Origin: Brevibacterium sp. W7.2
GTDB lineage: Bacteria > Actinomycetota > Actinomycetes > Actinomycetales > Brevibacteriaceae
DNA length: 64,000 bases
Assembly: GCF_018137945.1 (NCBI RefSeq)
Contig: NZ_CP073089.1
Span: 868,001-932,000, forward strand
Direction of reading: 5' to 3'
Of this stretch, positions 1 through 64,000 are shown one piece after another. How positions within the stretch are numbered: the stretch's first letter is position 1; every line of letters begins with the position of its first letter. The notes under the pieces are model-generated. The model saw only the letters and a program-made list of their open reading frames with translations, did no database searches and had not been told where the DNA came from. The position numbers were made by a program, and so were the translations under genes.

Positions 1-405
1 GGGCGCTTCGCCGCCGGAGCCGTCGCCGATGCGCGCTCGCCGCTCGGGCTCAACCTCGCCGGTGTCGGCCTGGCCGCCTGCGGCTTCATCGTCACGGCGA
101 TCACCGGCGGGGGAGTCGTCCTCGGGCTGGCGATGGCGGTGGTCGGGCTGGGGCTGGGCACCCTCCAGTCGGCGAGCCTCGTCATGGCGTTCACCGCCGT
201 GAGCACTCCGGCGCGGGCGAGCGTCGCGTGGAACATGAGCTTCGACATCGGCCTCGGCATCGCCGGGGTCATCGGCGGGGTGGGGTTCACCTACCTCGGC
301 GACACCGTGACCTTCCTGCTGTGCGCCGGGATCCTCCTGCTCGCGGGACTCGTGTCATGGATCGTCGCCGCGCGGCGAGCCGGCACATCGGGTGGCCGGG
401 ACTAG
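1..405 (+). CDS. MFS transporter, C-terminal part
   Basis: Only the last 134 residues are visible; the reading frame is open at base 1 and ends at TAG 403-405. The fragment starts with a G-R-F-A-A-G-A-V-A-D run, resembling the short cytoplasmic loop motif of major facilitator superfamily carriers, and then shows about four hydrophobic segments and a short Arg/Gly-rich tail. It is therefore the C-terminal half of a membrane pump, most likely a proton-driven exporter. The substrate cannot be told. The next gene reads the other way and ends 79 bases downstream, so this gene closes its own transcription unit. Confidence 0.75.
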   Translation, partial: GRFAAGAVADARSPLGLNLAGVGLAACGFIVTAITGGGVVLGLAMAVVGLGLGTLQSASLVMAFTAVSTPARASVAWNMSFDIGLGIAGVIGGVGFTYLGDTVTFLLCAGILLLAGLVSWIVAARRAGTSGGRD

Positions 406-484
406 AGGGAGCAGACCGCGGATTTCACCCTGGACCCGGCGCAGACTCCGAGACTGGCCAAGATGAGTGCGCGCAGTGGCCGGG

Positions 485-856
485 TCACTCAGCCTCGGTG
501 TCGAGGGAGGCGAGGAGTTCGACGGCGGCATGAGCATAGTCGCCGATCCACCGGTCGTGGATCCGCTTGATCGGCAACGGAGCCAGGGCGAGCACCCGGG
601 TCCGGCCGACCCTGCGACCGGTGAGCAACTCGGCGTGTTCGAGCACACGGATGTGCTGGAGGACCGTCGTGCGATCGAGGTCGGGAAACTCGGCGGCGAC
701 GGCGCCGGTCGTCCGCGGTTCGGCGCGGAGGAGGTCGAGGATGCGACGCCGGGTCGGATTCGCCAGCGCCTTGAACACCGCGTCGTCGCGAGAGTCGGCG
801 GATCCGCTTTCCGCGCGGTCGCCTCGGCGCGAACCTGTTCCCTTCTCCTCAGACAT
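485..856 (-). CDS. ArsR-family transcriptional regulator
   Basis: 123 residues. A winged-helix DNA-binding domain covers roughly residues 24-100 and contains the ArsR/SmtB-like run F-K-A-L-A-N-P-T-R-R-R-I-L-D-L-L and a recognition helix around D-R-T-T-V-L-Q-H-I-R-V-L. No cysteine or histidine cluster of a metal sensor is visible, so it is probably of the non-metal class often found beside AHSA1/START-like genes. It is divergent from such a gene at 873, with only 16 bases between the two start codons. An inverted repeat (854-875) spans both starts, which suggests that the protein represses both genes. Ligand unknown. Confidence 0.85.
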   Translation of the reverse strand: MSEEKGTGSRRGDRAESGSADSRDDAVFKALANPTRRRILDLLRAEPRTTGAVAAEFPDLDRTTVLQHIRVLEHAELLTGRRVGRTRVLALAPLPIKRIHDRWIGDYAHAAVELLASLDTEAE

Positions 857-875
857 GTGGTAAAAATATCACATG
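854..875. promoter_or_regulatory. inverted repeat over both divergent start codons
   Basis: CATGTG (854-859) and its exact complement CACATG (870-875) flank an A/T-rich 10-base centre, GTAAAAATAT. The left arm contains the start codon of the arsR-type gene and the right arm that of the AHSA1 gene. The A/T-rich centre is the only plausible -10 region close by for both genes. Seen: the repeat. Inferred: operator and shared promoter. Confidence 0.55.
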
Positions 876-1361
876 AATGATGAGCAGAACGACAAGCAGG
901 CCCCGCTGGAGGAGCTCTCCTTCACGGTCACCGGCTACATCTCGAAGACGCCCCATGAGACCTATGAGGCGGTGGCCGACCCCGAGCAGCTCTCGAAGTA
1001 CTTCACGACCGGCGGCGCCCGCGGTCGACTCGACCCCGGCGCCGAGGTGACCTGGGACTTCGCTGACTTCCCTGGGCGCTTCCCGGTCGATGTCATCGAG
1101 ACCATCCCCGATGAGAAGATCGTCATCGCGTGGGAGGGCTCGGAGCACACGACGACCCCGAAGACGACGACGACCTTCGAGTTCGCGCCGGTCGACAATG
1201 GAACCCGCACGCTCGTGACGATCACGGAGAAGGCGTGGAAGACGACCGTCGGCGGAGCCGAGGGTGCCTTCGGCAACTCGATGGGCTGGACCGGTATGCT
1301 CGCCGCGCTCAAGGCGTGGGTCGAATACGGCATCAACCTCCGCGAGGGCTTCTACAAGTAG
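873..1361 (+). CDS. AHSA1/START-like (SRPBCC) domain protein
   Basis: 162 residues of the SRPBCC fold, AHSA1/activator-of-Hsp90-like branch: S-F-T-V-T-G-Y-I-S-K-T-P-H-E-T-Y-E-A-V-A-D-P-E at the N-terminus, then the G-x-E-V-T-W-D-F and W-E-G-S-E patches and a C-terminal amphipathic helix ending L-A-A-L-K-A-W-V-E-Y-G. These proteins have a hydrophobic pocket for small ligands; some act as ligand-binding effectors or cyclase-like enzymes. It is divergent from an ArsR regulator and has almost no room for a leader, so its transcript is probably leaderless or nearly so. Biochemical role unknown. Confidence 0.85.
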   Translation: MNDEQNDKQAPLEELSFTVTGYISKTPHETYEAVADPEQLSKYFTTGGARGRLDPGAEVTWDFADFPGRFPVDVIETIPDEKIVIAWEGSEHTTTPKTTTTFEFAPVDNGTRTLVTITEKAWKTTVGGAEGAFGNSMGWTGMLAALKAWVEYGINLREGFYK

Positions 1362-1496
1362 GCCGTGGCCAGTGGCGGGCGTTGATCGGCCACAACATCG
1401 CGGCGACCACGCGCCCTCGACCAACCTCAAGCGCGCCTTCATGGCCGCACGCCACGACCACCGGCGTCCCTGACGGTGATCAGTTAGGTTGGATGC

Positions 1497-1988
1497 ATGG
1501 TGCTCGGCAAATGGGGAACAGTCTGGCGATTCGTCGTTCTCGCTGGGGGAATCGGCGGACTCGGTGGGGTGGTCACCATGGTGCTCCTCCTGCTGGTTCC
1601 GCAGATAGTCACGGGGGACGGTATGTCGATCGGGCCTGTGGACGGCTTCCTCGTCGCCACACGGTGGGCCCTTGGCATCGGCATCGGATTGGGCGTGGTC
1701 ATGGGCATTCCGTGCAGTTTCGTCGTTCGGAGGACGGCGCCACGGCTGCATGGTCGTCTGAGCGCGGTGGTCTTCTGCTTCGTTCTCGGATTCGCCGCGG
1801 CTCTGACCCCAGTGATGCTCGTCAGCCTGGCCTCGGGCAGCTTCGTCCGGCCCCCGCCGATCGCGGTCTGGGAGTATGTGCTTTCACTGGCCAGTCTCAG
1901 CCTGCCCGCCGGCATCCTCACTGCATTGGCGTCGCCCCTCATCTTCGCACCGGCCGAGACACCGGCGCGCACGAGAACCGTGCCCTAG
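1497..1988 (+). CDS. small multi-pass membrane protein, unknown function
   Basis: 163 residues with four predicted hydrophobic segments (about residues 10-36, 53-72, 87-112 and 121-143), separated by short basic loops such as R-R-T-A-P-R. No recognised family motif. The start ATG at 1497 is chosen because the first hydrophobic segment begins just after it; a recognisable ribosome binding site is weak. The gene stands alone between the AHSA1 gene and a 321-bp gap, and nothing in the neighbourhood indicates a task. A true membrane protein seems likely from the regular hydrophobic pattern and GC-rich third codon positions. Confidence 0.6.
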   Translation: MVLGKWGTVWRFVVLAGGIGGLGGVVTMVLLLLVPQIVTGDGMSIGPVDGFLVATRWALGIGIGLGVVMGIPCSFVVRRTAPRLHGRLSAVVFCFVLGFAAALTPVMLVSLASGSFVRPPPIAVWEYVLSLASLSLPAGILTALASPLIFAPAETPARTRTVP

Positions 1989-2309
1989 ATTCGGTGCGGC
2001 GCGGCGGCAACGGGCCCGTCTGACGATCCACACCGACGACAGCCCAATCCGCTGCTCCACCGCATGAACGCTCCGCGCTGATCCTGCCGACTCGGCTCTC
2101 CGAGGTGGATCGAGCTCGACAATCCGCTGATCTTCAGCTCGGATCCACCTCGGGGGATTAGCAGATCCACCTCGGGGGATACGCGCCGGAGCGTCCACCC
2201 CGCGCCGGATCGCTCGAGCCACCCAGCGCCAGGCGCTCGAGCCACTGCCTGTCGGGAGTGATCGCTCCGCTTCCTGCCCGGGACCCGCCGGCGCGACCCG
2301 AGATGCGCG
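1989..2309. other. gene-free gap with direct and inverted repeats
   Basis: No convincing gene. The element GATCCACCTCGGGGGAT occurs twice in direct orientation (2142-2158 and 2164-2180) with a 5-base spacer. The first 12 bases also occur inverted at 2100-2111, which would allow a 12-bp stem with a 30-base loop. These units overlap the RCCGAGGYGG-type motif that recurs elsewhere in the window. Confidence 0.5.
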
Positions 2310-3314
2310 TCAGACGATGCGGGTCTCCGGGGACTTCGTCTTCGCGGGATCCGTCTCCGGGAGATCACCGAGCGCCTCATCGATGCGATCGAGCACCTCG
2401 GCGTCGAGCTTGACCCCGGCTGCGGCGACATTCGAGGCGATCTGCTCGGGACGCGACGCCCCGACGAGAGCGGTGGCGACGTTGTCATTGGCGAGCACCC
2501 ACGCGATCGCCAGCTGGGCCATCGTCAGGTCGAGGTCGGCGGCGATCGGCTCGAGCTTCGCGACCGCCGTGAGCGTCTCATCATTGAGGTAGCGGGAGAT
2601 CATGTCCGCCCCGCCCTTGTCATCAGTGGCGCGCGACCCGGCAGGGGCCGGCTGACCGACCTTGTACTTGCCGGTGAGGACACCCTGGGCGATCGGCGAC
2701 CAGACGATCTGCGAGATGCCGAGCTCCTTCGACGTCGGCACCACCTGCGGTTCGATGACCCGCCACAGCATGTTGTACTGCGGCTGGTTCGAGATCAGCT
2801 GGATGCCGAGGTCCCGGGCGAGGTAGTGACCGGCGCGCAGCTGGTCGGCGTTCCATTCGCTCACACCGATGTAGAGCGCCTTGCCGGCCCGGACGATGTC
2901 GGCGAAGGCCTGCATCGTCTCCTCGAGCGGCGTCTCGTAGTCGTAGCGGTGCGCCTGGTAGAGGTCGACGTAGTCGGTGCCCAGGCGGGTGAGCGACCCG
3001 TTGATCGACTCCATGATGTGCTTGCGCGACAGTCCGGTGTCGTTGTGCCCCTTCGGGCCGGTCGGGAAGTAGACCTTCGTGAAGATCTCGACCGACTCCC
3101 GTCGCTGCCCGGCCAGCGCGTCGCCGAGGACCTGTTCGGCGGCGGTGTTGGCGTAGACGTCGGCGGTGTCGAACGTCGAGATGCCGGCGTCGAGGGCGGC
3201 ATGGACGCTCTTCGTCGCGATGTCGTTCTCGACCTGCGAACCGTGGGTGAGCCAATTGCCGTACGTGATCTCCGAGATCTTCAATCCGCTGTTTCCGAGA
3301 TACCTGAACTCCAT
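2310..3314 (-). CDS. aldo/keto reductase
   Basis: 334 residues, the usual length for an NADP(H)-dependent (alpha/beta)8-barrel aldo/keto reductase; the type resembles the Kv-channel beta-subunit/YghZ-like branch. The catalytic tetrad is visible: Asp and Tyr in F-D-T-A-D-V-Y, Lys in I-F-T-K-V-Y-F, and His in Y-Q-A-H-R-Y-D. The C-terminal V-G-A-S-R-P-E-Q-I-A-S-N run is the usual cofactor phosphate-binding segment. It reduces aldehydes or ketones; the substrate is unknown. It lies upstream of, and on the same strand as, the EamA exporter gene with a 62-base gap holding a copy of GCCGAGGCGG, so co-transcription is possible but not certain. Confidence 0.9.
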   Translation of the reverse strand: MEFRYLGNSGLKISEITYGNWLTHGSQVENDIATKSVHAALDAGISTFDTADVYANTAAEQVLGDALAGQRRESVEIFTKVYFPTGPKGHNDTGLSRKHIMESINGSLTRLGTDYVDLYQAHRYDYETPLEETMQAFADIVRAGKALYIGVSEWNADQLRAGHYLARDLGIQLISNQPQYNMLWRVIEPQVVPTSKELGISQIVWSPIAQGVLTGKYKVGQPAPAGSRATDDKGGADMISRYLNDETLTAVAKLEPIAADLDLTMAQLAIAWVLANDNVATALVGASRPEQIASNVAAAGVKLDAEVLDRIDEALGDLPETDPAKTKSPETRIV

Positions 3315-3376
3315 ATCCTCAGCCTACGACCGTGAGTCAAGGGGCTTCAGATCGTCATCGCCGAGGCGGTCCGTCG

Positions 3377-4285
3377 TCACGTGGGCTGTCCCCGCCGAGG
3401 TGGGGCGAGCTGTCCGCAGGCCAGCGCGGCCAGCGCGAGACCGAAGCCGGCGATCTGGAGCAGGGTGAGGCGTTCACCGGCGAAGAGCGCGCCGAGGCCC
3501 GCTGCCACGAGCGGTGAGAGCAGCCCGAGGAGGGCCGTCGCGGTCACTGGCAGGCGGCCCAACCCGCGGAACCACAGGGTGTAGGCGAGGATGCCGCCGA
3601 CGATGCCGAGCCAGAGATAGCCGGCGACTCCCGCCGCATCGATGCGCTCCGGCACGCCCTCGACGGCCAGTGTGGGAACGAGGAGGACGAGCCCGCCCGC
3701 GGTCAGCTGCCAACCGGCGAAGCCGACCGCACTCAACCCCGGCGGGCGGCCCCAGCGCTTGACGAGGACGACACCGACGCCCATCGACGCCGCCCCGCCG
3801 ATGCCGGCGAGGAGACCGATGGGGTCGAAGCCGGCCCCGGGCCCGAGGACGACCATGCCGACACCGATGACGCCGACGATGCCCCACGCCAGTCGCCACC
3901 GTGAGAGCCGTTCGCCGAGGATGACGACGGCGAGGACTGTGACGAGGATCGGCTGCGTGGCCCCCAAGGTTGCCGCGACTCCGCCCGGCAGGCGACCGGC
4001 GGCGACGAAGAGGAGCGGGAAGAAGACGCCGATGTTGAGGGTCCCGAGGACCAGCGCCTTCCACCACCACGAACCCTGCGGCAGCCGACGGGCGATGAGC
4101 AGGCCGATGAGGCCCGCCGGCAGGGAGCGCATGAGCGCGGCGAACAGCGGATGGTCGGCGGGCAGGAAAGCCGTCGTGACGAGGTAGGTCGTGCCCCAGA
4201 CGGCAGGAGCGAGAGCGGTGGCGAGAGTCGCGCCGAGGCGGGACCGGGTGGGCGAGGGATGCGGAGGTGAGATCGTCGAAGTCAT
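3377..4285 (-). CDS. EamA/DMT-family exporter
   Basis: 302 residues from the ATG at 4285 (an in-frame ATG at 4324 would add 13 residues that are not hydrophobic and overlap the divergent promoter). Ten hydrophobic helices arranged as two EamA repeats of five; the first begins A-P-A-V-W-G-T-T-Y-L-V-T, the second near G-I-G-G-A-A-S-M-G-V-G-V. Members export amino acids, nucleosides or other metabolites across the cytoplasmic membrane. A LysR-type regulator is encoded divergently 78 bases away, a common arrangement in which the regulator controls the exporter. The substrate is not evident. Confidence 0.85.
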   Translation of the reverse strand: MTSTISPPHPSPTRSRLGATLATALAPAVWGTTYLVTTAFLPADHPLFAALMRSLPAGLIGLLIARRLPQGSWWWKALVLGTLNIGVFFPLLFVAAGRLPGGVAATLGATQPILVTVLAVVILGERLSRWRLAWGIVGVIGVGMVVLGPGAGFDPIGLLAGIGGAASMGVGVVLVKRWGRPPGLSAVGFAGWQLTAGGLVLLVPTLAVEGVPERIDAAGVAGYLWLGIVGGILAYTLWFRGLGRLPVTATALLGLLSPLVAAGLGALFAGERLTLLQIAGFGLALAALACGQLAPPRRGQPT

Positions 4286-4363
4286 GTCTCCAGAGTCCGC
4301 CCGAATCAGCAATGAGTCCAACACATGCTTTTCATCTCAGCGATCGTGTACGACGATAAATGC

Positions 4364-5254
4364 ATGGAGCTTCAGCAGATGCGCTATGCGATCGCCGTCG
4401 CCGAGGAGCGGAACTTCACGCGAGCCGCCGCGCGGTGTCACGTCGTCCAGTCGGCGCTCAGCCATCAGATCAAAGTCCTCGAACGTGAACTCGGCGTCAC
4501 GCTCTTCGCGCGCACGAGCCGGCGCGTCGACCTCACCGATGCCGGTGCCGCGTTCATTCCCGCCGCCCGCGCCGCCCTCGAGGCCGCCGATCGGGCCGGG
4601 GCCGTCGCTGCGGCAGCGGCCGGTGAGATCCGCGGGACGCTGTCGATCGGCGTCATTCCCACGGTCACCGCCCTCGACCTCTCGGCCGTGCTCGCCGCAC
4701 TGCACGCCAGACATCCCCATGTGCGGATCACGATGCGAGCCGGAGACAGCCGACGCTTCATCGCGGAGATTCGCGCCGGCGAGCTCGACGCCGCCGTGCT
4801 CGGACTGCCGGCCACGGTGAGCCCTGCGGGAACGGACCATCTCGTCCTCGCCGAGGAACGTCACGTCGCCGTCCTCGGTCCCGGGCACTGCCTCGGCGGA
4901 CGACGTCGCCTCAGTCTCGCCGACATCGCGAACGAGACCTACGTCGATTTCCCCGTCGGCAGTCCCGGTCGGGAGCAGACCGACCGGGCGTTCGCCGCCG
5001 CCGGGCTGGCGCGCACCGTCGCGTTCGAGGTGATGACCGCAGAGATGATCCTCGATCTCGTCAGCGCGGACCTCGCGATCGCGCTCCTGCCCCCGGCGGT
5101 GGTGCCTGCGGGACGGGGCCTGACGACGGTGGCGGTCACCAGCGGTCCGACTCGCACCGAATACCTCGCGTGGAGTGATTTCAATCCGAGCCCGGCCGCG
5201 CTCGCCTTCGTCGAGGAGGTCAGGTCGGTCGTGGGCACGCACGGTCCGCGGTGA
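4364..5254 (+). CDS. LysR-family transcriptional regulator
   Basis: 296 residues from ATG 4364, which starts directly at the classic LysR N-terminus M-E-L-Q-Q-M-R-Y-A-I-A-V-A-E-E. The in-frame ATG at 4325 would add 13 unconvincing residues. The winged helix-turn-helix covers residues 1-60 (F-T-R-A-A-A-R-C-H-V-V-Q-S-A-L-S-H-Q-I-K-V-L-E), followed by the linker helix and a periplasmic-binding-protein-like effector domain from about residue 88. It is divergent from an EamA exporter, its probable target. I found no unambiguous T-N11-A box in the 78-base intergenic stretch. Confidence 0.9.
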   Translation: MELQQMRYAIAVAEERNFTRAAARCHVVQSALSHQIKVLERELGVTLFARTSRRVDLTDAGAAFIPAARAALEAADRAGAVAAAAAGEIRGTLSIGVIPTVTALDLSAVLAALHARHPHVRITMRAGDSRRFIAEIRAGELDAAVLGLPATVSPAGTDHLVLAEERHVAVLGPGHCLGGRRRLSLADIANETYVDFPVGSPGREQTDRAFAAAGLARTVAFEVMTAEMILDLVSADLAIALLPPAVVPAGRGLTTVAVTSGPTRTEYLAWSDFNPSPAALAFVEEVRSVVGTHGPR

Positions 5255-5306
5255 CGAGAGGATCGACCCTGCGGTGACCGTCGCGGCTGCCCGGTGAACC
5301 GCGAGC

Positions 5307-5948
5307 TCAGCCGGCTGTTCGCCGTCGGCGCAGCACCGGCGGCAGCCCGAAGAGGATCGGCGGCCGCACCGCTGCGGTGGTCGCGGCGTCGCTGAGCGTC
5401 CACGCGCTCTCCCAGCTGATGAGCTCCCCAGCGTGGCAGACGGGATCGCCCCCGGACGACGGCGGTTCGGCCCAGAACCACAGGTTGATCCCGTACTCGA
5501 TGACGGTGATGCTCGGGGTGCGCGGGGATTCGTCGGAAGTGTCGTCACCTGCGCTGCCGGCGCGGGTCCGCGCAGTGTTCTCCGCGACGAACTCTCTGTG
5601 GAGCTGCGCCGAGGCGGTCTCGGCTTCAACCCATCCGTCCGCACGATGGGGGAGGAGGACCCACGCCCCCGCGGGGACGTCGGCGGCAACGACCTCCTCG
5701 GCGGTGCGGACCGTGACGAATCCGGAGGGCACCTGTTCGAGTGCGTCGAGGAGGCTGCCGAGGCAGGCGGCGACCACCTCCGCCGACGGTGCGACGAGGA
5801 GGAGGCCGGTTGCCTCGACGAGGATGTCGTCCCTGTTCAGGCGCGTGAACGGACTGGCGTTCAGCTGCCTGACGACGACCTGCCAATGTGCGGGCACGGG
5901 AGCCTCGAGGAAGGCGTGCGTGACCGAGCGCTCGGCGTCGTGGCGCAT
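5307..5948 (-). CDS. hypothetical protein, 213 residues
   Basis: Not recognised. The ATG at 5948 is chosen because GGAGGAG lies 5 bases upstream; a start 14 codons earlier has no such site. The sequence looks soluble and acidic in the middle (E-N-T-A-R-T-R-A-G-S-A-G-D-D-T-S-D-E-S-P), with a Trp/His-containing N-terminal part (A-H-W-Q-V-V-V-R-Q-L-N-A-S-P-F-T-R-L) and a C-terminal part rich in Pro and Arg. No signal peptide or membrane segment is evident. GC-rich third positions support real coding. It follows the ChaA-type gene on the same strand, 167 bases downstream of it. Confidence 0.6.
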   Translation of the reverse strand: MRHDAERSVTHAFLEAPVPAHWQVVVRQLNASPFTRLNRDDILVEATGLLLVAPSAEVVAACLGSLLDALEQVPSGFVTVRTAEEVVAADVPAGAWVLLPHRADGWVEAETASAQLHREFVAENTARTRAGSAGDDTSDESPRTPSITVIEYGINLWFWAEPPSSGGDPVCHAGELISWESAWTLSDAATTAAVRPPILFGLPPVLRRRRTAG

Positions 5949-6115
5949 CTTCACTCCTCCTCTCTCCCTCGATCGGCGGTGGGGTCGCACCGCACGAGGT
6001 GTCTTCAGCCTGCCACGGATCGGCCGGTCACGGCGACGGGTCGGCGATTTTGCGGATGGGCTGGGACAGACTGCGTCGTCGGGCCGCGAGGGACCCGCCG
6101 CCTCGGCGAGGTCGC

Positions 6116-7345
6116 TTACGAGAACACGCTGATCCCGTAGGCGGCGAAGACGATGAGCAGCGCCGCCCCGTGGACGGCGGTGACCCTCCTGGCGGCGAAT
6201 GTCGCCACCGACAGGAGGATGATGACGCCGAGCAGGAGGAGGTTCGCCGGACCCTCGGCGAGGACGATCTGCTGGCCGGTGAGGAGGCCGATGACGAGGA
6301 CGACGGGGATGGTCAGTCCGACGGTCGACACGAGCGCACCGTGGCAGAGGTTGCTCACCCGCTGCACCTCACCCTGCCAGGCGGCGCGGATGGCGGTGAT
6401 CGTCTCGGGCAGGAAGACGATCATCGCGATGACGATGCCCGACAGGGCGGTCGGGGCGCCGAGGCGGCTGAGCCCGTCATCGAGCAGCGCGGCCATGTCA
6501 TGGGAGAGGAGGACGATGGGCAGGACGGTGATGACGAGGAGGGTGAGGCGAGCGACGATCTCGACGCGGTGGGTCGCGATGATCTCGAGGACGCCGGGCC
6601 GTGCGGTGGCCTCCGCCGGGCCGGTGTGAACGGTGCCAGCTTGCGCTGTGCCGGCGCGCCCTGAGCCCGCTGAGGCGTCGGCCTCCGCCGTCTCGACCTG
6701 CGCCGCGCCTGAGCGCACGAGGCGCGGGTCGACCTCGCGGAAGTCATCGGCCTGCGCACCCATCTGGCGGACGAGGAAGAAGACGTAGATCGCGATCGTC
6801 AGCACGATGATCGGGATCTCCTGCCACGGCAGATAGCTGCCGTCCTCGCCGATGACGGCGGGCAGGCCGAATGCGAGCGCGGAGAGGACGACGAGGAGGC
6901 TGAGGTACGCCGAGGTGCCCGTGCGGTTGTGCTCCATGTCCCCGTGCCGCAGGCCGCCGACGAGCAGGCAGATGCCGACGACGGCGCCGAGGATGATCAT
7001 CGCCACGGCCATGACGGAGTCGCGGGCGATCGTCGCATGGTCGCCTGGACCGAGGAGGACCGCTGCGATGAGGATGACCTCGATGAGGACGATCGAGAGG
7101 GTGAGGACGAGCGAACCGTAGGGATCGCCGAGGCGGTGCGCCAGATGCTCGGCTTCGTGGACGACTCCGAAGGCGCAGAGCAGGATGACGCCGATGATGA
7201 CGACGAGCGCGGTGATGAGCAGCGGCGCCGGGGCAGGAGCCTCGAGGGAGGAGCCGAAGACGGCGAGGGCGACGACAGCGCCCCAGCCGAGGATGAGCCG
7301 GATGACGGCTGCGGGGGTGATGATGCTGCGGAGTGCGGCATTCAT
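6116..7345 (-). CDS. ChaA-type cation/proton antiporter
   Basis: 409 residues, about eleven membrane segments. Two repeats carry the Ca2+/cation antiporter signatures: H-E-A-E-H-L-A-H-R-L-G-D-P-Y-G-S near residue 63, matching the alpha-1 region of ChaA/CAX proteins, and F-L-P-E-T-I-T-A-I-R-A-A in the second half, matching alpha-2. A hydrophilic loop rich in Ala, Gly, Glu and Thr (residues about 195-245) joins the halves. Family knowledge: ChaA exchanges Na+, K+ or Ca2+ for protons at alkaline pH or high salt. The ion specificity here is not decidable from sequence. It is transcribed alone; the upstream gap carries a GCCGAGGTGG copy at 7470. Confidence 0.88.
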   Translation of the reverse strand: MNAALRSIITPAAVIRLILGWGAVVALAVFGSSLEAPAPAPLLITALVVIIGVILLCAFGVVHEAEHLAHRLGDPYGSLVLTLSIVLIEVILIAAVLLGPGDHATIARDSVMAVAMIILGAVVGICLLVGGLRHGDMEHNRTGTSAYLSLLVVLSALAFGLPAVIGEDGSYLPWQEIPIIVLTIAIYVFFLVRQMGAQADDFREVDPRLVRSGAAQVETAEADASAGSGRAGTAQAGTVHTGPAEATARPGVLEIIATHRVEIVARLTLLVITVLPIVLLSHDMAALLDDGLSRLGAPTALSGIVIAMIVFLPETITAIRAAWQGEVQRVSNLCHGALVSTVGLTIPVVLVIGLLTGQQIVLAEGPANLLLLGVIILLSVATFAARRVTAVHGAALLIVFAAYGISVFS

Positions 7346-7542
7346 GACGGTCTGATCCAGTTCTACGAGGCCGTCCTCATCGCGTAGGACAGCGACCGGG
7401 TCGTCCCGATCGCCGCGTCACCTCCAGTCTAGCGAAGATCGCGCCGTTTGGCAGAGGAGGGGCATCGGCGCCGAGGTGGTCCGACCGGAGGAGGGTGAGC
7501 TGGGGATGCGACAAAGGCTGCCCCTTCCGGGGAATGCGACGA

Positions 7543-7576
7543 GAGCCGCTCGCCCCAGTGGGGACGAGCGGCCCTC
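7543..7576. terminator. hairpin downstream of the DoxX gene
   Basis: GCCGCTCG (7545-7552) pairs with CGAGCGGC (7565-7572), and an inner CCCC/GGGG continues the stem. The hairpin sits 35 bases past the stop of the minus-strand DoxX gene. There is no clear T-tract, as is usual for terminators in high-GC genomes. Confidence 0.5.
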
Positions 7577-7608
7577 GGAGCTGCTCTCAGTCAGGCCGTC
7601 ACGACACG

Positions 7609-8097
7609 TCAGGCCGTCGCGACCGAGTGCGCACCGCTGGTGCGGGCAGCACGCGATGCCGACTTCGACTTCTTCGAACCGGTGAAGAGGAAGCGGTCGA
7701 CGCTGAAGCGGCCGGGTCCCATCGCGGCGATGAGGAGCGCTCCGGCGGACAGTGCGGCGACGAGCTCCCAACCGCCCTCGCTGACGAACGGGGCGGGGAT
7801 GAAGTGGACGATGACGAGGGCTCCGAGGAGGTTCGCGGCGATGAGCACGGCGACGATCGGAGTGAAGGCGCCGAGGATGAGCAGGGCGCCGCCGATGAGT
7901 TCGACGAAGGTCGCGAACGGGGCGGCCACCTCGGGGAGGGGCACTCCCATCTGCGAGAACGAATCGGTTGTTCCGGCGATGGTCCATTCGCTGAACTTCT
8001 GCCAGCCGTGGGCCATGAGGATGACTCCGAGCCCGATGCGGGCAATGAGGGCAATGACGTCGCGGGCAAGTGTCGGCAGTCCGGTGGTGGCGTACAT
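7609..8097 (-). CDS. DoxX-family membrane protein
   Basis: 162 residues from ATG 8097, preceded by CTGGAGGACAAC, a strong ribosome binding site; a longer frame to 8142 lacks one. Four hydrophobic helices with the DoxX-type opening A-R-I-G-L-G-V-I-L-M-A-H-G-W-Q-K-F and E-L-I-G-G-A-L-L-I-L-G in the second helix. DoxX proteins are small integral membrane proteins; some work with oxidases or in oxidative-stress complexes (MRC of mycobacteria), but most have no proven role. It is monocistronic. A near-perfect 18-base duplication at 7590-7625 covers the stop codon region and repeats the stop in frame. Confidence 0.85.
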   Translation of the reverse strand: MYATTGLPTLARDVIALIARIGLGVILMAHGWQKFSEWTIAGTTDSFSQMGVPLPEVAAPFATFVELIGGALLILGAFTPIVAVLIAANLLGALVIVHFIPAPFVSEGGWELVAALSAGALLIAAMGPGRFSVDRFLFTGSKKSKSASRAARTSGAHSVATA

Positions 8098-8223
8098 GTT
8101 GTCCTCCAGGTGAGTTGAAATGACAACCAGAACCCTATTCACGGAGCTTGGCAGGACCCTGGGCGGACTTCGGCAAACCTCCGTGAATCTCGGCTCTCAC
8201 CAGCATTGATGCGGGCAGATGCG

Positions 8224-8262
8224 GCGAATCCCGGAGAGCGGATTCTGCTCTCCGGGATTCGC
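8224..8262. terminator. strong bidirectional hairpin
   Basis: A perfect 16-bp inverted repeat, GCGAATCCCGGAGAGC (8224-8239) and GCTCTCCGGGATTCGC (8247-8262), with a 7-base loop. It lies 49 bases past the stop of the minus-strand FMN reductase gene and upstream of the DoxX gene's promoter region, so it most likely terminates the monooxygenase operon. Confidence 0.7.
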
Positions 8263-8310
8263 TTGACGAACCAGCCTCATTGTCGCAATGCACCTGGCGG
8301 CGTGGCCGGC

Positions 8311-8877
8311 TCAGAAGCCGTAGGCGGCTTCCCTCTCCTCGCGGATCGCGGTGTACGTGCGGGTGAGCACGATGGTGTCCTCGACGAGGCGGTCGAGGCG
8401 CTGGGTGATGTCGCTGCTGACGATCTGATTGCGGTGGAGATCCTTCTCCTCGACGAACACGTAGGGATGGACGACCTGCGCCTTCATGTACGTGAGGATC
8501 GGGGTGAGCTGCTGGGCGGGAATGAGGAAGTGCTTCGCCGAACCGGCGGTCGCAACCATGCCCACGACCTTGTCGCGGAAGGCGTTCGTCGGCAGCAGAT
8601 CGAAGACGTTCTTCAGCGTCGCCGGGATCGAGGCCTGGAAGATCGGGGTGCCGATGATGATCGCATCGGCGTCCATGAGCGTCCGGGTGATCCGCCCGGT
8701 GTCCCCGGAGTACTCCGTGAAGTTCCGGCCGTCGCTGAAGACCATGTCCGCCTCGGCGAGGTCGATGAGCGTGACCTCGACGTCCGGGTCGAAGCTCATC
8801 ACCGCCTGCGCGACGTACTCCATGACCGTGCGGGTCTTCGTCCCGACGTTCGAGCCGGAGAGGACGACGATTCTCAT
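8311..8877 (-). CDS. LLM-partnered NAD(P)H-dependent FMN reductase
   Basis: 188 residues of the flavodoxin-like NADPH-dependent FMN reductase fold: M-R-I-V-V-L-S-G-S-N-V-G-T-K-T-R-T at the FMN-phosphate loop, I-I-I-G-T-P-I-F-Q-A-S-I-P-A-T-L-K-N-V-F-D near residue 95, and G-S-A-K-H-F-L-I in the third loop. It would supply reduced FMN to the monooxygenase encoded just upstream; the two genes share one base (TGATG, 8875-8879), so translation is coupled. From memory this matches the CE1759-type partner reductase family, named from Corynebacterium efficiens. The oxidised substrate of the pair is unknown. Confidence 0.88.
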   Translation of the reverse strand: MRIVVLSGSNVGTKTRTVMEYVAQAVMSFDPDVEVTLIDLAEADMVFSDGRNFTEYSGDTGRITRTLMDADAIIIGTPIFQASIPATLKNVFDLLPTNAFRDKVVGMVATAGSAKHFLIPAQQLTPILTYMKAQVVHPYVFVEEKDLHRNQIVSSDITQRLDRLVEDTIVLTRTYTAIREEREAAYGF

Positions 8878-10085
8878 CAGACGAGCTCCTCACTCTTCGT
8901 GCCCGCGGTCTCGCCGTCACCCGAGGCCGCCTCGGCAGGGGCGTCGGAGCCGTCGGAATCGGCGGCGGTCGGCTGCGCGGTGTACTTCTTCACGGCGGGG
9001 ATGATCTCCGAGCCGATCGTCTCGATCTGCTTCATCACCCGGTCGAACGGGATCCCGCCGAAGTCGATCTGGCCGAGGAAGCGCTGGTGGCCGAAGACCT
9101 CGTGCTGGTGGAGGATCTTCTCGATGATCTCCTGGGGGCTGCCGATGTTGACGATGCTGCGCGGGTCGACGCTCTGGGCGAAGAGCTGCTTGGGCATGCC
9201 CTGCCCGTTGACCCGGCGCATCCCCTCGTTGACGTGCGGGTAGAGCTCCTTGAGGGCATCCTGCGACGACGGTGCCGTGTAGAGGAACCCGGCCGTGGCG
9301 ATCGGCATGGTCGCCGGGTCGTATCCGGCATGGCGGGCGCCTTCGCGGTAGGCGTCGACGGTCGTCTTGAACACCGAGGTGGTCCCGCCGAGGTGGGCCA
9401 TGACCATGGGGACGCCCGCGAGTCCGGCCTTGATCGCGCTCGTCGGCGCACCGCCGACGGCTCGCCAGATCGGGAACGTCTCCTGCGCGGGGCGGGGGAT
9501 GACCGCGGCATCGGTGAGCGGGGCGCGATACTGCCCGTTCCACGTCAGCGACTCCTCGCGGGCGATCTCGAGGAGAAGGTCGAACTTCTCCTCGAAGAGC
9601 TCCTCGTAGTCGCGCAGATCGTAGCCGAGGAGCTCGAAGAGGCCGACCCGTGAGGCACGGCCGGCGACGAGTTCGGCACGGCCGCCGGAGAGATGGTCGA
9701 TCGTCGCGAAGTTCTCGAACACGCGGACCGGGTCCGAGGTCGAGAGGATCGTCGAGGTGCTGCCGACGCGGATCGACGACGTCGCCTGGGCGATCGCGCC
9801 GAGGATGACGGCGTGGGCCTGCGAGGCGAAGTACTCCTGGTGGCTCTCGCCGACGCTGAAGAAGTCGAAGCCGGCCTCCTCCGCGGCCTTGGCGTAGGCG
9901 ACGAACTCGCGGATGCGCTCGCCGGCGCTCACGCGTGAGCCGTCGGCGGGGTTCGGCAGGTGGTCGCCGAGGGTGTACATGCCGAACTGCAGGCCCTGGC
10001 TGGGGTCGAAGTTCAGCTCCTTCATGAGGTTCTGGGACTCGGGCACGGTGTCTCCTTGGGTGACGATGACGTTCTCGTTTGTCAT
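8877..10085 (-). CDS. luciferase-like FMN-dependent monooxygenase
   Basis: 402 residues of the bacterial-luciferase-like (LLM) TIM-barrel family: G-M-Y-T-L-G-D-H-L-P near the N-terminus, S-V-G-E-S-H-Q-E-Y-F and S-T-I-L-S-T-S-D-P-V-R-V-F-E-N-F-A-T-I-D-H-L-S-G-G-R in the FMN-binding region. The last 30 residues are an Ala/Asp/Glu-rich tail that is probably disordered. The enzyme would use FMNH2 and O2 to oxidise an organic substrate. Together with the coupled reductase and a MarR gene 22 bases upstream it forms a three-gene operon like CE1758/CE1759 of corynebacteria. Substrate unknown. Confidence 0.88.
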   Translation of the reverse strand: MTNENVIVTQGDTVPESQNLMKELNFDPSQGLQFGMYTLGDHLPNPADGSRVSAGERIREFVAYAKAAEEAGFDFFSVGESHQEYFASQAHAVILGAIAQATSSIRVGSTSTILSTSDPVRVFENFATIDHLSGGRAELVAGRASRVGLFELLGYDLRDYEELFEEKFDLLLEIAREESLTWNGQYRAPLTDAAVIPRPAQETFPIWRAVGGAPTSAIKAGLAGVPMVMAHLGGTTSVFKTTVDAYREGARHAGYDPATMPIATAGFLYTAPSSQDALKELYPHVNEGMRRVNGQGMPKQLFAQSVDPRSIVNIGSPQEIIEKILHQHEVFGHQRFLGQIDFGGIPFDRVMKQIETIGSEIIPAVKKYTAQPTAADSDGSDAPAEAASGDGETAGTKSEELV

Positions 10086-10107
10086 GTCAACTGAGGAGTC
10101 CGGAGGA

Positions 10108-10566
10108 TTATTCCCCGTTGGTCCCAGGCAGTGCGCTGCGGCGTGCGGCGCTGCGCTCGTAGAGCTTCTTCATCAGCGCGTGGAGCTCGATGCGCTCGGA
10201 TTCGCTCAGGGCGTCGTCGAACATCGAGGACTGGAGGGCGAGCTGGCTGGGGAAGGCCTCTTCGAGCAGGGCTCGTCCCTTGTCGGTGAGCGAGATGTAC
10301 TTCGTCTTCCAGTCCTGACGGCGGGCGATCAGGCCGTCGCGTTCGAGGCGGGTGAGCATCCGGGAGATCCCGCCGCCGCTGACCGTGAGCCGCTCGGCGA
10401 GGTCGGACTGGGTGATCGGCTGATAGGCGCGGATGTTCGCGAGCGCCTCGAACTGTCCGACCGTGAGATCGAACTGCTTGAGGTGGTCGTTGGAGAGCTG
10501 ATTGCTGTTCTGGACGAAGCGCACCATGCGCAGCCAGGTGAGCGTGCTCAGCGTCAGGTCGTCCAT
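10108..10566 (-). CDS. MarR-family transcriptional regulator
   Basis: 152 residues with the winged-helix MarR layout: dimerisation helix at the N-terminus (L-S-T-L-T-W-L-R-M-V-R-F-V-Q-N), recognition helix region I-T-Q-S-D-L-A-E-R-L-T-V-S-G-G-G-I-S-R-M-L, and the wing R-R-Q-D-W-K-T-K-Y-I-S-L-T-D-K-G. It is first in the operon with the luciferase-like monooxygenase and FMN reductase and presumably controls that operon in response to the substrate or an oxidant. The upstream region (10567-10759) is shared with a divergent molybdenum cofactor gene. Confidence 0.9.
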   Translation of the reverse strand: MDDLTLSTLTWLRMVRFVQNSNQLSNDHLKQFDLTVGQFEALANIRAYQPITQSDLAERLTVSGGGISRMLTRLERDGLIARRQDWKTKYISLTDKGRALLEEAFPSQLALQSSMFDDALSESERIELHALMKKLYERSAARRSALPGTNGE

Positions 10567-10759
10567 CGCGGCTCCTCGTTCGACACACCGGGCCTCGGCT
10601 GCCGCGGCGACTCACTCTCACTCTACTGACCATCATGCCGGCCTGTCGCCGGAGGGACGGGCGCGCGGCAGGTCGAGGGCGACCGGGGCACGCGCGCACG
10701 GCAGGGCGGCGTGGAAGAATGGTGGCGACCCCAGCGATGGACCAGTGAGGAGACGCGCA

Positions 10760-11299
10760 ATGACGACGAGCGAGACCACGACCGACCGCCTCGGCGCGGG
10801 ACGCTCTGCCGCTGTCATCATCGCCTCCACCTCGGCGGCCAGGGGAGAGGCACCGGATACGACCGGCCCGCTCCTCGTCGAGTGGCTGCGCGGACGCGGC
10901 TACGACTGTCCCGACGCGATCGTCGTCCGCGACGGCGAACCCGTCGGGCAGACCCTGCGAGGCCTCCTCATCGACACGCCTGAGGACAAGCGGCCGCGCA
11001 TCATCGTCACCAGCGGCGGCACCGGTCTCGCGCCCGATGACCGAACTCCCGAGTTCACCGCCGAACTCCTCGAGCGGCAGTCGCCGGGGCTCATCTACGC
11101 GATGTGGCGCAAGGGCCTCGAATCGACGTCGTCGGCAGTGATGAGCCGCGGCGTGGCCGGGGTGCGCGGACGCAGCTTTGTCATCAACCTCCCCGGCTCG
11201 AAGGGCGGGGTCAGGGACGGCATCACCGTCATCGACGACCTCCTCGAACACATCCAGACCTCGGTCGAGGACACGACCGACCACGGTCCGCGGGTCTGA
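10760..11299 (+). CDS. MogA/MoaB-type molybdopterin biosynthesis protein
   Basis: 179 residues from ATG 10760 (AGGAGACGCGCA precedes it; upstream in-frame ATGs lack such a site). The molybdopterin-binding (MoCF) fold is visible: A-A-V-I-I-A-S-T-S-A-A-R-G-E at strand 1, I-I-V-T-S-G-G-T-G-L-A-P-D-D-R-T-P-E-F at the G-G-T-G loop, and I-N-L-P-G-S-K-G-G-V near residue 150. Family members adenylate molybdopterin before Mo insertion (Mog) or bind it (MoaB). fdhD follows after 3 bases, so the two are surely co-transcribed and serve molybdoenzyme maturation. Confidence 0.88.
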   Translation: MTTSETTTDRLGAGRSAAVIIASTSAARGEAPDTTGPLLVEWLRGRGYDCPDAIVVRDGEPVGQTLRGLLIDTPEDKRPRIIVTSGGTGLAPDDRTPEFTAELLERQSPGLIYAMWRKGLESTSSAVMSRGVAGVRGRSFVINLPGSKGGVRDGITVIDDLLEHIQTSVEDTTDHGPRV

Positions 11300-11302
11300 G
11301 CC

Positions 11303-12205
11303 GTGCAGCAGCGCAAGGCCGTCCGCGCCCGCGTCCACCGCTTCGACGCGACCGGTGAGATCAAAGCCGGACCGGACTCGCTCGCCGGGGAGGAGCCGCT
11401 CGAGGTCAACCTCAACGGCGAGCAGTTCTCCGTGACGATGCGCACCCCGGGCAACGACGTCGAACTCGTCTCCGGCTACCTGCTCTCCGAGGGCATCGTC
11501 GAGTCGATGGACGACATCGCCGAGATCGACTTCTCAACAGGGCTCGCCCCCGACGGCTCCCGGAACTACAACGTCGCCGGGGTGCGCCTGCGACCCGGGG
11601 TCTGGGATGCCGCCACGGCGCCTGCACGGTCGGTCTACACCTCGTCCTCCTGCGGGATCTGCGGCACGGCCGCGATCGACGCGGTGACGAAGGAGTCGGC
11701 ATATCCGCTCGTGCCCGCCGACGGCCTCGGCGGGATCGACGCCCCGCGTCTCGACGAGGACGGGGAGATCGTCTTCCCTCCGCTGCTCACCCCTGCCCGC
11801 GTCGGTGAGCTGCCTGACCGGCTGCGCGCCGGACAGGCGGTCTTCGACAAGACCGGGGGAGTCCACGCCGCCGCGCTCTTCGCCGTCGGTGACGATCCCG
11901 GGGCCGAACCCGAACTCCTCGTCATCCGGGAGGACGTCGGCCGGCACAACGCCGTCGACAAGGTCATCGGCTGGGCGATGGCTGAGCGCGGACTGCCGCT
12001 CTCGCGCACCGTTCTCCAGGTCTCGGCCCGGGCGTCGTTCGAACTCGTCCAGAAGTCCGCGATGGCGGGCATTCCGATGATGTCGGCCGTCAGTGCCCCC
12101 TCGGCGCTCGCCGTCGACTTCGGGAAGACGAGCGGTGTCACCGTCATCGGCTTCAACCGCAAGGGCCGCTTCAACGTCTACTCCCACCCCGAGCGCATCG
12201 CCTGA
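11303..12205 (+). CDS. fdhD: FdhD sulfurtransferase for formate dehydrogenase
   Basis: 300 residues with a GTG start 3 bases after the previous stop. FdhD moves sulfur from the cysteine desulfurase IscS to the bis-molybdopterin cofactor of formate dehydrogenase. The catalytic loop S-S-C-G-I-C-G is present with Cys117 and Cys120, and the C-terminal half shows V-R-E-D-V-G-R-H-N-A-V-D-K and S-R-A-S-F-E-L-V-like runs typical of the family (here I-R-E-D-V-G-R-H-N and S-A-R-A-S-F-E-L-V). No formate dehydrogenase subunit is encoded in the window; formate-tetrahydrofolate ligase lies 47 kb away. Confidence 0.95.
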   Translation: MQQRKAVRARVHRFDATGEIKAGPDSLAGEEPLEVNLNGEQFSVTMRTPGNDVELVSGYLLSEGIVESMDDIAEIDFSTGLAPDGSRNYNVAGVRLRPGVWDAATAPARSVYTSSSCGICGTAAIDAVTKESAYPLVPADGLGGIDAPRLDEDGEIVFPPLLTPARVGELPDRLRAGQAVFDKTGGVHAAALFAVGDDPGAEPELLVIREDVGRHNAVDKVIGWAMAERGLPLSRTVLQVSARASFELVQKSAMAGIPMMSAVSAPSALAVDFGKTSGVTVIGFNRKGRFNVYSHPERIA

Positions 12206-12313
12206 GAAAGGCGCTGAATAGGCGGATTCGCCGCCTCGGCAATCCGTTCTCCCGCACTACGATGAGGGGACGCATCGGCGACGGGCCGAGGCGGTGAGAG
12301 CGAGGGTGATGAG

Positions 12314-13669
12314 ATGGACCAGTCCGACGGCCGAGCCCTGCGCAAGGACACCCCGCGCTCACGCCATGCCGAGCTGCTGCTGCCCGCCGACCGCGACCCG
12401 GTCGGGGTGATCTGCCGGCAGAACGAGTCGCGGCTGCCCGAACTCCTCGGCATCCGCACCCAGCGGCTCGCCGAATCGCCGTTCAGCTACTATCGCGGGG
12501 CGGCAGCGCAGATGGCCATCGATCTCGCCGCCGGGACGACGACCGGTCCCGTCGTGCTCTCGAGCGCCGACGCGCATGTCGGGAACTTCGGCTTCTTCGC
12601 GTCCCGGGAGCGCTCCCTCGTCTTCGATCTCAACGATTTCGACGAGGCGGAGTTCGCCCCGTTCGAATGGGACGTCAAGCGCCTCGCCGCCTCGGCGTTC
12701 CTCAGTGCTCAGGTCCACGGGCTCGGTGATGACGTCGGGCGATCGGCGGCCTTCGCGGCGGTGCGGGGATACCAGGACCGGCTGGCTGCGCTCATGGCGG
12801 TGACCGCGCTCGACCGCTTCTACGCGATCGTCGATTCGGACACGATGCTCAAGGCGATCAGCGGCAAGGGGCATCGCAAGGCGACGACGAAGGCGATGAA
12901 GAAGGCCCGCAGCCGCACCGGTGAGAAGGCGCTGCAGAAGTTCGCGACGGAGACGTCGTCCTCGGGTCTGCGGATCGTCGACCAACCCCCGCTGACGAGG
13001 CACTTCGACGAACAGGGCATCGACGTCGCCGGGATCTTCGCGGAGTACCGGCAGACGGCGCGCACCGATGTGGCCGTGCTGCTCAGGCAGTACGGGGTGG
13101 CCGATTCGGTGCTCAGGGTCGTGGGCGTGGGCAGCGTCGGCACCCGCTGCTTCCTCGTCCTCCTCACCGGCCCCGACGGCGAGTCGCTGCTGCTCCAGGT
13201 CAAGGAGGCCCAGGAATCCGTGGTCTCGGCGTTCGGCGGTCTGCCGAAGTTCTCCTCCCACCCGGAGGGGCGGCGGCTGTCATCGGAGGGGGAACGCGTC
13301 GTCCGCTCGCAGCTCGTGCTCCAGTCCGTCTCCGATCCGTTCCTCGGCTGGACGACGTACGGGGGACGCGACTACTACTGGCGGCAGTTCCGCGACATGA
13401 AGGGCAGCTACGACCTCGCCGAACTCGATGCGACCCAGTTCGACGGCTACTCCCGGCTGTGCGGTGAGGTGCTCGCCCGCGCGCATTCCCAGTCCCCGCA
13501 GGCCCGCCTCGTCGACGGGTACCTCGGGACCTCGGATTCGTTCGCGACCGCCGTGGCCGCATGGGCGGAGAAGTACGCCGAGGTGGTCACCGCCGATCAT
13601 GCGCTGCTCGTCGAGGCGGCGAAGAGCGGGAAGGAGCCGCTGCTCGGCGAGGTCACGGACCTCGCCTGA
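12314..13669 (+). CDS. DUF2252 family protein
   Basis: 451 residues. Features match the DUF2252 family (a protein-kinase-like fold of unknown biochemistry): S-P-F-S-Y-Y-R-G-A-A near residue 58, S-S-A-D-A-H-V-G-N-F-G near 80, F-D-L-N-D-F-D-E-A near 100, and later V-G-V-G-S-V-G-T-R-C-F-L-V-L-L and D-Y-Y-W-R-Q-F-R-D-M-K-G-S. The H-V-G-N and D-L-N-D-F-D runs resemble phosphotransferase catalytic and Mg-binding loops. Function unproven. It begins 108 bases after fdhD behind a gap with two GCCGAGGCGG-type motifs, so it is likely a separate unit. Confidence 0.85.
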   Translation: MDQSDGRALRKDTPRSRHAELLLPADRDPVGVICRQNESRLPELLGIRTQRLAESPFSYYRGAAAQMAIDLAAGTTTGPVVLSSADAHVGNFGFFASRERSLVFDLNDFDEAEFAPFEWDVKRLAASAFLSAQVHGLGDDVGRSAAFAAVRGYQDRLAALMAVTALDRFYAIVDSDTMLKAISGKGHRKATTKAMKKARSRTGEKALQKFATETSSSGLRIVDQPPLTRHFDEQGIDVAGIFAEYRQTARTDVAVLLRQYGVADSVLRVVGVGSVGTRCFLVLLTGPDGESLLLQVKEAQESVVSAFGGLPKFSSHPEGRRLSSEGERVVRSQLVLQSVSDPFLGWTTYGGRDYYWRQFRDMKGSYDLAELDATQFDGYSRLCGEVLARAHSQSPQARLVDGYLGTSDSFATAVAAWAEKYAEVVTADHALLVEAAKSGKEPLLGEVTDLA

Positions 13670-13690
13670 GTGACAACGCGTGAGTCAGGA

Positions 13691-14749
13691 TTAGGCGTCA
13701 CCCACCCGGAGAGTGATCTTCGTGCCCGCGCCCGAGCGCAGGGTGTCGATCGCGGTGACGACGTCGTCGAGGGCCATCTCCTCGACCCAGCCGGTCGTGT
13801 CGTAGTCGCCTGCCTCCATGCGCGCGATGACCTCGTCGAACTCCTCGGCGGTGTAGCCGACGGCGCCGATGAGTTCGGTCTCGCCCATCATCAATGCGCT
13901 CGGCTGGATCTCGAACCCGTGCTCGTGCGGCGACTGGAGGACGACGCGGCCGCCCGGGGCGAGTTCGGCCAGTCCGGTCGCCAGTGCTGCGGGAACACCG
14001 GCGGCGTCGTAGAAGACATCGACTCCGTCGCCGTCGGTGCGGTCGGCGACGATGGCGTGGAGGTCCTCCGTCGTCGGGTCGATGACGGTGGCCCCGAGGG
14101 CGGCGATCTTCTGCCGACGCTCGGGGCTCGGCTCGGAGACGAGCACGTCCCTCACCCCACGCGCGCGGAAGGCGTACCACGCCCCGATCCCGATCGGTCC
14201 GGCCCCGGCGATGAGGACGACGTCGTCGGCACCGGCCCGACTCCGGGCGGCACCGTGCCACGCCACGGCCATCGGTTCGACGAGCGCCGCCGTCTGCAGG
14301 TCGACGGACTCGGGCACGCGGTGGAACTGCGAGGCGGAGACGGTGACGTACTCGGCCATGCCGCCGCCGTCGGCGTTGGCCCCGAGCGAGGCCATGAGGC
14401 GGCAGCTCGTCGGTGCGCCGCGCCGGCACGCGACGCATTCCCCGCAACTGTAGGCGATGGGGAACACCGCCCCGCGATCGCCGACGGCGATGCCCTCGAC
14501 GTCGGGACCCACCTCGACGACGGTCCCGGAGAACTCATGGCCCATCGGCTGGGGTAGGTGGGCGCCGGTGACCGGGTGCGGGGAGAAGAGGTCGATCGGA
14601 GAGGCCTCGGGGTTGAGGTAGAGGTGGACGTCGCTGCCGCACACCCCGACGTAGGCGTTGCGGAGCTTGACCTGTCCGGGGCCGACGGTCGGTTCGGGGA
14701 TGTCCTCGATGCGCAGATCTTCGCGTCCGTGGAGTCGCGCAGTCTTCAT
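13691..14749 (-). CDS. zinc-dependent alcohol dehydrogenase (butanediol/sorbitol type)
   Basis: 352 residues of the medium-chain dehydrogenase/reductase family. Catalytic-zinc ligands lie in G-V-C-G-S-D-V-H and M-G-H-E-F-S-G; the structural-zinc lobe C-G-E-C-V-A-C-R-R-G-A-P-T-S-C carries four cysteines; the NAD-binding Rossmann loop is A-G-A-G-P-I-G-I-G. The D-V-H-L-Y opening and overall spacing resemble 2,3-butanediol, threonine or sorbitol dehydrogenases. It oxidises a secondary alcohol or polyol. The gene is convergent with DUF2252 (21-base gap) and appears monocistronic; the substrate stays open. Confidence 0.85.
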   Translation of the reverse strand: MKTARLHGREDLRIEDIPEPTVGPGQVKLRNAYVGVCGSDVHLYLNPEASPIDLFSPHPVTGAHLPQPMGHEFSGTVVEVGPDVEGIAVGDRGAVFPIAYSCGECVACRRGAPTSCRLMASLGANADGGGMAEYVTVSASQFHRVPESVDLQTAALVEPMAVAWHGAARSRAGADDVVLIAGAGPIGIGAWYAFRARGVRDVLVSEPSPERRQKIAALGATVIDPTTEDLHAIVADRTDGDGVDVFYDAAGVPAALATGLAELAPGGRVVLQSPHEHGFEIQPSALMMGETELIGAVGYTAEEFDEVIARMEAGDYDTTGWVEEMALDDVVTAIDTLRSGAGTKITLRVGDA

Positions 14750-14926
14750 CAGTGCCTCTCTTCGTGTTCGGTGACGGTCTCACTCTCCACGATCCACGGA
14801 CGAGCCCGGGGGCGACAACCGCCGAATGCGGCGGATTTCCCGGCCGTCGTCCGCCATCTGTCGCCCGCCGGCACCCGGTCGCCGGGCGCGGTCGGAAGCG
14901 CTCTGGCCGATGTCAGTCCCTGAGCG

Positions 14927-14932
14927 CATAAT
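14927..14932 (+). promoter_or_regulatory. -10 element for a leaderless transcript
   Basis: CATAAT lies 7 bases before the ATG at 14940, exactly where a -10 box must sit if transcription begins at the start codon. There is no Shine-Dalgarno sequence between them. Confidence 0.5.
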
Positions 14933-14939
14933 AGAACGC

Positions 14940-15299
14940 ATGAACGAATATCGGGTGCCGGAGTGGCTCACTGACTACCAGGACTTCAAGGCGCTGTGCT
15001 CAGCGGTGTCGGGGGAGTACATCCGCTTCTCCCTCACGACCGGGTGCGACGCCGTCGCCTACACGCATTCGCAGAACACGTCCGGACTGCCGCGCTATTC
15101 GTGTCTGCTCACCGCCGACGACGGGGCGACGCTGCTCCTCGTCCTCGACGACTGGGCAGAGCGGATGGACGAGGCGGCTCCGACCGTGCGTGCGTGGCTC
15201 GGCGCGAACGCGAGTCTGCGCGGCTGTCGGCCGGGGAAGTCGCACTACGTCGGCGACAGCTATTGGCGGAAGCAGTGGCAGCTGGCCAACCCGTGGTGA
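14940..15299 (+). CDS. hypothetical protein, 119 residues
   Basis: Not recognised. ATG 14940 is preferred over in-frame ATGs at 14826 and 14910 because the upstream codons are poor in protein-like content and a -10 box sits 7 bases before 14940. The protein is soluble, with many aromatic residues and four cysteines (C18, C30, C46 and one at about 97) and a C-terminal run W-R-K-Q-W-Q-L-A-N-P-W. The pattern L-T-A-D-D-G-A-T-L-L-L-V-L-D-D-W-A-E-R could be a beta-hairpin and helix. It is convergent with the aminotransferase gene (7-base gap). Confidence 0.6.
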   Translation: MNEYRVPEWLTDYQDFKALCSAVSGEYIRFSLTTGCDAVAYTHSQNTSGLPRYSCLLTADDGATLLLVLDDWAERMDEAAPTVRAWLGANASLRGCRPGKSHYVGDSYWRKQWQLANPW

Positions 15300-15306
15300 G
15301 GGGCGC

Positions 15307-16572
15307 TCACACCTCGACCTCATCGAGGGATTCCCCGAGGGCGTCGAGGAGCAGGGGCAGCTCGGCTGCGCTGAAGGCGAGCGGCGGCCGGACCTTGAGG
15401 ACGTTGTCGTCCCGACCGATCCGGGAGATGACGACGTGCTTGGCCTTCATCGCCTCGACGACCTGCTTCGTCAGGTCGGGGGCGGGGGTGCCATCGACGG
15501 CGAAGTCGAGGCCGAGGAACATGCCCGCGCCCCGCGCGGTGCGGATGAAGTCGAAGCGGTCGGCGTACTCCTCGAGCCGGACCTTCGCCTCGGTGCCGAG
15601 GTCGCGGGCGCGCTCCATGAGCTCCTTCTCCGCCATCTCCTCGAGCACGGCCTGCCCGACGGCCGCGGACACGGGATTGCCGGCGAAGGTGTTGAAGAAC
15701 TCATTGCGGGGACCGAACGCATCCATCACCTCGGCGGTGGTGATGACGGCCGACATCGGATGGCCGTTGCCGATCGGCTTGCCCAGGGTGACGAGGTCGG
15801 GGACGAGACCGACCCGCTGATACCCCCACATGTGGGTGCCGGTGCGCCCGAACCCGGACTGCACCTCGTCGGCGATGACCATTCCGCCCGCGGCCCGCAC
15901 CCGGTCGGCGATCCCGGTCACGAGCCCCTCGGGCAGACGCGGCATTCCCTCGGTCGAGAACAGCCAGTCGAAGAGACACGCGGACACCCCGAATCCGGCC
16001 TCCTGAAGCGAGGCGATCGCAGCGTCGAGGTCGTCGAGCGTGGCGGCGAGCACCTCGTCGGCGCTGCGCTCATCGGTGTCGAGGTCGGGGATGCGCAGCG
16101 TGCGCACGTGCGGGCCGAGGCCCTCCTGCGTCTTCAATCCCGTCGTCATCTCCGCCAGCGCGATCGTCGTCCCGTGGTAGCTGAAATCGGAGACGATGAG
16201 GCCCGTCGCCCCGGTCAGCTGGCGACTGATCCGCAGGGCCAGCTCGTTGGCCTCGGACCCCGAATTGCCGAAGAACACCCGCTCGAGCCGATCCTCGAAG
16301 GTCCCCAGCAGCGCCTCCGCGTAGTCGACGACGCGGGCGTTGAGATAGCGCGTGTGGACGTTGAGCGTGCGCGCCTGCTCACACAGCGCATCGACGACGC
16401 GATCGTTGGCGTGCCCGACATGGGGGACGTTGTTGTACCCGTCGAGGTACCGCTGACCGTGGACATCGGTGAACCACACCCCCTTGGCCGAGACGAACTC
16501 GAGCGGTTCGTCGTAGAACAGCGGTGAATAGGGCCCCAGGGTGGCGTGACGGCGGATGAGAAGGTCGGTCAT
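15307..16572 (-). CDS. class-III aminotransferase-fold enzyme, AGXT2L phospho-lyase-like
   Basis: 421 residues from ATG 16572, which overlaps the stop of the kinase gene by 4 bases (ATGA). PLP enzyme of fold type I: F-F-G-N-S-G-S-E-A-N-E near residue 100, D-E-V-Q-S-G-F-G-R-T-G and the PLP lysine K265 in L-G-K-P-I-G-N-G-H-P. The segments N-N-V-P-H-V-G-H-A-N-D-R-V-V and Y-L-N-A-R-V-V-D-Y-A-E resemble the human AGXT2L1/AGXT2L2 enzymes, which are phospho-lyases acting on phosphoethanolamine or 5-phosphohydroxylysine, more than ordinary omega-transaminases. The coupled APH-type kinase supports that reading. Plain aminotransferase activity remains the alternative. Confidence 0.8.
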   Translation of the reverse strand: MTDLLIRRHATLGPYSPLFYDEPLEFVSAKGVWFTDVHGQRYLDGYNNVPHVGHANDRVVDALCEQARTLNVHTRYLNARVVDYAEALLGTFEDRLERVFFGNSGSEANELALRISRQLTGATGLIVSDFSYHGTTIALAEMTTGLKTQEGLGPHVRTLRIPDLDTDERSADEVLAATLDDLDAAIASLQEAGFGVSACLFDWLFSTEGMPRLPEGLVTGIADRVRAAGGMVIADEVQSGFGRTGTHMWGYQRVGLVPDLVTLGKPIGNGHPMSAVITTAEVMDAFGPRNEFFNTFAGNPVSAAVGQAVLEEMAEKELMERARDLGTEAKVRLEEYADRFDFIRTARGAGMFLGLDFAVDGTPAPDLTKQVVEAMKAKHVVISRIGRDDNVLKVRPPLAFSAAELPLLLDALGESLDEVEV

Positions 16573-17684
16573 CGGTGGGCTCCGGAGCGTCGGTCGGCGA
16601 CGAACGCGGCGGCGAGGTCGACGAGGTGGGGGAGGACGGTGTGGACGTGGAACTCCGCTGCCGGCTCGCCGCGACGATCGGCGGCCCACCCGAGGTAGGT
16701 GAGCCCGCGAGCGACGAGGAGGGCCGGGAACGCCGCGAGATCCGCGTCGTCGAGCGGGCGTCGGCGCTGGTAGCCGGCGAAGAGCGCGGCCTGGTACTCC
16801 GCGGACCGCGGATGGCGGGTGAAGAAGTAGAGGGCGGTCGCGAGGTCGAAGAGGTGCCAGCCGGCGGCGAAGTCGTCGAAGTCGATGAGGACGAGACCCG
16901 CGCTCGTGCGCAGCACGTTCTCCGGGGTGAGGTCGGCGTGGATCGGTCCGAACCGCTGCGGCCCGACGCCGTAGTCGGCGAGGACCGTGCGGATGTCGGC
17001 GATCGCCTCGGTGAGCGTGGTCAGCGCCGCGGAGTTCTCCGGCGCGTGGAGTTCGCGCACCCGCAGCGGGGCGCCCCACAGAGCGGACTCCCCGACGAGT
17101 CCCTCGGCATCCCAGCACGGGCGATCGTCGTCGACGGCGAACCCGGAGGCCACGGTGGCGTCGTGGACGTCTCCGATGAGCTCGCCGAGGCGGTCGAAGT
17201 CCTTCGGTTCGTGCGCAGCGGTCCCGTCGAAGGCCGTCTGCTCGTCACCGAAGCTCCCCTCGTTGGCGATGTGGAGCTGGAGGTCGACCTGATGGACGCC
17301 GAGGCGGTGGCCGTGACCGACGTGGACGAAGCTCCGTGCATCGGAGACCGGCACGAACCGCGGCACCGGGACGCCGCGACCGGCGAGGCTGCCGACGAAC
17401 TCGAGTTCCCGCGCGAGCTCGGCATCGCTGTGATAGCCCCGCCGGTGGACCCTCAGGACGTAGGAGGTGCCCGCGTGCTCGAGTCCGAAGACGCTGTTCT
17501 CCCGGTGCTTGAGCAGGCGCAGTGCCGTCGACTCCGGCAGGCCGAACGCGGCCAGGGACTCCGCGGCGAGCTCCGCCGCCCCCGCGACGGCCGCGGAATC
17601 GGCGTCGGTCGCCGCGGAATCGCCGGCGTCCGCGGCTGCGGGGCCGGTGGTGCGCTGCGGTTCGGGCTGGGCCGTCCTCGACAT
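16569..17684 (-). CDS. APH-family small-molecule kinase, hydroxylysine-kinase-like
   Basis: 371 residues from ATG 17684, preceded by GAAGGAGACAGCG. Phosphotransferase enzyme family (APH fold): N-lobe S-Y-V-L-R-V-H-R-R-G-Y, catalytic loop H-A-D-L-T-P-E-N-V-L, and metal-binding I-D-F-D-D-F. The first 40 residues are an Ala/Asp/Thr-rich tail. In animals the hydroxylysine kinase HYKK has this fold and feeds the AGXT2L2 phospho-lyase; here the kinase gene directly precedes, and is translationally coupled to, an AGXT2L-like gene. I infer phosphorylation of an amino alcohol or hydroxy amino acid. A homoserine-kinase-like role is the alternative. Confidence 0.78.
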   Translation of the reverse strand: MSRTAQPEPQRTTGPAAADAGDSAATDADSAAVAGAAELAAESLAAFGLPESTALRLLKHRENSVFGLEHAGTSYVLRVHRRGYHSDAELARELEFVGSLAGRGVPVPRFVPVSDARSFVHVGHGHRLGVHQVDLQLHIANEGSFGDEQTAFDGTAAHEPKDFDRLGELIGDVHDATVASGFAVDDDRPCWDAEGLVGESALWGAPLRVRELHAPENSAALTTLTEAIADIRTVLADYGVGPQRFGPIHADLTPENVLRTSAGLVLIDFDDFAAGWHLFDLATALYFFTRHPRSAEYQAALFAGYQRRRPLDDADLAAFPALLVARGLTYLGWAADRRGEPAAEFHVHTVLPHLVDLAAAFVADRRSGAHR

Positions 17685-17749
17685 CGCTGTCTCCTTCGGT
17701 CGCTCTGTCAGGTGTCGCGCTGCGGCGACCCCCGGGCCGATTGCAAAGT

Positions 17750-17764
17750 TATACTCGGAGTATA
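17750..17764. promoter_or_regulatory. 15-bp perfect palindrome, candidate TetR operator
   Basis: TATACTC (17750-17756), G, GAGTATA (17758-17764). Each arm holds a TATACT hexamer that would be a good -10 box, one for each of the divergent kinase (minus) and tetR (plus) genes. The palindrome lies 65 bases from both starts. Binding of the neighbouring TetR protein would block both promoters. The protein-operator pairing is inferred. Confidence 0.65.
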
Positions 17765-17828
17765 GAACATGAACTGGCAATCCATCCAGGGGTCGGTCAC
17801 GATCCGTCCGCTGTGAGAGGATCGAGGC

Positions 17829-18449
17829 GTGAACAGTGCGACCGACACCGGTGACGCCGCCCCCAGTCTGCGGGAGCGGCGCCGGGCGCAGACCCGCGAG
17901 GACCTCGTGGCCGGGGTGCTCGCGGTCATCGACGCGCAGGGCTTCGACCGTCTGACGATCGAGAGGATCGCGACGGCGGCCGGAGTGTCGAGGGGAACCG
18001 TCTACGCGCATTTCCCCGGCGGGCTCACCGAGCTAGTCTCCGCTGCGTATGCGGAGATCGGGCGGACGATCGTCGCCCGCACGACCGCGGAGATCGCAGC
18101 GGTGAGCGTGTGGACCGAGGAGCTCACTGCTCACGCCCGGGCGATGTTCGACTTCGCCGCGAGCTCCGGCTGCGGCCACTTCTACAACGTCTCCGGACCG
18201 GCCTTCATCTCTGCCGGGGAGTCCCGCGGCATCGGCTCCGGGGCCAGTCGGGCGATGATCGCCGACACCCTGGCCCAGGCCCAGGCCGCGGGTCGGCTGC
18301 GGGAGGCCATCGTGCCCGAGGCTGTGGCCACCCTCCTCGTCGGCGCCATTCGGGAGGCCGCGATCGCCATCGCCACCGGGGAGGCCGATCCCGCCGAGGA
18401 ACTCGCGGCCTTCTCCACCCTCGTCGCCGGCCTCGCCGCCCCGCACTGA
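17829..18449 (+). CDS. TetR-family transcriptional regulator
   Basis: 206 residues with a GTG start. The N-terminal helix-turn-helix (about residues 18-62) reads Q-T-R-E-D-L-V-A-G-V-L-A-V-I-D-A-Q-G-F-D then I-A-T-A-A-G-V-S-R-G-T-V-Y-A-H-F-P-G-G, a good TetR match. The C-terminal ligand domain is all-helical and not assignable to a known ligand class. It is divergent from the kinase/phospho-lyase operon with a perfect 15-bp palindrome between them, and an amine oxidase gene follows 270 bases downstream. It probably represses the kinase operon and itself. Confidence 0.9.
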   Translation: MNSATDTGDAAPSLRERRRAQTREDLVAGVLAVIDAQGFDRLTIERIATAAGVSRGTVYAHFPGGLTELVSAAYAEIGRTIVARTTAEIAAVSVWTEELTAHARAMFDFAASSGCGHFYNVSGPAFISAGESRGIGSGASRAMIADTLAQAQAAGRLREAIVPEAVATLLVGAIREAAIAIATGEADPAEELAAFSTLVAGLAAPH

Positions 18450-18719
18450 GGGCTCGCGTCGGCACCAGGCGCAGCCACCGGGCCCAGCCACCGAGCACCG
18501 ACACCGGCCACCGTCTCACCGGCCACCAGGCACTGTCCGCCGTCCCACCGTGCACGCTCAGCCAAGGATCGTGCACGCGCGCACAAGGACCGGTGCCCTC
18601 GCCTCGGCGAGGATGGACTCAGGCAGCGACAGCTGCCGACGATCCGCCGAGCGCGGACGTGCCGGTCACCAGATGACGGCAGGCGTCTCGGTCGGCTGCA
18701 GACAAGGAGTGCCCCGGGT

Positions 18720-20051
18720 ATGTCAAAGAAGATTCTCATCGTCGGTGCCGGTTTCTCCGGCCTCATCGCAGCGCGCGAACTGCAGACCGCAGGTGTGGAG
18801 GTGGAGATCTTCGAAGCCCGCGACCGGATCGGCGGCCGCGCGTGGACCGACGAGCGGCTCGGGCGGCCGCTCGAACTCGGGGCCACATGGGTGCACTGGA
18901 TGCAGCCGTTCGTGTGGTCGGAGATCGCCCGCTACGGTCAGGAGATCCACCCCAGCCCCGACTACGACCGCGCGTTCTGGATCACCGAGGGCAACCTCGT
19001 CGAGGGCCCGAAGGAGCGGATGAACGAGGTCCTCGACCGGCCGCAGAAGAAGATCTTCGAGGGCTCCCGTGAGCTCTTCCCCTTCCCGCACGACCCGCTC
19101 TACGTCCTCAGCGACCGCTACGACGGCCCCGCCGAGGTGGTCGAGCAGTTCCGGGCCGCCGATGGGGGAGGCGTCCTCGACGTCCTGCGCGACGGGGACT
19201 TCTCGCAGGAGGAGATCGACCTCTGCGACGCCTACTGGTCTGCGGCGTATCAGGGTCCGCTCGAGACCGGCTCGCCGCTCATGGCCAAGCACTGGGCCGC
19301 GCTGTCGGACCACCGGCTCGACCTCCTCGACGAGCAGACGCTCGAGTTCAAGCTGAAGAACGGCATGCGCGGACTCTATGAGGCGCTCGCCGCCGACCTC
19401 ACGTGCCCCATCCACCTCTCGACGCCGGTGACGAAGGTCGAGCATGAGAACGGCGCCCGGCTCACGCTTGCCGACGGTTCGACCGTCGAGGGCGACGCCG
19501 TCATCGTCACCACCCCGATCGGGGCGATCAACACGATCGAGTTCTCACCCGCCCTGCCGGCCCCGCTGCAGGAGATCGCCGACGAGAAGACGAACAGCGT
19601 CGGATCGAAGATCTGGATCAAGATCGACGGCCACCACTCGTTCATCGCCACGGCCCCGAAGGGCGGTCCGCTGGCGATGATCAAGAGCGAGTACTTCCTC
19701 GACGACGGCACGACGATCATGGTCGGCTTCGGCAACGACCACACCGCCATCGACCTCACGGACACGGACCAGGTGCAGGAGATCATGCGACAGTGGCGCG
19801 ACGACATCGTCGTGCTCGCCGCCGACGGCCACGACTGGGTGGCCGACCGGTGGAGCGGGCAGACGTGGGCGACGCTGAAGTCCGGCCAGTTCATCGACGG
19901 CTGGTCGCGCTTCGCCGACACCGACACGGCGATGTACTTCGCCGGTGCCGACTATGCGAAGGGCTGGAACGGCGTCGTCGTCGACGGGGCCATCGAAACC
20001 GGAATCACCACGGCCAGGCGCGTCCTCGCCGAGGTGGTCCGCGACCGATGA
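18720..20051 (+). CDS. flavin amine oxidase
   Basis: 443 residues. Flavin-containing amine oxidase family: the dinucleotide-binding motif I-V-G-A-G-F-S-G-L-I-A-A-R-E-L at the N-terminus, E-A-R-D-R-I-G-G-R-A-W-T, the L-G-A-T-W-V-H-W substrate-side run, and a C-terminal Y-F-A-G-A-D-Y-A-K-G-W-N-G-V-V-V-D-G-A-I-E segment that contacts the isoalloxazine ring. Such enzymes oxidise primary or secondary amines to aldehydes, releasing H2O2 and ammonia. The position beside the tetR/kinase/phospho-lyase genes suggests a shared amine-degrading role, but a 270-bp gap separates it from tetR, so it may have its own promoter. Confidence 0.88.
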   Translation: MSKKILIVGAGFSGLIAARELQTAGVEVEIFEARDRIGGRAWTDERLGRPLELGATWVHWMQPFVWSEIARYGQEIHPSPDYDRAFWITEGNLVEGPKERMNEVLDRPQKKIFEGSRELFPFPHDPLYVLSDRYDGPAEVVEQFRAADGGGVLDVLRDGDFSQEEIDLCDAYWSAAYQGPLETGSPLMAKHWAALSDHRLDLLDEQTLEFKLKNGMRGLYEALAADLTCPIHLSTPVTKVEHENGARLTLADGSTVEGDAVIVTTPIGAINTIEFSPALPAPLQEIADEKTNSVGSKIWIKIDGHHSFIATAPKGGPLAMIKSEYFLDDGTTIMVGFGNDHTAIDLTDTDQVQEIMRQWRDDIVVLAADGHDWVADRWSGQTWATLKSGQFIDGWSRFADTDTAMYFAGADYAKGWNGVVVDGAIETGITTARRVLAEVVRDR

Positions 20052-20135
20052 CGGACCCCGAGTCCCAGCCCGGTTGAGCTGGGAGGACGGACCGCCTCGG
20101 CGCCGGTTGCCCTCACGGAGACCCCTGCATGAGTC

Positions 20136-21344
20136 TCAGACTCGGCGGGGGCCTTCGTACGTGCGGCGGGCGATGACGACGACCGCGGTGAGGACGAGGG
20201 CGATGCCCGCGGTGAGGGTGAAGAGCAGTGTCCATTCCCCGTGCTCGCCGAGGTAGCCGCCGGCCCAGGCGCCGAAGGCGCTGCCGGCGAAGAGGAAGCC
20301 GGCGAAGAGGGAGACGACGGTGCCGCGGGCCTGGGGGAGGACCGTCGTCGACCATGTCTGCAGGGACGAGTGGAGGAACGACCAGGTCGTGCCGAGGAGG
20401 AGGGCGGCGATGACGACCGTGACGATGGAGAGGTGGAGGGCGAGGACGGCGAAGCCGAGGGTCGCCGCGGTGCCGCCGATGGCCATGAGCAGCGGCATCG
20501 CCAGGCGCGGGGCGAGGAGTCTGATGAGGCGGCTGGTGAGGATGACGCCGACCCCGTAGGCGGCGGTCGCGAGCCCGGCGATGGCCGCGCCGACCCCGAG
20601 GGACTGGAGGGCGGGGGCGAGGAGCGTGAGGACGCCGAGGACGACGGCGCCCTCGACGACGACGAGGGCGATGACGACGAGCACCCACCGGTTGCCCAGC
20701 GCCATCCCGATCGTCGTCAGCATGCCCGCCCGCGGGGCCCGCGGCGCCCGCGGCGCCTCAGGGGCGCGGGCGAGGCCGAGGACGGAGAGGAGCGCGAGCA
20801 CCGAGGTGATCACGAAGACGACCCGCCAGTCGAGGAGGTCGGCGATGATCCCGGCCAGGGCCGTGGCGACCGCCGTGCCGACGGCGATCGCGGCCATGAG
20901 ATCGGCCAGTGCCGGCTGCCGGTGCCGTTCATCGACGGTGTCGCCGACGTATGTCAGCGAGGTCGGGACGATCGCGCCGTAGAACGCACCGCCCAAGGTG
21001 CGGGCGATGATGAGGACGGTGAGGTTGGGCGCGAGTGCTGCGACGATGCCGACGAGCGCCGCGGCGATGAGGCTGGCGCGCATGAGGCGGATCCGCCCGA
21101 TGCGGTCTGAGAGCATCCCCCACAGCGGCTGACTCACCCCGTAGGCGAGGTAGTACGCGCTGGCCACCGCGAGCGCCTGGGCGAGGGTGACGCCGAGGTC
21201 GGCGGCGACGAGGACGAGCAGCGGACTGATCGCGAACCGGTCGAAGCTGCTGACGAACGCTGCGAGGGAGACCGCCAGCGGCGGCCGGGTGGGGGAGGGG
21301 CGGTTCTCCGGGGGATTCTCGGCAGGGTCGGTCTCGGGGCTCAC
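20136..21344 (-). CDS. MFS transporter
   Basis: 402 residues with a GTG start and twelve hydrophobic segments. The loop between helices 2 and 3 reads G-M-L-S-D-R-I-G-R-I-R-L-M-R, the classic MFS signature, and the mid-loop contains a Pro/Arg/Ala repeat (R-A-P-E-A-P-R-A-P-R-A-P-R-A). It resembles drug/proton antiporters of 12-helix type. It is the last of three same-strand genes (HdeD, glycerophosphodiesterase, MFS) with gaps of 42 and 71 bases and is convergent with the amine oxidase. Substrate unknown. Confidence 0.85.
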   Translation of the reverse strand: MSPETDPAENPPENRPSPTRPPLAVSLAAFVSSFDRFAISPLLVLVAADLGVTLAQALAVASAYYLAYGVSQPLWGMLSDRIGRIRLMRASLIAAALVGIVAALAPNLTVLIIARTLGGAFYGAIVPTSLTYVGDTVDERHRQPALADLMAAIAVGTAVATALAGIIADLLDWRVVFVITSVLALLSVLGLARAPEAPRAPRAPRAGMLTTIGMALGNRWVLVVIALVVVEGAVVLGVLTLLAPALQSLGVGAAIAGLATAAYGVGVILTSRLIRLLAPRLAMPLLMAIGGTAATLGFAVLALHLSIVTVVIAALLLGTTWSFLHSSLQTWSTTVLPQARGTVVSLFAGFLFAGSAFGAWAGGYLGEHGEWTLLFTLTAGIALVLTAVVVIARRTYEGPRRV

Positions 21345-21415
21345 GAATCCACACTGTACTCCCGCTCAGGTCGCCCGGAGCGTGGAGCTCACCTCGCGGA
21401 ACGGGCGGCCCGCGC

Positions 21416-22270
21416 TCACTCGTCCCACGGGTCGTCGGTGAACCAGCCGGCGACGCCGTCGGGCAGTGCGGCGACATCCTCGGCGCTTGTCAGGCCGTAC
21501 GGGGCCACCTGCAGTCCCGCAGTGGTCAGGGCGGCGACGTCGTCGGCCGGGAGGGACCTGTTCGGTCCCACCCAGGTGATCCCCGCCGCGGCGATCTGCT
21601 CCGGAGTCTGTTCCGGCAGGGTGCCGTCGAAGAGGTAGAGGGAGGTGAACCCGCGGTCGGCGATCGTCGCGGCCGTGTCGAAGTCGAAGGACTGGACGAT
21701 GAGGGAGGCGGTGAGTCCGCGCTCGGTGAATTCGTCGAGGACGGAGTCGACCTCCGCCGAGGTGGCCCCGGGCTTGATCTCGGGCACGAGGACGACCTCG
21801 CCGCCGAGTTCGTCGAGCAGCTCGGTCAGCGTGACCGTCTCCGCGGGCGCCCCGCCCGTCGGGTTCGCGATCGTCGCAGCGTCCCACTGCTCGAGGGTGA
21901 GATCCCGGATCGGGCCGGTGGCGCCGTTGAGCGTGCGGTCCGCGGTGTCGTCGTGGATGAGCACGGGAGTGCCGTCGGACAGGAACTGGATGTCCATCTC
22001 GGGGAGGAATCCGTCCTGCGCCGAGGCGGTGAAGCCCTCCATCGACTCCTCCGGGTAGACGAGGGCCCCACCGCGGTGGGAGATCGTCACCGGGGAGGAC
22101 AGGTCGGCGACGGAGGCGGTGTCACTGGTCGCGGTGTCTCCTGTTGAACCAGGGTCAACCGCTGTCTCCGGTGCGGAGGTCGCGCACCCCGCGGCAGCGA
22201 CGAGGGTGAACATCGTCGCTGCCGCGGTGAGGGTGAAGCGTCGCAGTGGTGATTTGTTGGTGCTGATCAT
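21416..22270 (-). CDS. glycerophosphodiester phosphodiesterase, lipoprotein
   Basis: 284 residues. A lipoprotein signal (basic start, hydrophobic core, lipobox V-A-A-A-G-C near residue 29) is followed by a short Thr/Ser/Asp linker and a TIM-barrel GDPD domain: S-H-R-G-G near residue 63, E-x-D in E-M-D-I-Q-F, and the catalytic His in V-L-I-H-D-D-T. It hydrolyses glycerophosphodiesters to glycerol-3-phosphate and an alcohol outside the membrane. That could link to turnover of glycerol-phosphate teichoic acid or to phospholipid recycling; the wall-polymer cluster begins only 2 kb upstream. Confidence 0.9.
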   Translation of the reverse strand: MISTNKSPLRRFTLTAAATMFTLVAAAGCATSAPETAVDPGSTGDTATSDTASVADLSSPVTISHRGGALVYPEESMEGFTASAQDGFLPEMDIQFLSDGTPVLIHDDTADRTLNGATGPIRDLTLEQWDAATIANPTGGAPAETVTLTELLDELGGEVVLVPEIKPGATSAEVDSVLDEFTERGLTASLIVQSFDFDTAATIADRGFTSLYLFDGTLPEQTPEQIAAAGITWVGPNRSLPADDVAALTTAGLQVAPYGLTSAEDVAALPDGVAGWFTDDPWDE

Positions 22271-22312
22271 CTTCTCTCTGTCTCAGCAGACGACTGTGGG
22301 TTTCCGGGGTCC

Positions 22313-22984
22313 TCAGCCCTGCATCACGCGCTTGGCCTGGGAGCGGGCCATGAACGCCATGACGATGAGGAAGATGCCGAAGAGGATCGCGTAGACGCCG
22401 ATCACCCAGAGCAGTGCGGTCACGGCGGCGGCCGGTGAGGTGAAGACGACGATCATGAGGATGATCGCGAAGATGATGTCGATGACGCCGAGGAGCTTCG
22501 ACCAGCCGCGGTAAGCCTTCGAGGCGAGGCTGAAGATGCCGCGCAGCAGCATGCCGAAGGCCATGAACCACAGCACCAGGACGCCGGAGAGCATGGCGAA
22601 CGCGAGCGGGGCGATGAAGATGAGCAGGCCGACGATGATGTAGATGATGCCGGCGGTCAGCTCCCACCCCCACGACAGCCCGGCCTTGCGGGCGGTGTTC
22701 GCGTTGACGATGGTGAGGATGCCGTCGACGAAGAGCCACGCGCCGATCCAGATGCCGATGACCAGGGCCACGGCGTCGGGGGCGGCGAAGACGAGGATGC
22801 CGAAGACGATCGCGAGGATGCCGCGGAGCAGGACGACCCAGAACACGCCCTTGCCGAGCTCGGTGAGCAGGGAGCGCGTCGAGTCGACCGGGTTGCGGTA
22901 GCCGTCGTTCGGCGGAGTGTCGGCGGCGGGGTTCGGGTCGGGGTTCGGGTCGGGGAAGTTCTGGGATTCGGGTGATGTGGTCAT
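22313..22984 (-). CDS. HdeD-family (DUF308) membrane protein
   Basis: 223 residues: a hydrophilic Pro/Asn/Asp-rich N-terminus (about 35 residues, D-P-N-P-D-P-N-P), then six hydrophobic helices in the HdeD/DUF308 pattern with short W-x-W and G-I-W-I-G-A-W-L-F-V-D-G runs between helices 2 and 3. HdeD is linked to acid resistance in enterobacteria; in actinobacteria the role is unproven. It leads a same-strand group with the glycerophosphodiesterase gene. Confidence 0.85.
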   Translation of the reverse strand: MTTSPESQNFPDPNPDPNPAADTPPNDGYRNPVDSTRSLLTELGKGVFWVVLLRGILAIVFGILVFAAPDAVALVIGIWIGAWLFVDGILTIVNANTARKAGLSWGWELTAGIIYIIVGLLIFIAPLAFAMLSGVLVLWFMAFGMLLRGIFSLASKAYRGWSKLLGVIDIIFAIILMIVVFTSPAAAVTALLWVIGVYAILFGIFLIVMAFMARSQAKRVMQG

Positions 22985-23080
22985 CTCAACTCCTCATGAA
23001 GGGGACTTGCCAAGGGATGGTGCCACTTCAGTCTAAGTCCGCCCGGAGGCGACGGCTGAGATCCGTTGGCACCGATTCGG

Positions 23081-24259
23081 TCACATCCACTTCTTCACAC
23101 GGAAGACCGTGTAGAGGGTGACGCTGAGACCGACCATGAGGAGCAGCGCCATCGGGTACCCGAACCTCCAGTTGAGTTCGGGCATGTTCGCGAAGTTCAT
23201 CCCGTAGATCGCGCCGATGAGGGAGGGGGCGAAGAGGATCGCGGCCCAGCCGGAGATCTTCTTCATGTCCTCGTTCTGGCGTTGGGCCACGAGGGTGGCG
23301 TTGACGTTGAGGATCTGGGAGAGGGATTCGCGCAGTTCCCCCGCCTCGGCGAGGACCCGGGTGAGGTGGTCGGTGACGTCGTTGAGGTAGGTGCGCAGCT
23401 CCTCGGGGATGTCGTACTTCGTCGCGCCGTTGCTCAGCGCCTGAGTGAGCCGACTGAGGTGGGTCGTGGCGTGGAGGACGTCGATGACCTCCTGGCTGAG
23501 GCGATAGATGCGCTCGGCTGCGGCCGGGTCGCCGCTGAAGACCTGGCGTTCGATCCCGTCCTTGTCATCCTGCAGACCGTCGATGACAGGAAAGTAGCCG
23601 TCGACGACACCGTCGAGCAGGCGGTAGATGAGGGCCTCGGGACCGAGCGAGAGCAGCGCCTTGTCGGACTTCCGGATGAGGTCGGCGTCGGAGAAGTGCT
23701 CCTCGAGGTCGTGGACGTCCGAGGGAATCGGCATGCCGTCGATGAAGCGGCCGTCCTGGCAGATGATGACGAGGTCGTCGCCCTTCATGAGGAGATGGAA
23801 CTCGCTGAAGTCGACCTCCTCCTCGGCGTCGACGTAGAGCGCGGAGATGAGGACGACGAAGAGGACGTCGTCGTAGCGTTCGACCTTCGGCCGCTGATCG
23901 GCGTGGAAGAGGTCGTCGACGAGCACCGGGTGGAGATCCCATGTCGTCGCGATCTCCGCGAGCAGCTCCGGCGTCGAATGCGGGACGATGACCTGCGTGA
24001 TCGTCCCCGGCGGGGTCGGACCCTGCGGTGCGCAGGCCGCGAGCGCCTCGGCGAAGGAGGTCGTCACGGAGACCGGCTGCGGCTGACTGTCGACGATCTG
24101 TCGGCTCAGCAGCACCGGCGCCGAGGTGCTCGCCTCCGGTCCGCGGTTCCCGCCCTTGCCGGTGGCGGACGGTTTCGCGTTCCCCGGCCGGCCCGCGCCC
24201 GTGGTCCCGCGGAGTCGACGGTTGATCGGGGGAGTGGGAAGTCGGCGTGAGGGGGCCAT
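23081..24259 (-). CDS. corA: CorA-type magnesium transporter
   Basis: 392 residues from ATG 24259, which has AAGGAG 7 bases upstream; the frame continues open far upstream but without coding character. A basic Pro/Arg/Gly-rich N-terminal tail (about 55 residues) precedes the CorA cytoplasmic domain. The C-terminus has two membrane helices with the Y-G-M-N-F selectivity signature and the loop N-M-P-E-L-N-W between them. CorA forms a pentameric channel for Mg2+, and also Co2+ or Ni2+. The ribosome binding site lies within one arm of a hairpin (24267-24292), suggesting translational control. Confidence 0.93.
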   Translation of the reverse strand: MAPSRRLPTPPINRRLRGTTGAGRPGNAKPSATGKGGNRGPEASTSAPVLLSRQIVDSQPQPVSVTTSFAEALAACAPQGPTPPGTITQVIVPHSTPELLAEIATTWDLHPVLVDDLFHADQRPKVERYDDVLFVVLISALYVDAEEEVDFSEFHLLMKGDDLVIICQDGRFIDGMPIPSDVHDLEEHFSDADLIRKSDKALLSLGPEALIYRLLDGVVDGYFPVIDGLQDDKDGIERQVFSGDPAAAERIYRLSQEVIDVLHATTHLSRLTQALSNGATKYDIPEELRTYLNDVTDHLTRVLAEAGELRESLSQILNVNATLVAQRQNEDMKKISGWAAILFAPSLIGAIYGMNFANMPELNWRFGYPMALLLMVGLSVTLYTVFRVKKWM

Positions 24260-24266
24260 CGGATCT

Positions 24267-24292
24267 CCTTGGGTTGGGCTCACACCCCAAGG
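24267..24292 (-). promoter_or_regulatory. corA leader hairpin covering the ribosome binding site
   Basis: On the minus strand CCTTGGG (24292-24286) pairs with CCCAAGG (24273-24267); the last four bases belong to the AAGGAG ribosome binding site of corA. The same 5' arm (TTGGG) can instead pair with a nearer CCCAA (24278-24274), leaving the binding site free. Two exclusive hairpins are thus possible if the transcript starts upstream of 24294. The start of transcription is unknown, and TACCTT at 24294-24289 could itself be a -10 box. Confidence 0.35.
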
Positions 24293-24367
24293 TACTCGAC
24301 GGGGGTGGAGGACGGGCATCATTCCTCGGATGCGGGGTGAGGGCGTCCTGCCAGGCACAATGGAGGA

Positions 24368-25618
24368 ATGACGAATCTGCCGAGGAGACTGAGCAGCGGC
24401 ATCGCCGGCGGAACCAGGCTGGCCCGATCCGCTTTCCGGGTCGGTTCCCGGATCGTGCAGGGCCGCTGGGCCGAATCGCGCCTGCCGCGCGATTTCGCCC
24501 CGCAGGACACCGATCGGTTCGTCGTGTGCGCGTACTTCGCTTCGGACATGACATCGGCCTATCAGCTCGAGCAGTGGCTGTGGTCCTTCGAGCAGTGCGC
24601 TGCGCGCCTGCGGGAGGCAGGCCACGGCACGGAGCCCTTGGCGATCTTTGTCCGCGACGCGCAGGTGGCTGTGCACATCGCCGGCCTGACGAGCCTGCCC
24701 GTCCGCTTCTCCCGGCTGACCAAAGGGCTCGACCGGTTCATGACCGACCCGGAGCTTCGCGTGGTCTTCTACGTCAACCAGGCGACGGGCAACTTCCAAG
24801 CCCTCCGCTTCCCCCGTCCGGCCCATGTTCATCTCAGCCACGGGGAGAGCGAGAAGGTCTCGATGATCTCCAATCAGCTCAAGGCCTATGACTACGTCTT
24901 CACCGCCGGCCCCGCTGCGCGCGAACGGATCCGCCGCGCCCTCATCGGGATGCCCGAGGACCGGATGATCGACGTCGGGCGCCCCCCGCTCGATCGGCCC
25001 CGGACGACCCCGGCCGCCTGGACGGACTTCGCCGACACGGCTCCCGCCGGCCCCACCGTGTTCTGGGCGCCGACCTGGGAGGGCGACTCCGCGGCCATGG
25101 CCTACGGCACGCTCCCGGACACCGGTGTCATCGTGGCCGAGTCCCTGCTCGCCGCCGGATACCGGGTGATCTTCCGGCCGCATCCGCGCACCGGAGTGCT
25201 CGAGTCCGAGTTCGCCCGTGCCCTCGCCGAGGTGGAGAGCCGCCTCACCGCGCATCCGCGGGGCTTCGTCGACCGCACGCGAACGGTGGGCTGGCAGTTC
25301 GACGTCGCCGATGCCGCGCTCGCTGAGATGTCGTCCGTCGCCTTCGACTGGCTGTCGACGCGCAAGCCGCTCGTCATGGTCGAACCCGGGGGCCGAGGCG
25401 CCGAGGTCCTCGACGGCGGCCTGTTCGATCGGACGCCGACGCTCTCACGCGACGATCCCGCGGCCGTCGCTGAGACTCTCGCTCACGCGCAGGCCGATCC
25501 GGCCCTGAGCGCCCACTACCTCGGAGCCACCGAGGCGGGCCAGCAGCTCGCCCGCCTCCTCGCGGCCACAGAACAGGTCATCGCCGCACGCACGGAGGAG
25601 CTGAGCACACGCGCGTGA
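24368..25618 (+). CDS. CDP-glycerol glycerophosphotransferase family protein
   Basis: 416 residues. From about residue 130 the sequence follows the Glyphos_transf/TagB-TagF fold: V-H-L-S-H-G-E-S-E-K-V-S-M, V-G-R-P-P-L-D, W-A-P-T-W-E-G, the catalytic-type F-R-P-H-P-R, and V-A-F-D-W-L-S-T-R-K-P-L-V-M-V. Such enzymes move glycerol-phosphate (or another polyol phosphate) from a CDP carrier to a teichoic-acid chain at the cytoplasmic membrane. It opens the wall-polymer cluster and is divergent from corA. It is shorter than TagF polymerases, so a primase-like (TagB) or modifying role is as likely as polymerisation. Confidence 0.82.
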   Translation: MTNLPRRLSSGIAGGTRLARSAFRVGSRIVQGRWAESRLPRDFAPQDTDRFVVCAYFASDMTSAYQLEQWLWSFEQCAARLREAGHGTEPLAIFVRDAQVAVHIAGLTSLPVRFSRLTKGLDRFMTDPELRVVFYVNQATGNFQALRFPRPAHVHLSHGESEKVSMISNQLKAYDYVFTAGPAARERIRRALIGMPEDRMIDVGRPPLDRPRTTPAAWTDFADTAPAGPTVFWAPTWEGDSAAMAYGTLPDTGVIVAESLLAAGYRVIFRPHPRTGVLESEFARALAEVESRLTAHPRGFVDRTRTVGWQFDVADAALAEMSSVAFDWLSTRKPLVMVEPGGRGAEVLDGGLFDRTPTLSRDDPAAVAETLAHAQADPALSAHYLGATEAGQQLARLLAATEQVIAARTEELSTRA

Positions 25619-25654
25619 CCGCCGTCTCTCGATTCCCCGCCCAGGTAACGGGCT

Positions 25655-25673
25655 GGTAAACTTGACGTGAAAT
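25655..25673 (+). promoter_or_regulatory. promoter element before tagD
   Basis: GGTAAACTTGACGTGAA (25655-25671) holds a good -10 hexamer TAAACT. All but one base recur at 29622-29638 before the CDP-alcohol phosphotransferase gene. Transcription would begin near 25669, giving a leader of about 70 bases before tagD. Confidence 0.55.
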
Positions 25674-25739
25674 TCTACGATATTGCGGGACGTGTCTGCC
25701 TTCGACGGCGCGTCCTTTGACAGTTGGGAAACACCGCGC

Positions 25740-26129
25740 ATGCGTCGAGTCATCACCTATGGCACGTTCGACCTGCTGCACTACGGCCACATCCGGCTCC
25801 TGCAGCGGGCCAAGGAACAGGGCGACTACCTCGTCGTCGCGCTCTCGAGCGACGAATTCAACGCAGGCAAGGGCAAGAAGTCGTACTTCACCTACGAGGA
25901 CCGCAAGCGCATGCTCGAAGCCATCCGCTACGTCGACCTCGTCATCCCCGAGGACAACTGGGAGCAGAAGGCCACCGACGTCGACAAGTACCACATCGAC
26001 ACCTTCGTCATGGGTGACGACTGGGAAGGCGAATTCGACTTCCTCAAGGACAAGGTCGACGTCGTCTACCTCTCGCGGACCCCGGAGATCTCCACGACCA
26101 GGATCAAATCCGAGCTCAGCAACTCCTGA
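25740..26129 (+). CDS. tagD: glycerol-3-phosphate cytidylyltransferase
   Basis: 129 residues, the normal TagD length, from ATG 25740; an upstream in-frame TTG adds 19 residues that no TagD has. Nucleotidyltransferase fold: R-V-I-T-Y-G-T-F-D-L-L-H-Y-G-H (HxGH) at residues 2-17, and the C-terminal I-S-T-T-R-I-K-S-E-L motif (RTxGISTT-like). It makes CDP-glycerol from CTP and glycerol-3-phosphate, the precursor used by the glycerophosphotransferases of this cluster. The ribosome binding site is weak. Brevibacteria are known for mannitol-phosphate teichoic acids, so a different polyol phosphate cannot be ruled out. Confidence 0.93.
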   Translation: MRRVITYGTFDLLHYGHIRLLQRAKEQGDYLVVALSSDEFNAGKGKKSYFTYEDRKRMLEAIRYVDLVIPEDNWEQKATDVDKYHIDTFVMGDDWEGEFDFLKDKVDVVYLSRTPEISTTRIKSELSNS

Positions 26130-26174
26130 TCCTCAGTCCTCATCTCATCCCCAGCCATGAGGAGAACCCCCTAA

Positions 26175-27635
26175 GTGAATGAGAAGACGGCCGGAGCAGA
26201 CCCGGTGCGCCTTTCGATCGTCATCCCCGTCTTCAACAACCCCTCCCACGTCCGCACCGCCGTCGACATCGCTGCAGCTCAGACCTGCGACGACGGACTG
26301 ACGGAGGTCATCGTCGTCGACGACGGGTCGACCGACGACACACCGCAGGTCCTCGCCGAGGCGGCCGCCCGGCATCCGAATGTGCGGGTCATCCGCCAGG
26401 AGAACTCCGGCTGGGCGGGTGGTCCCCGCAACACCGGCCTGGACGCGGCCCGCGGAGACTACGTGTTCTTCCACGACGCCGACGACCGCCTCGACGGCGA
26501 CTGCCTGGGAGCGGCCGTCGCCTACGCCGATGCGCAGGGCAGCGACGTCGTGCTCGTGACGATCGAGGGACGGGGAGGACGCCACACCCACGCCGACGTC
26601 TTCGCCGAGACGCAGGACGAGGGCGACATCCGACGCCTCGTGCGGTCGAACTACTCCTTCAAGCTCTTCCGCCGGTCCTTCCTCGCCGACCACGATCTGC
26701 GCTTCCCCGCGCACAAGATCAGGCTCGAAGACGCCCAATTCTGCTTCCGCGCCTACGCCGCGGCGTCGAAGGTCTCGATCCTCGCCGACCGCACCTACTA
26801 CTTCGTCTACGACCACGGCGGGGGACACATCAGCCAGACCGGCACCGCTCCGGAGCTGCACGCGCAGGGCATTCGCGAAAGCCTCCTCCCGCTGACCTCG
26901 GGACCCTGGGAGCCCGAACTGCGCCGCGAGGCCATGGCCGACTGGTTCCGACGGGTCACCCTCAACCGCTTCAACGACAGCTTCGACGGTCGGCGCGTGG
27001 AGTTCCGCCTGTCGTGGATCGCCGAGTCGAAGAAGCTCGTCGACGAGTTCTTCCTGCCCTCCAGGCTCTTCGATTTCTACAGCCCCCTCAACCGGGCGCG
27101 GGTGTGGAGCCTCTCCACGGGGATCCCCGCCCTCGTCGAAGCCGTGAGCCGGCGCGGGAATCGCAGCCGCCTCGTCGTCGCCGAGGTCGACCGGGCTGAG
27201 CTCACCGGAGCCCGCCTCGCACTCGCAGGCCGCGCTGCCGCTCTCCTCGCCGCCCCCGACATCACGGCGCTGACGTTCGTCCTCCGCCGCGGCGATGACG
27301 ACATCGCCGAGTTCGCGGCGGACCTTCTGCCCGTCGCCGCCGACTCACCCGACGCCGCTGCCAACGCCGCGAGGCGGTTCCGCGTCGAGATCCCGCTCAA
27401 GGCGCTGCTCGCCCACGGCACGGTCAAGGTCTACGCCCGCGCCGCCACCGGCACCGCAGAGACGAAGGCGGTCCGCGTCGGACTCGCCGACACCGGTGTG
27501 CTCTCCGCCCGCCGCTGGGGGCTGCGCGTCGAGGTCACGCCCACCAGCCTCGGCGGGGCGAACCTCCACGTTTCGAGCGGGGCACGCGCCTTCGCGAAGC
27601 GGCTGACCAGGCTCGGCCGAAGATCGATGGGATAG
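26175..27635 (+). CDS. GT2 glycosyltransferase, TarS-like
   Basis: 486 residues with a GTG start behind GAGGAGAACCCCCTA. GT-A fold domain at residues 12-120: L-S-I-V-I-P-V-F-N-N, V-V-D-D-G-S-T-D-D-T, G-P-R-N-T-G-L-D-A-A-R-G-D-Y, and the metal-binding D-A-D-D. The G-G-P-R-N-T-G-L run and the length resemble TarS/TarP enzymes, which add sugars to teichoic-acid polyol phosphate. After the catalytic part a second region (from about 330) contains a beta-rich domain that may bind the polymer or mediate trimerisation. The sugar donor is unknown. It follows tagD by 45 bases and is probably in the same transcript. Confidence 0.82.
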   Translation: MNEKTAGADPVRLSIVIPVFNNPSHVRTAVDIAAAQTCDDGLTEVIVVDDGSTDDTPQVLAEAAARHPNVRVIRQENSGWAGGPRNTGLDAARGDYVFFHDADDRLDGDCLGAAVAYADAQGSDVVLVTIEGRGGRHTHADVFAETQDEGDIRRLVRSNYSFKLFRRSFLADHDLRFPAHKIRLEDAQFCFRAYAAASKVSILADRTYYFVYDHGGGHISQTGTAPELHAQGIRESLLPLTSGPWEPELRREAMADWFRRVTLNRFNDSFDGRRVEFRLSWIAESKKLVDEFFLPSRLFDFYSPLNRARVWSLSTGIPALVEAVSRRGNRSRLVVAEVDRAELTGARLALAGRAAALLAAPDITALTFVLRRGDDDIAEFAADLLPVAADSPDAAANAARRFRVEIPLKALLAHGTVKVYARAATGTAETKAVRVGLADTGVLSARRWGLRVEVTPTSLGGANLHVSSGARAFAKRLTRLGRRSMG

Positions 27636-27699
27636 CATTCCGCAGACACGTCCCAGCCGGCGCTTCGCACCCCAGCCCCACCACCAAGGAACGCCATCT

Positions 27700-29520
27700 A
27701 TGCCACTCAACCGCCTGCTCCGGCGAATCCGCCGCGCCACCGCCTCCAACTCGGCCCCACCGACCCGCATCTTCGACCTCACCTGGTCGATCCCCCAGGA
27801 GTTCGGCGGTCTCACCAAGGTCATGCTGCGCCGGTCACGGAACTTCGTCACCCTCCTCGGGATCGACGTCGATGTCCTCACCCTCGACTACCGCCTCGAC
27901 GTCGCCGAGGCCAGGCAGCGACTGCGGGAGACGGGCGAACTCATCGACGGCATGCGTCTGCGCAACGCCTGGGACGAGGTCGCCGGGTACGATCGGCGTG
28001 CCCTGCGCCGGTTCGGCGGCCGCCCCGCCGAGGCCGGGGTTCCCCCACAGCACGCACCGGGGCCGACGAACGCCACCGACCGCTACATCGAGTACTTCGC
28101 CGCCGACGGCACGATCGAACGGGTCGATCATCTGCGCCCAGACGGCACGACGTTCCTCATCGACGACCGCACCGGGAGTGCGCGGCGGCTCGTGCTCCTC
28201 GACCACGACGGTGCCTGCGTGTCCGAGTTCGCCCGCGCCAGAGACTTCTACTTCGCATGGCTCGACGCCGCGACCGGCGGCGAGCCGTCGATCCTCATCA
28301 ACGAATCGAAGTTCATCGCGACGTTCCTCCACCGCTACAAGCGCGACCACCTGCGCATCGGCCAGGTCCTCCACAATTCCCACCTCCACCCGGGAACCGC
28401 GTCGGTCAACGGTCCCTTCACCCGCTCCCGGATCGAGATCCTCAGGCACTGGTTCGACTACGACTTCCTCGTCTTCCTCACCGAGAAGCAGCGGGCGGAC
28501 TTCGCCGCCGCCTTCGGCAGCGCGCCGACGCTCGTCGTCATCCCCAACTCGACCGCCGTCGACGAGGTCGGACACCCGTCACCGGAGAGCGATCCCCGGC
28601 CGCCGGGACGCGGTGTCGTGCTCGCCCGACTGACGGGTCAGAAGCGCATCGGCGAGGCGCTGGCCGCCGTCGCGCGGGTCGGACCCGAGATGTCCCTCGA
28701 GATCATCGGCGACGGGGAGAAGCGAGCCGAGCTCGAAGCGATCGTCGCCGACAGCGATGTCCTCAGCTCCCGCGTCGCCTTCTCCGGCCACGTCGACGGG
28801 GCCGCCGAGAGGCTGCGCGACCACTCCTTCATCCTCCTCACGAGTTCCTTCGAGGGCATGGGCGTCGTGCTCATCGAAGCCATGGCCAGAGGCTGCATCC
28901 CGCTCGCCTACGACATCAGATACGGTCCCTCCGACATCATCGACTCCGGGGAGAACGGGTACCTCGTCGCCGACAGCAACGCCATGGCCGACGCGATCAC
29001 CGGCCTCCTCGACGCCGACGCCGCCACGATCGCCGCCCTGCGGCGCGCCGCCGTGGCGAAGGCCGCAACATTCAGCGACGACAGCGCCACCGCACGCTGG
29101 GCGGAGCTCTTCTCGCGGCTGCGGACAACCGCGAAGAACCGGCCGAAGACGACCGCCCCCGCACTCACCGCGGCACCCGAGACGACCGCCGACGGCGGGG
29201 TGCGGATCACCGTCGGAGGCACCGCCCCCGGTGAGGACTTCGCGGTCGTCTTGGGCACGCGCGACGGGAGCTATGCGTTCGCCTCGGCGGTCGATGCGCA
29301 CGGCAGGGCCGTCTTCAGCGGAGAGGAACTGTCGATCGTGCCGGCAGGGGCGACGCTCGACGCGTGGTGGCAGTGGACGGGCACGGACGGAATCCACCAC
29401 CCGAGGATCGCCTTCGGCTCGGATGCCGCCGCGGTCGCGACCGAGGACGCACAGGGCGCGGACGGGCGGATCTCCGCGTATCGCACGGTCAAGGACAACC
29501 TCAGCTTCACGGTGGGCTGA
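27700..29520 (+). CDS. GT4 glycosyltransferase, TagE-like
   Basis: 606 residues. The GT-B fold is indicated by L-A-R-L-T-G-Q-K-R-I-G-E-A-L and, near residue 385, S-S-F-E-G-M-G-V-V-L-I-E-A-M-A-R-G-C followed by A-Y-D-I-R-Y-G-P-S-D-I-I, a segment shared with TagE poly(glycerol-phosphate) alpha-glucosyltransferase. A C-terminal domain of about 120 residues (from 485) resembles a small beta-sandwich and could hold the polymer. The enzyme would decorate teichoic acid with hexose. Its AAGGAACGCCATCT ribosome binding site follows a 64-base gap. Confidence 0.85.
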   Translation: MPLNRLLRRIRRATASNSAPPTRIFDLTWSIPQEFGGLTKVMLRRSRNFVTLLGIDVDVLTLDYRLDVAEARQRLRETGELIDGMRLRNAWDEVAGYDRRALRRFGGRPAEAGVPPQHAPGPTNATDRYIEYFAADGTIERVDHLRPDGTTFLIDDRTGSARRLVLLDHDGACVSEFARARDFYFAWLDAATGGEPSILINESKFIATFLHRYKRDHLRIGQVLHNSHLHPGTASVNGPFTRSRIEILRHWFDYDFLVFLTEKQRADFAAAFGSAPTLVVIPNSTAVDEVGHPSPESDPRPPGRGVVLARLTGQKRIGEALAAVARVGPEMSLEIIGDGEKRAELEAIVADSDVLSSRVAFSGHVDGAAERLRDHSFILLTSSFEGMGVVLIEAMARGCIPLAYDIRYGPSDIIDSGENGYLVADSNAMADAITGLLDADAATIAALRRAAVAKAATFSDDSATARWAELFSRLRTTAKNRPKTTAPALTAAPETTADGGVRITVGGTAPGEDFAVVLGTRDGSYAFASAVDAHGRAVFSGEELSIVPAGATLDAWWQWTGTDGIHHPRIAFGSDAAAVATEDAQGADGRISAYRTVKDNLSFTVG

Positions 29521-29621
29521 ACGGCAACCGCCCACCGCTGCGGCGGGGTCGGTCAGGATGCCCTGCGGGAAACACGCGGTCGTGTCGGCGGTCACGGAAG
29601 TGGCCAGGGGTTTGGACAGTC

Positions 29622-29640
29622 GGTAAACTTGGCGTGAATT
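29622..29640 (+). promoter_or_regulatory. promoter element before the CDP-alcohol phosphotransferase gene
   Basis: GGTAAACTTGGCGTGAA (29622-29638) matches the element before tagD in 16 of 17 positions. The -10 hexamer TAAACT (29624-29629) would give a transcript starting near 29636, 16 bases before the ATG. Confidence 0.55.
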
Positions 29641-29651
29641 GTCGGGGTCAG

Positions 29652-30506
29652 ATGCAGTCAAAAGGCAGGTCGGGAGTGAGCGCGGAGAAGCAGTCACGAT
29701 ACCCGACCCTGGCCGAACTGCGCGCCAAGGCCCAGCCGATCGAAGTCCGCACGCGGAAGAACGCCGAGCACTGGACGGCTCAGCTCTACCTGCGGCACTT
29801 CTCCATCTACTTCACGATGCTGCTCGTGCGCACCCGGATCAGCGCCAACGGCGTGACCGGGATGATGATCGTCGCCGGGTGGTGCATCGCCGCGTCGCTG
29901 CTCATTCCCGGAATCTGGGGCGCCGTCCTCGCCGTCTTCTTCTCGCAGGTGCAGATGTACATCGACTGCTGCGACGGAGAGGTCGCGCGGTGGCGCGGCA
30001 CGAGCGGCGCCAAGGGCGTCTTCCTCGACAAGGTCGGCCACTACACGACCGAGGGCCTTGTCGCCTTCGCACTCGGAGCGCGCGCGGTCGGCGAATGGTC
30101 GAACCTCACCACCGATCCCGGCGGCACGTACCCGTACCTGCTCGCCGGCTCCATGCTCGCCTCCCTCGTCCTGCTCAACAAGGCGCTCAACGACATGGTG
30201 CACGTGTCCCGCGCCTTCAACGGCCTCGACAAGCTCGCCGACTCGCAGGCCGCCACCGCGCTCAACCCCGGCTTCACCGCGAAGCTCAAGCGCGCGGCCC
30301 GCTTCGTCCCGTTCCACCGCATCTACCATTCGGTCGAACTCTCGCTGCTCGCCCTGCTCTCGAGCATCGTCACCGCCGTCGTCGTGCCGCTCGGCGCCGC
30401 CCCGCTCGTCGGTGAGCGCTGGCTCGTGCTCATCCTCGTGCCGCTCTGCCTGCTCTCGGTCATCGGCCACTTCATGTCGATCATGGCGTCGAAGAGGCTG
30501 TCATGA
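29652..30506 (+). CDS. CDP-alcohol phosphatidyltransferase family membrane enzyme, variant active site
   Basis: 284 residues from ATG 29652 (a GTG at 29676 is an alternative). About six membrane helices. The CDP-alcohol motif starts at residue 105: D105-C-C-D108-G109-E-V-A112-R113, then G122-x3-D126-x3-H130. The final, normally invariant Asp that acts as base is His130. Family enzymes move a phospho-alcohol from a CDP-linked donor to an acceptor alcohol in the membrane. In this setting it may build a glycolipid or polyol-phosphate linkage for the wall polymer. It overlaps the next gene by 4 bases (ATGA). Confidence 0.82.
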   Translation: MQSKGRSGVSAEKQSRYPTLAELRAKAQPIEVRTRKNAEHWTAQLYLRHFSIYFTMLLVRTRISANGVTGMMIVAGWCIAASLLIPGIWGAVLAVFFSQVQMYIDCCDGEVARWRGTSGAKGVFLDKVGHYTTEGLVAFALGARAVGEWSNLTTDPGGTYPYLLAGSMLASLVLLNKALNDMVHVSRAFNGLDKLADSQAATALNPGFTAKLKRAARFVPFHRIYHSVELSLLALLSSIVTAVVVPLGAAPLVGERWLVLILVPLCLLSVIGHFMSIMASKRLS

Positions 30507-31426
30507 CGAACACCTCACGGGTCCTCGCCCAGCGCTTCGAGGCGAACCGGAAGTACACCTTCGGCGTCGTCGTGCTCACCCAGGGCAAGCGACTGGAGGA
30601 GCTCAACCGCGGCTTCGACTCGCTCCTCGCGCAGAAGGGCGTTGACCTCGACATCGTGTGCGTCGGCAACGGCTGGGAACCGCAGGGCATCCCGCCGGCC
30701 GTCAAGCGTCTCGCCCTGCCGGAGAACCTCGGCATCCCCGCCGGGCGCAATGCCGGGGTGCCGCACGTCAAGGGGGAGTTCCTCTTCTTCCTCGACGACG
30801 ATGCCTGGCTGCCCGATGACACCACGCTCATGCGCATGGCCCAGCTGATGCGCACGAAGCCGAAGATCGGGCTCGTCCAGCCCCGCGTCGAGGAGCCGGG
30901 CGGACCGGCGTCGCCGAAGCGCTGGATTCCGCGCCTGAAGAAGGGCGAGGCCGACCATTCCTCGAACGTCTTCTCCGTGTGGGAGGGTGCCGTGTGCATG
31001 CAGCGCAAGGCCTTCGACGAATGCGGCGGCTGGCCGGCCCCGTTCTGGTACGCCCATGAGGGCATCGAACTCGCCTGGCGGGTCTGGGACGCCGGGTACT
31101 CCGTGTGGTACATGGGCGACCTCGCCGTCGCCCACCCCGTCATCGACCCGAGCCGCCATGACGAGTACTTCTACATGAACGCCCGCAACCGCGTGTGGCT
31201 GGCCCGGCGGAACCTGCCGTGGCCCTTCAATTGGATGTACGTTGGATCGTGGACGCTCATGCAGTGCCTGAAATGGGCGAACAAGCCCGACCAGCTGCGC
31301 CCGTGGTTCGAGGGGTGGCGCGACGGGTGGAAGCTCGACCCGTGGAGCGACGACGAGCAGCACCGGAAGCTGTCCGGGCGCGGTGTCCTGCGCATGGCGC
31401 GCCACGGCCGGCCCCCGGTCGTCTGA
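30503..31426 (+). CDS. GT2 glycosyltransferase, rhamnosyltransferase-like
   Basis: 307 residues. GT-A domain: F-G-V-V-V-L-T-Q-G near residue 20, E-N-L-G-I-P-A-G-R-N-A-G-V near 78, the metal-binding F-L-D-D-D-A-W-L near 98, and W-E-G-A-V-C-M-Q-R-K-A-F-D-E-C-G-G near 160. This is typical of rhamnosyl- or galactofuranosyl-type transferases for cell-wall polymers. It is translationally coupled to the CDP-alcohol phosphotransferase by an ATGA overlap, so both probably act on the same lipid-linked intermediate. Confidence 0.83.
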   Translation: MTNTSRVLAQRFEANRKYTFGVVVLTQGKRLEELNRGFDSLLAQKGVDLDIVCVGNGWEPQGIPPAVKRLALPENLGIPAGRNAGVPHVKGEFLFFLDDDAWLPDDTTLMRMAQLMRTKPKIGLVQPRVEEPGGPASPKRWIPRLKKGEADHSSNVFSVWEGAVCMQRKAFDECGGWPAPFWYAHEGIELAWRVWDAGYSVWYMGDLAVAHPVIDPSRHDEYFYMNARNRVWLARRNLPWPFNWMYVGSWTLMQCLKWANKPDQLRPWFEGWRDGWKLDPWSDDEQHRKLSGRGVLRMARHGRPPVV

Positions 31427-31478
31427 GCCGCCCCAGGGCAGCGCCCGACCGATAGAGAAGACAACGACGGAGAACACT

Positions 31479-34331
31479 TTGACTCACCCAGCGGTGCGCG
31501 CCGCCGACACGACCGCAAACACCCCGCCGGAGACCGTCTGGGGCATCGACGGACGGCCGTTGGTCACCGTGGTCATCATCATGTTCAACGACATCGCGAA
31601 CGTCGGCACCGCGATCCGCTCCGCCCTCGACCAGACGCTCAAGGGCACCGAGGTCATCGTCGTCGACGACTGCTCCACCGACGGGTCCTTCGAGTACGTC
31701 TCCGAGCTGGCGCGGGACGAACCGCGGCTGCGGGTGTTCCAGACGCCGAAGAACAGCGGCGGGCCGGGGGCGCCGCGCAACATCGGAATGGAGAACGCGA
31801 GCGCCCCGTACCTGACGTTCCTCGACAGCGACGACATCCTCGAGCGCCATGCGACCTACAACCTGCTCACGGCCGCGGAGCGCAGCGATGCCGACATCGT
31901 CATGGCCAAGACGCGGCGCCGGGACATCGCGAAGAAGAAGTTCCGCGGCTGGCACCACCGCCTCTACCGGGAAGAGCAGCACTTCGACACGATCGAGGAG
32001 AACCCGGAGCTCTGCATCGACACGATCGCCGTGGCGAAGCTCTACCGCATGGAGATGCTGCGGGCCAACGGCATCCGCTTCCGGGAGGAACTCCACTACG
32101 AGGACCTCATCTTCACCGCCGAGGTGTTCGCGAAGGCAGACGGCATCCGCGTCATCCCCGAATTCGTCTATCAGTGGAACCTCTATCCCATCAAGGTCCG
32201 CAAGTCGATCACGAACCAGCGCGACGACATCAGGAACCTCCAGCACCGCAAGGTCGCTCTCGCCGAAGTCCTCCGGGTCGCCGATCCGGCCACCGTGCCG
32301 GCGCTCCATGCCCGCCTGCAGCTGAAGATCCTCCGCCACGACGCCCGGCTCTACCTCAACGACATCGCCCACGGCCAGGTGCCCAACCTCGCGCCTGAGC
32401 TCCTCGCCGAACTCAAGCCGCTCATCGAATCGATCCCCACCGAGATCTACGCCGACGTGCCCCGCGACGATCGACTGCTCGTCGCGTCGGCCCTCGCCGA
32501 GGATGTCGACCTCGTCTCCCGGATGGCCCACATCGCCTCGGGCACGTGGGATCTCTACGGCGACTGGGAGCCGGGTGGGCAGCGCAGCCTGTGGGAGCTG
32601 GAGACCTTCGCCGCCTACCCGGACGACTCCCGTGAGCACATGCTCGCGACCTTCGACGCCGCCGAGGTCGTCGCGATCCCGTGGTACGCGTTCAAGTTCT
32701 ACAACGCCGTCGACGCCGTCGCCATCGACGGGAAGAACCGGGTGACGATCTCCGGGCGCATCCCCGACTCGTTCGCCAAGCTCGATCGGCCCGATCTCAC
32801 CGCGCGGATGCTCATCAGGGAGCGCTGGGGCTTCCAGCGGGAATGGGTGGCACCCGTGCGCTGGGAGCGCACCGCCGACGGCGAGGTGGAATGGACCACC
32901 GAGTTCGAGTTCCCCGCCGCCATCGACCGTGCCGTGCGGCCGAAGATCTCCATCCGCATGGAGCTGACGAACGGCACCGCCTCGACGCTCCTCCCGCTGC
33001 GGGTGAAGAAGGGATTCGTCGGAAGCAAGCAGAAGACCCAGCCTCACGGGGTCGCCGAGTCGCTGGCCAACATCCGCTATCAGCCCTACGCCACGGAGAT
33101 CGGTACCCTGGCCTTCCGCCTCGCCCGGATCGGGAAGCAGCGCCGGCGACTGCGCCGGGCGATCAAGCCGCTGCTCTCGACCGGTCAGACCGCGCTGCGG
33201 GACAGATACGTTCCCCTGCCCTCCCATGCGCTCGTCGCCGAAGGGGAGCGGATCGCCGCGGAGGCTCGTGAGCAGCTCGACGACCGCCTCGTCGTCGTCG
33301 AATCCCACATGGGCACCACCGAGTCCGACTCGCCCCACGTCCTCGCCGCGGAGCTGCGACGCACCCGACCCGACCTCAGGATCGTCGTCGTGGCGGCGGC
33401 CAACCAGCGCTGGGCGGCGGGCCGCGAGGACGTCGTCATCCGCAACACCGTCGACTACTACCGCACGCTCGCCCGGGCGAAGTACATCATCGACAACCAG
33501 ACCCTGCCCGTCGGCTACGTCAAACGACCGGGTCAGGTCTACATCCAGACGTGGCACGGCATCCCCATCAAGAAGATGGGCTTCGACGAGCCGAGCCTCG
33601 AGTTCGGCGCGCGCGAGGACATCGCCGATCTCGAACGGAGAGTCGGCTACTGGGACTTCCTCAGCATCCCCAGCGCCTACTTCCGCGACACCTTCGTGCC
33701 GGCGTTCCGGTATGAGCGTGCGCAGCTGCCGGTGGGATCGCCGCGCAACGACGTTCTCGTCAGCGACACCGCAGGGATCTCCGCGGCCAAGGAGCGCCTC
33801 GACCTCGACCCGGCGAAGACGAGCGTGCTCTACGCCCCGACGTTCCGCACCCGCGGGCAGGCCTCGCTCGAACTCGACCTCACCGAACTCGTCGACGACC
33901 TCGGTGAGGACTATCAGATCCTGCTGCGGCCCCACTACCTCAACCGCATCGCCGTGCCGCCGCACCTGCGCGGCCGGGTCATCGACGTCAGCGGCATCGC
34001 CGACACCGCACAGGTGCTCCAGGCCGCGGACATCCTCGTCTCCGACTACTCGAGCATCATCTTCGACTACCTCAGTCTCGACCGACCGATCATCCTCTAT
34101 GCGTACGACCTCGACGACTACGCGAACTCCGCACGCGGCACCTACTTCGACCTGCGCGACCATCGTCCGGGACCGCTGGTCACCGACCAGGAGGAACTCG
34201 TCGCGGCGATCAGGGCCGCAGGAGACGACGAGGCGGAGCCGCTGCGGCGCCGCTTCCGGGAGGACTTCGTCGGCACCGAACCCGGTGATGTCGCCGCGAC
34301 GACGATCGCAATGATTTGGGGAGCTCAGTGA
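31479..34331 (+). CDS. bifunctional GT2 / CDP-glycerol glycerophosphotransferase (TagF-like polymerase)
   Basis: 950 residues from TTG 31479, which has ACGGAG 6 bases upstream; no ATG or GTG gives a better start. Residues about 28-140 form a GT2 domain (V-T-V-V-I-I-M-F-N-D, V-V-D-D-C-S-T-D-G, D-S-D-D-I). From about residue 590 the Glyphos_transf domain follows: Q-T-W-H-G-I-P-I-K-K-M-G, G-S-P-R-N-D-V-L, L-L-R-P-H-Y, and D-Y-S-S-I-I-F-D-Y-L-S-L-D-R-P. This matches teichoic-acid polymerases of the TagF type; GT2-TagF fusions are known in Gram-positives. Its stop overlaps the next start (TGATG). Confidence 0.88.
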   Translation: MTHPAVRAADTTANTPPETVWGIDGRPLVTVVIIMFNDIANVGTAIRSALDQTLKGTEVIVVDDCSTDGSFEYVSELARDEPRLRVFQTPKNSGGPGAPRNIGMENASAPYLTFLDSDDILERHATYNLLTAAERSDADIVMAKTRRRDIAKKKFRGWHHRLYREEQHFDTIEENPELCIDTIAVAKLYRMEMLRANGIRFREELHYEDLIFTAEVFAKADGIRVIPEFVYQWNLYPIKVRKSITNQRDDIRNLQHRKVALAEVLRVADPATVPALHARLQLKILRHDARLYLNDIAHGQVPNLAPELLAELKPLIESIPTEIYADVPRDDRLLVASALAEDVDLVSRMAHIASGTWDLYGDWEPGGQRSLWELETFAAYPDDSREHMLATFDAAEVVAIPWYAFKFYNAVDAVAIDGKNRVTISGRIPDSFAKLDRPDLTARMLIRERWGFQREWVAPVRWERTADGEVEWTTEFEFPAAIDRAVRPKISIRMELTNGTASTLLPLRVKKGFVGSKQKTQPHGVAESLANIRYQPYATEIGTLAFRLARIGKQRRRLRRAIKPLLSTGQTALRDRYVPLPSHALVAEGERIAAEAREQLDDRLVVVESHMGTTESDSPHVLAAELRRTRPDLRIVVVAAANQRWAAGREDVVIRNTVDYYRTLARAKYIIDNQTLPVGYVKRPGQVYIQTWHGIPIKKMGFDEPSLEFGAREDIADLERRVGYWDFLSIPSAYFRDTFVPAFRYERAQLPVGSPRNDVLVSDTAGISAAKERLDLDPAKTSVLYAPTFRTRGQASLELDLTELVDDLGEDYQILLRPHYLNRIAVPPHLRGRVIDVSGIADTAQVLQAADILVSDYSSIIFDYLSLDRPIILYAYDLDDYANSARGTYFDLRDHRPGPLVTDQEELVAAIRAAGDDEAEPLRRRFREDFVGTEPGDVAATTIAMIWGAQ

Positions 34332-35524
34332 TGGCGCAGACGCAGTTCGATCGGATCGTCCTCATGGCCAACGACGTCGACCGCCTCGGCGGTGTCGGAC
34401 GCTTCATCAGCACGATGGCGGACGGGTTCCACGCCCGGGGATACGCCACCGAGCTCGTCGGGGTCTCGCCCCCGCCGGAAGGTCACGGTCAGGTCGTCGA
34501 GCGCTCCGCCGACATCACGGTGCGCACGCTCATGCCCGAGCCTCCGCCGCCGGACTGGACGATCCGCTCTGACGCGGACAAGAAGGACCGGGAGCGCATG
34601 CGGCGGTACCGGAAGCGTTTCGACCTGCGCAAGATCGCCGTCGACAAGCTGCGGACACTCCTGCCCGAGTGGGGTCCGCGCACGCTCATCATCTGCACGC
34701 AGGTCTACGGCATGGAGCACATGCTCGAAGCCCGTTACGACGCCGCCGATCCCCGCCAGCCGCGGGTCATCGGCCAGTACCACGGGTCCTACGACGGGGC
34801 CACGCGCACCGGGCGGGACGCCAGCCGCGTGCTGCAGGCCTACGCCGACGTCGACCGCACCGTGTTCCTCACGGCCGAGGACGCCGAGCGCTTCCGCCTC
34901 GCCGGGCTGAACAACACCGGGTGGATCCCCAACCCCGTCACCCTCGCCGGGGCGGAGACCGGTGCCGTTGCGGAGACCGGGCCCGCGCGCCGCAACACCA
35001 TCGTCGCGCTCGGGCGCTACGACGAGGTCAAGTCGCTGCACTACCTGCTGGCGGCCTGGGCCGAGATCGCCCCCGCCCTTCCCGACTGGAGCGTCGAGCT
35101 CTACGGCGAGGGCGAACTGCGCGAGAGTCTGCAGGCCCTCATCGATGACCGCGCGATTCCCCGTGCCGCGCTCATGGGCAAGACCGACGCGGTCGCCGAG
35201 GTGCTCGCGAGCGCGAAGATCCACGTCATCTCCTCCCAGCACGAGGGTCTGCCGATCTCGATCGTCGAGGCCGGACTCTCCGGCGTGCCCACGGTGTCCT
35301 TCGACTGCTCACCGGGTGTCGAGATGCTCATCGACTCCGGGCGCACCGGGTACATCGTCGCCCAGAACAACGTCACCGCCCTCGCCGAGCGGCTGCAGAC
35401 GCTGGCCGCCGATCCCGCGGCGCTGGCGCAGATGTCGGACGAGGTCCGCGCCGACATGGCGCAGTACGCCCCCGAGCGCATCCTCGACCGGTGGGAGGAC
35501 CTCTTCCGCGAGATGGCCCGCTGA
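34331..35524 (+). CDS. GT4 glycosyltransferase
   Basis: 397 residues from ATG 34331, overlapping the preceding stop by one base (TGATG) and preceded by GGGGAGCTCA. GT-B fold: N-terminal L-M-A-N-D-V-D-R-L-G-G-V-G-R-F, later I-V-A-L-G-R-Y-D-E-V-K-S-L, and near residue 300 the E-x7-E-type run H-E-G-L-P-I-S-I-V-E-A-G-L-S-G-V-P. It transfers a hexose from a nucleotide sugar, here presumably to the wall polymer or its linkage unit, since it is coupled to the TagF-like polymerase. Donor and acceptor are unknown. Confidence 0.87.
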   Translation: MAQTQFDRIVLMANDVDRLGGVGRFISTMADGFHARGYATELVGVSPPPEGHGQVVERSADITVRTLMPEPPPPDWTIRSDADKKDRERMRRYRKRFDLRKIAVDKLRTLLPEWGPRTLIICTQVYGMEHMLEARYDAADPRQPRVIGQYHGSYDGATRTGRDASRVLQAYADVDRTVFLTAEDAERFRLAGLNNTGWIPNPVTLAGAETGAVAETGPARRNTIVALGRYDEVKSLHYLLAAWAEIAPALPDWSVELYGEGELRESLQALIDDRAIPRAALMGKTDAVAEVLASAKIHVISSQHEGLPISIVEAGLSGVPTVSFDCSPGVEMLIDSGRTGYIVAQNNVTALAERLQTLAADPAALAQMSDEVRADMAQYAPERILDRWEDLFREMAR

Positions 35525-35534
35525 GGCCGAGGGT

Positions 35535-35575
35535 CAGGTCGCTGCGACCGACGGTTCGGTCGCTGAGACCGAGCT
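35535..35575. terminator. hairpins between convergent genes
   Basis: GACCGA (35546-35551) pairs with TCGGTC (35556-35561) around a 4-base loop, and flanking GGTC/GACC extends the structure. The unit GGTCGCTGMGACCGA occurs twice in tandem. It lies between the stops of two convergent wall-polymer genes. Confidence 0.4.
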
Positions 35576-35576
35576 C

Positions 35577-36899
35577 TCAGTCGAGGTCGGTCTTCGCGAG
35601 CATCTCCCGCTGCCGTGAGGCGATGAGCCCGGAGATCGTGGCGACGAACTCCCGGGTCGAATCGCCGACGGCACGGCGCCCGAAATAGTACTCGCGCAGC
35701 TTCGCGCGCTGGGCCGCCGTGGTGTCGGCGTCGAGCTCGGTGGCGATCGTATCGGCGATCTCGGCGATCGTCGACTGCGACACGACGGGAGTGGCTCGGG
35801 TGATCGGCGAATCCTCGTTGATCGCCGCGAGATCGTCCCGGCGATCGGTGATGATGATCGGCTTCTCCGGCCGCAGGTAGAGGAAGTCGAGACCGACACT
35901 CGAGACGTCGGTGACCATGAGGTCGACGTCGGCGAACATCGGCAGGATGTCGCCCTGCATCGAGATGAGATGCCCACCGCCTGCCCCGGTGCCGCCTGGT
36001 CCCGCGCCGGCGGTCTCGGCGCGGTCCGCCTCGGCGATGAGCTCCCGAATCCGCGCATCGGCTGCGACGACACCGGGGTCGTCGGACTGTTCGACCCGGG
36101 GGTGCGGCTTGTAGACGAGGCGGGTGTTCGGGGTGCTGAGGATCGCTGCGACGATGGCCTCGCCGAAGAGATCGAGCGAGGTGTAGTTGTTCGCGTCGTT
36201 CTCGCCCTCCCACGTCGGGGCGTACATCACGGTGCGCTTCGTCGTCGGCGGCAGCGTCGATGTCTGATCGATGTCGAGCTGCGGCCTGCCGACCTCGACG
36301 AGCTTGCCGAGGTCGAACTCGATGAGCGCCTTCCGGTGCCGGTCGATCGCGGCGGGACCGGCGACGAAGACGCGATCGTAGGCTTTGACCTGGTTCGACA
36401 CCATCGAGATCTTGTCGCTCTCACCGTGGTTGAGGTGCACGTGGACCATCGGTGCATAGCCGAGAGACTGGAAGTTGCGCACGCCGTTGTTGACGTAGAG
36501 GGCGACCTTCGGGTCGAGGTCGTAGTAGAAGTCCTGGAGCGGATCGAACTGGCGCTTGAGCACGAGAGGCAGCTTCGTCACCGCGCGCAGCTCCTGCAGC
36601 GCGCCGGGGGATCGGAGGACGATCGCCACCGGATGCGTCCGGTCGAGCTCTTCGAAGATGGGGATCCACTGGAGGATCTGGTAGATCTTCGCCGGTCCGT
36701 CGCCGAAGTACGCGATGACCGGGGTCTTCAGGCCCGAACCGTCGTACTTCGCTTCGAGGCGTTCGATCGCCTTCGCCCCCCGCAGCCAGCGACTGGTCGC
36801 CTGCCACGGCCGCGAGTTGAGAGCCGACAGCCCCGCCTTGCGCACCCACCGGCTGATGGGAGGCTTCTTCGCGGTCAGTGACTTCAGGGATGAACGCAT
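35577..36899 (-). CDS. CDP-glycerol glycerophosphotransferase family protein
   Basis: 440 residues, on the strand opposite to the rest of the cluster. The Glyphos_transf domain shows V-H-L-N-H-G-E-S-D-K-I-S-M-V-S-N-Q, V-G-R-P-Q-L-D, Y-A-P-T-W-E-G-E, Y-K-P-H-P-R-V and D-V-S-S-V-G-L-D-F-L-Y-L-R-P-E-K-P-I. The order of motifs and the HGES-K pattern are the same as in the protein encoded at 24368, so the two are paralogues flanking the cluster. A Gly/Ala insert (G-A-G-P-G-G-T-G-A-G-G-G) near residue 300 is unusual. Probable role: transfer of a polyol phosphate to teichoic acid. Confidence 0.83.
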   Translation of the reverse strand: MRSSLKSLTAKKPPISRWVRKAGLSALNSRPWQATSRWLRGAKAIERLEAKYDGSGLKTPVIAYFGDGPAKIYQILQWIPIFEELDRTHPVAIVLRSPGALQELRAVTKLPLVLKRQFDPLQDFYYDLDPKVALYVNNGVRNFQSLGYAPMVHVHLNHGESDKISMVSNQVKAYDRVFVAGPAAIDRHRKALIEFDLGKLVEVGRPQLDIDQTSTLPPTTKRTVMYAPTWEGENDANNYTSLDLFGEAIVAAILSTPNTRLVYKPHPRVEQSDDPGVVAADARIRELIAEADRAETAGAGPGGTGAGGGHLISMQGDILPMFADVDLMVTDVSSVGLDFLYLRPEKPIIITDRRDDLAAINEDSPITRATPVVSQSTIAEIADTIATELDADTTAAQRAKLREYYFGRRAVGDSTREFVATISGLIASRQREMLAKTDLD

Positions 36900-37061
36900 G
36901 TCGTGCCTGCTCCATGTTCGTCCGACGATTCCGATTGCCCCGGAGAGTCTAGTGGACGACGGCCGAAGACCCTGCTCGAGCGCGAGTCCGGCCCGGTTCT
37001 CTCGGGAAAGTCACATTGCGGTCCGGTCACGAAAACTGCGCGAAACCAGAGTAACTCTTGC

Positions 37062-37085
37062 CATAATCGCAACAGGTGTGCACAC
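37062..37085 (+). promoter_or_regulatory. -10 box and palindrome before the XRE-TetR gene
   Basis: CATAAT (37062-37067) is a good -10 hexamer. The 10-base perfect palindrome GTGTGCACAC (37076-37085) covers the expected transcription start, a natural place for self-repression. GTG codons within the palindrome are alternative starts. Confidence 0.45.
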
Positions 37086-37089
37086 TGGG

Positions 37090-38148
37090 ATGGTGTTCGA
37101 GGGCAGAGAAGCAGATCACGGCGGTCGCGCCGGCCTCGGCACCCGTGTGCGCAATGCCATTCGGGACGCGGGAATCAACCACAGCGAGGTCGCCCGCAGC
37201 ATCGGTCTCGAACCGAGCAAGCTCTCGAAGTCCCTCGCCGGCACCCGCAAGTTCCGCGTCGAGGAGATCACGCGCATCGCCCAGCTCACCGACGTCACCA
37301 CGGACTGGCTCACGCTCGGGCGTGAGGAGGGCGCACCTCGGCGACAGACCGCACCGCTGGCTCCCACCCATTCGCTCACCGAGGCGGCCGGTGAGGGCGC
37401 GTCCGCACCGCCCGCCACCGGCGATGACCTCCCCCGTCCGGACGCGTCGACGACGTGGATGTCGAAGGGCACCCGCAATCGCCGCCGCATCGTCGCCGCC
37501 GCCTGGGAGCTCTACGCCGACCGCGGCATCGACGCCGTGCGCGTCCACGACATCGCCGCCGCCGCGGGCCTGTCGGCCTCGGCGATCAACTACCACTTCC
37601 GGACGAAGACCGCGCTGCTCGAGGCGGCCCTGCACTATTCGCTCGAGATCATCGCGACCGCCCGTGACCTCGTCGAACCCGAGGACCCCGCCGAGGTGCT
37701 CCTGCGGTTCTCCCGCGTCCATGCGGGAGTCGACCCCACCGTGCGCCGCGTGTGGTCGATCTGGATCCAGAGCTGGGCCCGCGCCGTCGTCGATGAGCGC
37801 TCCCGCCTCAACCTCGCCGCCGTCTACGCGAAATGGATGGACCTCATCCGCGGCGTCGTCGTCGCCGGTCAGCGCGTCGGCCAGGTCCGCGACGGCGACA
37901 CCGACCTCATGGTCAAGAGCCTCAGCGTCTTCATCGACGGACTCGGCGTCGCTCGCAGCACCGCCCAGATGAGCCTGACCGACGACGACGCGCTGGCGAT
38001 GATCGACACCTTCCTCCGCGCCCACATCCTCGTCCCCGGCGCAGAGCCCGCGCCGATGCGGGCAGCGACACGACCTCCGGACCCGGCCGCGCGGCCGCGG
38101 TCCGCGGAACATCTCCAGGACGAACCACTCCAGGAAGAAGGCCCATGA
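37090..38148 (+). CDS. fused XRE-TetR transcriptional regulator
   Basis: 352 residues from ATG 37090 (an in-frame GTG at 37078 is possible). Two DNA-binding domains are joined. Residues about 14-75 form a Cro/C1-type helix-turn-helix (R-N-A-I-R-D-A-G-I-N-H-S-E-V-A-R-S-I-G-L-E-P-S-K-L-S-K-S-L-A-G). Residues about 125-180 form a TetR head (I-D-A-V-R-V-H-D-I-A-A-A-A-G-L-S-A-S-A-I-N-Y-H-F-R-T-K). The rest is a TetR-like ligand domain and a Pro/Arg-rich tail. Its stop overlaps the start of the substrate-binding protein gene (ATGA), so it heads the ABC-importer operon and probably controls it. Confidence 0.85.
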   Translation: MVFEGREADHGGRAGLGTRVRNAIRDAGINHSEVARSIGLEPSKLSKSLAGTRKFRVEEITRIAQLTDVTTDWLTLGREEGAPRRQTAPLAPTHSLTEAAGEGASAPPATGDDLPRPDASTTWMSKGTRNRRRIVAAAWELYADRGIDAVRVHDIAAAAGLSASAINYHFRTKTALLEAALHYSLEIIATARDLVEPEDPAEVLLRFSRVHAGVDPTVRRVWSIWIQSWARAVVDERSRLNLAAVYAKWMDLIRGVVVAGQRVGQVRDGDTDLMVKSLSVFIDGLGVARSTAQMSLTDDDALAMIDTFLRAHILVPGAEPAPMRAATRPPDPAARPRSAEHLQDEPLQEEGP

Positions 38149-39695
38149 ACACTCCGAACCGAAGACAAGCGCTGGGAGCGGGACTCTCTCTCACCGCGCT
38201 CGCCGGACTCAGCGCCTGCGGAGGCGGCGCGGCGGCCGGCGACATCTCCGCTGGCGATCCCGTCCGCGGCGGCACCCTGCGCGTCGGGGTCACCGGCGGC
38301 AACTCCGCCGACACCGTCGACGCGCACATCCCCGTCAACTCCGGCGACGTCGCCCGCACCGTCAACCTCTACAACTCCCTGCTCACCCGCACCGACGACT
38401 ACAAGATCCAGCCGGAGCTCGCCGAATCCTTCGAGCCCAACGGCGACGCGACCGTGTGGACGGCAACGCTGCGGCAGGGGATCAAGTTCTCCGACGGGCG
38501 CGACATCACCCCCGACGACGTCGTCTTCACCTTCGAGCGGATAAACGACCCCGATGATCCGAAGACTGCGGCGGCGAGCTTCACGATGCTCGACGAGGTC
38601 GTCGCCACCGGCGATCGCACCGTCGAGTTCCGGCTCAGCGAACCCAACGGCCTCCTCGACGACTCCGTCTCCGAGTACACGACCGGCATCGTCCCCCGCG
38701 ACTACGACCCGGCCGCACCCGTCGGCTCTGGGCCGTACAAGCTCGGATCGCACACCGCGGCCGTGTCGACCGTGCTCGAACGCAACGAGTACTACTGGCG
38801 CACGGACGGCAACTGGCTCGACGCCGTCCACCTGCTCAACTTCAACGACTCCGACGCTCTCATCAACGCCCTCCTCTCGAGCCAGGTCGACGCGATCGCG
38901 CAGATCCCGCTCGCCCTCGTCGAGGTCATCGGCGCCGACGAGCGGATGGCGATCCTCAACTCCGAGACCGGCATGTGGCTGCCGTTCACGATGCGCGTGG
39001 ATCGTCCGCCCTTCGACGACGTCAGGGTGCGGCAGGCCTTCCGCCTCGTCGTCGACCGGGAGCAGATGATCGAGCAGGTCCTCTCCGGCTACGGCACGAT
39101 CGGCAACGACATGTTCGGTCCCCTCAGCGAGAACTACCCCGATTTCCCACAGCGCACGCGCGATGTCGAGCAGGCCAGACAGCTCCTCGCCGAGGCGGGG
39201 CACCCCGACGGTCTCGACGTCGAGCTCGTCACCGCCCCGATCCAGTCCGGTGTCGTCGAAGCCGCGCAGGTCTTCGCCCAGCAGGCCGCCGACGCCGGCA
39301 TCCGAGTGAGCATCCGCCGGGTCGATGCGACGACGTTCTTCGGGGAGAACTACCTGCAGTGGGACTTCGCGCAGGACTTCTGGTACACGCGTGACTTCCT
39401 CCCGCAGTGCGTGTCGTGTGTGATGCCGGAATCGCCGTTCAACGAAACCCACTGGGACGATCCGAACTTCACCTCGATCGTCGAGGAGGCGCGCTCCCTG
39501 CCGGATCCGGCCTCGCGGCGCAACCTCGAGCACGAGGCGCAGAAGATCCTCTACGACAACGGCGGCTACATCATCTGGGGCTTCGCCAACCAGGTCGACG
39601 CCTACCAGAAGTACGTCGGCGGCCTCGAACCGAATGCGACCGGCAGGCCCCTGGGCGGCTGGCGCTTCGACCGCGTGTGGATCGGGAAGGTGTGA
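38145..39695 (+). CDS. ABC transporter substrate-binding lipoprotein, dipeptide/nickel type
   Basis: 516 residues. The signal sequence has N-R-R-Q-A-L-G (a twin-arginine-like start) and the lipobox L-S-A-C at residues 23-26, so the protein is exported and lipid-anchored. It belongs to the family-5 solute-binding proteins (DppA/OppA/NikA): L-R-V-G-V-T-G-G-N, L-A-E-S-F-E-P-N-G-D, F-T-F-E-R-I-N-D-P, and V-R-Q-A-F-R-L-V-V-D-R-E-Q-M. Substrates of this family are peptides, nickel complexes, opines or oligosaccharides; I cannot choose. It is followed by two permeases and a double ATPase and is coupled to the regulator upstream. Confidence 0.92.
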   Translation: MNTPNRRQALGAGLSLTALAGLSACGGGAAAGDISAGDPVRGGTLRVGVTGGNSADTVDAHIPVNSGDVARTVNLYNSLLTRTDDYKIQPELAESFEPNGDATVWTATLRQGIKFSDGRDITPDDVVFTFERINDPDDPKTAAASFTMLDEVVATGDRTVEFRLSEPNGLLDDSVSEYTTGIVPRDYDPAAPVGSGPYKLGSHTAAVSTVLERNEYYWRTDGNWLDAVHLLNFNDSDALINALLSSQVDAIAQIPLALVEVIGADERMAILNSETGMWLPFTMRVDRPPFDDVRVRQAFRLVVDREQMIEQVLSGYGTIGNDMFGPLSENYPDFPQRTRDVEQARQLLAEAGHPDGLDVELVTAPIQSGVVEAAQVFAQQAADAGIRVSIRRVDATTFFGENYLQWDFAQDFWYTRDFLPQCVSCVMPESPFNETHWDDPNFTSIVEEARSLPDPASRRNLEHEAQKILYDNGGYIIWGFANQVDAYQKYVGGLEPNATGRPLGGWRFDRVWIGKV

Positions 39696-39696
39696 C

Positions 39697-40650
39697 ATGT
39701 TCGCCAAGGTCATCATTCGCAGGCTGATCTTCTCCGCCTTCATCCTCCTCGCCGTCTCCCTCATCGTCTTCGGCGCCACCCTCCTCCTGCCCGGCGATGC
39801 GGCCCGCGCGATCCTCGGCCAGCAGGCCACCCCGGAGCGCATCGCGGCGCTCAACGAACAGCTCGGTCTCAACCTGCCGGCCTGGCAGCGCTACCTCGAA
39901 TGGCTCGGCGGTCTCTTCGTCGGCGACTTCGGAACCTCGACGGCGACCGGCGGACCGGTCTCGGAGCTGCTGGGACCGCGGATCGGCAACTCCTTCGTCC
40001 TCATGGCGCTCGCCGCGATCATCTCCGTGCCCTTGGGCATCGGCCTCGGCGTCTACTCGGCGCTGCACCGCGGCACCCGCCGCGACCAGGCGCTGACCGG
40101 CATCAGCCTCGTGCTCGCCGCGATGCCCGAGTTCGTCATCGGCATCGGCCTCATCGCGATCTTCGCCACCTCGGTGTTCCAGATCCTGCCCGCCGTCACA
40201 CTCGCCCCGCCGGGCCAGCCGGTGTGGCTGATTCCCGCGCAGCTCGTCCTGCCCACGGCCACCCTCGTCCTCGTCGTCACCCCCTACATCGTGCGGATGA
40301 TGCGGGCGACGATGATCGAAGTCCTCGACTCCGGATTCGTCGAGATGGCCCGCCTCAAGGGCGTTCCCGAACGCCGGGTGATCTTCCGCCACGCGGTGCC
40401 CCATGCGCTCGGTCCGGTCGCCCAGGTCGTCGCGATCCAGCTCGCATGGCTGGCCGGCGGCGTGGTCGTCGTCGAGTTCCTCTTCCGGTACCCCGGCATC
40501 GGGCAGGCGCTCATCGACGCCGTCACCTACCGCGACGTCCAGGTCGTCCAGGCGATCTCGATGCTCGTCGCCGCCGTCTACGTCGTGGTCAATCTCGCCG
40601 CAGACATCGTCGGCATCCTCACCAACCCGAAACTGAGGAGCGCAGCATGA
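39697..40650 (+). CDS. ABC transporter permease, DppB-like
   Basis: 317 residues from ATG 39697, immediately after the lipoprotein stop; an upstream in-frame ATG belongs to the previous coding region. Six membrane helices, with the DppB-type N-terminus (F-A-K-V-I-I-R-R-L-I-F-S-A-F-I-L-L) and L-G-L-N-L-P-A-W-Q-R-Y-L-E-W-L-G loop. The EAA-like coupling motif is E-M-A-R-L-K-G-V-P-E-R-R-V-I-F-R-H-A-V-P-H-A-L. It forms one half of the membrane channel of the importer. It overlaps the next permease gene by 4 bases (ATGA). Confidence 0.93.
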   Translation: MFAKVIIRRLIFSAFILLAVSLIVFGATLLLPGDAARAILGQQATPERIAALNEQLGLNLPAWQRYLEWLGGLFVGDFGTSTATGGPVSELLGPRIGNSFVLMALAAIISVPLGIGLGVYSALHRGTRRDQALTGISLVLAAMPEFVIGIGLIAIFATSVFQILPAVTLAPPGQPVWLIPAQLVLPTATLVLVVTPYIVRMMRATMIEVLDSGFVEMARLKGVPERRVIFRHAVPHALGPVAQVVAIQLAWLAGGVVVVEFLFRYPGIGQALIDAVTYRDVQVVQAISMLVAAVYVVVNLAADIVGILTNPKLRSAA

Positions 40651-41555
40651 GCAGCAACCTCGACGACATGAAGTCCGACGCCATCGAAGCCGCGGAGGTG
40701 CCGAAGGAGTCGCAGACGACCTATGTGCCGTTCTTCCGCCGCGTCATCGCGCAGAAGCAGGGGCGCATCGGCCTCGTGCTCACGGCGTTCATCGTTCTCC
40801 TCGCCTTCTGCGGTCCCCTTCTCCTGCCGTGGGCGACGGGGTCGACGGCGACCGAGTTCGTCGCGAAGCCGTTCTCCCCGTACGGGCTCTTCGGCACCGA
40901 CAACCTCGGCCGCAGCGTGCTCTCCCGGTTCCTCGCCGGTGGGCTCACGCTCATCATCTACTCGGTGCTCGCCACGGCGCTCGGCATGGTCCTCGGCGCG
41001 ATCGTCGGCATGCTCGCCGCGTATGTGGGCGGGCGCTTCGACGCGATCCTCATGCGACTCAACGACGTCCTGCTGGCGATCCCGCAGCTCGTGTTCGCGC
41101 TGCTGGCGATCACCGTGCTCGGACCGCAGGGCTGGGTGCTCATCACCGTCATCGGCATCACGCACGCCCCGCGCATCGCCCGGGTGGCCCGGTCGGCCAC
41201 TCTCAATGTCATCAACGAGGACTACATCCTCGCCGCGGAGATGTACGCGATGCCGCGGTCGAAGCTCCTCGTCCGTGAGCTCCTGCCCAACATCACCGGG
41301 CCGCTGAGCGTTGAGGCGGGGCTGCGCCTGACGTATTCGATCGGTGCGATCGCCTCACTGTCCTTCCTCGGACTCGGCCTGCAGCCGCCGGCCGCCGACT
41401 GGGGCCTGATGATCAACGAGAACCGCATCGCGCTGAGCATCCAGCCGTGGGGCGTGCTGCTGCCGGTCATCGCGATCGCGCTGCTGACCATCGGCACCAA
41501 CCTGCTCGCGGACTCGTTCGCCCGGGCCACCGCATCGACGACAGTGGAGGAATGA
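40647..41555 (+). CDS. ABC transporter permease, DppC-like
   Basis: 302 residues. A soluble N-terminal stretch of about 35 residues precedes the first helix, as in DppC proteins; the G-T-D-N-L-G-R-S-V-L-S-R-F motif after helix 1 is diagnostic of the OppC/DppC family, and the coupling helix reads A-A-E-M-Y-A-M-P-R-S-K-L-L-V-R-E-L-L-P-N. It is the second half of the importer channel. The gene overlaps both neighbours (ATGA at each end), so the whole operon is translated in a coupled fashion. Confidence 0.93.
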   Translation: MSSNLDDMKSDAIEAAEVPKESQTTYVPFFRRVIAQKQGRIGLVLTAFIVLLAFCGPLLLPWATGSTATEFVAKPFSPYGLFGTDNLGRSVLSRFLAGGLTLIIYSVLATALGMVLGAIVGMLAAYVGGRFDAILMRLNDVLLAIPQLVFALLAITVLGPQGWVLITVIGITHAPRIARVARSATLNVINEDYILAAEMYAMPRSKLLVRELLPNITGPLSVEAGLRLTYSIGAIASLSFLGLGLQPPAADWGLMINENRIALSIQPWGVLLPVIAIALLTIGTNLLADSFARATASTTVEE

Positions 41556-43234
41556 TGACCACGACCAATGACACCGCTGCCGGCGTCGACTCCGCGCCGA
41601 ACGAGAGCATCGTCCTGCGCGTGAGCGACCTGCGCATCGACACCATGGCCGGTGACGAGATCCTCCACGGCGTCGACTTCGCCCTCAGCCGCGGAGAGAT
41701 CCTCGGCCTGGTGGGGGAGTCCGGGTCGGGCAAGACGACCGCGGGGCTCGCCTGCATGGGCCACTTCCGCTCGGGTCTGAAGTACGGTTCGGGCTCGGTG
41801 AGTCTGTGGCCGCGCGGGGAGGACACCGCCGTCGAGGTCCTCGACCTCGGCGAGGAGGCCGTCCGCGCCCTGCGGGGGTCGCGGATCGCCTACATCCCCC
41901 AGGATCCCGCTCTCTCCCTCAACCCGGCGATGCGGGTGGGCGACCAGATCCGCGAGGTCCTCGAGATCCACGGCTTCGGGTCCTCCTCGGCGGAGCGGGA
42001 GGCGCGGATCACCGAGGTGCTCACCGACGTCGGTCTGCCCGGCGACCGGGCGTATCAGAGTCGGTGGCCGCACCAGCTCTCGGGCGGTCAGCAGCAGCGC
42101 ATCGGCATCGCCATGGCGTTCGCGATGTACCCCGACGTCCTCATCCTCGACGAGCCGACGACCGGCCTCGACGTCTCCACGCAGGCCGTCGTCCTCGACA
42201 CGATCCGGCAGATGACGGTGGCCAACAATGTCGCCGGTCTCTACATCACCCACGACCTCGCCGTCATCAAGGACATCTCCGATCGGGTGGCCGTCATGCT
42301 CCGCGGCGACCTCGTCGAAGAGGGACCGGTCGAGGAAGTGCTCTCACACCCGGCGCATGACTACACGAAGATGCTGCTCGCCGCGGTCCCCGACCTCGCC
42401 GGGGACAAGCAGATCGGCGACGAGCCGAGTGCGGCAGCCCCGGTCACGGCCGTCGACCGGGATGGGCGGGCCGCCTCGGCGAGCACCCCGCTCCTCGACG
42501 TCGCCGACGTCGCACTCGCCTACGGGAAGGCGCAGATCCTCGACGGCATCAATCTCACCCTCGAACCCGGGGAGTGCACGATGCTGCTGGGGGAGTCGGG
42601 GTCGGGCAAGACGACCCTGTCGCGGTGCGTGGCCGGGCTCAACGACGACTACTCGGGTGCGGTGCGTCTGCGCGGGGTCGAACTCGCGAAATCGACGCGG
42701 AAGCGGACGAACGAGCAGCGGATCGGGATCCAGTACGTCTTCCAGTCCCCGTTCTCCTCTCTCAATCCGAGGCGCTCGATCGGGCAGTCGCTCACGGTGC
42801 CCTTGGAGATGAGCGGGGACGGGACGGCGGCGAGCCGGAAGGCCGCTGTCGAGGAGGCACTCGATGCGGTGCGGCTGGGTCGCAGCTTCTACCACCGGCG
42901 CCCCGGAGACCTCTCCGGTGGTGAGCGGCAGCGGGCGGCGATCGCCCGAGCGCTTGTCAATGCGCCCGATGTGCTCGTCTGCGACGAGATCACCTCAGCC
43001 CTCGACGTCAGCGTGCAGGCCTCGATCATCGGCCTGCTGCGCTCCCTGCGCGCCGAACGGCAGCTGGCGATGCTCTTCGTCACGCACAACATCGCGCTCT
43101 CGCGGCACATCGCCGACAACCTCGCGGTGCTCAACAAGGGCAAGATCGTCGACTACGGGCCCGCGGGCTCCGTGCTCGAGAACCCGCAGCACGCGTACAC
43201 CCGCTCCCTCATCGACGACGTGCCGACGTTCTGA
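41552..43234 (+). CDS. ABC transporter ATP-binding protein with two nucleotide-binding domains
   Basis: 560 residues from ATG 41552; ATG 41555 is better spaced from GGAGG and may be the real start. Two complete ATPase domains are fused (DppD-DppF-like). Domain 1 has Walker A G-E-S-G-S-G-K-T-T, signature L-S-G-G-Q-Q-Q-R-I and Walker B V-L-I-L-D-E-P-T-T. Domain 2 has G-E-S-G-S-G-K-T-T, L-S-G-G-E-R-Q-R-A and V-L-V-C-D-E-I-T-S. In the second Walker B, D-E-I-T replaces the usual D-E-P-T. The fused ATPase powers uptake through the two permeases encoded just upstream. Confidence 0.93.
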   Translation: MMTTTNDTAAGVDSAPNESIVLRVSDLRIDTMAGDEILHGVDFALSRGEILGLVGESGSGKTTAGLACMGHFRSGLKYGSGSVSLWPRGEDTAVEVLDLGEEAVRALRGSRIAYIPQDPALSLNPAMRVGDQIREVLEIHGFGSSSAEREARITEVLTDVGLPGDRAYQSRWPHQLSGGQQQRIGIAMAFAMYPDVLILDEPTTGLDVSTQAVVLDTIRQMTVANNVAGLYITHDLAVIKDISDRVAVMLRGDLVEEGPVEEVLSHPAHDYTKMLLAAVPDLAGDKQIGDEPSAAAPVTAVDRDGRAASASTPLLDVADVALAYGKAQILDGINLTLEPGECTMLLGESGSGKTTLSRCVAGLNDDYSGAVRLRGVELAKSTRKRTNEQRIGIQYVFQSPFSSLNPRRSIGQSLTVPLEMSGDGTAASRKAAVEEALDAVRLGRSFYHRRPGDLSGGERQRAAIARALVNAPDVLVCDEITSALDVSVQASIIGLLRSLRAERQLAMLFVTHNIALSRHIADNLAVLNKGKIVDYGPAGSVLENPQHAYTRSLIDDVPTF

Positions 43235-43251
43235 GTGGCGGCCGGTGCGGG

Positions 43252-44913
43252 TCAGCTGCTCGTCGAGTAGACCTGCTGGGAACCTCCGGTCGCGGCGCGT
43301 GAGCGATTGCGACGGCGGGTCTCAGCGCTGGTCCCGCGAGTGCCCTGAGACTCCCCGCGCCGGGATGCGGCACTCCGCCGCTGGCCGGAGCCCGCCGAGG
43401 CACCGCGGCGGGACTGCTCCCCGCGGCGGGACTCCGTGCGACCCGAGGTCTCAGCACGGCCCGACGTCTCGCCGCGGCCCCGACCGCGGTTCCGGGAGCC
43501 CGAACCCCCGCGGTTCTTCGCGCCGCCGGCCGGCGCCTGTGCACGTGACTGGTTTCTGCCTGCCGACTCGGAGGACGCAGCGGCGCCCGACTGTCCGCTG
43601 CCACCGCTTCCCCCACGGCGTCCGCGGCGACGCCGGGACGAACGCTTCTTCGCCGGTGACGCCACCGTCTCGACCGGTTCCGTGCCGCGGACCCGTTCCG
43701 GGTTCGCTTCCTGCGGCTCGACGAAGGCAGCGACCTCACCGACGAGCTCGCCGACCTGGGGCGACTCGGCGGAGACCTTCTGCGGCTTGACGGAGATCTT
43801 CGCCTTGCGCAGCAGTGCGAGGGTGTCCTTGCGCTCCTCCGGGGTCATGATGGTGACCACGTCGCCGGTGCTGCCGGCCCGCGCGGTGCGACCGGAGCGG
43901 TGGAGGTAGGCCTTGTGCTCGGTGGGAGGGTCGACGTGGACGACGAGTTCGACGGCGTCGACGTGGACGCCGCGAGCCGCGACGTCGGTGGCCACGAGCA
44001 CCTTGACCCCGCCGTCGGCGAAGGCCGCGAGGTTGCGCTCGCGGGCGGACTGCGAGAGGTTGCCGTGCATGTCGACGGCGGGAATGCCCTGCTTCGTGAG
44101 CAGCCGGGCGAGCCGCTTGGCCCGATGCTTCGTGCGGGTGAAGAGGATGCGCCGTCCGGCCCCGGAGGCCAGTCGGTGCACAAGGTCGCCCTTGTCCTCG
44201 GGGGTGACCTCGAACAGGTGGTGGGTCATGGCATCGACGTGCGAGCTCGGGTCGTCGACGGAGTGGAGCACCTGGTTGTGGAGGAACCGGCGCACGAGCT
44301 TGTCCACGTCGTTGTCGAGCGTTGCGGAGAAGAACATCCGCTGGCCCGTGGCCGGGGTCTTCGCGAGGAGGCGGGTGACGCCGGGCAGGAAGCCCATGTC
44401 GGCCATGTGGTCGGCCTCATCGAGGACGGTGACCTCGATGTCGTCGAGGGAGACGAGGTCCTGTTGGAGCAGGTCTTCGAGGCGCCCGGGGCACGCGACG
44501 ACGATGTCGACGCCCGCGTTGAGTGCCGCTTCCTGCTTCTTCTGCTTGACCCCGCCGAAGATCGTCGTGGTCGTCAGGCCGGCGGCCTGGGCGAGGGGAT
44601 CGAGCACGGCGGTGATCTGCGTGGCGAGCTCACGGGTGGGGGCGAGGACGAGCCCACGCGGAGCCCGGCCTCGGCCCGGTCGTGCCGGCTGGGTGTCCGC
44701 GAGGTTGGCGACCATCGGAATGGAGAAGGCCAGGGTCTTTCCCGAGCCGGTCTTCCCCCGGCCGAGCACGTCGCGGCCGGCGAGAGTGTCGGCCAGGGTG
44801 TCCTGCTGGATGGGGAAGGCCTCGGTCTTGCCGTCGGCGGCCAGACGGTCGACGAGGGCGGAGGGGACTCCGAGAGCGGAGAACGACTGGGCCGGAGCGG
44901 TTGTGGAAGTGAT
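43252..44913 (-). CDS. DEAD-box RNA helicase
   Basis: About 553 residues. All helicase motifs are present: Q-motif F-P-I-Q-Q-D-T-L, Walker A G-K-T-G-S-G-K-T, D-E-A-D-H-M-A-D-M-G-F, S-A-T in F-F-S-A-T-L, and H-R-S-G-R-T-A-R-A-G. A basic Arg/Gly/Ser-rich tail (about 130 residues) probably binds RNA, as in cold-shock or ribosome-assembly helicases. The start is uncertain: an ATG at 45045 would add 44 codons with a much lower G/C third-base content, whereas coding character starts at an ATC codon (44913-44911) with GAAAGG 7 bases upstream. I give that ATC as the provisional start. Confidence 0.85.
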   Translation of the reverse strand: MTSTTAPAQSFSALGVPSALVDRLAADGKTEAFPIQQDTLADTLAGRDVLGRGKTGSGKTLAFSIPMVANLADTQPARPGRGRAPRGLVLAPTRELATQITAVLDPLAQAAGLTTTTIFGGVKQKKQEAALNAGVDIVVACPGRLEDLLQQDLVSLDDIEVTVLDEADHMADMGFLPGVTRLLAKTPATGQRMFFSATLDNDVDKLVRRFLHNQVLHSVDDPSSHVDAMTHHLFEVTPEDKGDLVHRLASGAGRRILFTRTKHRAKRLARLLTKQGIPAVDMHGNLSQSARERNLAAFADGGVKVLVATDVAARGVHVDAVELVVHVDPPTEHKAYLHRSGRTARAGSTGDVVTIMTPEERKDTLALLRKAKISVKPQKVSAESPQVGELVGEVAAFVEPQEANPERVRGTEPVETVASPAKKRSSRRRRGRRGGSGGSGQSGAAASSESAGRNQSRAQAPAGGAKNRGGSGSRNRGRGRGETSGRAETSGRTESRRGEQSRRGASAGSGQRRSAASRRGESQGTRGTSAETRRRNRSRAATGGSQQVYSTSS

Positions 44914-45147
44914 GGGGTGGCCTTTCGACGCGCAGGTGCGCGCTGCGAAACCACGCAGTGGTGGCGGCAATCGTGCAACCCGGCAGGGTGTCCGAACGCG
45001 GGACCGCGTTCTCGTTCGCCGAGAGGAACGGGTTTCGCCGAGCATGCGCCGCAGCTGGGGTGTGCGGGCGCAGAGTCGCGTGATCCTGACGACGCAGGGA
45101 TTTCGCCGAGCGAAATCGCAAGATCTTCAAGGATACATCGTTCGCCG

Positions 45148-46248
45148 TCAGTTCTCCGCATCGAGTCGCGCCGCGGCGAACTCCGCGGCTGTCGTGAGCG
45201 CCGCGTTCGCCTCGTCGAGGACCCGCCCGAAGTGGAGGAACGAGTGGAGCACGTGGGGGTATTCGATGAATTCGACATCGGTGCCGGCGCGCTGGAGAAG
45301 GGCGGCCAGGGCGCGGCTGTCGTCGCGCAGCGGGTCGAGGCCCGCGGCGGCGATGAACGTCGGCGGCAGACCGCGGAGATCGGCGCCGAGGTGGTCGATG
45401 TACGGGCTCTCGGCGTCGGCCGGTGAGGTGTAGTGAACGTTCGCGATTCCGGCGAGCACCTCGGGCCCCATCCCGTCCCAGGCTCCGCCGTAGAGGCGAC
45501 GACTCGCAGAGTCGCGGAGGCCGTGCGAGCCGTAGACGAGGAGGAGAGCCCGGAGCGCGGCGAAGGACGAGTCGGCGCCGACCCGCTCGGGTTCGTCGCG
45601 CAGCAGCAGTGCCGATCCGAGCGCGAGCATCGCCCCGGCCGAATCCCCGGCGACGGCGAGGCGAGTGCCGTCGATTCCCCAGTCCTGGCCATCGCGGGCG
45701 AGGTGGGCGATGACGGTGGCGCATTCGAGAAGGGCCTGCGGGAAGACCGCCTCGGGGGAGAGGGAGTAGTCGACGGCGATGACGGCGGCACCCGAGGTCG
45801 CGGCGACGACCCGCGCGATCCGGTCGTGGGTGTCGAGATCACCGAGGCAGAAGCCGCCACCATGGAGGAAGACGATTCCCGGCAGGACCGCCTCGGTGGT
45901 CGGACGGTGAATGCGGATGGGCACCTCGACGTCGCCGACCCGCAGGTGCGCGTCCTCGGTCCGCGCCATCGTCGGTCCGCCCTCGTTCCAATGCGTGCGC
46001 TCGGCGCGGTACTCGGCGCGTGCCGCAGCGAACTCCGTCGGCGCCCCGGCGTCACGGTCGGTGCCGGGAGTGCCGGACTGTCCACCGTCCTGTCCGGCCC
46101 GTGCGGCGATCACCCGGTCGGCGGCCGCACGGCATTCGGCGGCGCGGGCCTCCTGGATGTCGAGGACGTCGCGCATCTGCGCAGACAGGGCGTTGCGGAT
46201 GTCGGTCGGCATCGACTCGGACCACTGCGGGGAACGGGAGGGCGTCAT
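45148..46248 (-). CDS. alpha/beta-hydrolase esterase, hormone-sensitive-lipase family
   Basis: 366 residues. The oxyanion motif V-F-L-H-G-G-G-F-C and the nucleophile elbow A-G-D-S-A-G-A identify a hormone-sensitive-lipase-type (family IV) carboxylesterase; Asp in G-L-D-P-L-R-D and His in Y-P-H-V-L-H-S-F complete the triad. A hydrophilic N-terminal cap of about 95 residues (rich in Ala, Arg, Asp and Glu) precedes the catalytic domain. It cleaves short-chain esters in the cytoplasm. The gene is monocistronic; its substrate cannot be guessed from the neighbourhood. Confidence 0.88.
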   Translation of the reverse strand: MTPSRSPQWSESMPTDIRNALSAQMRDVLDIQEARAAECRAAADRVIAARAGQDGGQSGTPGTDRDAGAPTEFAAARAEYRAERTHWNEGGPTMARTEDAHLRVGDVEVPIRIHRPTTEAVLPGIVFLHGGGFCLGDLDTHDRIARVVAATSGAAVIAVDYSLSPEAVFPQALLECATVIAHLARDGQDWGIDGTRLAVAGDSAGAMLALGSALLLRDEPERVGADSSFAALRALLLVYGSHGLRDSASRRLYGGAWDGMGPEVLAGIANVHYTSPADAESPYIDHLGADLRGLPPTFIAAAGLDPLRDDSRALAALLQRAGTDVEFIEYPHVLHSFLHFGRVLDEANAALTTAAEFAAARLDAEN

Positions 46249-46459
46249 CGGATCCTTCTTCGGAGATCACGGCGCGCGGGACCACGAGCAGCTCTCGATC
46301 GGCGCGCACCACTCCAGCCTACCCGCGCAGGGCACCGATCCATTGAGGTGAGAAGAGGTGCACGGGAATAAGCGGCGATGCCCGACGTTGTCATTGTCGA
46401 AGCGGCAGATGCGGGAGTGTCCGCGACCACTGCGGCAGCCGAGACGACGGAGGAAGCGA

Positions 46460-47149
46460 ATGACTGAGCAGATGCGGCGACACGAGGCCGACCATGACGT
46501 GCCGTGGTCCCTGCCCATCGTCGTCCGCAAGTCGAAGACGGCGCTCGCCCGCCATATCGACGTCCTCGAGGCGACGGCGCGCGCCGTCGTCACGTTCCTC
46601 GACGACCCGCGCACCCAGCCGGAGGGGGAGTGGTTCGACGCCGTCGAGTACTGGCGCGACGGGGCGATCCGCAAGGTGGTGCGGCGCGGTGACGGCAAGA
46701 AGCTCGAGGACGCGCGTGCCCTCGGCAGCGTCGGCGTGAGCTTCGGCGGCACGGAGGAGTTCGCCCCGGCCGAGGCCTACGTCTTCCCTCCCGGTCCGGT
46801 CTCACCGCTGCCGCGTGAGCTGTCGAAGCTGCAGGTGGGGGACACGGAGTTCCCCGCTGATGGGGAGACGTCGATTCCCGCCGCCGAGGCGGTCGTCACC
46901 ATCGAACTCTCACCGCTGGTCACGCTGACGACGGGCAAGGCGGCAGCTCAGGTCGCCCACGGCGCTCAGCTCGCGTTCGAGCAGATGCCCGCCGAGGTGC
47001 GCGATCGTTGGCGCGACTCTGACTTCAGCCTGCGTGTGGTGACGCCGACGAAAGCCGAGTGGGCTGATGCAGACCGTCCGATCAGCGTCATCGACGCAGG
47101 ATTCACCGAGGTCGACGGACCGACGGAGACCGTGCGCGCGCACTGGTGA
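46460..47149 (+). CDS. PTH2-type peptidyl-tRNA hydrolase family protein
   Basis: 229 residues from ATG 46460, preceded by GGAGGAAGCGA; the frame extends upstream without coding character. The C-terminal third shows the PTH2 core: L-T-T-G-K-A-A-A-Q-V-A-H-G-A-Q-L-A and, further on, V-V-T-P-T-K-A-E-W and V-I-D-A-G-F-T-E-V. PTH2 enzymes release peptides from prematurely dropped peptidyl-tRNA; they are typical of archaea and eukaryotes but occur in actinobacteria. The first 120 residues are an added domain with an arginine-rich, aromatic character that I do not recognise. The gene appears to be monocistronic. Confidence 0.78.
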   Translation: MTEQMRRHEADHDVPWSLPIVVRKSKTALARHIDVLEATARAVVTFLDDPRTQPEGEWFDAVEYWRDGAIRKVVRRGDGKKLEDARALGSVGVSFGGTEEFAPAEAYVFPPGPVSPLPRELSKLQVGDTEFPADGETSIPAAEAVVTIELSPLVTLTTGKAAAQVAHGAQLAFEQMPAEVRDRWRDSDFSLRVVTPTKAEWADADRPISVIDAGFTEVDGPTETVRAHW

Positions 47150-47152
47150 GGT

Positions 47153-47335
47153 TCAGCTGCTCTCGGTCAGCTCGTCCTCTTCGCCCTCTTCGAGAGGCCG
47201 CGTCTTCGTCCCGTTGCCGAACTCATCGAGGATGATGCGACGCTTGACCATCTCTCCGGTCTCCTCGTCACGCACTTCGATGATGTCGCCGGCATGGGTC
47301 TGCGGCTGGTAGTGGTCCTCGTTGACTCCGCTCAT
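47153..47335 (-). CDS. hypothetical small acidic protein, 60 residues
   Basis: Starts at ATG 47335 with CAGAGGAGGCAG 6 bases upstream, an excellent ribosome binding site. The sequence is strongly acidic toward the end (L-E-E-G-E-E-D-E-L-T-E-S-S) with a compact middle (G-D-I-I-E-V-R-D-E-E-T-G-E-M-V-K-R-R-I-I-L-D-E-F-G) that looks like a small beta-barrel or hairpin. Convergent with the PTH2 gene (stops 3 bases apart) and separated from the surface-protein gene by a strong terminator hairpin. Function unknown. Confidence 0.65.
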   Translation of the reverse strand: MSGVNEDHYQPQTHAGDIIEVRDEETGEMVKRRIILDEFGNGTKTRPLEEGEEDELTESS

Positions 47336-47453
47336 GGCACTGCCTCCTCTGGTTACTCTGACCGTACCCCCGTGTGACGTGAGTCTCAAGGATCATCCGC
47401 CGAGGTGGTCGACCCGTGTGCCGGTTCGTCACCGATGCATCGGGGCAGAGGGG

Positions 47454-47493
47454 AAGGGGTGGGTCCGACGCGAGAGCGTCGGACCCACCCCTT
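47454..47493. terminator. 18-bp perfect hairpin terminator
   Basis: GGGGTGGGTCCGACGC (47456-47471) pairs perfectly with GCGTCGGACCCACCCC (47476-47491) around the loop GAGA, and AA/TT extends the stem to 18 bp. It lies 18 bases past the stop of the minus-strand surface-protein gene and upstream of the small gene at 47335. Confidence 0.75.
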
Positions 47494-47510
47494 GACCGTT
47501 CATGCGGTGA

Positions 47511-50500
47511 TCAGTGCCGGCCGCGGAATATCCTGTCTCGGCGCGAGGCGAGGATGACGGCGGCACCGCCGAGGACGAGCAGAGCTGCGACGGTGATCAT
47601 CGCCGCCAGGCCGTCGGCGCCCGTCCGCGGCAGGTCTCCGCCTCCGGAGGCCGTCGAGCTCGCGCTCGACGAACCACCGGTGCCGGCCGAGGCTTCTGCG
47701 CTGCTGGAGGACCCGCCGCCGGCTGAGCTGCTCGCACCGCCTGAGGTCGAGGATCCTCCGGCACTGGATGTTCCGTCGGCTCCTTCCGCTGCAGCGGATC
47801 CACCGGCGTTCGCGGATGCCGCTGCATCGGCGGTGCTGGTCGACGTCGCCTGTGCCGCATCGGCCGCAGCTCCGCTATCCGATTCGGATGAGCCCTTCGG
47901 GTCCCCGTCGGAGGCCGCTGCTGCCGAGGCTTCGGCGCCGGAGTCCGCGGTGGCTGTCGCCGAGGCGGCGGCTGCGGGATCGGCGTCGGCGGCTGCCGTG
48001 GCAGCGGCGTTGGCGTCGTCCGCCGTGTCGGCCTCTGCCGCTGCCTGTGAGGCGGCTTCGGACGACGCATCCGGGTCCGAGGTGGCGTCGGCCGAGGCTT
48101 CGGAGGAGGCATCCTCGGTGGCCGCCGACTCTGCGGCTGCTTCGGCGTTCTCGTTCGCCGCCGCCGAGGCGGTGGTGGTGGCGTCCTCGTCGGCTGCGGC
48201 TTCGGCTGCTGCCTGAGCGGCGGGGTTGCCGTCGTCGTCGGCACTCGCCGATGCCGACGCCGTGGCCGCGGCATTGACGTTGGCGGACGAGTCCGGATCC
48301 GATCCCGCGTCGGGGTCCGTTGACTGGTCAGCAGATCCTTCGGGGTCCGCAGACGCATCCGGATCAGTTGACGCGTCGGGGTCGGTCGATGCGTCGGCAG
48401 CGGCCGCGGTGTCAGGATCCGCCGAGGCGTCCGGATCAGTGGAGGCATCCGGGTCCGTGGACGCGTCGGGGTCCGTTGATTGGTCAGCAGATCCTTCCGG
48501 ATCGGCTGACGCATCGGGGTCGGTCGACTGGTCGGCGGTGCCGTCCGGGTCGGTCGACGCATCGGCTGCTGCGGCGGCTTCGACACTGGCCTCGGAGGAC
48601 GAGTCGGCCGTCGAGGCCGCTTGGGCCGCCGAAGAGGCGTCGGCGTTGGCCGCTGCTGACTGATCGGCGTTCGTGTCGTCGGTGTTGTCAGCGGTGGCGG
48701 CGGCCTGGGCGGCTTCGTTCGCGGCGGCGTTCGGGTCCGCCGAGGCATCGGCTGTGGTGTCCGAGGTGGCCTCTTCGGTGGCGGCGGATTCCGCGGCTGC
48801 TTCGGCGTTGGCGTCGGCTGCTGCCGAGGCGGTGGTGGTGGCGTCCTCGTCGGCGGCTGCCTGCGCGGCGACCTGAGCGGCGGGGTTGCCGTCGGCGTCA
48901 GCGTTGGCCGAAGCCGAGGCGGAAGCGGCGGCATTGACATTGACGGATGAGTCCGCGCCAGCAGACGCATCTGGATCGGTCGCTGCGTCGGCAGCTGCCG
49001 AGGCGTCGGGGTCGGTCGACTGGTCGGCGGTGCCGTCCGGGTCAGTCGATGCGTCGGCAGTGGCGGCGGCTTCGACACTGGCCTCGGAGGAGGAGTCGGC
49101 CGTCGAGGCCGCTTGGGCCGCCGAAGAGGCGTCGGCGTTGGCCGCTGCTGACTGATCGGCGTTCGTGTCGTCGGTGTTGTCAGCGGTGGCGGCGGCCTGG
49201 GCGGCTTCGTTCGCGGCGGCGTTCGGGTCCGCCGAGGCATCGGCTGTGGTGTCCGAGGTGGCCTCTTCGGTGGCGGCGGATTCCGCGGCTGCTTCGGCGT
49301 TGGCGTCGGCTGCTGCCGAGGCGGTGGTGGTGGCGTCCTCGTCGGCGGCTGCCTGTGCGGCGACCTGGGCGGCTGGGTTGCCGTCGGCGTCAGCGTTGGC
49401 CGAAGCCGAGGCGGAAGCGGCGGCATTGACGTTGGCGGACGAGTCCGCGCCAGCAGCCGCGTCGGGGTCGGCCGCAGCGTCAGGATCGGTGGAGGCGTCG
49501 GCAGCTGCCGAGGCGTCGGGGTCCGCCGAGGCGTCTGGATCGGTGGAGGCATCCGGGTCTGTCGACGAGTCCTGATCAGCCGCCGCGTCAGGGTCTGCAG
49601 AGGCGTCAGGGTCAGCCGCGGCATCGGGGTCAGCCGCCGCGTCCGGATCGGTCGCGGCATCTGGGTCGGCAGCCGCGTCCGGATCGGTCGATGCGTCGGC
49701 AGTGGCCGCAGTATCGGGATCGGTCGACTGGTCGGCGGTGCTATCGGGATCGGTCGACGCATCGGCTGCAGCGGCGGCTTCGGCGGAGGCCTCGGAGGAC
49801 GAGTCGGCCGTCGAGGCCGCTTGGGCTGCGGCCGCCGGATCGGCGTCGGCCGCTGTGGATGCACCGGCGTTCGTGTCGTCAGTGCTGTCGGCCTGAGCAG
49901 CCGCCTGCGAAGCGGCCGTCGAGGACGCGCTCGCGTCCGTCGTCGAATCCGTCGATGCCTGGGACGAGGCATCCTCGGTCGCCGCGGATTCCGCGGCTGC
50001 CACGGCATCCGGATCCGCGGCTGCCGAGGCGGTCGTGGTCGCGTCGTCGTTGGCGGCCGCCTCCGATGCGGCCGCGGCGGCCGGGTTGCCGTCGTCGTCG
50101 GCACTCGCAGAGGCCGACGCCGAGGCGGCTGCATTCGTGTTCGCGTCGGGGTCGGCCTCATCCTGCGCACTCGTCCTCACCGAGGACGAGGCGAGATTGA
50201 CGTCGACGGCATCGACGCCGGGCAGAACCTCGAGGCTCACGGCGCTGACGGTGAACATGTCCGTCGGTGCGGCGGCCGCGGCGAACGCCCGAGTCGCGTC
50301 CTGCCGCTGCGGCACGGGAGTCTCGACCTGCTCGTTGATCGTGACGCCGATGACCTGGTTGAGCGCCTCGAAGACGGGATCGAGGGAAGTGAGCAGCGGA
50401 TCGACGATCCCCTGCACCGAGTTCGACACCTCGTCGGCGGTCGCGGTGATGATGTTCCCGATGATCGGCTCGGTGATCCCGAGGACGGCGTCGATGACCG

Positions 50501-51797
50501 GCGTCGTGATGACGTTGAGGATCGCTCCGGCGTCGATCGTCGTACCGAGCACGGAGATCCGCAGATCGGTGGTGACAGTCGGACGCGTGGCATCCGTGCC
50601 CGCCAGCTGACCGAGTGTCGCATCGACGGTCACCGCACCGGTGATCGTCTGCCCGAGCAGCGAGATGGTGGCCGGCAGCTTGATGATGAGATGGACGTTG
50701 TCGAGAGCCTCGGTGAGGGTGTCATTGACGCGTCCGGTGAGTGCGCCGAGCGCATCGGCCACGGCATCGGTGATCGTCGTGATCGTCGCCGAGGTGAGCA
50801 CCTCGGTGTTCGGTGCCAGACCATTGAGATCCTCGCCGTTGCCACCTTCGACGATCTTCGCGAGATCGACCACGATGTCTCCGCTGCCGATGTCGATCGA
50901 GACGATGCCCGACCTGTCCTCGAGCTTCTCCCGGATGACGTTCTCGACGACGCTGTTGAGGGCGTCGCGGGTCTCGACACTGACCTTCGTGTCCGCTCCG
51001 CCGACACTGACCCGGCCGAGCAGCACATTCGCATCGATCCCGATCGTCGCGAGTTCGGACGCGAGTCCTTCGTCGCCGATGGCGTCATCGAGCACCTGCC
51101 CGGTCCCGTCGACCGCGACCTCGAGGGAGTCGGAGAGCCGACTGACCGCAGGACTCGAGATCGTGAGCTTCCCGTCGGCGACGACGTAATCGGAGGTCAC
51201 CGAATCCGCATCCGCCTCGGCCCGGGAGGCCAGTGCCCCGAGCTCGAGACTGAGTTCGTCGACGACCTCGTCGGTGACGTCGCTGAGGCCGAGCTGTTCG
51301 AGCAGCGGTGTGAGGCTGACCGTGGCGTTGCCGTAGGCGCCGGGATTGTCGGGATCGACGTTGATCGCTCCGTCCTGTCCCACAGCGCCGGCACTCGCGA
51401 CGGCGCTGTCGAAGGACGGTGCGTGACCGAAGGCGTTGAGCGCCCCGACCTCGCCGAGGTGGAGGAGACCATTTCCGTCCTCACCGCTGATGAGCGGGAG
51501 GGAGACGTTGGGCAGCTGAATGCTCAGGGCCTGGAGGGCCGCCACGTCGAGGGGAGTGTGGTCGGCCTCGGGGCTCGACGGATAGGTGCTGCGCGCCGAG
51601 GAGACGTCGAGGAGATCCGCAGTGATGAGGTCCGTGTCGATGACCTGCCCGTGTGCCTCGGCGAGTTCATCGGGATCGATCGGCACCGCCGTGCCCGGGG
51701 ACGTGATGAGAACGGTCAGCCCCACGGCTGTCGCCGCGGCGACGGCGCCGATCGAGGCACGGTATCGGGAACGCACCCGGTTGCGGAATGTCTTCAT
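47511..51797 (-). CDS. LPXTG-type surface protein with long D/A/S/T repeat stalk (choice-of-anchor G family)
   Basis: 1428 residues from ATG 51797 (GTGGGGG just upstream; an ATG at 51821 adds 8). A Sec signal peptide (basic start, hydrophobic residues 18-38, cleavage near 45) is followed by a folded region of about 480 residues with repeated I/V/L-rich segments that I recall as choice-of-anchor G proteins. Residues about 525-1330 are a low-complexity stalk of Asp, Ala, Ser, Thr and Pro in at least four S/T-N-V/T-N-A-A-A-starting modules. The C-terminus has L-P-R-T-G (about residue 1388), a hydrophobic segment and R-R-D-R, a sortase sorting signal. No sortase gene is in the window. Function: wall-anchored adhesin or spacer. 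Confidence 0.87.
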   Translation of the reverse strand: MKTFRNRVRSRYRASIGAVAAATAVGLTVLITSPGTAVPIDPDELAEAHGQVIDTDLITADLLDVSSARSTYPSSPEADHTPLDVAALQALSIQLPNVSLPLISGEDGNGLLHLGEVGALNAFGHAPSFDSAVASAGAVGQDGAINVDPDNPGAYGNATVSLTPLLEQLGLSDVTDEVVDELSLELGALASRAEADADSVTSDYVVADGKLTISSPAVSRLSDSLEVAVDGTGQVLDDAIGDEGLASELATIGIDANVLLGRVSVGGADTKVSVETRDALNSVVENVIREKLEDRSGIVSIDIGSGDIVVDLAKIVEGGNGEDLNGLAPNTEVLTSATITTITDAVADALGALTGRVNDTLTEALDNVHLIIKLPATISLLGQTITGAVTVDATLGQLAGTDATRPTVTTDLRISVLGTTIDAGAILNVITTPVIDAVLGITEPIIGNIITATADEVSNSVQGIVDPLLTSLDPVFEALNQVIGVTINEQVETPVPQRQDATRAFAAAAAPTDMFTVSAVSLEVLPGVDAVDVNLASSSVRTSAQDEADPDANTNAAASASASASADDDGNPAAAAASEAAANDDATTTASAAADPDAVAAAESAATEDASSQASTDSTTDASASSTAASQAAAQADSTDDTNAGASTAADADPAAAAQAASTADSSSEASAEAAAAADASTDPDSTADQSTDPDTAATADASTDPDAAADPDAATDPDAAADPDAAADPDASADPDAAADQDSSTDPDASTDPDASADPDASAAADASTDPDAAADPDAAAGADSSANVNAAASASASANADADGNPAAQVAAQAAADEDATTTASAAADANAEAAAESAATEEATSDTTADASADPNAAANEAAQAAATADNTDDTNADQSAAANADASSAAQAASTADSSSEASVEAAATADASTDPDGTADQSTDPDASAAADAATDPDASAGADSSVNVNAAASASASANADADGNPAAQVAAQAAADEDATTTASAAADANAEAAAESAATEEATSDTTADASADPNAAANEAAQAAATADNTDDTNADQSAAANADASSAAQAASTADSSSEASVEAAAAADASTDPDGTADQSTDPDASADPEGSADQSTDPDASTDPDASTDPDASADPDTAAAADASTDPDASTDPDASADPEGSADQSTDPDAGSDPDSSANVNAAATASASASADDDGNPAAQAAAEAAADEDATTTASAAANENAEAAAESAATEDASSEASADATSDPDASSEAASQAAAEADTADDANAAATAAADADPAAAASATATADSGAEASAAAASDGDPKGSSESDSGAAADAAQATSTSTADAAASANAGGSAAAEGADGTSSAGGSSTSGGASSSAGGGSSSSAEASAGTGGSSSASSTASGGGDLPRTGADGLAAMITVAALLVLGGAAVILASRRDRIFRGRH
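48514..48968 (-). repeat. stalk repeat copy B in the surface-protein gene
   Basis: 455 bases that are about 97 percent identical to 49006-49460, offset by 492 bases (164 codons). The two copies encode one near-identical module starting at N-V-N-A-A-A-S-A and continuing past A-D-Q-S-A-A-A-N-A-D. Confidence 0.85.
49006..49460 (-). repeat. stalk repeat copy A in the surface-protein gene
   Basis: Partner of 48514-48968. Differences I see by eye are scattered third-position or single-codon changes and a block near 49033-49050. More diverged relatives of the module lie at about 49720-50130 and 47990-48290. Confidence 0.85.
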
Positions 51798-52356
51798 AGC
51801 CCCCACTTCGGCAGTGATCATCTCTGATGCTGATGCTGAACAGACCCTGAGTGCTCGAAGGCAATCGGCTGGCAGTTCATCACCGAGATTACGGAAACAC
51901 TAAACCGTCATCATCACGTCATAAATAACGTTATGACTCCGTTATAAATACTTTCCAGTAGATATTGCAGGCGCTCTACGGCTGTGATCCGATGATTGAT
52001 CGAGCGCTCATTGCAGAATGGTTTACTCCGTAAAGAAGCTGCCTTGCGCCGGAGGAGAACCCGATCAGCTCATCGTTGTCCCTGGTCAAAGAGTCATATA
52101 GGCGCAGGGATGGATGCCGGCTGCGCAGCGGAGGTATACGAATCGTCGATTTCACATACTCTCGTGAATGACCCGATGGCATCGCACTCACAGCGAACTT
52201 CAGGTGTTATTCAATGAGACTGCGGGAATATGACAGTCATGGAGCCTTCGCGTTACCGGAAACGGTCAACTAGAGTCCGCAGCAGGCCACTGGACAAGAC
52301 GGCCTCTCACACGACGGGACCATCGGCAGCCGGTCCCCATGTCAAAGGAGCGAAAG
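51798..52356. other. AT-rich gene-free gap with promoter-like palindromes
   Basis: No credible gene. The stretch 51880-51970 is much more A/T-rich than the rest of the window. It holds the palindrome ATAACGTTAT (51925-51934) inside TCATAA...TTATGA, and two direct copies of GTYATAAATA (51918 and 51941) spaced 23 bases. These are plausible promoter elements for the surface-protein gene (minus). TAGAGT near 52273 may be a -10 box for the oxidase gene (plus). Confidence 0.45.
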
Positions 52357-53571
52357 ATGAGCAAGGTCAGGCGCATCGCCGTCATCGGGGCCGGCATCAT
52401 CGGAGCGGCGGTCGCCCGCGAGCTCCTCCTGCGAGATGAGTCCGCCGACGTCACCCTCTATGAGAAGGAGGACGGGCCCGCAGTGCACCAGACCGGGCAC
52501 AACTCCGGTGTCGTCCATGCCGGTCTCTACTACGAGCCGGGCAGCCTCAAAGCGCGTCTGTGCCGCCGCGGCGTCGAGCTCATCCGCGATTTCGCCGCCG
52601 CGCACGGTGTCGCCGTCGACGAGTGCGGAAAGGTCGTCGTCGCCACCGACGACGTCGAGGTCGGCCGGCTGCACGCCATCCACGAACGGGCCATCGCCAA
52701 CGGGGTCCCCGACGTCGTGATGCTCGATCGCGACGGTCTGGCCGAAGTCGAACCGCAGGCCGTCGGTGTGGCCGCGCTCCATTCCCCGCACACGGCGATC
52801 ATCGACTACCCGGGCCTCACCGACGCGCTCGTCGTCGACTTCCGTCGTCGCGGCGGTCGTGTGCGGTTCTCGACCCCGGTGTCCCGCGTCGAACGCCGAG
52901 GCGGACCGGCCGGAGAGCGCGCGATCGTCCACTCGGACAAGGACGCGCTCGAATTCGACGCCGTCATCGCGTGTGCCGGGCTCCAGTCCGATCGCCTCGC
53001 CGCCCGGTCCGGAGAGAGCGCACAGCCGTCGGTGGTGCCGTTCTTCGGGCAGTACTTCATCCTCGATCCCGCGTTCGACGCGGTCGTCAACGGGCTCATC
53101 TACCCCGTGCCCGACCCGAAGTACCCCTTCCTCGGCGTGCACGTCACGCGCCGCATCGACGGCGGCGTGATGATCGGCCCCAACGCGTTCCTCTCGTTCT
53201 CCCGGGAGGGATACTCAGGGCTCGGCCTCAACGTGCGCGATGCGCTGTCGATCGCCGCCGATGCCGGATTCTGGAGATTCGCCGCGGGCAATCTGCCCAC
53301 CGCTGTCCGGGAGATCGGCGGGGTGCTCTCGACCGAGCGGTTCGTCGCCGAGGCGGCCCGCTACGTGCCGCAGCTGGCCGGGGCGACCGGGCAGCGGGCC
53401 ACCCGCGGCATCCGCGCCCAGGCGATGAACCGGGACGGCTCGCTCGTCGACGACTTCGTCATCGATCGCGCCGGACCGGCGATGTTCGTCCGCAATGCTC
53501 CCTCGCCCGGTGCCACCTCGGCGCTGGCCATCGCCGAGCACCTCGTCGACCGAGCCCTTGCTGACTCCTGA
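52357..53571 (+). CDS. lhgO: L-2-hydroxyglutarate oxidase
   Basis: 404 residues from ATG 52357, with GGAG 6 bases upstream. FAD-dependent oxidoreductase of the DAO family: I-A-V-I-G-A-G-I-I-G-A-A-V-A-R-E-L at the N-terminus, H-Q-T-G-H-N-S-G-V-V-H-A-G-L-Y-Y-E-P-G-S-L-K near residue 48 (a signature of LhgO/L2HGDH), and R-G-I-R-A-Q-A-M-N-R-D-G-S-L-V-D-D-F near the C-terminus. It oxidises L-2-hydroxyglutarate to 2-oxoglutarate, passing electrons to the quinone pool in E. coli. It stands alone; no csiD or lysine-catabolism partners are nearby. Confidence 0.93.
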   Translation: MSKVRRIAVIGAGIIGAAVARELLLRDESADVTLYEKEDGPAVHQTGHNSGVVHAGLYYEPGSLKARLCRRGVELIRDFAAAHGVAVDECGKVVVATDDVEVGRLHAIHERAIANGVPDVVMLDRDGLAEVEPQAVGVAALHSPHTAIIDYPGLTDALVVDFRRRGGRVRFSTPVSRVERRGGPAGERAIVHSDKDALEFDAVIACAGLQSDRLAARSGESAQPSVVPFFGQYFILDPAFDAVVNGLIYPVPDPKYPFLGVHVTRRIDGGVMIGPNAFLSFSREGYSGLGLNVRDALSIAADAGFWRFAAGNLPTAVREIGGVLSTERFVAEAARYVPQLAGATGQRATRGIRAQAMNRDGSLVDDFVIDRAGPAMFVRNAPSPGATSALAIAEHLVDRALADS

Positions 53572-53690
53572 GTAGCGAGCATCCTCACTGGTCAGAGGCG
53601 CACTTCGTGTCCCGGCGGTGCCCTCGACTAAGCTTAATCCGGCATCGCCGCGAGATCGAGACCGCGGTGAGGGACGAATGAGGGAGTTTC

Positions 53691-54683
53691 ATGGCTGTAC
53701 TGGTCACCGGAGGAGCAGGCTACATCGGTTCGCACGTGGTGCGCCTGCTCACCGAACGCGGTGACGACGTCCTCGTCGTCGATGACTTCTCGACGGGAAT
53801 CGCCGATCGCGTCGCCGGACTGCCCGTCCTCGACCTCGACCTCGCCGCCCCCGACGCCGAGGACCGCCTCGTCGCCGCCATCGACGAGCACGGGATCGAC
53901 TCGATCATCCACTTCGCGGCGAAGAAGCAGGTCGGCGAATCCGTCGAACAGCCCGTCCACTACTACCGCCAGAACATCGGCGGCCTGACGAACATCCTCG
54001 CCGCCGTCGAGCGCACCGGCATCGCCTCCCTCGTCTTCTCCTCCTCCGCCGCCACCTACGGCATGCCCGACGTCGACCTCGTCGCTGAGGACCTCGAGTG
54101 CCGGCCGATCAACCCCTACGGGGAGACGAAGCTCATCGGCGAATGGATGATCGACAACGCCATCACCGCGGCGCAGATGCGCGGAGTCCCGTTCAACGCC
54201 GTCAAGCTGCGCTACTTCAACGTCGCCGGCGCCGGCTGGCCCGAACTCGCCGACACCGCGGTGATGAACCTCATCCCGATCGTCCTCGGCCGGGTCGCCG
54301 CCGGCAAGGCCCCGATCGTCTTCGGCGATGACTACGACACCCCCGACGGCACGTGCATCCGCGACTACGTCCACGTCAAGGACCTCGCCGAGGCCCACAT
54401 CGCCGCGCTCGACTACATGAAGTCCGGGGACACCTCGGAGACCGTGTTCAACGTCGGCACGGGCACCGGAGCCTCGGTCAAGGAGGTCATCGACACCATC
54501 GCCGAGGTGACCGGCCGTGACATCGTCCCGGAGATGGGCGAGCGGCGGGCAGGGGATCCTCCCGCCCTGGTCGCCGACGTCTCCCGGATCTCGGCCCAGC
54601 TGAGCTGGAAGGCCGAGTACGGACTCGACGAGATCGTCCGCAGCGCCGTCGCCGCCGCAGGGATGCTGCCCGCGGCCAAGTAA
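53691..54683 (+). CDS. galE: UDP-glucose 4-epimerase
   Basis: 330 residues. Extended short-chain dehydrogenase: G-G-A-G-Y-I-G-S-H for NAD, S-S-S-A-A-T-Y-G and the catalytic Y-G-E-T-K, and the R-Y-F-N-V-A-G-A segment characteristic of GalE. It interconverts UDP-glucose and UDP-galactose, supplying sugar donors for wall polymers such as those made by the 24-37 kb cluster. The promoter region holds TAAGCT (a -10-like hexamer) about 60 bases upstream. The protein is the usual length. Confidence 0.93.
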   Translation: MAVLVTGGAGYIGSHVVRLLTERGDDVLVVDDFSTGIADRVAGLPVLDLDLAAPDAEDRLVAAIDEHGIDSIIHFAAKKQVGESVEQPVHYYRQNIGGLTNILAAVERTGIASLVFSSSAATYGMPDVDLVAEDLECRPINPYGETKLIGEWMIDNAITAAQMRGVPFNAVKLRYFNVAGAGWPELADTAVMNLIPIVLGRVAAGKAPIVFGDDYDTPDGTCIRDYVHVKDLAEAHIAALDYMKSGDTSETVFNVGTGTGASVKEVIDTIAEVTGRDIVPEMGERRAGDPPALVADVSRISAQLSWKAEYGLDEIVRSAVAAAGMLPAAK

Positions 54684-54760
54684 TCCGCACCGTGCTCCCA
54701 GCGCCGGGTCCCCGGCGCCGGTTCTCGGTGCCGTCCTGACCTGATCAAGGAGACCCCGTC

Positions 54761-56116
54761 GTGGATCCCACACCCTTCAGCCCGTACGCCCTGCTCATCG
54801 ACTCGGGCCTCCTCGGCGCGCTGCTCGTCGTCGGCACCATCCTGCGCGCCCGGATCCGCGTCCTGCAGACGATGATGGTCCCGGCCGGAGTGATCGCCGG
54901 ATTCCTCGGACTGCTCATGGGCCCCAACGGCCTCGGCTGGCTGCCGTTCTCCGACCAGCTGGGCACGTACTCCTCGCTGCTCATCGTCGTCGTCTTCGCG
55001 TGCCTGTCGCTGACGAGCGACTTCAACATCTTCAAGATCGGCCGTTCCGTCGCCGGATTCGCCAGCTACGGCGTCCTCATCTATGCGACCCAGACGGCGC
55101 TCGGCATGGGGCTCGTCCTCGTCCTCCTCGGCCCCCTCCTCGGCGCTCCCGACTCCGTCGGACTCCTCCTCTTCGCCGGGTGGGCCGGCGGGTTCGGCTC
55201 GGCCGCCGCGATCGGCACGGTCTTCACCGAGGCGGGTGACCCGGCGGTGCAGTCGCTGGCCTTCACCGCCGCGACCGTCGGCATGCTCACCGGCATCATC
55301 GGCGGCATCATCCAGGCGAAGATCGGCGCCGCGAAGGGCCATGCCAAAGAGTTCGTGGGACTGAGCGAGGTCCCCGCCGAACTGCGCACCGGCGTGCTCG
55401 ACCACGAGCAGGAGAAGCCGCCCATCGGCACCCACATGTTCTCCGGCAGCGCGATCGAATCCCTGACCTTCCAGGCCGGAATCGTCGCCACCGTCTCCGC
55501 TGCCGCGTACGGAGTCAACCTCATCCTCGGCGAGCTCATGCCGTCGGTGACGTTCCCGCTCTTCTCGATCGCGTTCATCGTCGGCCTCATCCTCCGCAGC
55601 ATCCTCGCGGGCACGAAGACGACGAAGTTCATCGACAAGGAGACGCAGAACTCGATCTCCGGTCTCGCCACCGACGTCCTCATCGTCTGCGGCATCGCCT
55701 CGGTCGTCCCGTCCTTCGTCGCCGACCAGTGGCTGTCGCTGCTCATCCTCTTCATCGTCGGACTCGCACTCTGCCTCTTCCTCGGCCTCTGGGTCGCCCC
55801 GCGGGTGATGAGCGACGGCTGGTTCGAACGCCAGCTCTTCACGTGGGGGTGGGCGACCGGCGCCGTGGCCACGGGCATCGCCTTGCTGCGCATCGTCGAT
55901 CCGAAGCTCAACTCCCGCACGCTCGAGGACTTCTCGCTCGCGTACCTCCCGGTCATCCCCGTCGAGGTCGCCGCCGTGACCTTCGCGCCGCTGCTCGTCC
56001 TCGGCGGGGCCGCGTGGGCGGTCGTCGGGATCTGGGGTGCGATCGCCGTCGGCGCGCTCGCGGTGGCGCTCTACATCATGGCCGCCAACCGCCGCGAGCT
56101 CGTGCCCGTCGGCTGA
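54761..56116 (+). CDS. GltS-type sodium/glutamate symporter
   Basis: 451 residues with a GTG start behind AAGGAGACCCCGTC. About eleven to twelve hydrophobic helices. The G-F-L-G-L-L-M-G run and the G-W-A-G-G-F-G-S-A-A-A-I-G-T loop resemble the re-entrant-loop repeats of the ESS (glutamate:sodium symporter) family. It would take up glutamate or a related dicarboxylate with sodium at the cytoplasmic membrane. It begins 77 bases after galE and is likely a separate unit; galE, gltS and the sarcosine-oxidase-like gene all read the same way. Confidence 0.85.
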   Translation: MDPTPFSPYALLIDSGLLGALLVVGTILRARIRVLQTMMVPAGVIAGFLGLLMGPNGLGWLPFSDQLGTYSSLLIVVVFACLSLTSDFNIFKIGRSVAGFASYGVLIYATQTALGMGLVLVLLGPLLGAPDSVGLLLFAGWAGGFGSAAAIGTVFTEAGDPAVQSLAFTAATVGMLTGIIGGIIQAKIGAAKGHAKEFVGLSEVPAELRTGVLDHEQEKPPIGTHMFSGSAIESLTFQAGIVATVSAAAYGVNLILGELMPSVTFPLFSIAFIVGLILRSILAGTKTTKFIDKETQNSISGLATDVLIVCGIASVVPSFVADQWLSLLILFIVGLALCLFLGLWVAPRVMSDGWFERQLFTWGWATGAVATGIALLRIVDPKLNSRTLEDFSLAYLPVIPVEVAAVTFAPLLVLGGAAWAVVGIWGAIAVGALAVALYIMAANRRELVPVG

Positions 56117-56242
56117 CCGCACCCGCGCTCAACGCTGCGAGGCACTGCCGGATGAACCCATCCCGGCAGTGCCTCGCGGCATCTGGCTGCGACGGCATAG
56201 GCTCGGACACGGAACGATGCCGTCGCAGGGGGAGGAGCACCA

Positions 56243-57421
56243 ATGACCGAGCACATCGTCATCGGTGCCGGGCTCGCCGGTGCCGCCGCGGCGTGGGCGC
56301 TGACCGCCCGCGGAGAGAACGTCACCGTCGTCGACCGGCTCACGCCGGCGAATGCGCGCGGCAGCTCGCACGGGTCCGCGCGGATCTTCCGCTATGCCTA
56401 CCCCGAACGCCTCTACGCCGAGCTCGTCGTCCGCGCCCGCGACCTGTGGACGGCCGTCGAGGAGTCCGCGGGCATCGAGCTCATCACCCCCACCGGTGCC
56501 CTCGACCACGGGGAGGCCAGGCACACCGCCCAGCTGACCGCTGTCTTCGACGAGCTCGGGATCGACCACGAGGTCCTCGACGCCGAGGCCGCCCGGGCCC
56601 GGTGGCCGCAGTTCGCCTTCGACACCGAGGTGCTCTGGCATCCCGACGCCGGGGTCATCGACGCCGAGCGGTCGGTGCGGACGCTGCTCGACCTCGCCGT
56701 CGCCACCGGCCGTGCCCGGATCCTCGAGGACTGGACCGCGGCCGCGGTGGACCGGCGGTCGACGGGAAGCCTGCGGGTCACCTCGGCGGGAGAGGACGCC
56801 ATCGCCGCGGATTCCGTCATCGTCGCGGCAGGCGGGTGGCTGCCGGCGCTGCTGGGGAACCTCGACCTGCCGGCCGGGTTCCTCTCCTCCCTGCCGACGT
56901 TCGAGGTGCGCGAGGAACAGGCGTTCCACCTGCCCTACCGCGACACCACCGCCGATGGCCGCCCGGCACAGGCGTGGCCGACGTTCATCCACAAGAGTGC
57001 GGAGATCTTCACCTACGGGCTGCCCGGCGGACGCGACGCCGGATTCGCCGGGCAGAAGCTCGCACAGTTCAACGGCGGACGCGTCATCGGCTCCGCCCTC
57101 GACCAGGACGGGCAGATCACCGAGACGATGCGGCAGCGGATGATCGCCTACGCACGGGCGCATCTGCCGGGCCTCGTGCCGGAGCCCTTCGCCGAGACGA
57201 CCTGTCTGTTCACGAACACCCCGAGCGAGGACTTCCTCATCGATTCCGCCGGCGGGGTCACCATCGTCTCCGCGTGCTCGGGGCATGGGGCGAAGTTCGC
57301 TCCGCTGCTCGGCGAGTTCGCCGCAGCGCTGGCGACCGGCGGCGGAGTCCGCGACCAGCTCGGCGGGGGCGTGCCCGAGGAGTTCCGCGCCGCCCACCAC
57401 GCGCATCTGTCCCGGCGGTGA
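56243..57421 (+). CDS. monomeric sarcosine oxidase-like flavoenzyme
   Basis: 392 residues, the normal MSOX/N-methyltryptophan-oxidase length. FAD loop V-I-G-A-G-L-A-G-A-A-A-A-W; the H-G-S-A-R-I-F-R-Y-A-Y-P-E segment; and near residue 318 C-L-F-T-N-T-P-S-E-D-F-L-I-D, whose Cys matches the covalent-FAD cysteine of MSOX; then C-S-G-H-G-A-K-F-A-P. It oxidises a secondary or N-methylated amino acid to glycine-type products, formaldehyde and H2O2. Its stop abuts the stop of the convergent hydrolase gene at TGATCA. The exact substrate is unknown. Confidence 0.87.
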   Translation: MTEHIVIGAGLAGAAAAWALTARGENVTVVDRLTPANARGSSHGSARIFRYAYPERLYAELVVRARDLWTAVEESAGIELITPTGALDHGEARHTAQLTAVFDELGIDHEVLDAEAARARWPQFAFDTEVLWHPDAGVIDAERSVRTLLDLAVATGRARILEDWTAAAVDRRSTGSLRVTSAGEDAIAADSVIVAAGGWLPALLGNLDLPAGFLSSLPTFEVREEQAFHLPYRDTTADGRPAQAWPTFIHKSAEIFTYGLPGGRDAGFAGQKLAQFNGGRVIGSALDQDGQITETMRQRMIAYARAHLPGLVPEPFAETTCLFTNTPSEDFLIDSAGGVTIVSACSGHGAKFAPLLGEFAAALATGGGVRDQLGGGVPEEFRAAHHAHLSRR

Positions 57422-58309
57422 TCACACCTGCGTCGAGAGCCACGTGACCACCTCGGCGGCGAAGGCCTCCGGCGCCTCGAGGACAGCGAGATGTCCGACG
57501 GTCGGGAACCGTGTGACTTCGGGACCTCCGGGCAGCGCCGCGGCGAGTGCCTCGGCGTGGGCGACGGGGATCCACAGATCGGACTCACCCCACGCGATCC
57601 GCACGGGGCACCGCACCTTCGCGAGACGAGCGGCGATCGGGGCTGTGTGCTCGGGTCGCAGTGCCGCGATCTGCCGGTAGAACGCCGACTGACCGGCCGG
57701 GGTCGTCCACGGCCGCGCAAGCTCGGTGATCCACTCCCGTGACAGACCGGGGCCGCCCGCTCCTGCGATGTACTCGGTGACCAGGGCCCGATGCAGCGCC
57801 GGCGGGAGTGCCGCGAAGACCCCCTGACTCTCCGCGACGAGACGGAAGAACGGCGACCCCCACGGCGACAGGGTGACGATGTCGCTGAGATGGAGCGAGC
57901 CGAAGCGGCTGCCCTCGAACAGGTGTGCGCCGAGAGCTGTGGCGCCGCCGATGTCATGGGCGATGACATGGGGCGCGGCGAGGTCCCAGTGGCGCAGGAG
58001 GCGGGCGAACCGTGTGCGCTGAGCGACGAGATCGACCGGCGAGGCGGCATTCGCCTCGATCGAAGTGCCGTACCCGGGCATGTCCCACTGGTGCACGCGC
58101 CACCGGCTGCTCAGCCGGCGGGCCAGCGGCAGCCACATCCTCGACGACCAGGGCGTGCCGTGGCAGATGACGACATCGCCGAGGCTGTCGCCGCCGGTCG
58201 CATCGAGAACGTACGTCCCGATCCGTGCCGTCGACGAGGCGTCGGGACCGCAGGGAATCGGGACGGCGACGCATTCGGGTGCCGGGAACTCTGTGGGTGG
58301 GGTGCTCAT
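57422..58309 (-). CDS. alpha/beta-hydrolase, haloalkane dehalogenase/epoxide hydrolase type
   Basis: 295 residues. H-G-T-P-W-S-S-R-M-W is the oxyanion loop; A-H-D-I-G-G-A carries an Asp nucleophile, as in haloalkane dehalogenases and epoxide hydrolases, rather than a Ser; the acid is in G-E-S-D-L-W and the His in V-G-H-L-A. It should hydrolyse a carbon-halogen bond, an epoxide or a related ester in the cytoplasm. It is divergent from a MerR gene. Its promoter has an exact MerR-type layout, and the start codon lies 6 bases after the -10 box, so the mRNA is probably leaderless and under MerR control. Confidence 0.85.
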   Translation of the reverse strand: MSTPPTEFPAPECVAVPIPCGPDASSTARIGTYVLDATGGDSLGDVVICHGTPWSSRMWLPLARRLSSRWRVHQWDMPGYGTSIEANAASPVDLVAQRTRFARLLRHWDLAAPHVIAHDIGGATALGAHLFEGSRFGSLHLSDIVTLSPWGSPFFRLVAESQGVFAALPPALHRALVTEYIAGAGGPGLSREWITELARPWTTPAGQSAFYRQIAALRPEHTAPIAARLAKVRCPVRIAWGESDLWIPVAHAEALAAALPGGPEVTRFPTVGHLAVLEAPEAFAAEVVTWLSTQV

Positions 58310-58315
58310 GCGTCG

Positions 58316-58346
58316 ACGGTAGAACTTCAGGTCGACCTGAAGTCAA
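58316..58346 (-). promoter_or_regulatory. MerR-type promoter with 20-bp palindrome in a 19-bp spacer
   Basis: On the minus strand TTGACT (58346-58341) and TACCGT (58321-58316) are separated by 19 bases. Within and just around the spacer lies the perfect 20-bp palindrome ACTTCAGGTCGACCTGAAGT (58324-58343). The long spacer with a central dyad is the hallmark of promoters twisted into action by MerR activators. The hydrolase ATG (58309) begins 6 bases after the -10 box. Confidence 0.8.
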
Positions 58347-58363
58347 GGTGCGATGATGGGGAG

Positions 58364-58759
58364 ATGAGGATCGGAGAGGCCGCCGCGGATCTCGGCGTCG
58401 CCGCGCATGTGCTGCGGCATTGGGAGGAGTGCGGTGTCGTCGTGCCCGACCGCACACCCGCCGGACATCGCAGCTACGACGACGAGCACCTCAGCCGGTG
58501 TCGGATCGTCATCGCCTGCCAAGGGGTGGGGATGAGCCTCGCGGAGATCCGGCAGGTCCTCCACCGGAGCGCGGTGGGGAGGGCGGCGGTGATCACCGAA
58601 CGGATCGCTGCCATCCGTCGCCAGACGGTCGCCCTCGAGGCGGCCGAGCGCTTCCTCGTCCACGTCGCCGACTGTCGTCACGACCTCATGACCCGGTGCC
58701 CCGACTGCGCCGAGTACGCGGCGACACCGACACACCGGGGCACCGCCTCGGCGCGGTGA
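58364..58759 (+). CDS. MerR-family transcriptional regulator
   Basis: 131 residues from ATG 58364 (GATGGGGAG upstream). The N-terminal winged helix reads R-I-G-E-A-A-A-D-L-G-V-A-A-H-V-L-R-H-W-E-E-C-G-V-V-V-P-D-R-T-P-A-G-H-R-S-Y, a textbook MerR head, followed by the dimerisation helix (I-T-E-R-I-A-A-I-R-R-Q-T-V-A-L-E-A-A-E-R). The C-terminal part has a cysteine set, C-x7-C-x2-C in D-C-R-H-D-L-M-T-R-C-P-D-C, which might bind metal or sense thiol-reactive compounds. It most likely activates the divergent hydrolase gene through the palindrome between them. Confidence 0.9.
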   Translation: MRIGEAAADLGVAAHVLRHWEECGVVVPDRTPAGHRSYDDEHLSRCRIVIACQGVGMSLAEIRQVLHRSAVGRAAVITERIAAIRRQTVALEAAERFLVHVADCRHDLMTRCPDCAEYAATPTHRGTASAR

Positions 58760-58825
58760 GAGCTCGGACGAAATTCATCGGGTGTCAGTGGTCACAAAAC
58801 GCGCCATGGCAGGCAAGATGGCCCT

Positions 58826-60535
58826 ATGAGCATTGATCTTGACATTGCACTCGCCGCCGAGCTCGATCCCATCGTCGATGTCGCCGCTGACCTCGGTCTC
58901 GACCCCAAGGACATCATTCCGTTCGGATGGACGAAGGCGAAGGTGCCCATCGACGTCCTCGACGCAGCCGCCGAGTCGGCGACGAACGGCGCGCTCATCC
59001 TCGTCACCGCGATGAGCCCGACCCCGGCCGGGGAGGGCAAGACGACAACGAGCATCGGCCTCACCGACGGGCTCAACGAGCTCGCGAAGACGAACCCGGA
59101 GATCGGGAAGGCCGTGCTGGCGCTGCGGGAGCCGAGCATGGGCCCGGTCTTCGGCATGAAGGGCGGGGCCGCCGGCGGCGGGTACGCGCAGGTCGTGCCG
59201 ATGGAGGACATCAACCTCCACTTCACCGGCGACTTCGCGGCGATCGCGGCGGCGAACAACCTCGCCGCGACGATGCTCGACAACCACATCCACCACGGCA
59301 ACGACCTCGACATCGATCCGCGCCGCATCCACATCCGCCGGGTCGTCGACCTCAACGATCGGGCTCTGCGCAACGTCACGATCGGCCTCGGCGGCCTCAA
59401 TGGAGGAGTGCCGCGGGAGGATCACTTCGACATCGTCGTCGCCTCGGAGGTCATGGCGGTGTTCTGCCTGGCCACCTCGGTGGCGGACCTCAAGGAACGG
59501 CTGGGGCGCATCGTCGTCGCCCACACCCGCGACCGTCAGCCGGTCACCGTCGCCGACCTCGGTGCCGCGGGGGCGATGACCGCGCTGCTGCGCAATGCGC
59601 TCTCCCCGAACCTCGTCCAGAGCCTCGAGCACTCGCCCGCGTTCATCCACGGCGGACCGTTCGCCAACATCGCCCACGGCTGCAACAGCCTGCTCGCGAC
59701 GAAGGCGGCGATGACGCTCGGCGACTGGGTCGTCACCGAGGCCGGATTCGGCGCCGACCTCGGCGCTGAGAAGTTCCTCGACATCAAATGCCGGGCCGCC
59801 GGCATCTGGCCCTCCGCAGTCGTCGTCGTCGCCACTCTCCGGGCGCTCAAGTACCACGGCGGCATCGACGTGGGCGACGTCGAGACCCCGAACACCGAGG
59901 CGGTTCTGGCGGGGATGAGCAATCTCGAACTCCACTGCTCGAACCTCCGCGACATCTTCGGTCTCACCCCGGTCGTGTGCTTCAACCGGTTCCCTTCGGA
60001 CACCGACGAGGAGATGGCCGCCGCGATCGACCATCTCGACTCGCTCGGCATCGCGGCGGTGGAATCGACGCACTGGGCCGACGGCGGCAAGGGTGCCGTG
60101 CCGCTGGCCGAAGCGGTCGTCGCCGCCGTCGAGAACGCCGGGGACGGGGACGCGGCGGCCCGTGCGCAGTACAGCTACGACCTCGACCAGCCGCTCGAGG
60201 ACAAGATCCGCGCGATCGCCCAGCGCATCTACGGCGCCGCCGACGTCGAGATCCCCGCGAAGGTCAAGCGGAAGCTGAAGCAGTTCACCGACGAAGGCTA
60301 CGGCGATGCGCCGATCTGCGTGGCGAAGACCCAGTACTCGCTGAGCACGGACCCGAGCCTGCGCGGCGCCCCGGAGGGCCACATCATCGAGGTCCGGGAC
60401 GTGCGCCTGTCCGCCGGGGCCGGGTTCGTCGTCGTCATCGCCGGCGACATCATGACGATGCCCGGACTGCCGAAGGAACCGTCCGCGCTGAAGATCGACG
60501 TCACCGAGGACGGGAACATCACCGGTCTGTTCTGA
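58826..60535 (+). CDS. fhs: formate-tetrahydrofolate ligase
   Basis: 569 residues, standard length. P-loop T-P-A-G-E-G-K-T-T-T-S-I-G-L, the R-E-P-S-M-G-P-V-F-G-M-K-G-G-A-A-G-G-G-Y-A-Q signature near residue 95, and N-L-H-F-T-G-D-F (signature 2) follow in the usual order. It joins formate to tetrahydrofolate using ATP, giving 10-formyl-THF for purines and one-carbon metabolism. No folD or formate-dehydrogenase gene is adjacent; it is a single gene. The leader is short (66 bases after merR) and includes a GCCATGGC palindrome. Confidence 0.95.
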   Translation: MSIDLDIALAAELDPIVDVAADLGLDPKDIIPFGWTKAKVPIDVLDAAAESATNGALILVTAMSPTPAGEGKTTTSIGLTDGLNELAKTNPEIGKAVLALREPSMGPVFGMKGGAAGGGYAQVVPMEDINLHFTGDFAAIAAANNLAATMLDNHIHHGNDLDIDPRRIHIRRVVDLNDRALRNVTIGLGGLNGGVPREDHFDIVVASEVMAVFCLATSVADLKERLGRIVVAHTRDRQPVTVADLGAAGAMTALLRNALSPNLVQSLEHSPAFIHGGPFANIAHGCNSLLATKAAMTLGDWVVTEAGFGADLGAEKFLDIKCRAAGIWPSAVVVVATLRALKYHGGIDVGDVETPNTEAVLAGMSNLELHCSNLRDIFGLTPVVCFNRFPSDTDEEMAAAIDHLDSLGIAAVESTHWADGGKGAVPLAEAVVAAVENAGDGDAAARAQYSYDLDQPLEDKIRAIAQRIYGAADVEIPAKVKRKLKQFTDEGYGDAPICVAKTQYSLSTDPSLRGAPEGHIIEVRDVRLSAGAGFVVVIAGDIMTMPGLPKEPSALKIDVTEDGNITGLF

Positions 60536-60649
60536 GGCGCGGTGCCTGGATTCTGCGCCACGTCCAGGGTGGATTCTCAGCCGATTCCGCCATGAATGCG
60601 GCTCACATCCGCCGTCGGATCGGTGCGCATCGACTCGGGGGTGCGCGGA

Positions 60650-61228
60650 CTACCGCTGGCGCTTGGGCCTGCGCGGCTTCTGGAGCCACGGGCGCAGCAG
60701 ACGCGTGCTCACCGGCAGGAAGATGTACGTCATCAGCGGGGTGAGCAGGCAGATGTTGAGCAGCACGGCGAGCACCGGCGGCCACGCCGACAGGTGGGGC
60801 AGCAGCAGGTAGGTCGAGAGCAGGCTGAGCGGGAAGAACGGCAGGAAGATGCTCACCGCCTGCTTCCACCGCGGTGGGACGACCGTTTCGGGAATGGTCA
60901 GCGCCGTCTCGCCCTGCGGTTCGAACCAGCCTTCGATGCCCGTGCGGTGTTCGACCTTCGTGTCCTCGATGAGTTCGGCGCCGCTGTCGATCCACCACTT
61001 GCGGTCATCGGACTCGTCCCAGGCGCGCAGCGACTTCGCATCGGCGAACCGGTAGAGGACGTGCCATTCGTTCGAGTCCGGTGCGGTCCGCACCCACCCG
61101 GATCCGAGGTAGCCGGGACGTTCGCGGGCGAGCTCCTGTCCGGCCTGCACCCATGCGTTGAAACGGCGGTGGTGTGCGGGCTGGACGGTGCGGGTGATCG
61201 CGACGGTGATGGCAGACGGCTGAGGCAT
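60650..61228 (-). CDS. membrane protein with antibiotic-biosynthesis-monooxygenase-like domain
   Basis: 192 residues from ATG 61228. The first 110 residues follow an ABM-like ferredoxin fold (V-A-I-T-R-T-V-Q-P-A-H-H-R-R-F-N-A-W-V, then P-G-Y-L-G-S-G-W-V-R and W-H-V-L-Y-R-F-A-D-A-K-S-L-R-A-W). The last 70 contain two hydrophobic helices (I-F-L-P-F-F-P-L-S-L-L-S-T-Y-L-L-L and L-L-N-I-C-L-L-T-P-L-M-T-Y-I-F-L) and a basic tail. The domain pairing is known in bacteria, but no function is proven. TATTAT (61241-61236, minus) lies 7 bases before the ATG, suggesting a leaderless mRNA. Confidence 0.75.
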   Translation of the reverse strand: MPQPSAITVAITRTVQPAHHRRFNAWVQAGQELARERPGYLGSGWVRTAPDSNEWHVLYRFADAKSLRAWDESDDRKWWIDSGAELIEDTKVEHRTGIEGWFEPQGETALTIPETVVPPRWKQAVSIFLPFFPLSLLSTYLLLPHLSAWPPVLAVLLNICLLTPLMTYIFLPVSTRLLRPWLQKPRRPKRQR

Positions 61229-61235
61229 GATTGCG

Positions 61236-61241
61236 ATAATA
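61236..61241 (-). promoter_or_regulatory. -10 element for a leaderless transcript
   Basis: TATTAT on the minus strand, 7 bases before ATG 61228, with no ribosome binding site in between. Confidence 0.5.
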
Positions 61242-61298
61242 GGGATCACCGAGGCGGCCCCGGCCGTGCGGGGTGCGTGTGCCCTGACACAGTCCGGC

Positions 61299-62111
61299 TC
61301 AGGGTCGCGGGGCGCCTGTCACCCGGGCGAACACAGCGTCGAGGGCGGCTGAGAGGCGCTGCCGGTTGCCTTCGTCCATCCACTCGCTGCGCACCTGCGC
61401 GTTGAGTCCGCCGGGCGTCTCGTGGGCGGCGACGAGATCGGCGATCGGGGTGTCGGTGTCGGCGAGCGTCGTGCCGAGGCCGACGAACTGACCGCGGACG
61501 ACCGCCTCGGCGTCGGTCCTGCCCCAGCCCTGGGCGATGAGCCATTCGGTGATCGTCTCGAGGTAGGCGAAGTGCGCGGACATCGTCGCCGTCGTCGCCG
61601 ACAGCGTGCTGAACATCGCTTCGGTCTCGGCGACCACCGTGCCGCCGAGGCGATCGAAGAGCGCTTCGACGGGCGCGTGCCCCGGGTGGACGGCTGTGAT
61701 TCCGCGGCGTTCGCGGACCGCCGGCAGCGGGATGACACGCACGACCCGTGGGCGGTGGGGGAGCAGAGCCTCGAGGGCGGCGACCGAGACTCCGGCGACG
61801 GCACTGACGAGGGTCGTCGCCTCGGGAACGTCGAGCTCGGTGAGGACCTCATCGACCTGCTGGGGAAGGACGGCGAGGAGAACGGGGTCGCTGCGGTCGA
61901 TGACCTCCTGGTTGGTCGCGGCGACCTCGACGTGAGGATAGGCCGCGGCGAGTCGAGCCGAGCGCTCCGCTCCGCGCGGGGAGAGGACGATGGCGGGTGC
62001 GTCCGCGGTCAGGGCCTGTGCTGTCCGCGCCTGCGCTGACTGTGTGCAGAGTCCGTCGACGATCGCCGAGGCGATCTCCCCGACTCCGATGATGCCGAGC
62101 GTCGTGCCCAT
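61299..62111 (-). CDS. pyrroline-5-carboxylate reductase-like protein
   Basis: 270 residues from ATG 62111, behind GGAGGAGGACCAAGC; ATG 62150 is an alternative that would add 13 unlikely residues. Rossmann-type N-terminus L-G-I-I-G-V-G-E-I-A-S-A-I-V-D-G, then L-A-V-L-P-Q-Q-V-D-E-V and S-A-V-A-G-V-S-V-A-A-L-E, and a C-terminal H-E-T-P-G-G-L-N-A-Q-V that corresponds to the ProC signature (T-P-G-G-T-T). It is similar to ProC but with changes in that motif, so a related imine or dehydro-amino-acid reductase is possible. It follows the WYL regulator gene on the same strand. Confidence 0.8.
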   Translation of the reverse strand: MGTTLGIIGVGEIASAIVDGLCTQSAQARTAQALTADAPAIVLSPRGAERSARLAAAYPHVEVAATNQEVIDRSDPVLLAVLPQQVDEVLTELDVPEATTLVSAVAGVSVAALEALLPHRPRVVRVIPLPAVRERRGITAVHPGHAPVEALFDRLGGTVVAETEAMFSTLSATTATMSAHFAYLETITEWLIAQGWGRTDAEAVVRGQFVGLGTTLADTDTPIADLVAAHETPGGLNAQVRSEWMDEGNRQRLSAALDAVFARVTGAPRP

Positions 62112-62128
62112 GCTTGGTCCTCCTCCGG

Positions 62129-63196
62129 TCAGCGGTGACGTCTCCTGCATTGTGTCATCGCCGGGGCGGAGTCGCCGTAGCGAGTGACGAGTTCGGTGCC
62201 GATGCGGGCGAGTTCCGCGCGCACCGCGGGTGGGCCGACGACCTCGATCGTCGACCCCCACCCCGCGAGCTGTTCGGCCAGTGCCGCCGTGAGGTTGGCC
62301 CCCACCTCGGCGATGGCCGTGTCCTCATCGGTGGAGATCACGGTGATCTGCCGTCCGAACTGGTGCATGAGGATCGGCAGCACCCAGCGGGGACATCGCA
62401 CCCGCGCCGTCACTGCCGATCGCAGGGCTTCGACCTCGTCGACGTGAGCCGTCCAGAAATCGACGAGATCGATCTGTCGGTGGAGGTCCTCAGCCGGGCC
62501 GGACCGTGACGGTGCCTCTGGCCCGACGGTGACATCAGCGTCGGTGACGGCATCGATCCGGTCGACGGCGAAGGTGCGCACCGTGGCCTCCCATCCCGGT
62601 CCGTGGGCGGGCGCCTCGGTGGTGACCTCGTGGGCGACGAGGTACCAGACTCCGGCCTTGGCGACGAGGCCGACGGGACAGATGGTCACCGTGCGTCCGC
62701 GGCCGTCCCTGGAGCGATAGCGCATGCGCAGGTGGGTGCGCGACAGCAGCGCAGAGCGGAGCTCGCCGAGGCGTCCGCTCATGTCCGCGGAATCGTCACC
62801 CTTACTCGCACGCCCCCACGGGGAGTGGTCGTAGTGGACGGTCGTGGCGAGGATCTCGGCCTCTGCCCGCTGGCTCTCCGGGAGGGCGCGGAGGAGCTTG
62901 CGGGTGGCGAGGCGCGTCTGCGGGGAGGCGAGGCCTGCGGTGCCGAGCATCCAGAACAGGGCATGGGCCTCGGGGGAGCGCAGGCCCGTGAGGTCGGTGC
63001 GGGCCCCGCCGAGCAGCTGCCACCCGCCGCCGCGACCGGGCTGAACGCTCACCGGAACTCCGGCCGCCGAGAGTGCCTCGAGGTCTCGTCGCGCGGTGGC
63101 CACGGAGATCTCGAGCTCGGCCGCCACCTCGGCGGCGGTGACCTTCCCCCGTCTCTGGAGGAGGAGAAGCAGGGCGAGAAGTCGATCTGCGCGCAT
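62129..63196 (-). CDS. WYL-domain transcriptional regulator, YafY-like
   Basis: 355 residues. N-terminal DeoR-type helix-turn-helix (L-L-A-L-L-L-L-L-Q-R-R-G-K-V-T-A-A-E-V-A-A-E-L-E-I-S-V-A-T-A-R-R-D-L) with G-R-G-G-G-W-Q-L-L, then a WYL domain (T-V-T-I-C-P-V-G-L-V-A-K-A-G-V-W-Y-L-V-A, an Sm-like fold that may bind ligands or nucleic acids) and a WCX-like C-terminus. It is divergent from a VOC gene. Between the two an AAAGTG...CACTTT inverted repeat (63215-63239) is a candidate operator. A -10 box CATACT lies 6 bases before the ATG. The stop is 17 bases from the ProC-like start. Confidence 0.88.
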   Translation of the reverse strand: MRADRLLALLLLLQRRGKVTAAEVAAELEISVATARRDLEALSAAGVPVSVQPGRGGGWQLLGGARTDLTGLRSPEAHALFWMLGTAGLASPQTRLATRKLLRALPESQRAEAEILATTVHYDHSPWGRASKGDDSADMSGRLGELRSALLSRTHLRMRYRSRDGRGRTVTICPVGLVAKAGVWYLVAHEVTTEAPAHGPGWEATVRTFAVDRIDAVTDADVTVGPEAPSRSGPAEDLHRQIDLVDFWTAHVDEVEALRSAVTARVRCPRWVLPILMHQFGRQITVISTDEDTAIAEVGANLTAALAEQLAGWGSTIEVVGPPAVRAELARIGTELVTRYGDSAPAMTQCRRRHR

Positions 63197-63202
63197 AGGA
63201 CA

Positions 63203-63239
63203 AGTATGCGCCTAAAAGTGATCATAACGTGAGCACTTT
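63203..63239. promoter_or_regulatory. divergent promoter/operator region of the WYL and VOC genes
   Basis: CATACT (minus strand, 63208-63203) lies 6 bases before the WYL start codon, consistent with a leaderless transcript. AAAGTG (63215-63220) and CACTTT (63234-63239) form an inverted repeat with a 13-base A/T-rich centre that includes CATAAC. Confidence 0.5.
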
Positions 63240-63303
63240 GCCTGGAAGAGTTGCTCCCAACGGCAGCCATCGGGGGTGCCGCCGAACCGCACAAGGAGCC
63301 GAC

Positions 63304-63705
63304 ATGAGCACTCTCAGAGGACTGACGACCATGGTGCTGACCGCCGACGACGTCGAGGAGGCCGCCGCCTGGTACTCCGGGGTCCTCGGCATCGCGCCGT
63401 ACTTCCGGCAGCCGCCCGACGGCGACCCCGCCTACATCGAGTTCCGCATCGGCCCCGACGAGGACGAACTCGGGATCATGAGCAGAAGCTATGCTCCCGA
63501 CGGCACCCCGACAGGCAGCAGTTCGGTGACGTACTGGTTCGTCGATGACGTCGCGGCGGTGCTCGCTGACCTCGTCGCGTGCGGGGCGACGGTCCATGCG
63601 CCCGTGACCCCGCGGGGTGAGGAGTTCGTCACCGCCTCGGTGACCGACCCCTTCGGCAACGTGCTCGGACTCATGCACAGTCCCCACTGGCTCGCCCGGC
63701 ACTGA
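63304..63705 (+). CDS. VOC-family (glyoxalase-like) protein
   Basis: 133 residues from ATG 63304, with AAGGAGCCGAC upstream; a longer frame from 63229 lacks coding character. Two beta-alpha-beta-beta-beta modules: M-V-L-T-A-D-D-V-E-E-A-A-A-W-Y-S-G-V-L-G and V-T-Y-W-F-V-D-D-V-A-A-V-L-A-D-L, ending V-T-D-P-F-G-N-V-L-G-L-M. The metal ligands of glyoxalase I or extradiol dioxygenases are not clearly complete, so it may be a binding protein. It is divergent from a WYL regulator, which probably controls it. Confidence 0.86.
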   Translation: MSTLRGLTTMVLTADDVEEAAAWYSGVLGIAPYFRQPPDGDPAYIEFRIGPDEDELGIMSRSYAPDGTPTGSSSVTYWFVDDVAAVLADLVACGATVHAPVTPRGEEFVTASVTDPFGNVLGLMHSPHWLARH

Positions 63706-63753
63706 GGAGCCCGCCTCGATTCACCGCCGGTCAGCGGGAACCAGGCGCCGGGG

Positions 63754-64000
63754 TCAGGAGTGAGGCTCGCGCGACGTCATCTGCTCGCCGGCGAAGGCGA
63801 GGAGCCCCGACACGCCTCCGCGCGCCAAGGCGTCCCGCTGCCGGTGAGCACCGGTCCCGGCGTCCAGCAGGCGGCGGACGCCGGCGCGCACGCGTTCGTC
63901 ATCGCCGTGGGCCGCCAGGGTCGGCTGCGCCCGGTCGACCGCGGCCCACACCGCGGCGGCCGCGGGCACTGACCTCTGCACGTCGGCATCCATGAGGGTC
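63754..64000 (-). CDS. carboxylate-amine ligase (GCS2/YbdK type), C-terminal end
   Basis: Partial: the reading frame is open at the right edge and its stop is at 63754. The visible residues (about 82, ending T-S-R-E-P-H-S) contain D-D-E-R-V-R-A-G-V-R-R-L-L-D-A-G-T-G-A-H-R-Q-R-D-A-L-A-R-G-G, which resembles the last helices of YbdK-type glutamate-cysteine ligase 2 proteins (R-x3-G-x3-L-L-x2-G-T-G-A-x-R-Q-R). An ATG at 63993 is merely an internal Met. The match rests on memory of that C-terminal pattern, so it is moderate. Confidence 0.6.
   Translation of the reverse strand, partial: TLMDADVQRSVPAAAAVWAAVDRAQPTLAAHGDDERVRAGVRRLLDAGTGAHRQRDALARGGVSGLLAFAGEQMTSREPHS

Follow-up and report, generated by a model that had tools for sequence, protein, structure and literature searches.

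A conserved MerR-type promoter abutting the start codon of an alpha/beta hydrolase gene in Brevibacterium: a probable local switch with a leaderless target mRNA

Results

Organization of the locus

The window, that is, the whole 64,000-nucleotide stretch of Brevibacterium sp. W7.2 DNA that was analysed, contains two divergent genes separated by a gap of 54 bp. The gene on the minus strand (57422..58309) encodes an alpha/beta hydrolase of 295 aa matching Pfam Abhydrolase_1/_6, and the gene on the plus strand (58364..58759) encodes a 131-aa regulator of the MerR family (Pfam MerR_1, 2.5e-19, above the cut-off). The regulator locus has its closest relative, at 95% identity, in Brevibacterium sp. 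XM4083. A convergent gene for a DAO-type oxidoreductase directly abuts the 3′ end of the hydrolase gene, which is therefore probably transcribed alone. Elsewhere in the window, at 54761-56116 on the plus strand, an apparently multi-pass membrane protein of 451 aa without any Pfam or NCBIfam match at an E value of 0.001 may represent a divergent transporter.

The promoter of the hydrolase gene

On the minus strand, a -35 box TTGACT (58346-58341) is separated by 19 bp from a TANNNT-type -10 box, TACCGT (58321-58316), and the hydrolase ATG (58309-58307) lies 6 nt past the latter; these elements had been placed correctly by the initial annotation. The same annotation had described a perfect palindrome of 20 bp between the two boxes. 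The palindrome, ACTTCAGGTCGACCTGAAGT (58324-58343), is indeed perfect and of that length, but the spacer measures only 19 bp, so that the repeat runs three bases into the 3′ end of the -35 hexamer and ends two bases before the -10 box. Its conservation beside the regulator's relatives points to it as the operator bound by the MerR protein. Known MerR promoters have spacers of 19–20 bp with a palindrome inside the spacer (PMC9909328), and this arrangement of a palindrome within a long -35/-10 spacer is found here as well as in the relatives described below.

Taken alone, the palindrome is only mildly unusual: it is the sole perfect palindrome of at least 20 bp in the window, and shuffled windows contain about 0.45 each. 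The composite promoter of 31 bp, by contrast, is far outside chance, since it agrees with the family pattern at 31/31 positions, as compared with 24 for the runner-up site in the window. The only other palindrome of at least 18 bp in the window is a G+C-rich perfect 18-bp repeat, CGACGGCGCGCGCCGTCG, at 46572-46589. A search of the genome for further copies of ACTTCAGGTCGACCTGAAGT with up to two mismatches yielded none, and a wide regulon is therefore unlikely. A generic sigma-70 scan of the region found no consensus site; as the scan allows only spacers of 16–18 bp, it is expected to be blank at the hydrolase promoter.

The same genome carries a second promoter of the MerR type, TTGACTTCAATATATGTTGAAGTTCTAGCGT, at locus L007 (G000:C1 near 3271059; locus position 1760, plus strand). 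There, 7 nt separate the -10 box from an ATG that opens a frame of 86 codons, which ends early and resembles the start of a membrane transporter, and the divergent regulator looks SoxR-like.

Conservation of the promoter and exchange of its target

About 110 relatives of the regulator were gathered from the same genus, the same class and a public genome set, and 117–118 distinct promoter sites were counted when more distant regulators were included. The promoter accompanies almost all relatives that share the C-terminal motif, with a -35 box TTGACT, TTTACT or TTGCCT, a spacer of 19 bp and a TANNNT -10 box, kept as TAGCGT or TACCGT in the orthologous promoters. The same 31-bp promoter thus recurs beside the regulator's relatives across Actinomycetota. 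Two plasmid-borne relatives, with 40–48% identity, were the only ones of that kind found. A literature search returned nothing relevant on a described member of this regulator family.

The gene served by the promoter is not the same everywhere. It encodes an alpha/beta hydrolase in Brevibacterium, Aeromicrobium, one Streptomyces-like genome (L118) and one Mycobacterium (L067). Many Nocardia, plus a few other genomes, have at this place a protein of the metallo-beta-lactamase fold, for which the closest named models, at scores far below cut-off, are AHL lactonases. In Streptomyces, Actinomadura, Saccharopolyspora and others, the gene at this place encodes an NmrA-like NAD(P)H-binding protein. 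In the maximum-likelihood tree of the regulators, which rests on a short alignment and gives the hydrolase group weak support (77/12), each of these three target types requires one change; regulator clade thus corresponds to target family, each of the three target groups clustering together.

Regulators that are more distant but have operators of a similar kind lie opposite genes for FAD reductases and methyltransferases. Among these, a large uncharacterised set from Nocardioides-like and other genomes (L120-L144) combines distant MerR regulators with C-x7-C-P tails, the operator TTGACTTCATGTCGACATGAAGT, and thioredoxin-reductase-like FAD enzymes or methyltransferases as targets. Alpha/beta hydrolase homologues obtained by searching the class with the hydrolase as query, irrespective of any merR neighbour (L148-L174), had no such promoter within 1.5 kb on either side. 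In two Brevibacterium genomes (L013, G027; L022, G003), an intact promoter stands before a hydrolase frame that is broken or short.

Start of the hydrolase mRNA

The centre of the -10 box lies 9.5 bp upstream of the hydrolase ATG, which would put the transcription start at position 58309, the first base of the start codon. Upstream of this ATG, the frame is closed by a TGA located inside the -35 box, with no other start codon in between, and the next in-frame start is found 171 bases downstream of the ATG, within the catalytic domain and past the HGTPW motif. No Shine–Dalgarno (SD) sequence precedes the ATG at 58309.

The same geometry recurs in the relatives. In 81 of the 117 distinct sites, the start codon lies 5–8 nt past the -10 box and is nearly always an ATG at 6 or 7 nt; an earlier count, made over 118 sites, likewise gave 81 with an ATG at 6 or 7 nt. 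Because the targets are unrelated to one another, protein homology cannot explain this recurrent spacing. SD-like motifs were detected at 27 of the 36 sites with a far start, a class assigned by hand in which three sites are probably misplaced, versus 8 of the 81 with a close start (Fisher p ~4e-12, a value that overstates the difference and is only indicative, since the sequences are related and not independent). Moreover, the eight matches of the close-start set sit within the promoter or right against it. The far-start sites belong mostly to Nocardia and combine the same operator with leaders of ~55–60 nt, usually provided with an SD sequence; leaderlessness is therefore not essential to the system. 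In five of the Nocardia loci (L049, L050, L055, L059, L071), the 55–60 nt leader contains G+C-rich inverted repeats before the SD sequence, which might form a hairpin with a regulatory role.

The TANNNT boxes of M. tuberculosis have their centres 7–12 bp upstream of the start, and 26% of the genes with a primary transcription start site are leaderless (PMC3898074); for Actinobacteria, a proportion of over 20% leaderless genes has been given (PMC3160421). One more leaderless gene in such bacteria would be unsurprising in itself. With a -10 box that would place +1 on the start codon, no SD sequence, and both features conserved in relatives, the view that the hydrolase mRNA is leaderless and lacks a ribosome binding site, already expressed in the initial annotation, appears well supported. 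Within the library covered, a literature search found no report describing this class of MerR promoter as leaderless in Actinobacteria.

The opposite side of the gap may be organized in a similar manner. A probable -10 box for merR, GATGAT (NANNNT; 58352..58357, plus strand), lies 6 nt before the merR ATG, and an NANNNT element is found at this distance from the merR start in 22 of 22 hydrolase-type loci (GATGAT, CATCAT, CACTAT, GACAAT and others), and no SD sequence is conserved in front of merR. The merR mRNA is thus probably leaderless too, and the position of the operator suggests that MerR, bound just upstream of this -10 box, would repress its own gene.

The regulator and its sensor motif

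The AF2 model of the regulator (pLDDT 89) comprises a long helix (residues 70–103), a loop and a short helix (113–120), and matches the PDB folds of PbrR691, CadR, CueR and SoxR. An N-terminal winged helix-turn-helix followed by a long dimerization helix, as indicated by Pfam, AF2 and the PDB matches, identifies the protein as a member of the MerR family. Its tail had been described as C-x7-C-x2-C. Those cysteines are present, but the description falls short of the full motif, H100-x3-C104-x-H106-x5-C112-x2-C115 (58661..58708, plus strand), in which both histidines are as invariant as the cysteines and which occupies positions of the CueR and SoxR ligands. All five residues are invariant in 51 of 51 aligned relatives; in the same alignment L98 is likewise invariant and F97 nearly so.

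A gapless profile comparison superimposes C104, H106 and C112-P on C122, C124 and C130-P of SoxR. In alignments with CueR, C104 and C112 fall on C112 and C120, the two Cu(I) cysteines of that protein. Identification of the regulator as SoxR itself is ruled out by its NCBIfam score (34.9 bits against a cut-off of 116.9) and by its motif, since C-x-H-x5-C-x2-C, conserved in 51/51 relatives, stands in place of the four-cysteine [2Fe-2S] motif C-x2-C-x-C-x5-C. CueR is the best NCBIfam match, also with a score short of the cut-off (50.7 versus 147.4 bits). On this basis, we read the regulator as SoxR/CueR-like in its working and as belonging to an unnamed family. That it holds an Fe-S or metal centre, as the ligand-like residues would allow, we consider about evenly balanced.

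Properties of the hydrolase

The nucleophile of the hydrolase was confirmed to be an aspartate, D119, situated in the HDIGG motif (codon 57955-57953). Together with D244, H273 and the HGTP oxyanion motif, it is invariant in 40 homologues. Among solved chains, 5w15 comes closest to the AF2 model (pLDDT 90), with a Z of 38.7 and 40% identity over 270 residues; it is an alpha/beta hydrolase of Burkholderia ambifaria which shares the HGTP motif and an Asp at the nucleophile position, and whose record title states no function. The fold comparison did not separate dehalogenases, epoxide hydrolases and esterases.

Haloalkane dehalogenases combine the Asp nucleophile with an adjacent halide-stabilizing Trp and an Asn/Trp partner (PMC6920932). 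In the 40 homologues, I, F, Y or V follows the nucleophile, at no time Trp, and Thr stands in place of Asn in HGxP; the NCBIfam dehalogenase models match the hydrolase far below cut-off. The haloalkane dehalogenase reading offered in the initial annotation is not supported, the canonical halide residues being missing. Among the features of alpha/beta epoxide hydrolases, an Asp nucleophile, a His/Asp pair and an HGxP motif (PMC7538969) are present (D119, D244, H273, HGTP). Epoxide hydrolases also carry two ring-opening tyrosines in the cap; two tyrosines of the cap region here, Y180 and Y211, are invariant and would be candidates for that role. Epoxide hydrolase chemistry is possible.

Discussion

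The arrangement described above likely represents a local MerR switch with a single target, the mRNA of which would be leaderless. Control of the hydrolase gene by the MerR-type regulator had been suggested from the locus itself, and the conservation of the 31-bp promoter beside the regulator's relatives lends weight to it. We propose that a dimer of the regulator sits on the palindrome within the 19-bp-spaced promoter and, as long as the signal is absent, prevents its use by RNA polymerase. A change of state at the C/H site following the dimerization helix would cause the dimer to kink and untwist the spacer and thereby bring the two promoter boxes into alignment. Transcription would then begin at the A of the hydrolase start codon or one base from it, and the resulting mRNA would be translated through direct recognition of its 5′-terminal AUG. 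On the other side of the operator, the divergent merR gene, its own mRNA probably leaderless as well, would be subject to autorepression owing to the proximity of its -10 box.

As to the signal, the sensor is most likely of the SoxR/CueR type, with an Fe-S cluster or metal bound by C104, H106 and C112 plus either C115 or H100. It may react to redox-active or thiol-reactive small molecules, in which case the hydrolase could serve to detoxify such a compound. The initial annotation had gone further and seen in the regulator a sensor for an electrophile or a halogenated compound. That proposal was drawn from the hydrolase alone; because the same regulator family and operator govern unrelated enzymes elsewhere, the chemistry of the target is a weak guide to the inducer.

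Two other views of the sensor deserve consideration. The regulator might respond, in the manner of CueR, to Cu(I), Zn(II) or another metal ion, the hydrolase being an indirect part of the metal response. The place of CueR as best NCBIfam match, the coincidence of C104/C112 with the CueR ligands and the presence of PbrR691, CadR and CueR among the closest folds would all agree with this; however, the protein scores far too low against the CueR model to reach the cut-off, and no metal pump, chaperone or resistance enzyme occurs among the targets seen in the family, so we hold metal-ion sensing to be unlikely. Alternatively, and in keeping with the electrophile idea of the initial annotation, the invariant cysteines could form a plain thiol switch, operated by disulfide formation or by alkylation with electrophiles and devoid of metal, and the targets are plausibly detoxifying enzymes. 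Yet H100 and H106 are conserved as strictly as the cysteines, as would be expected of a site for a metal or cluster rather than of bare thiols, and a thiol switch likewise appears rather improbable to us.

The promoter itself may also be viewed differently. If the main transcription start were located elsewhere, for example inside merR, the hydrolase mRNA would possess a leader and the MerR-type promoter would be a minor one, and some relatives with the same operator do indeed have leaders. Against this stand the missing SD sequence before the ATG, the lack of another in-frame start ahead of the catalytic domain and the repetition of the 6–7 nt spacing across unrelated targets; the sigma-70 scan of the region, within its range of 16–18 bp spacers, also offered no other consensus site. 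We regard a distant start as very unlikely. Equally slight are the chances that the regulator represses rather than activates the hydrolase promoter. Some MerR-type regulators, such as CvkR (PMC9938897), are repressors, and a promoter with the boxes TTGACT and TACCGT could have basal activity, but the 19-bp spacer and the position of the palindrome are those of activated MerR promoters (PMC9909328, PMC5045206). A local, activated switch with a leaderless target mRNA remains our preferred reading. More tentatively, and with considerable reserve, the family could be viewed as an actinobacterial SoxR-like branch with a mixed Cys/His Fe-S or metal site (C-x-H-x5-C-x2-C), in which one operator controls a single, exchanged target and back-to-back leaderless mRNAs issue from ~54 bp.

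If the proposal is true, a single promoter of small size would let a MerR-type switch fix the 5′ end of an mRNA precisely at the start codon, and the locus would provide an inducible native promoter for studies of leaderless translation. Its relatives would supply a natural comparison, since one operator is followed by apparently leaderless targets in most loci and by SD-led ones in some Nocardia. From its invariant Cys/His tail, the sensor would seem to belong to a class intermediate between SoxR and CueR, and the way in which local switches of this kind evolve is illustrated by the exchange of targets.

The closest parallel is with SoxR and soxS. The MerR fold, the 19-bp spacer with its palindrome and, in gapless register, the pattern C-x1-C/H-x5-C-P are shared. 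The E. coli soxS promoter, its placement between soxR and soxS confirmed, agrees without gaps with the 31-bp promoter at 18/31 positions here and at 20/31 and 21/31 in two relatives, and its best match within the window is the hydrolase promoter. In Streptomyces coelicolor, the SoxR regulon comprises redox enzymes and an ABC transporter (PMC4146615). There are also differences. SoxR has C-x2-C-x-C-x5-C, whereas the present regulator has C-x-H-x5-C-x2-C plus an upstream His and no ligand at the position of SoxR C119. Between the aligned promoter and the start of soxS there are 48 bases in E. coli, in contrast to the leaderless arrangement predicted here; and, unlike SoxR, the present regulator has one local target. 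With CueR, CadR and PbrR, the regulator shares the fold and a short metal loop after the dimerization helix, as well as the C-x7-C spacing of CueR; it differs from them by the additional invariant residues H100, H106 and C115 and by a target unrelated to metal efflux. The start of the hydrolase gene resembles the leaderless genes described in actinobacteria (PMC3898074, PMC3160421), with a TANNNT box ~10 bp before the start and no SD sequence. Switches of this general kind are known; what sets this one apart is its sensor motif, together with a target that has been exchanged between clades and a promoter locked to the start codon.
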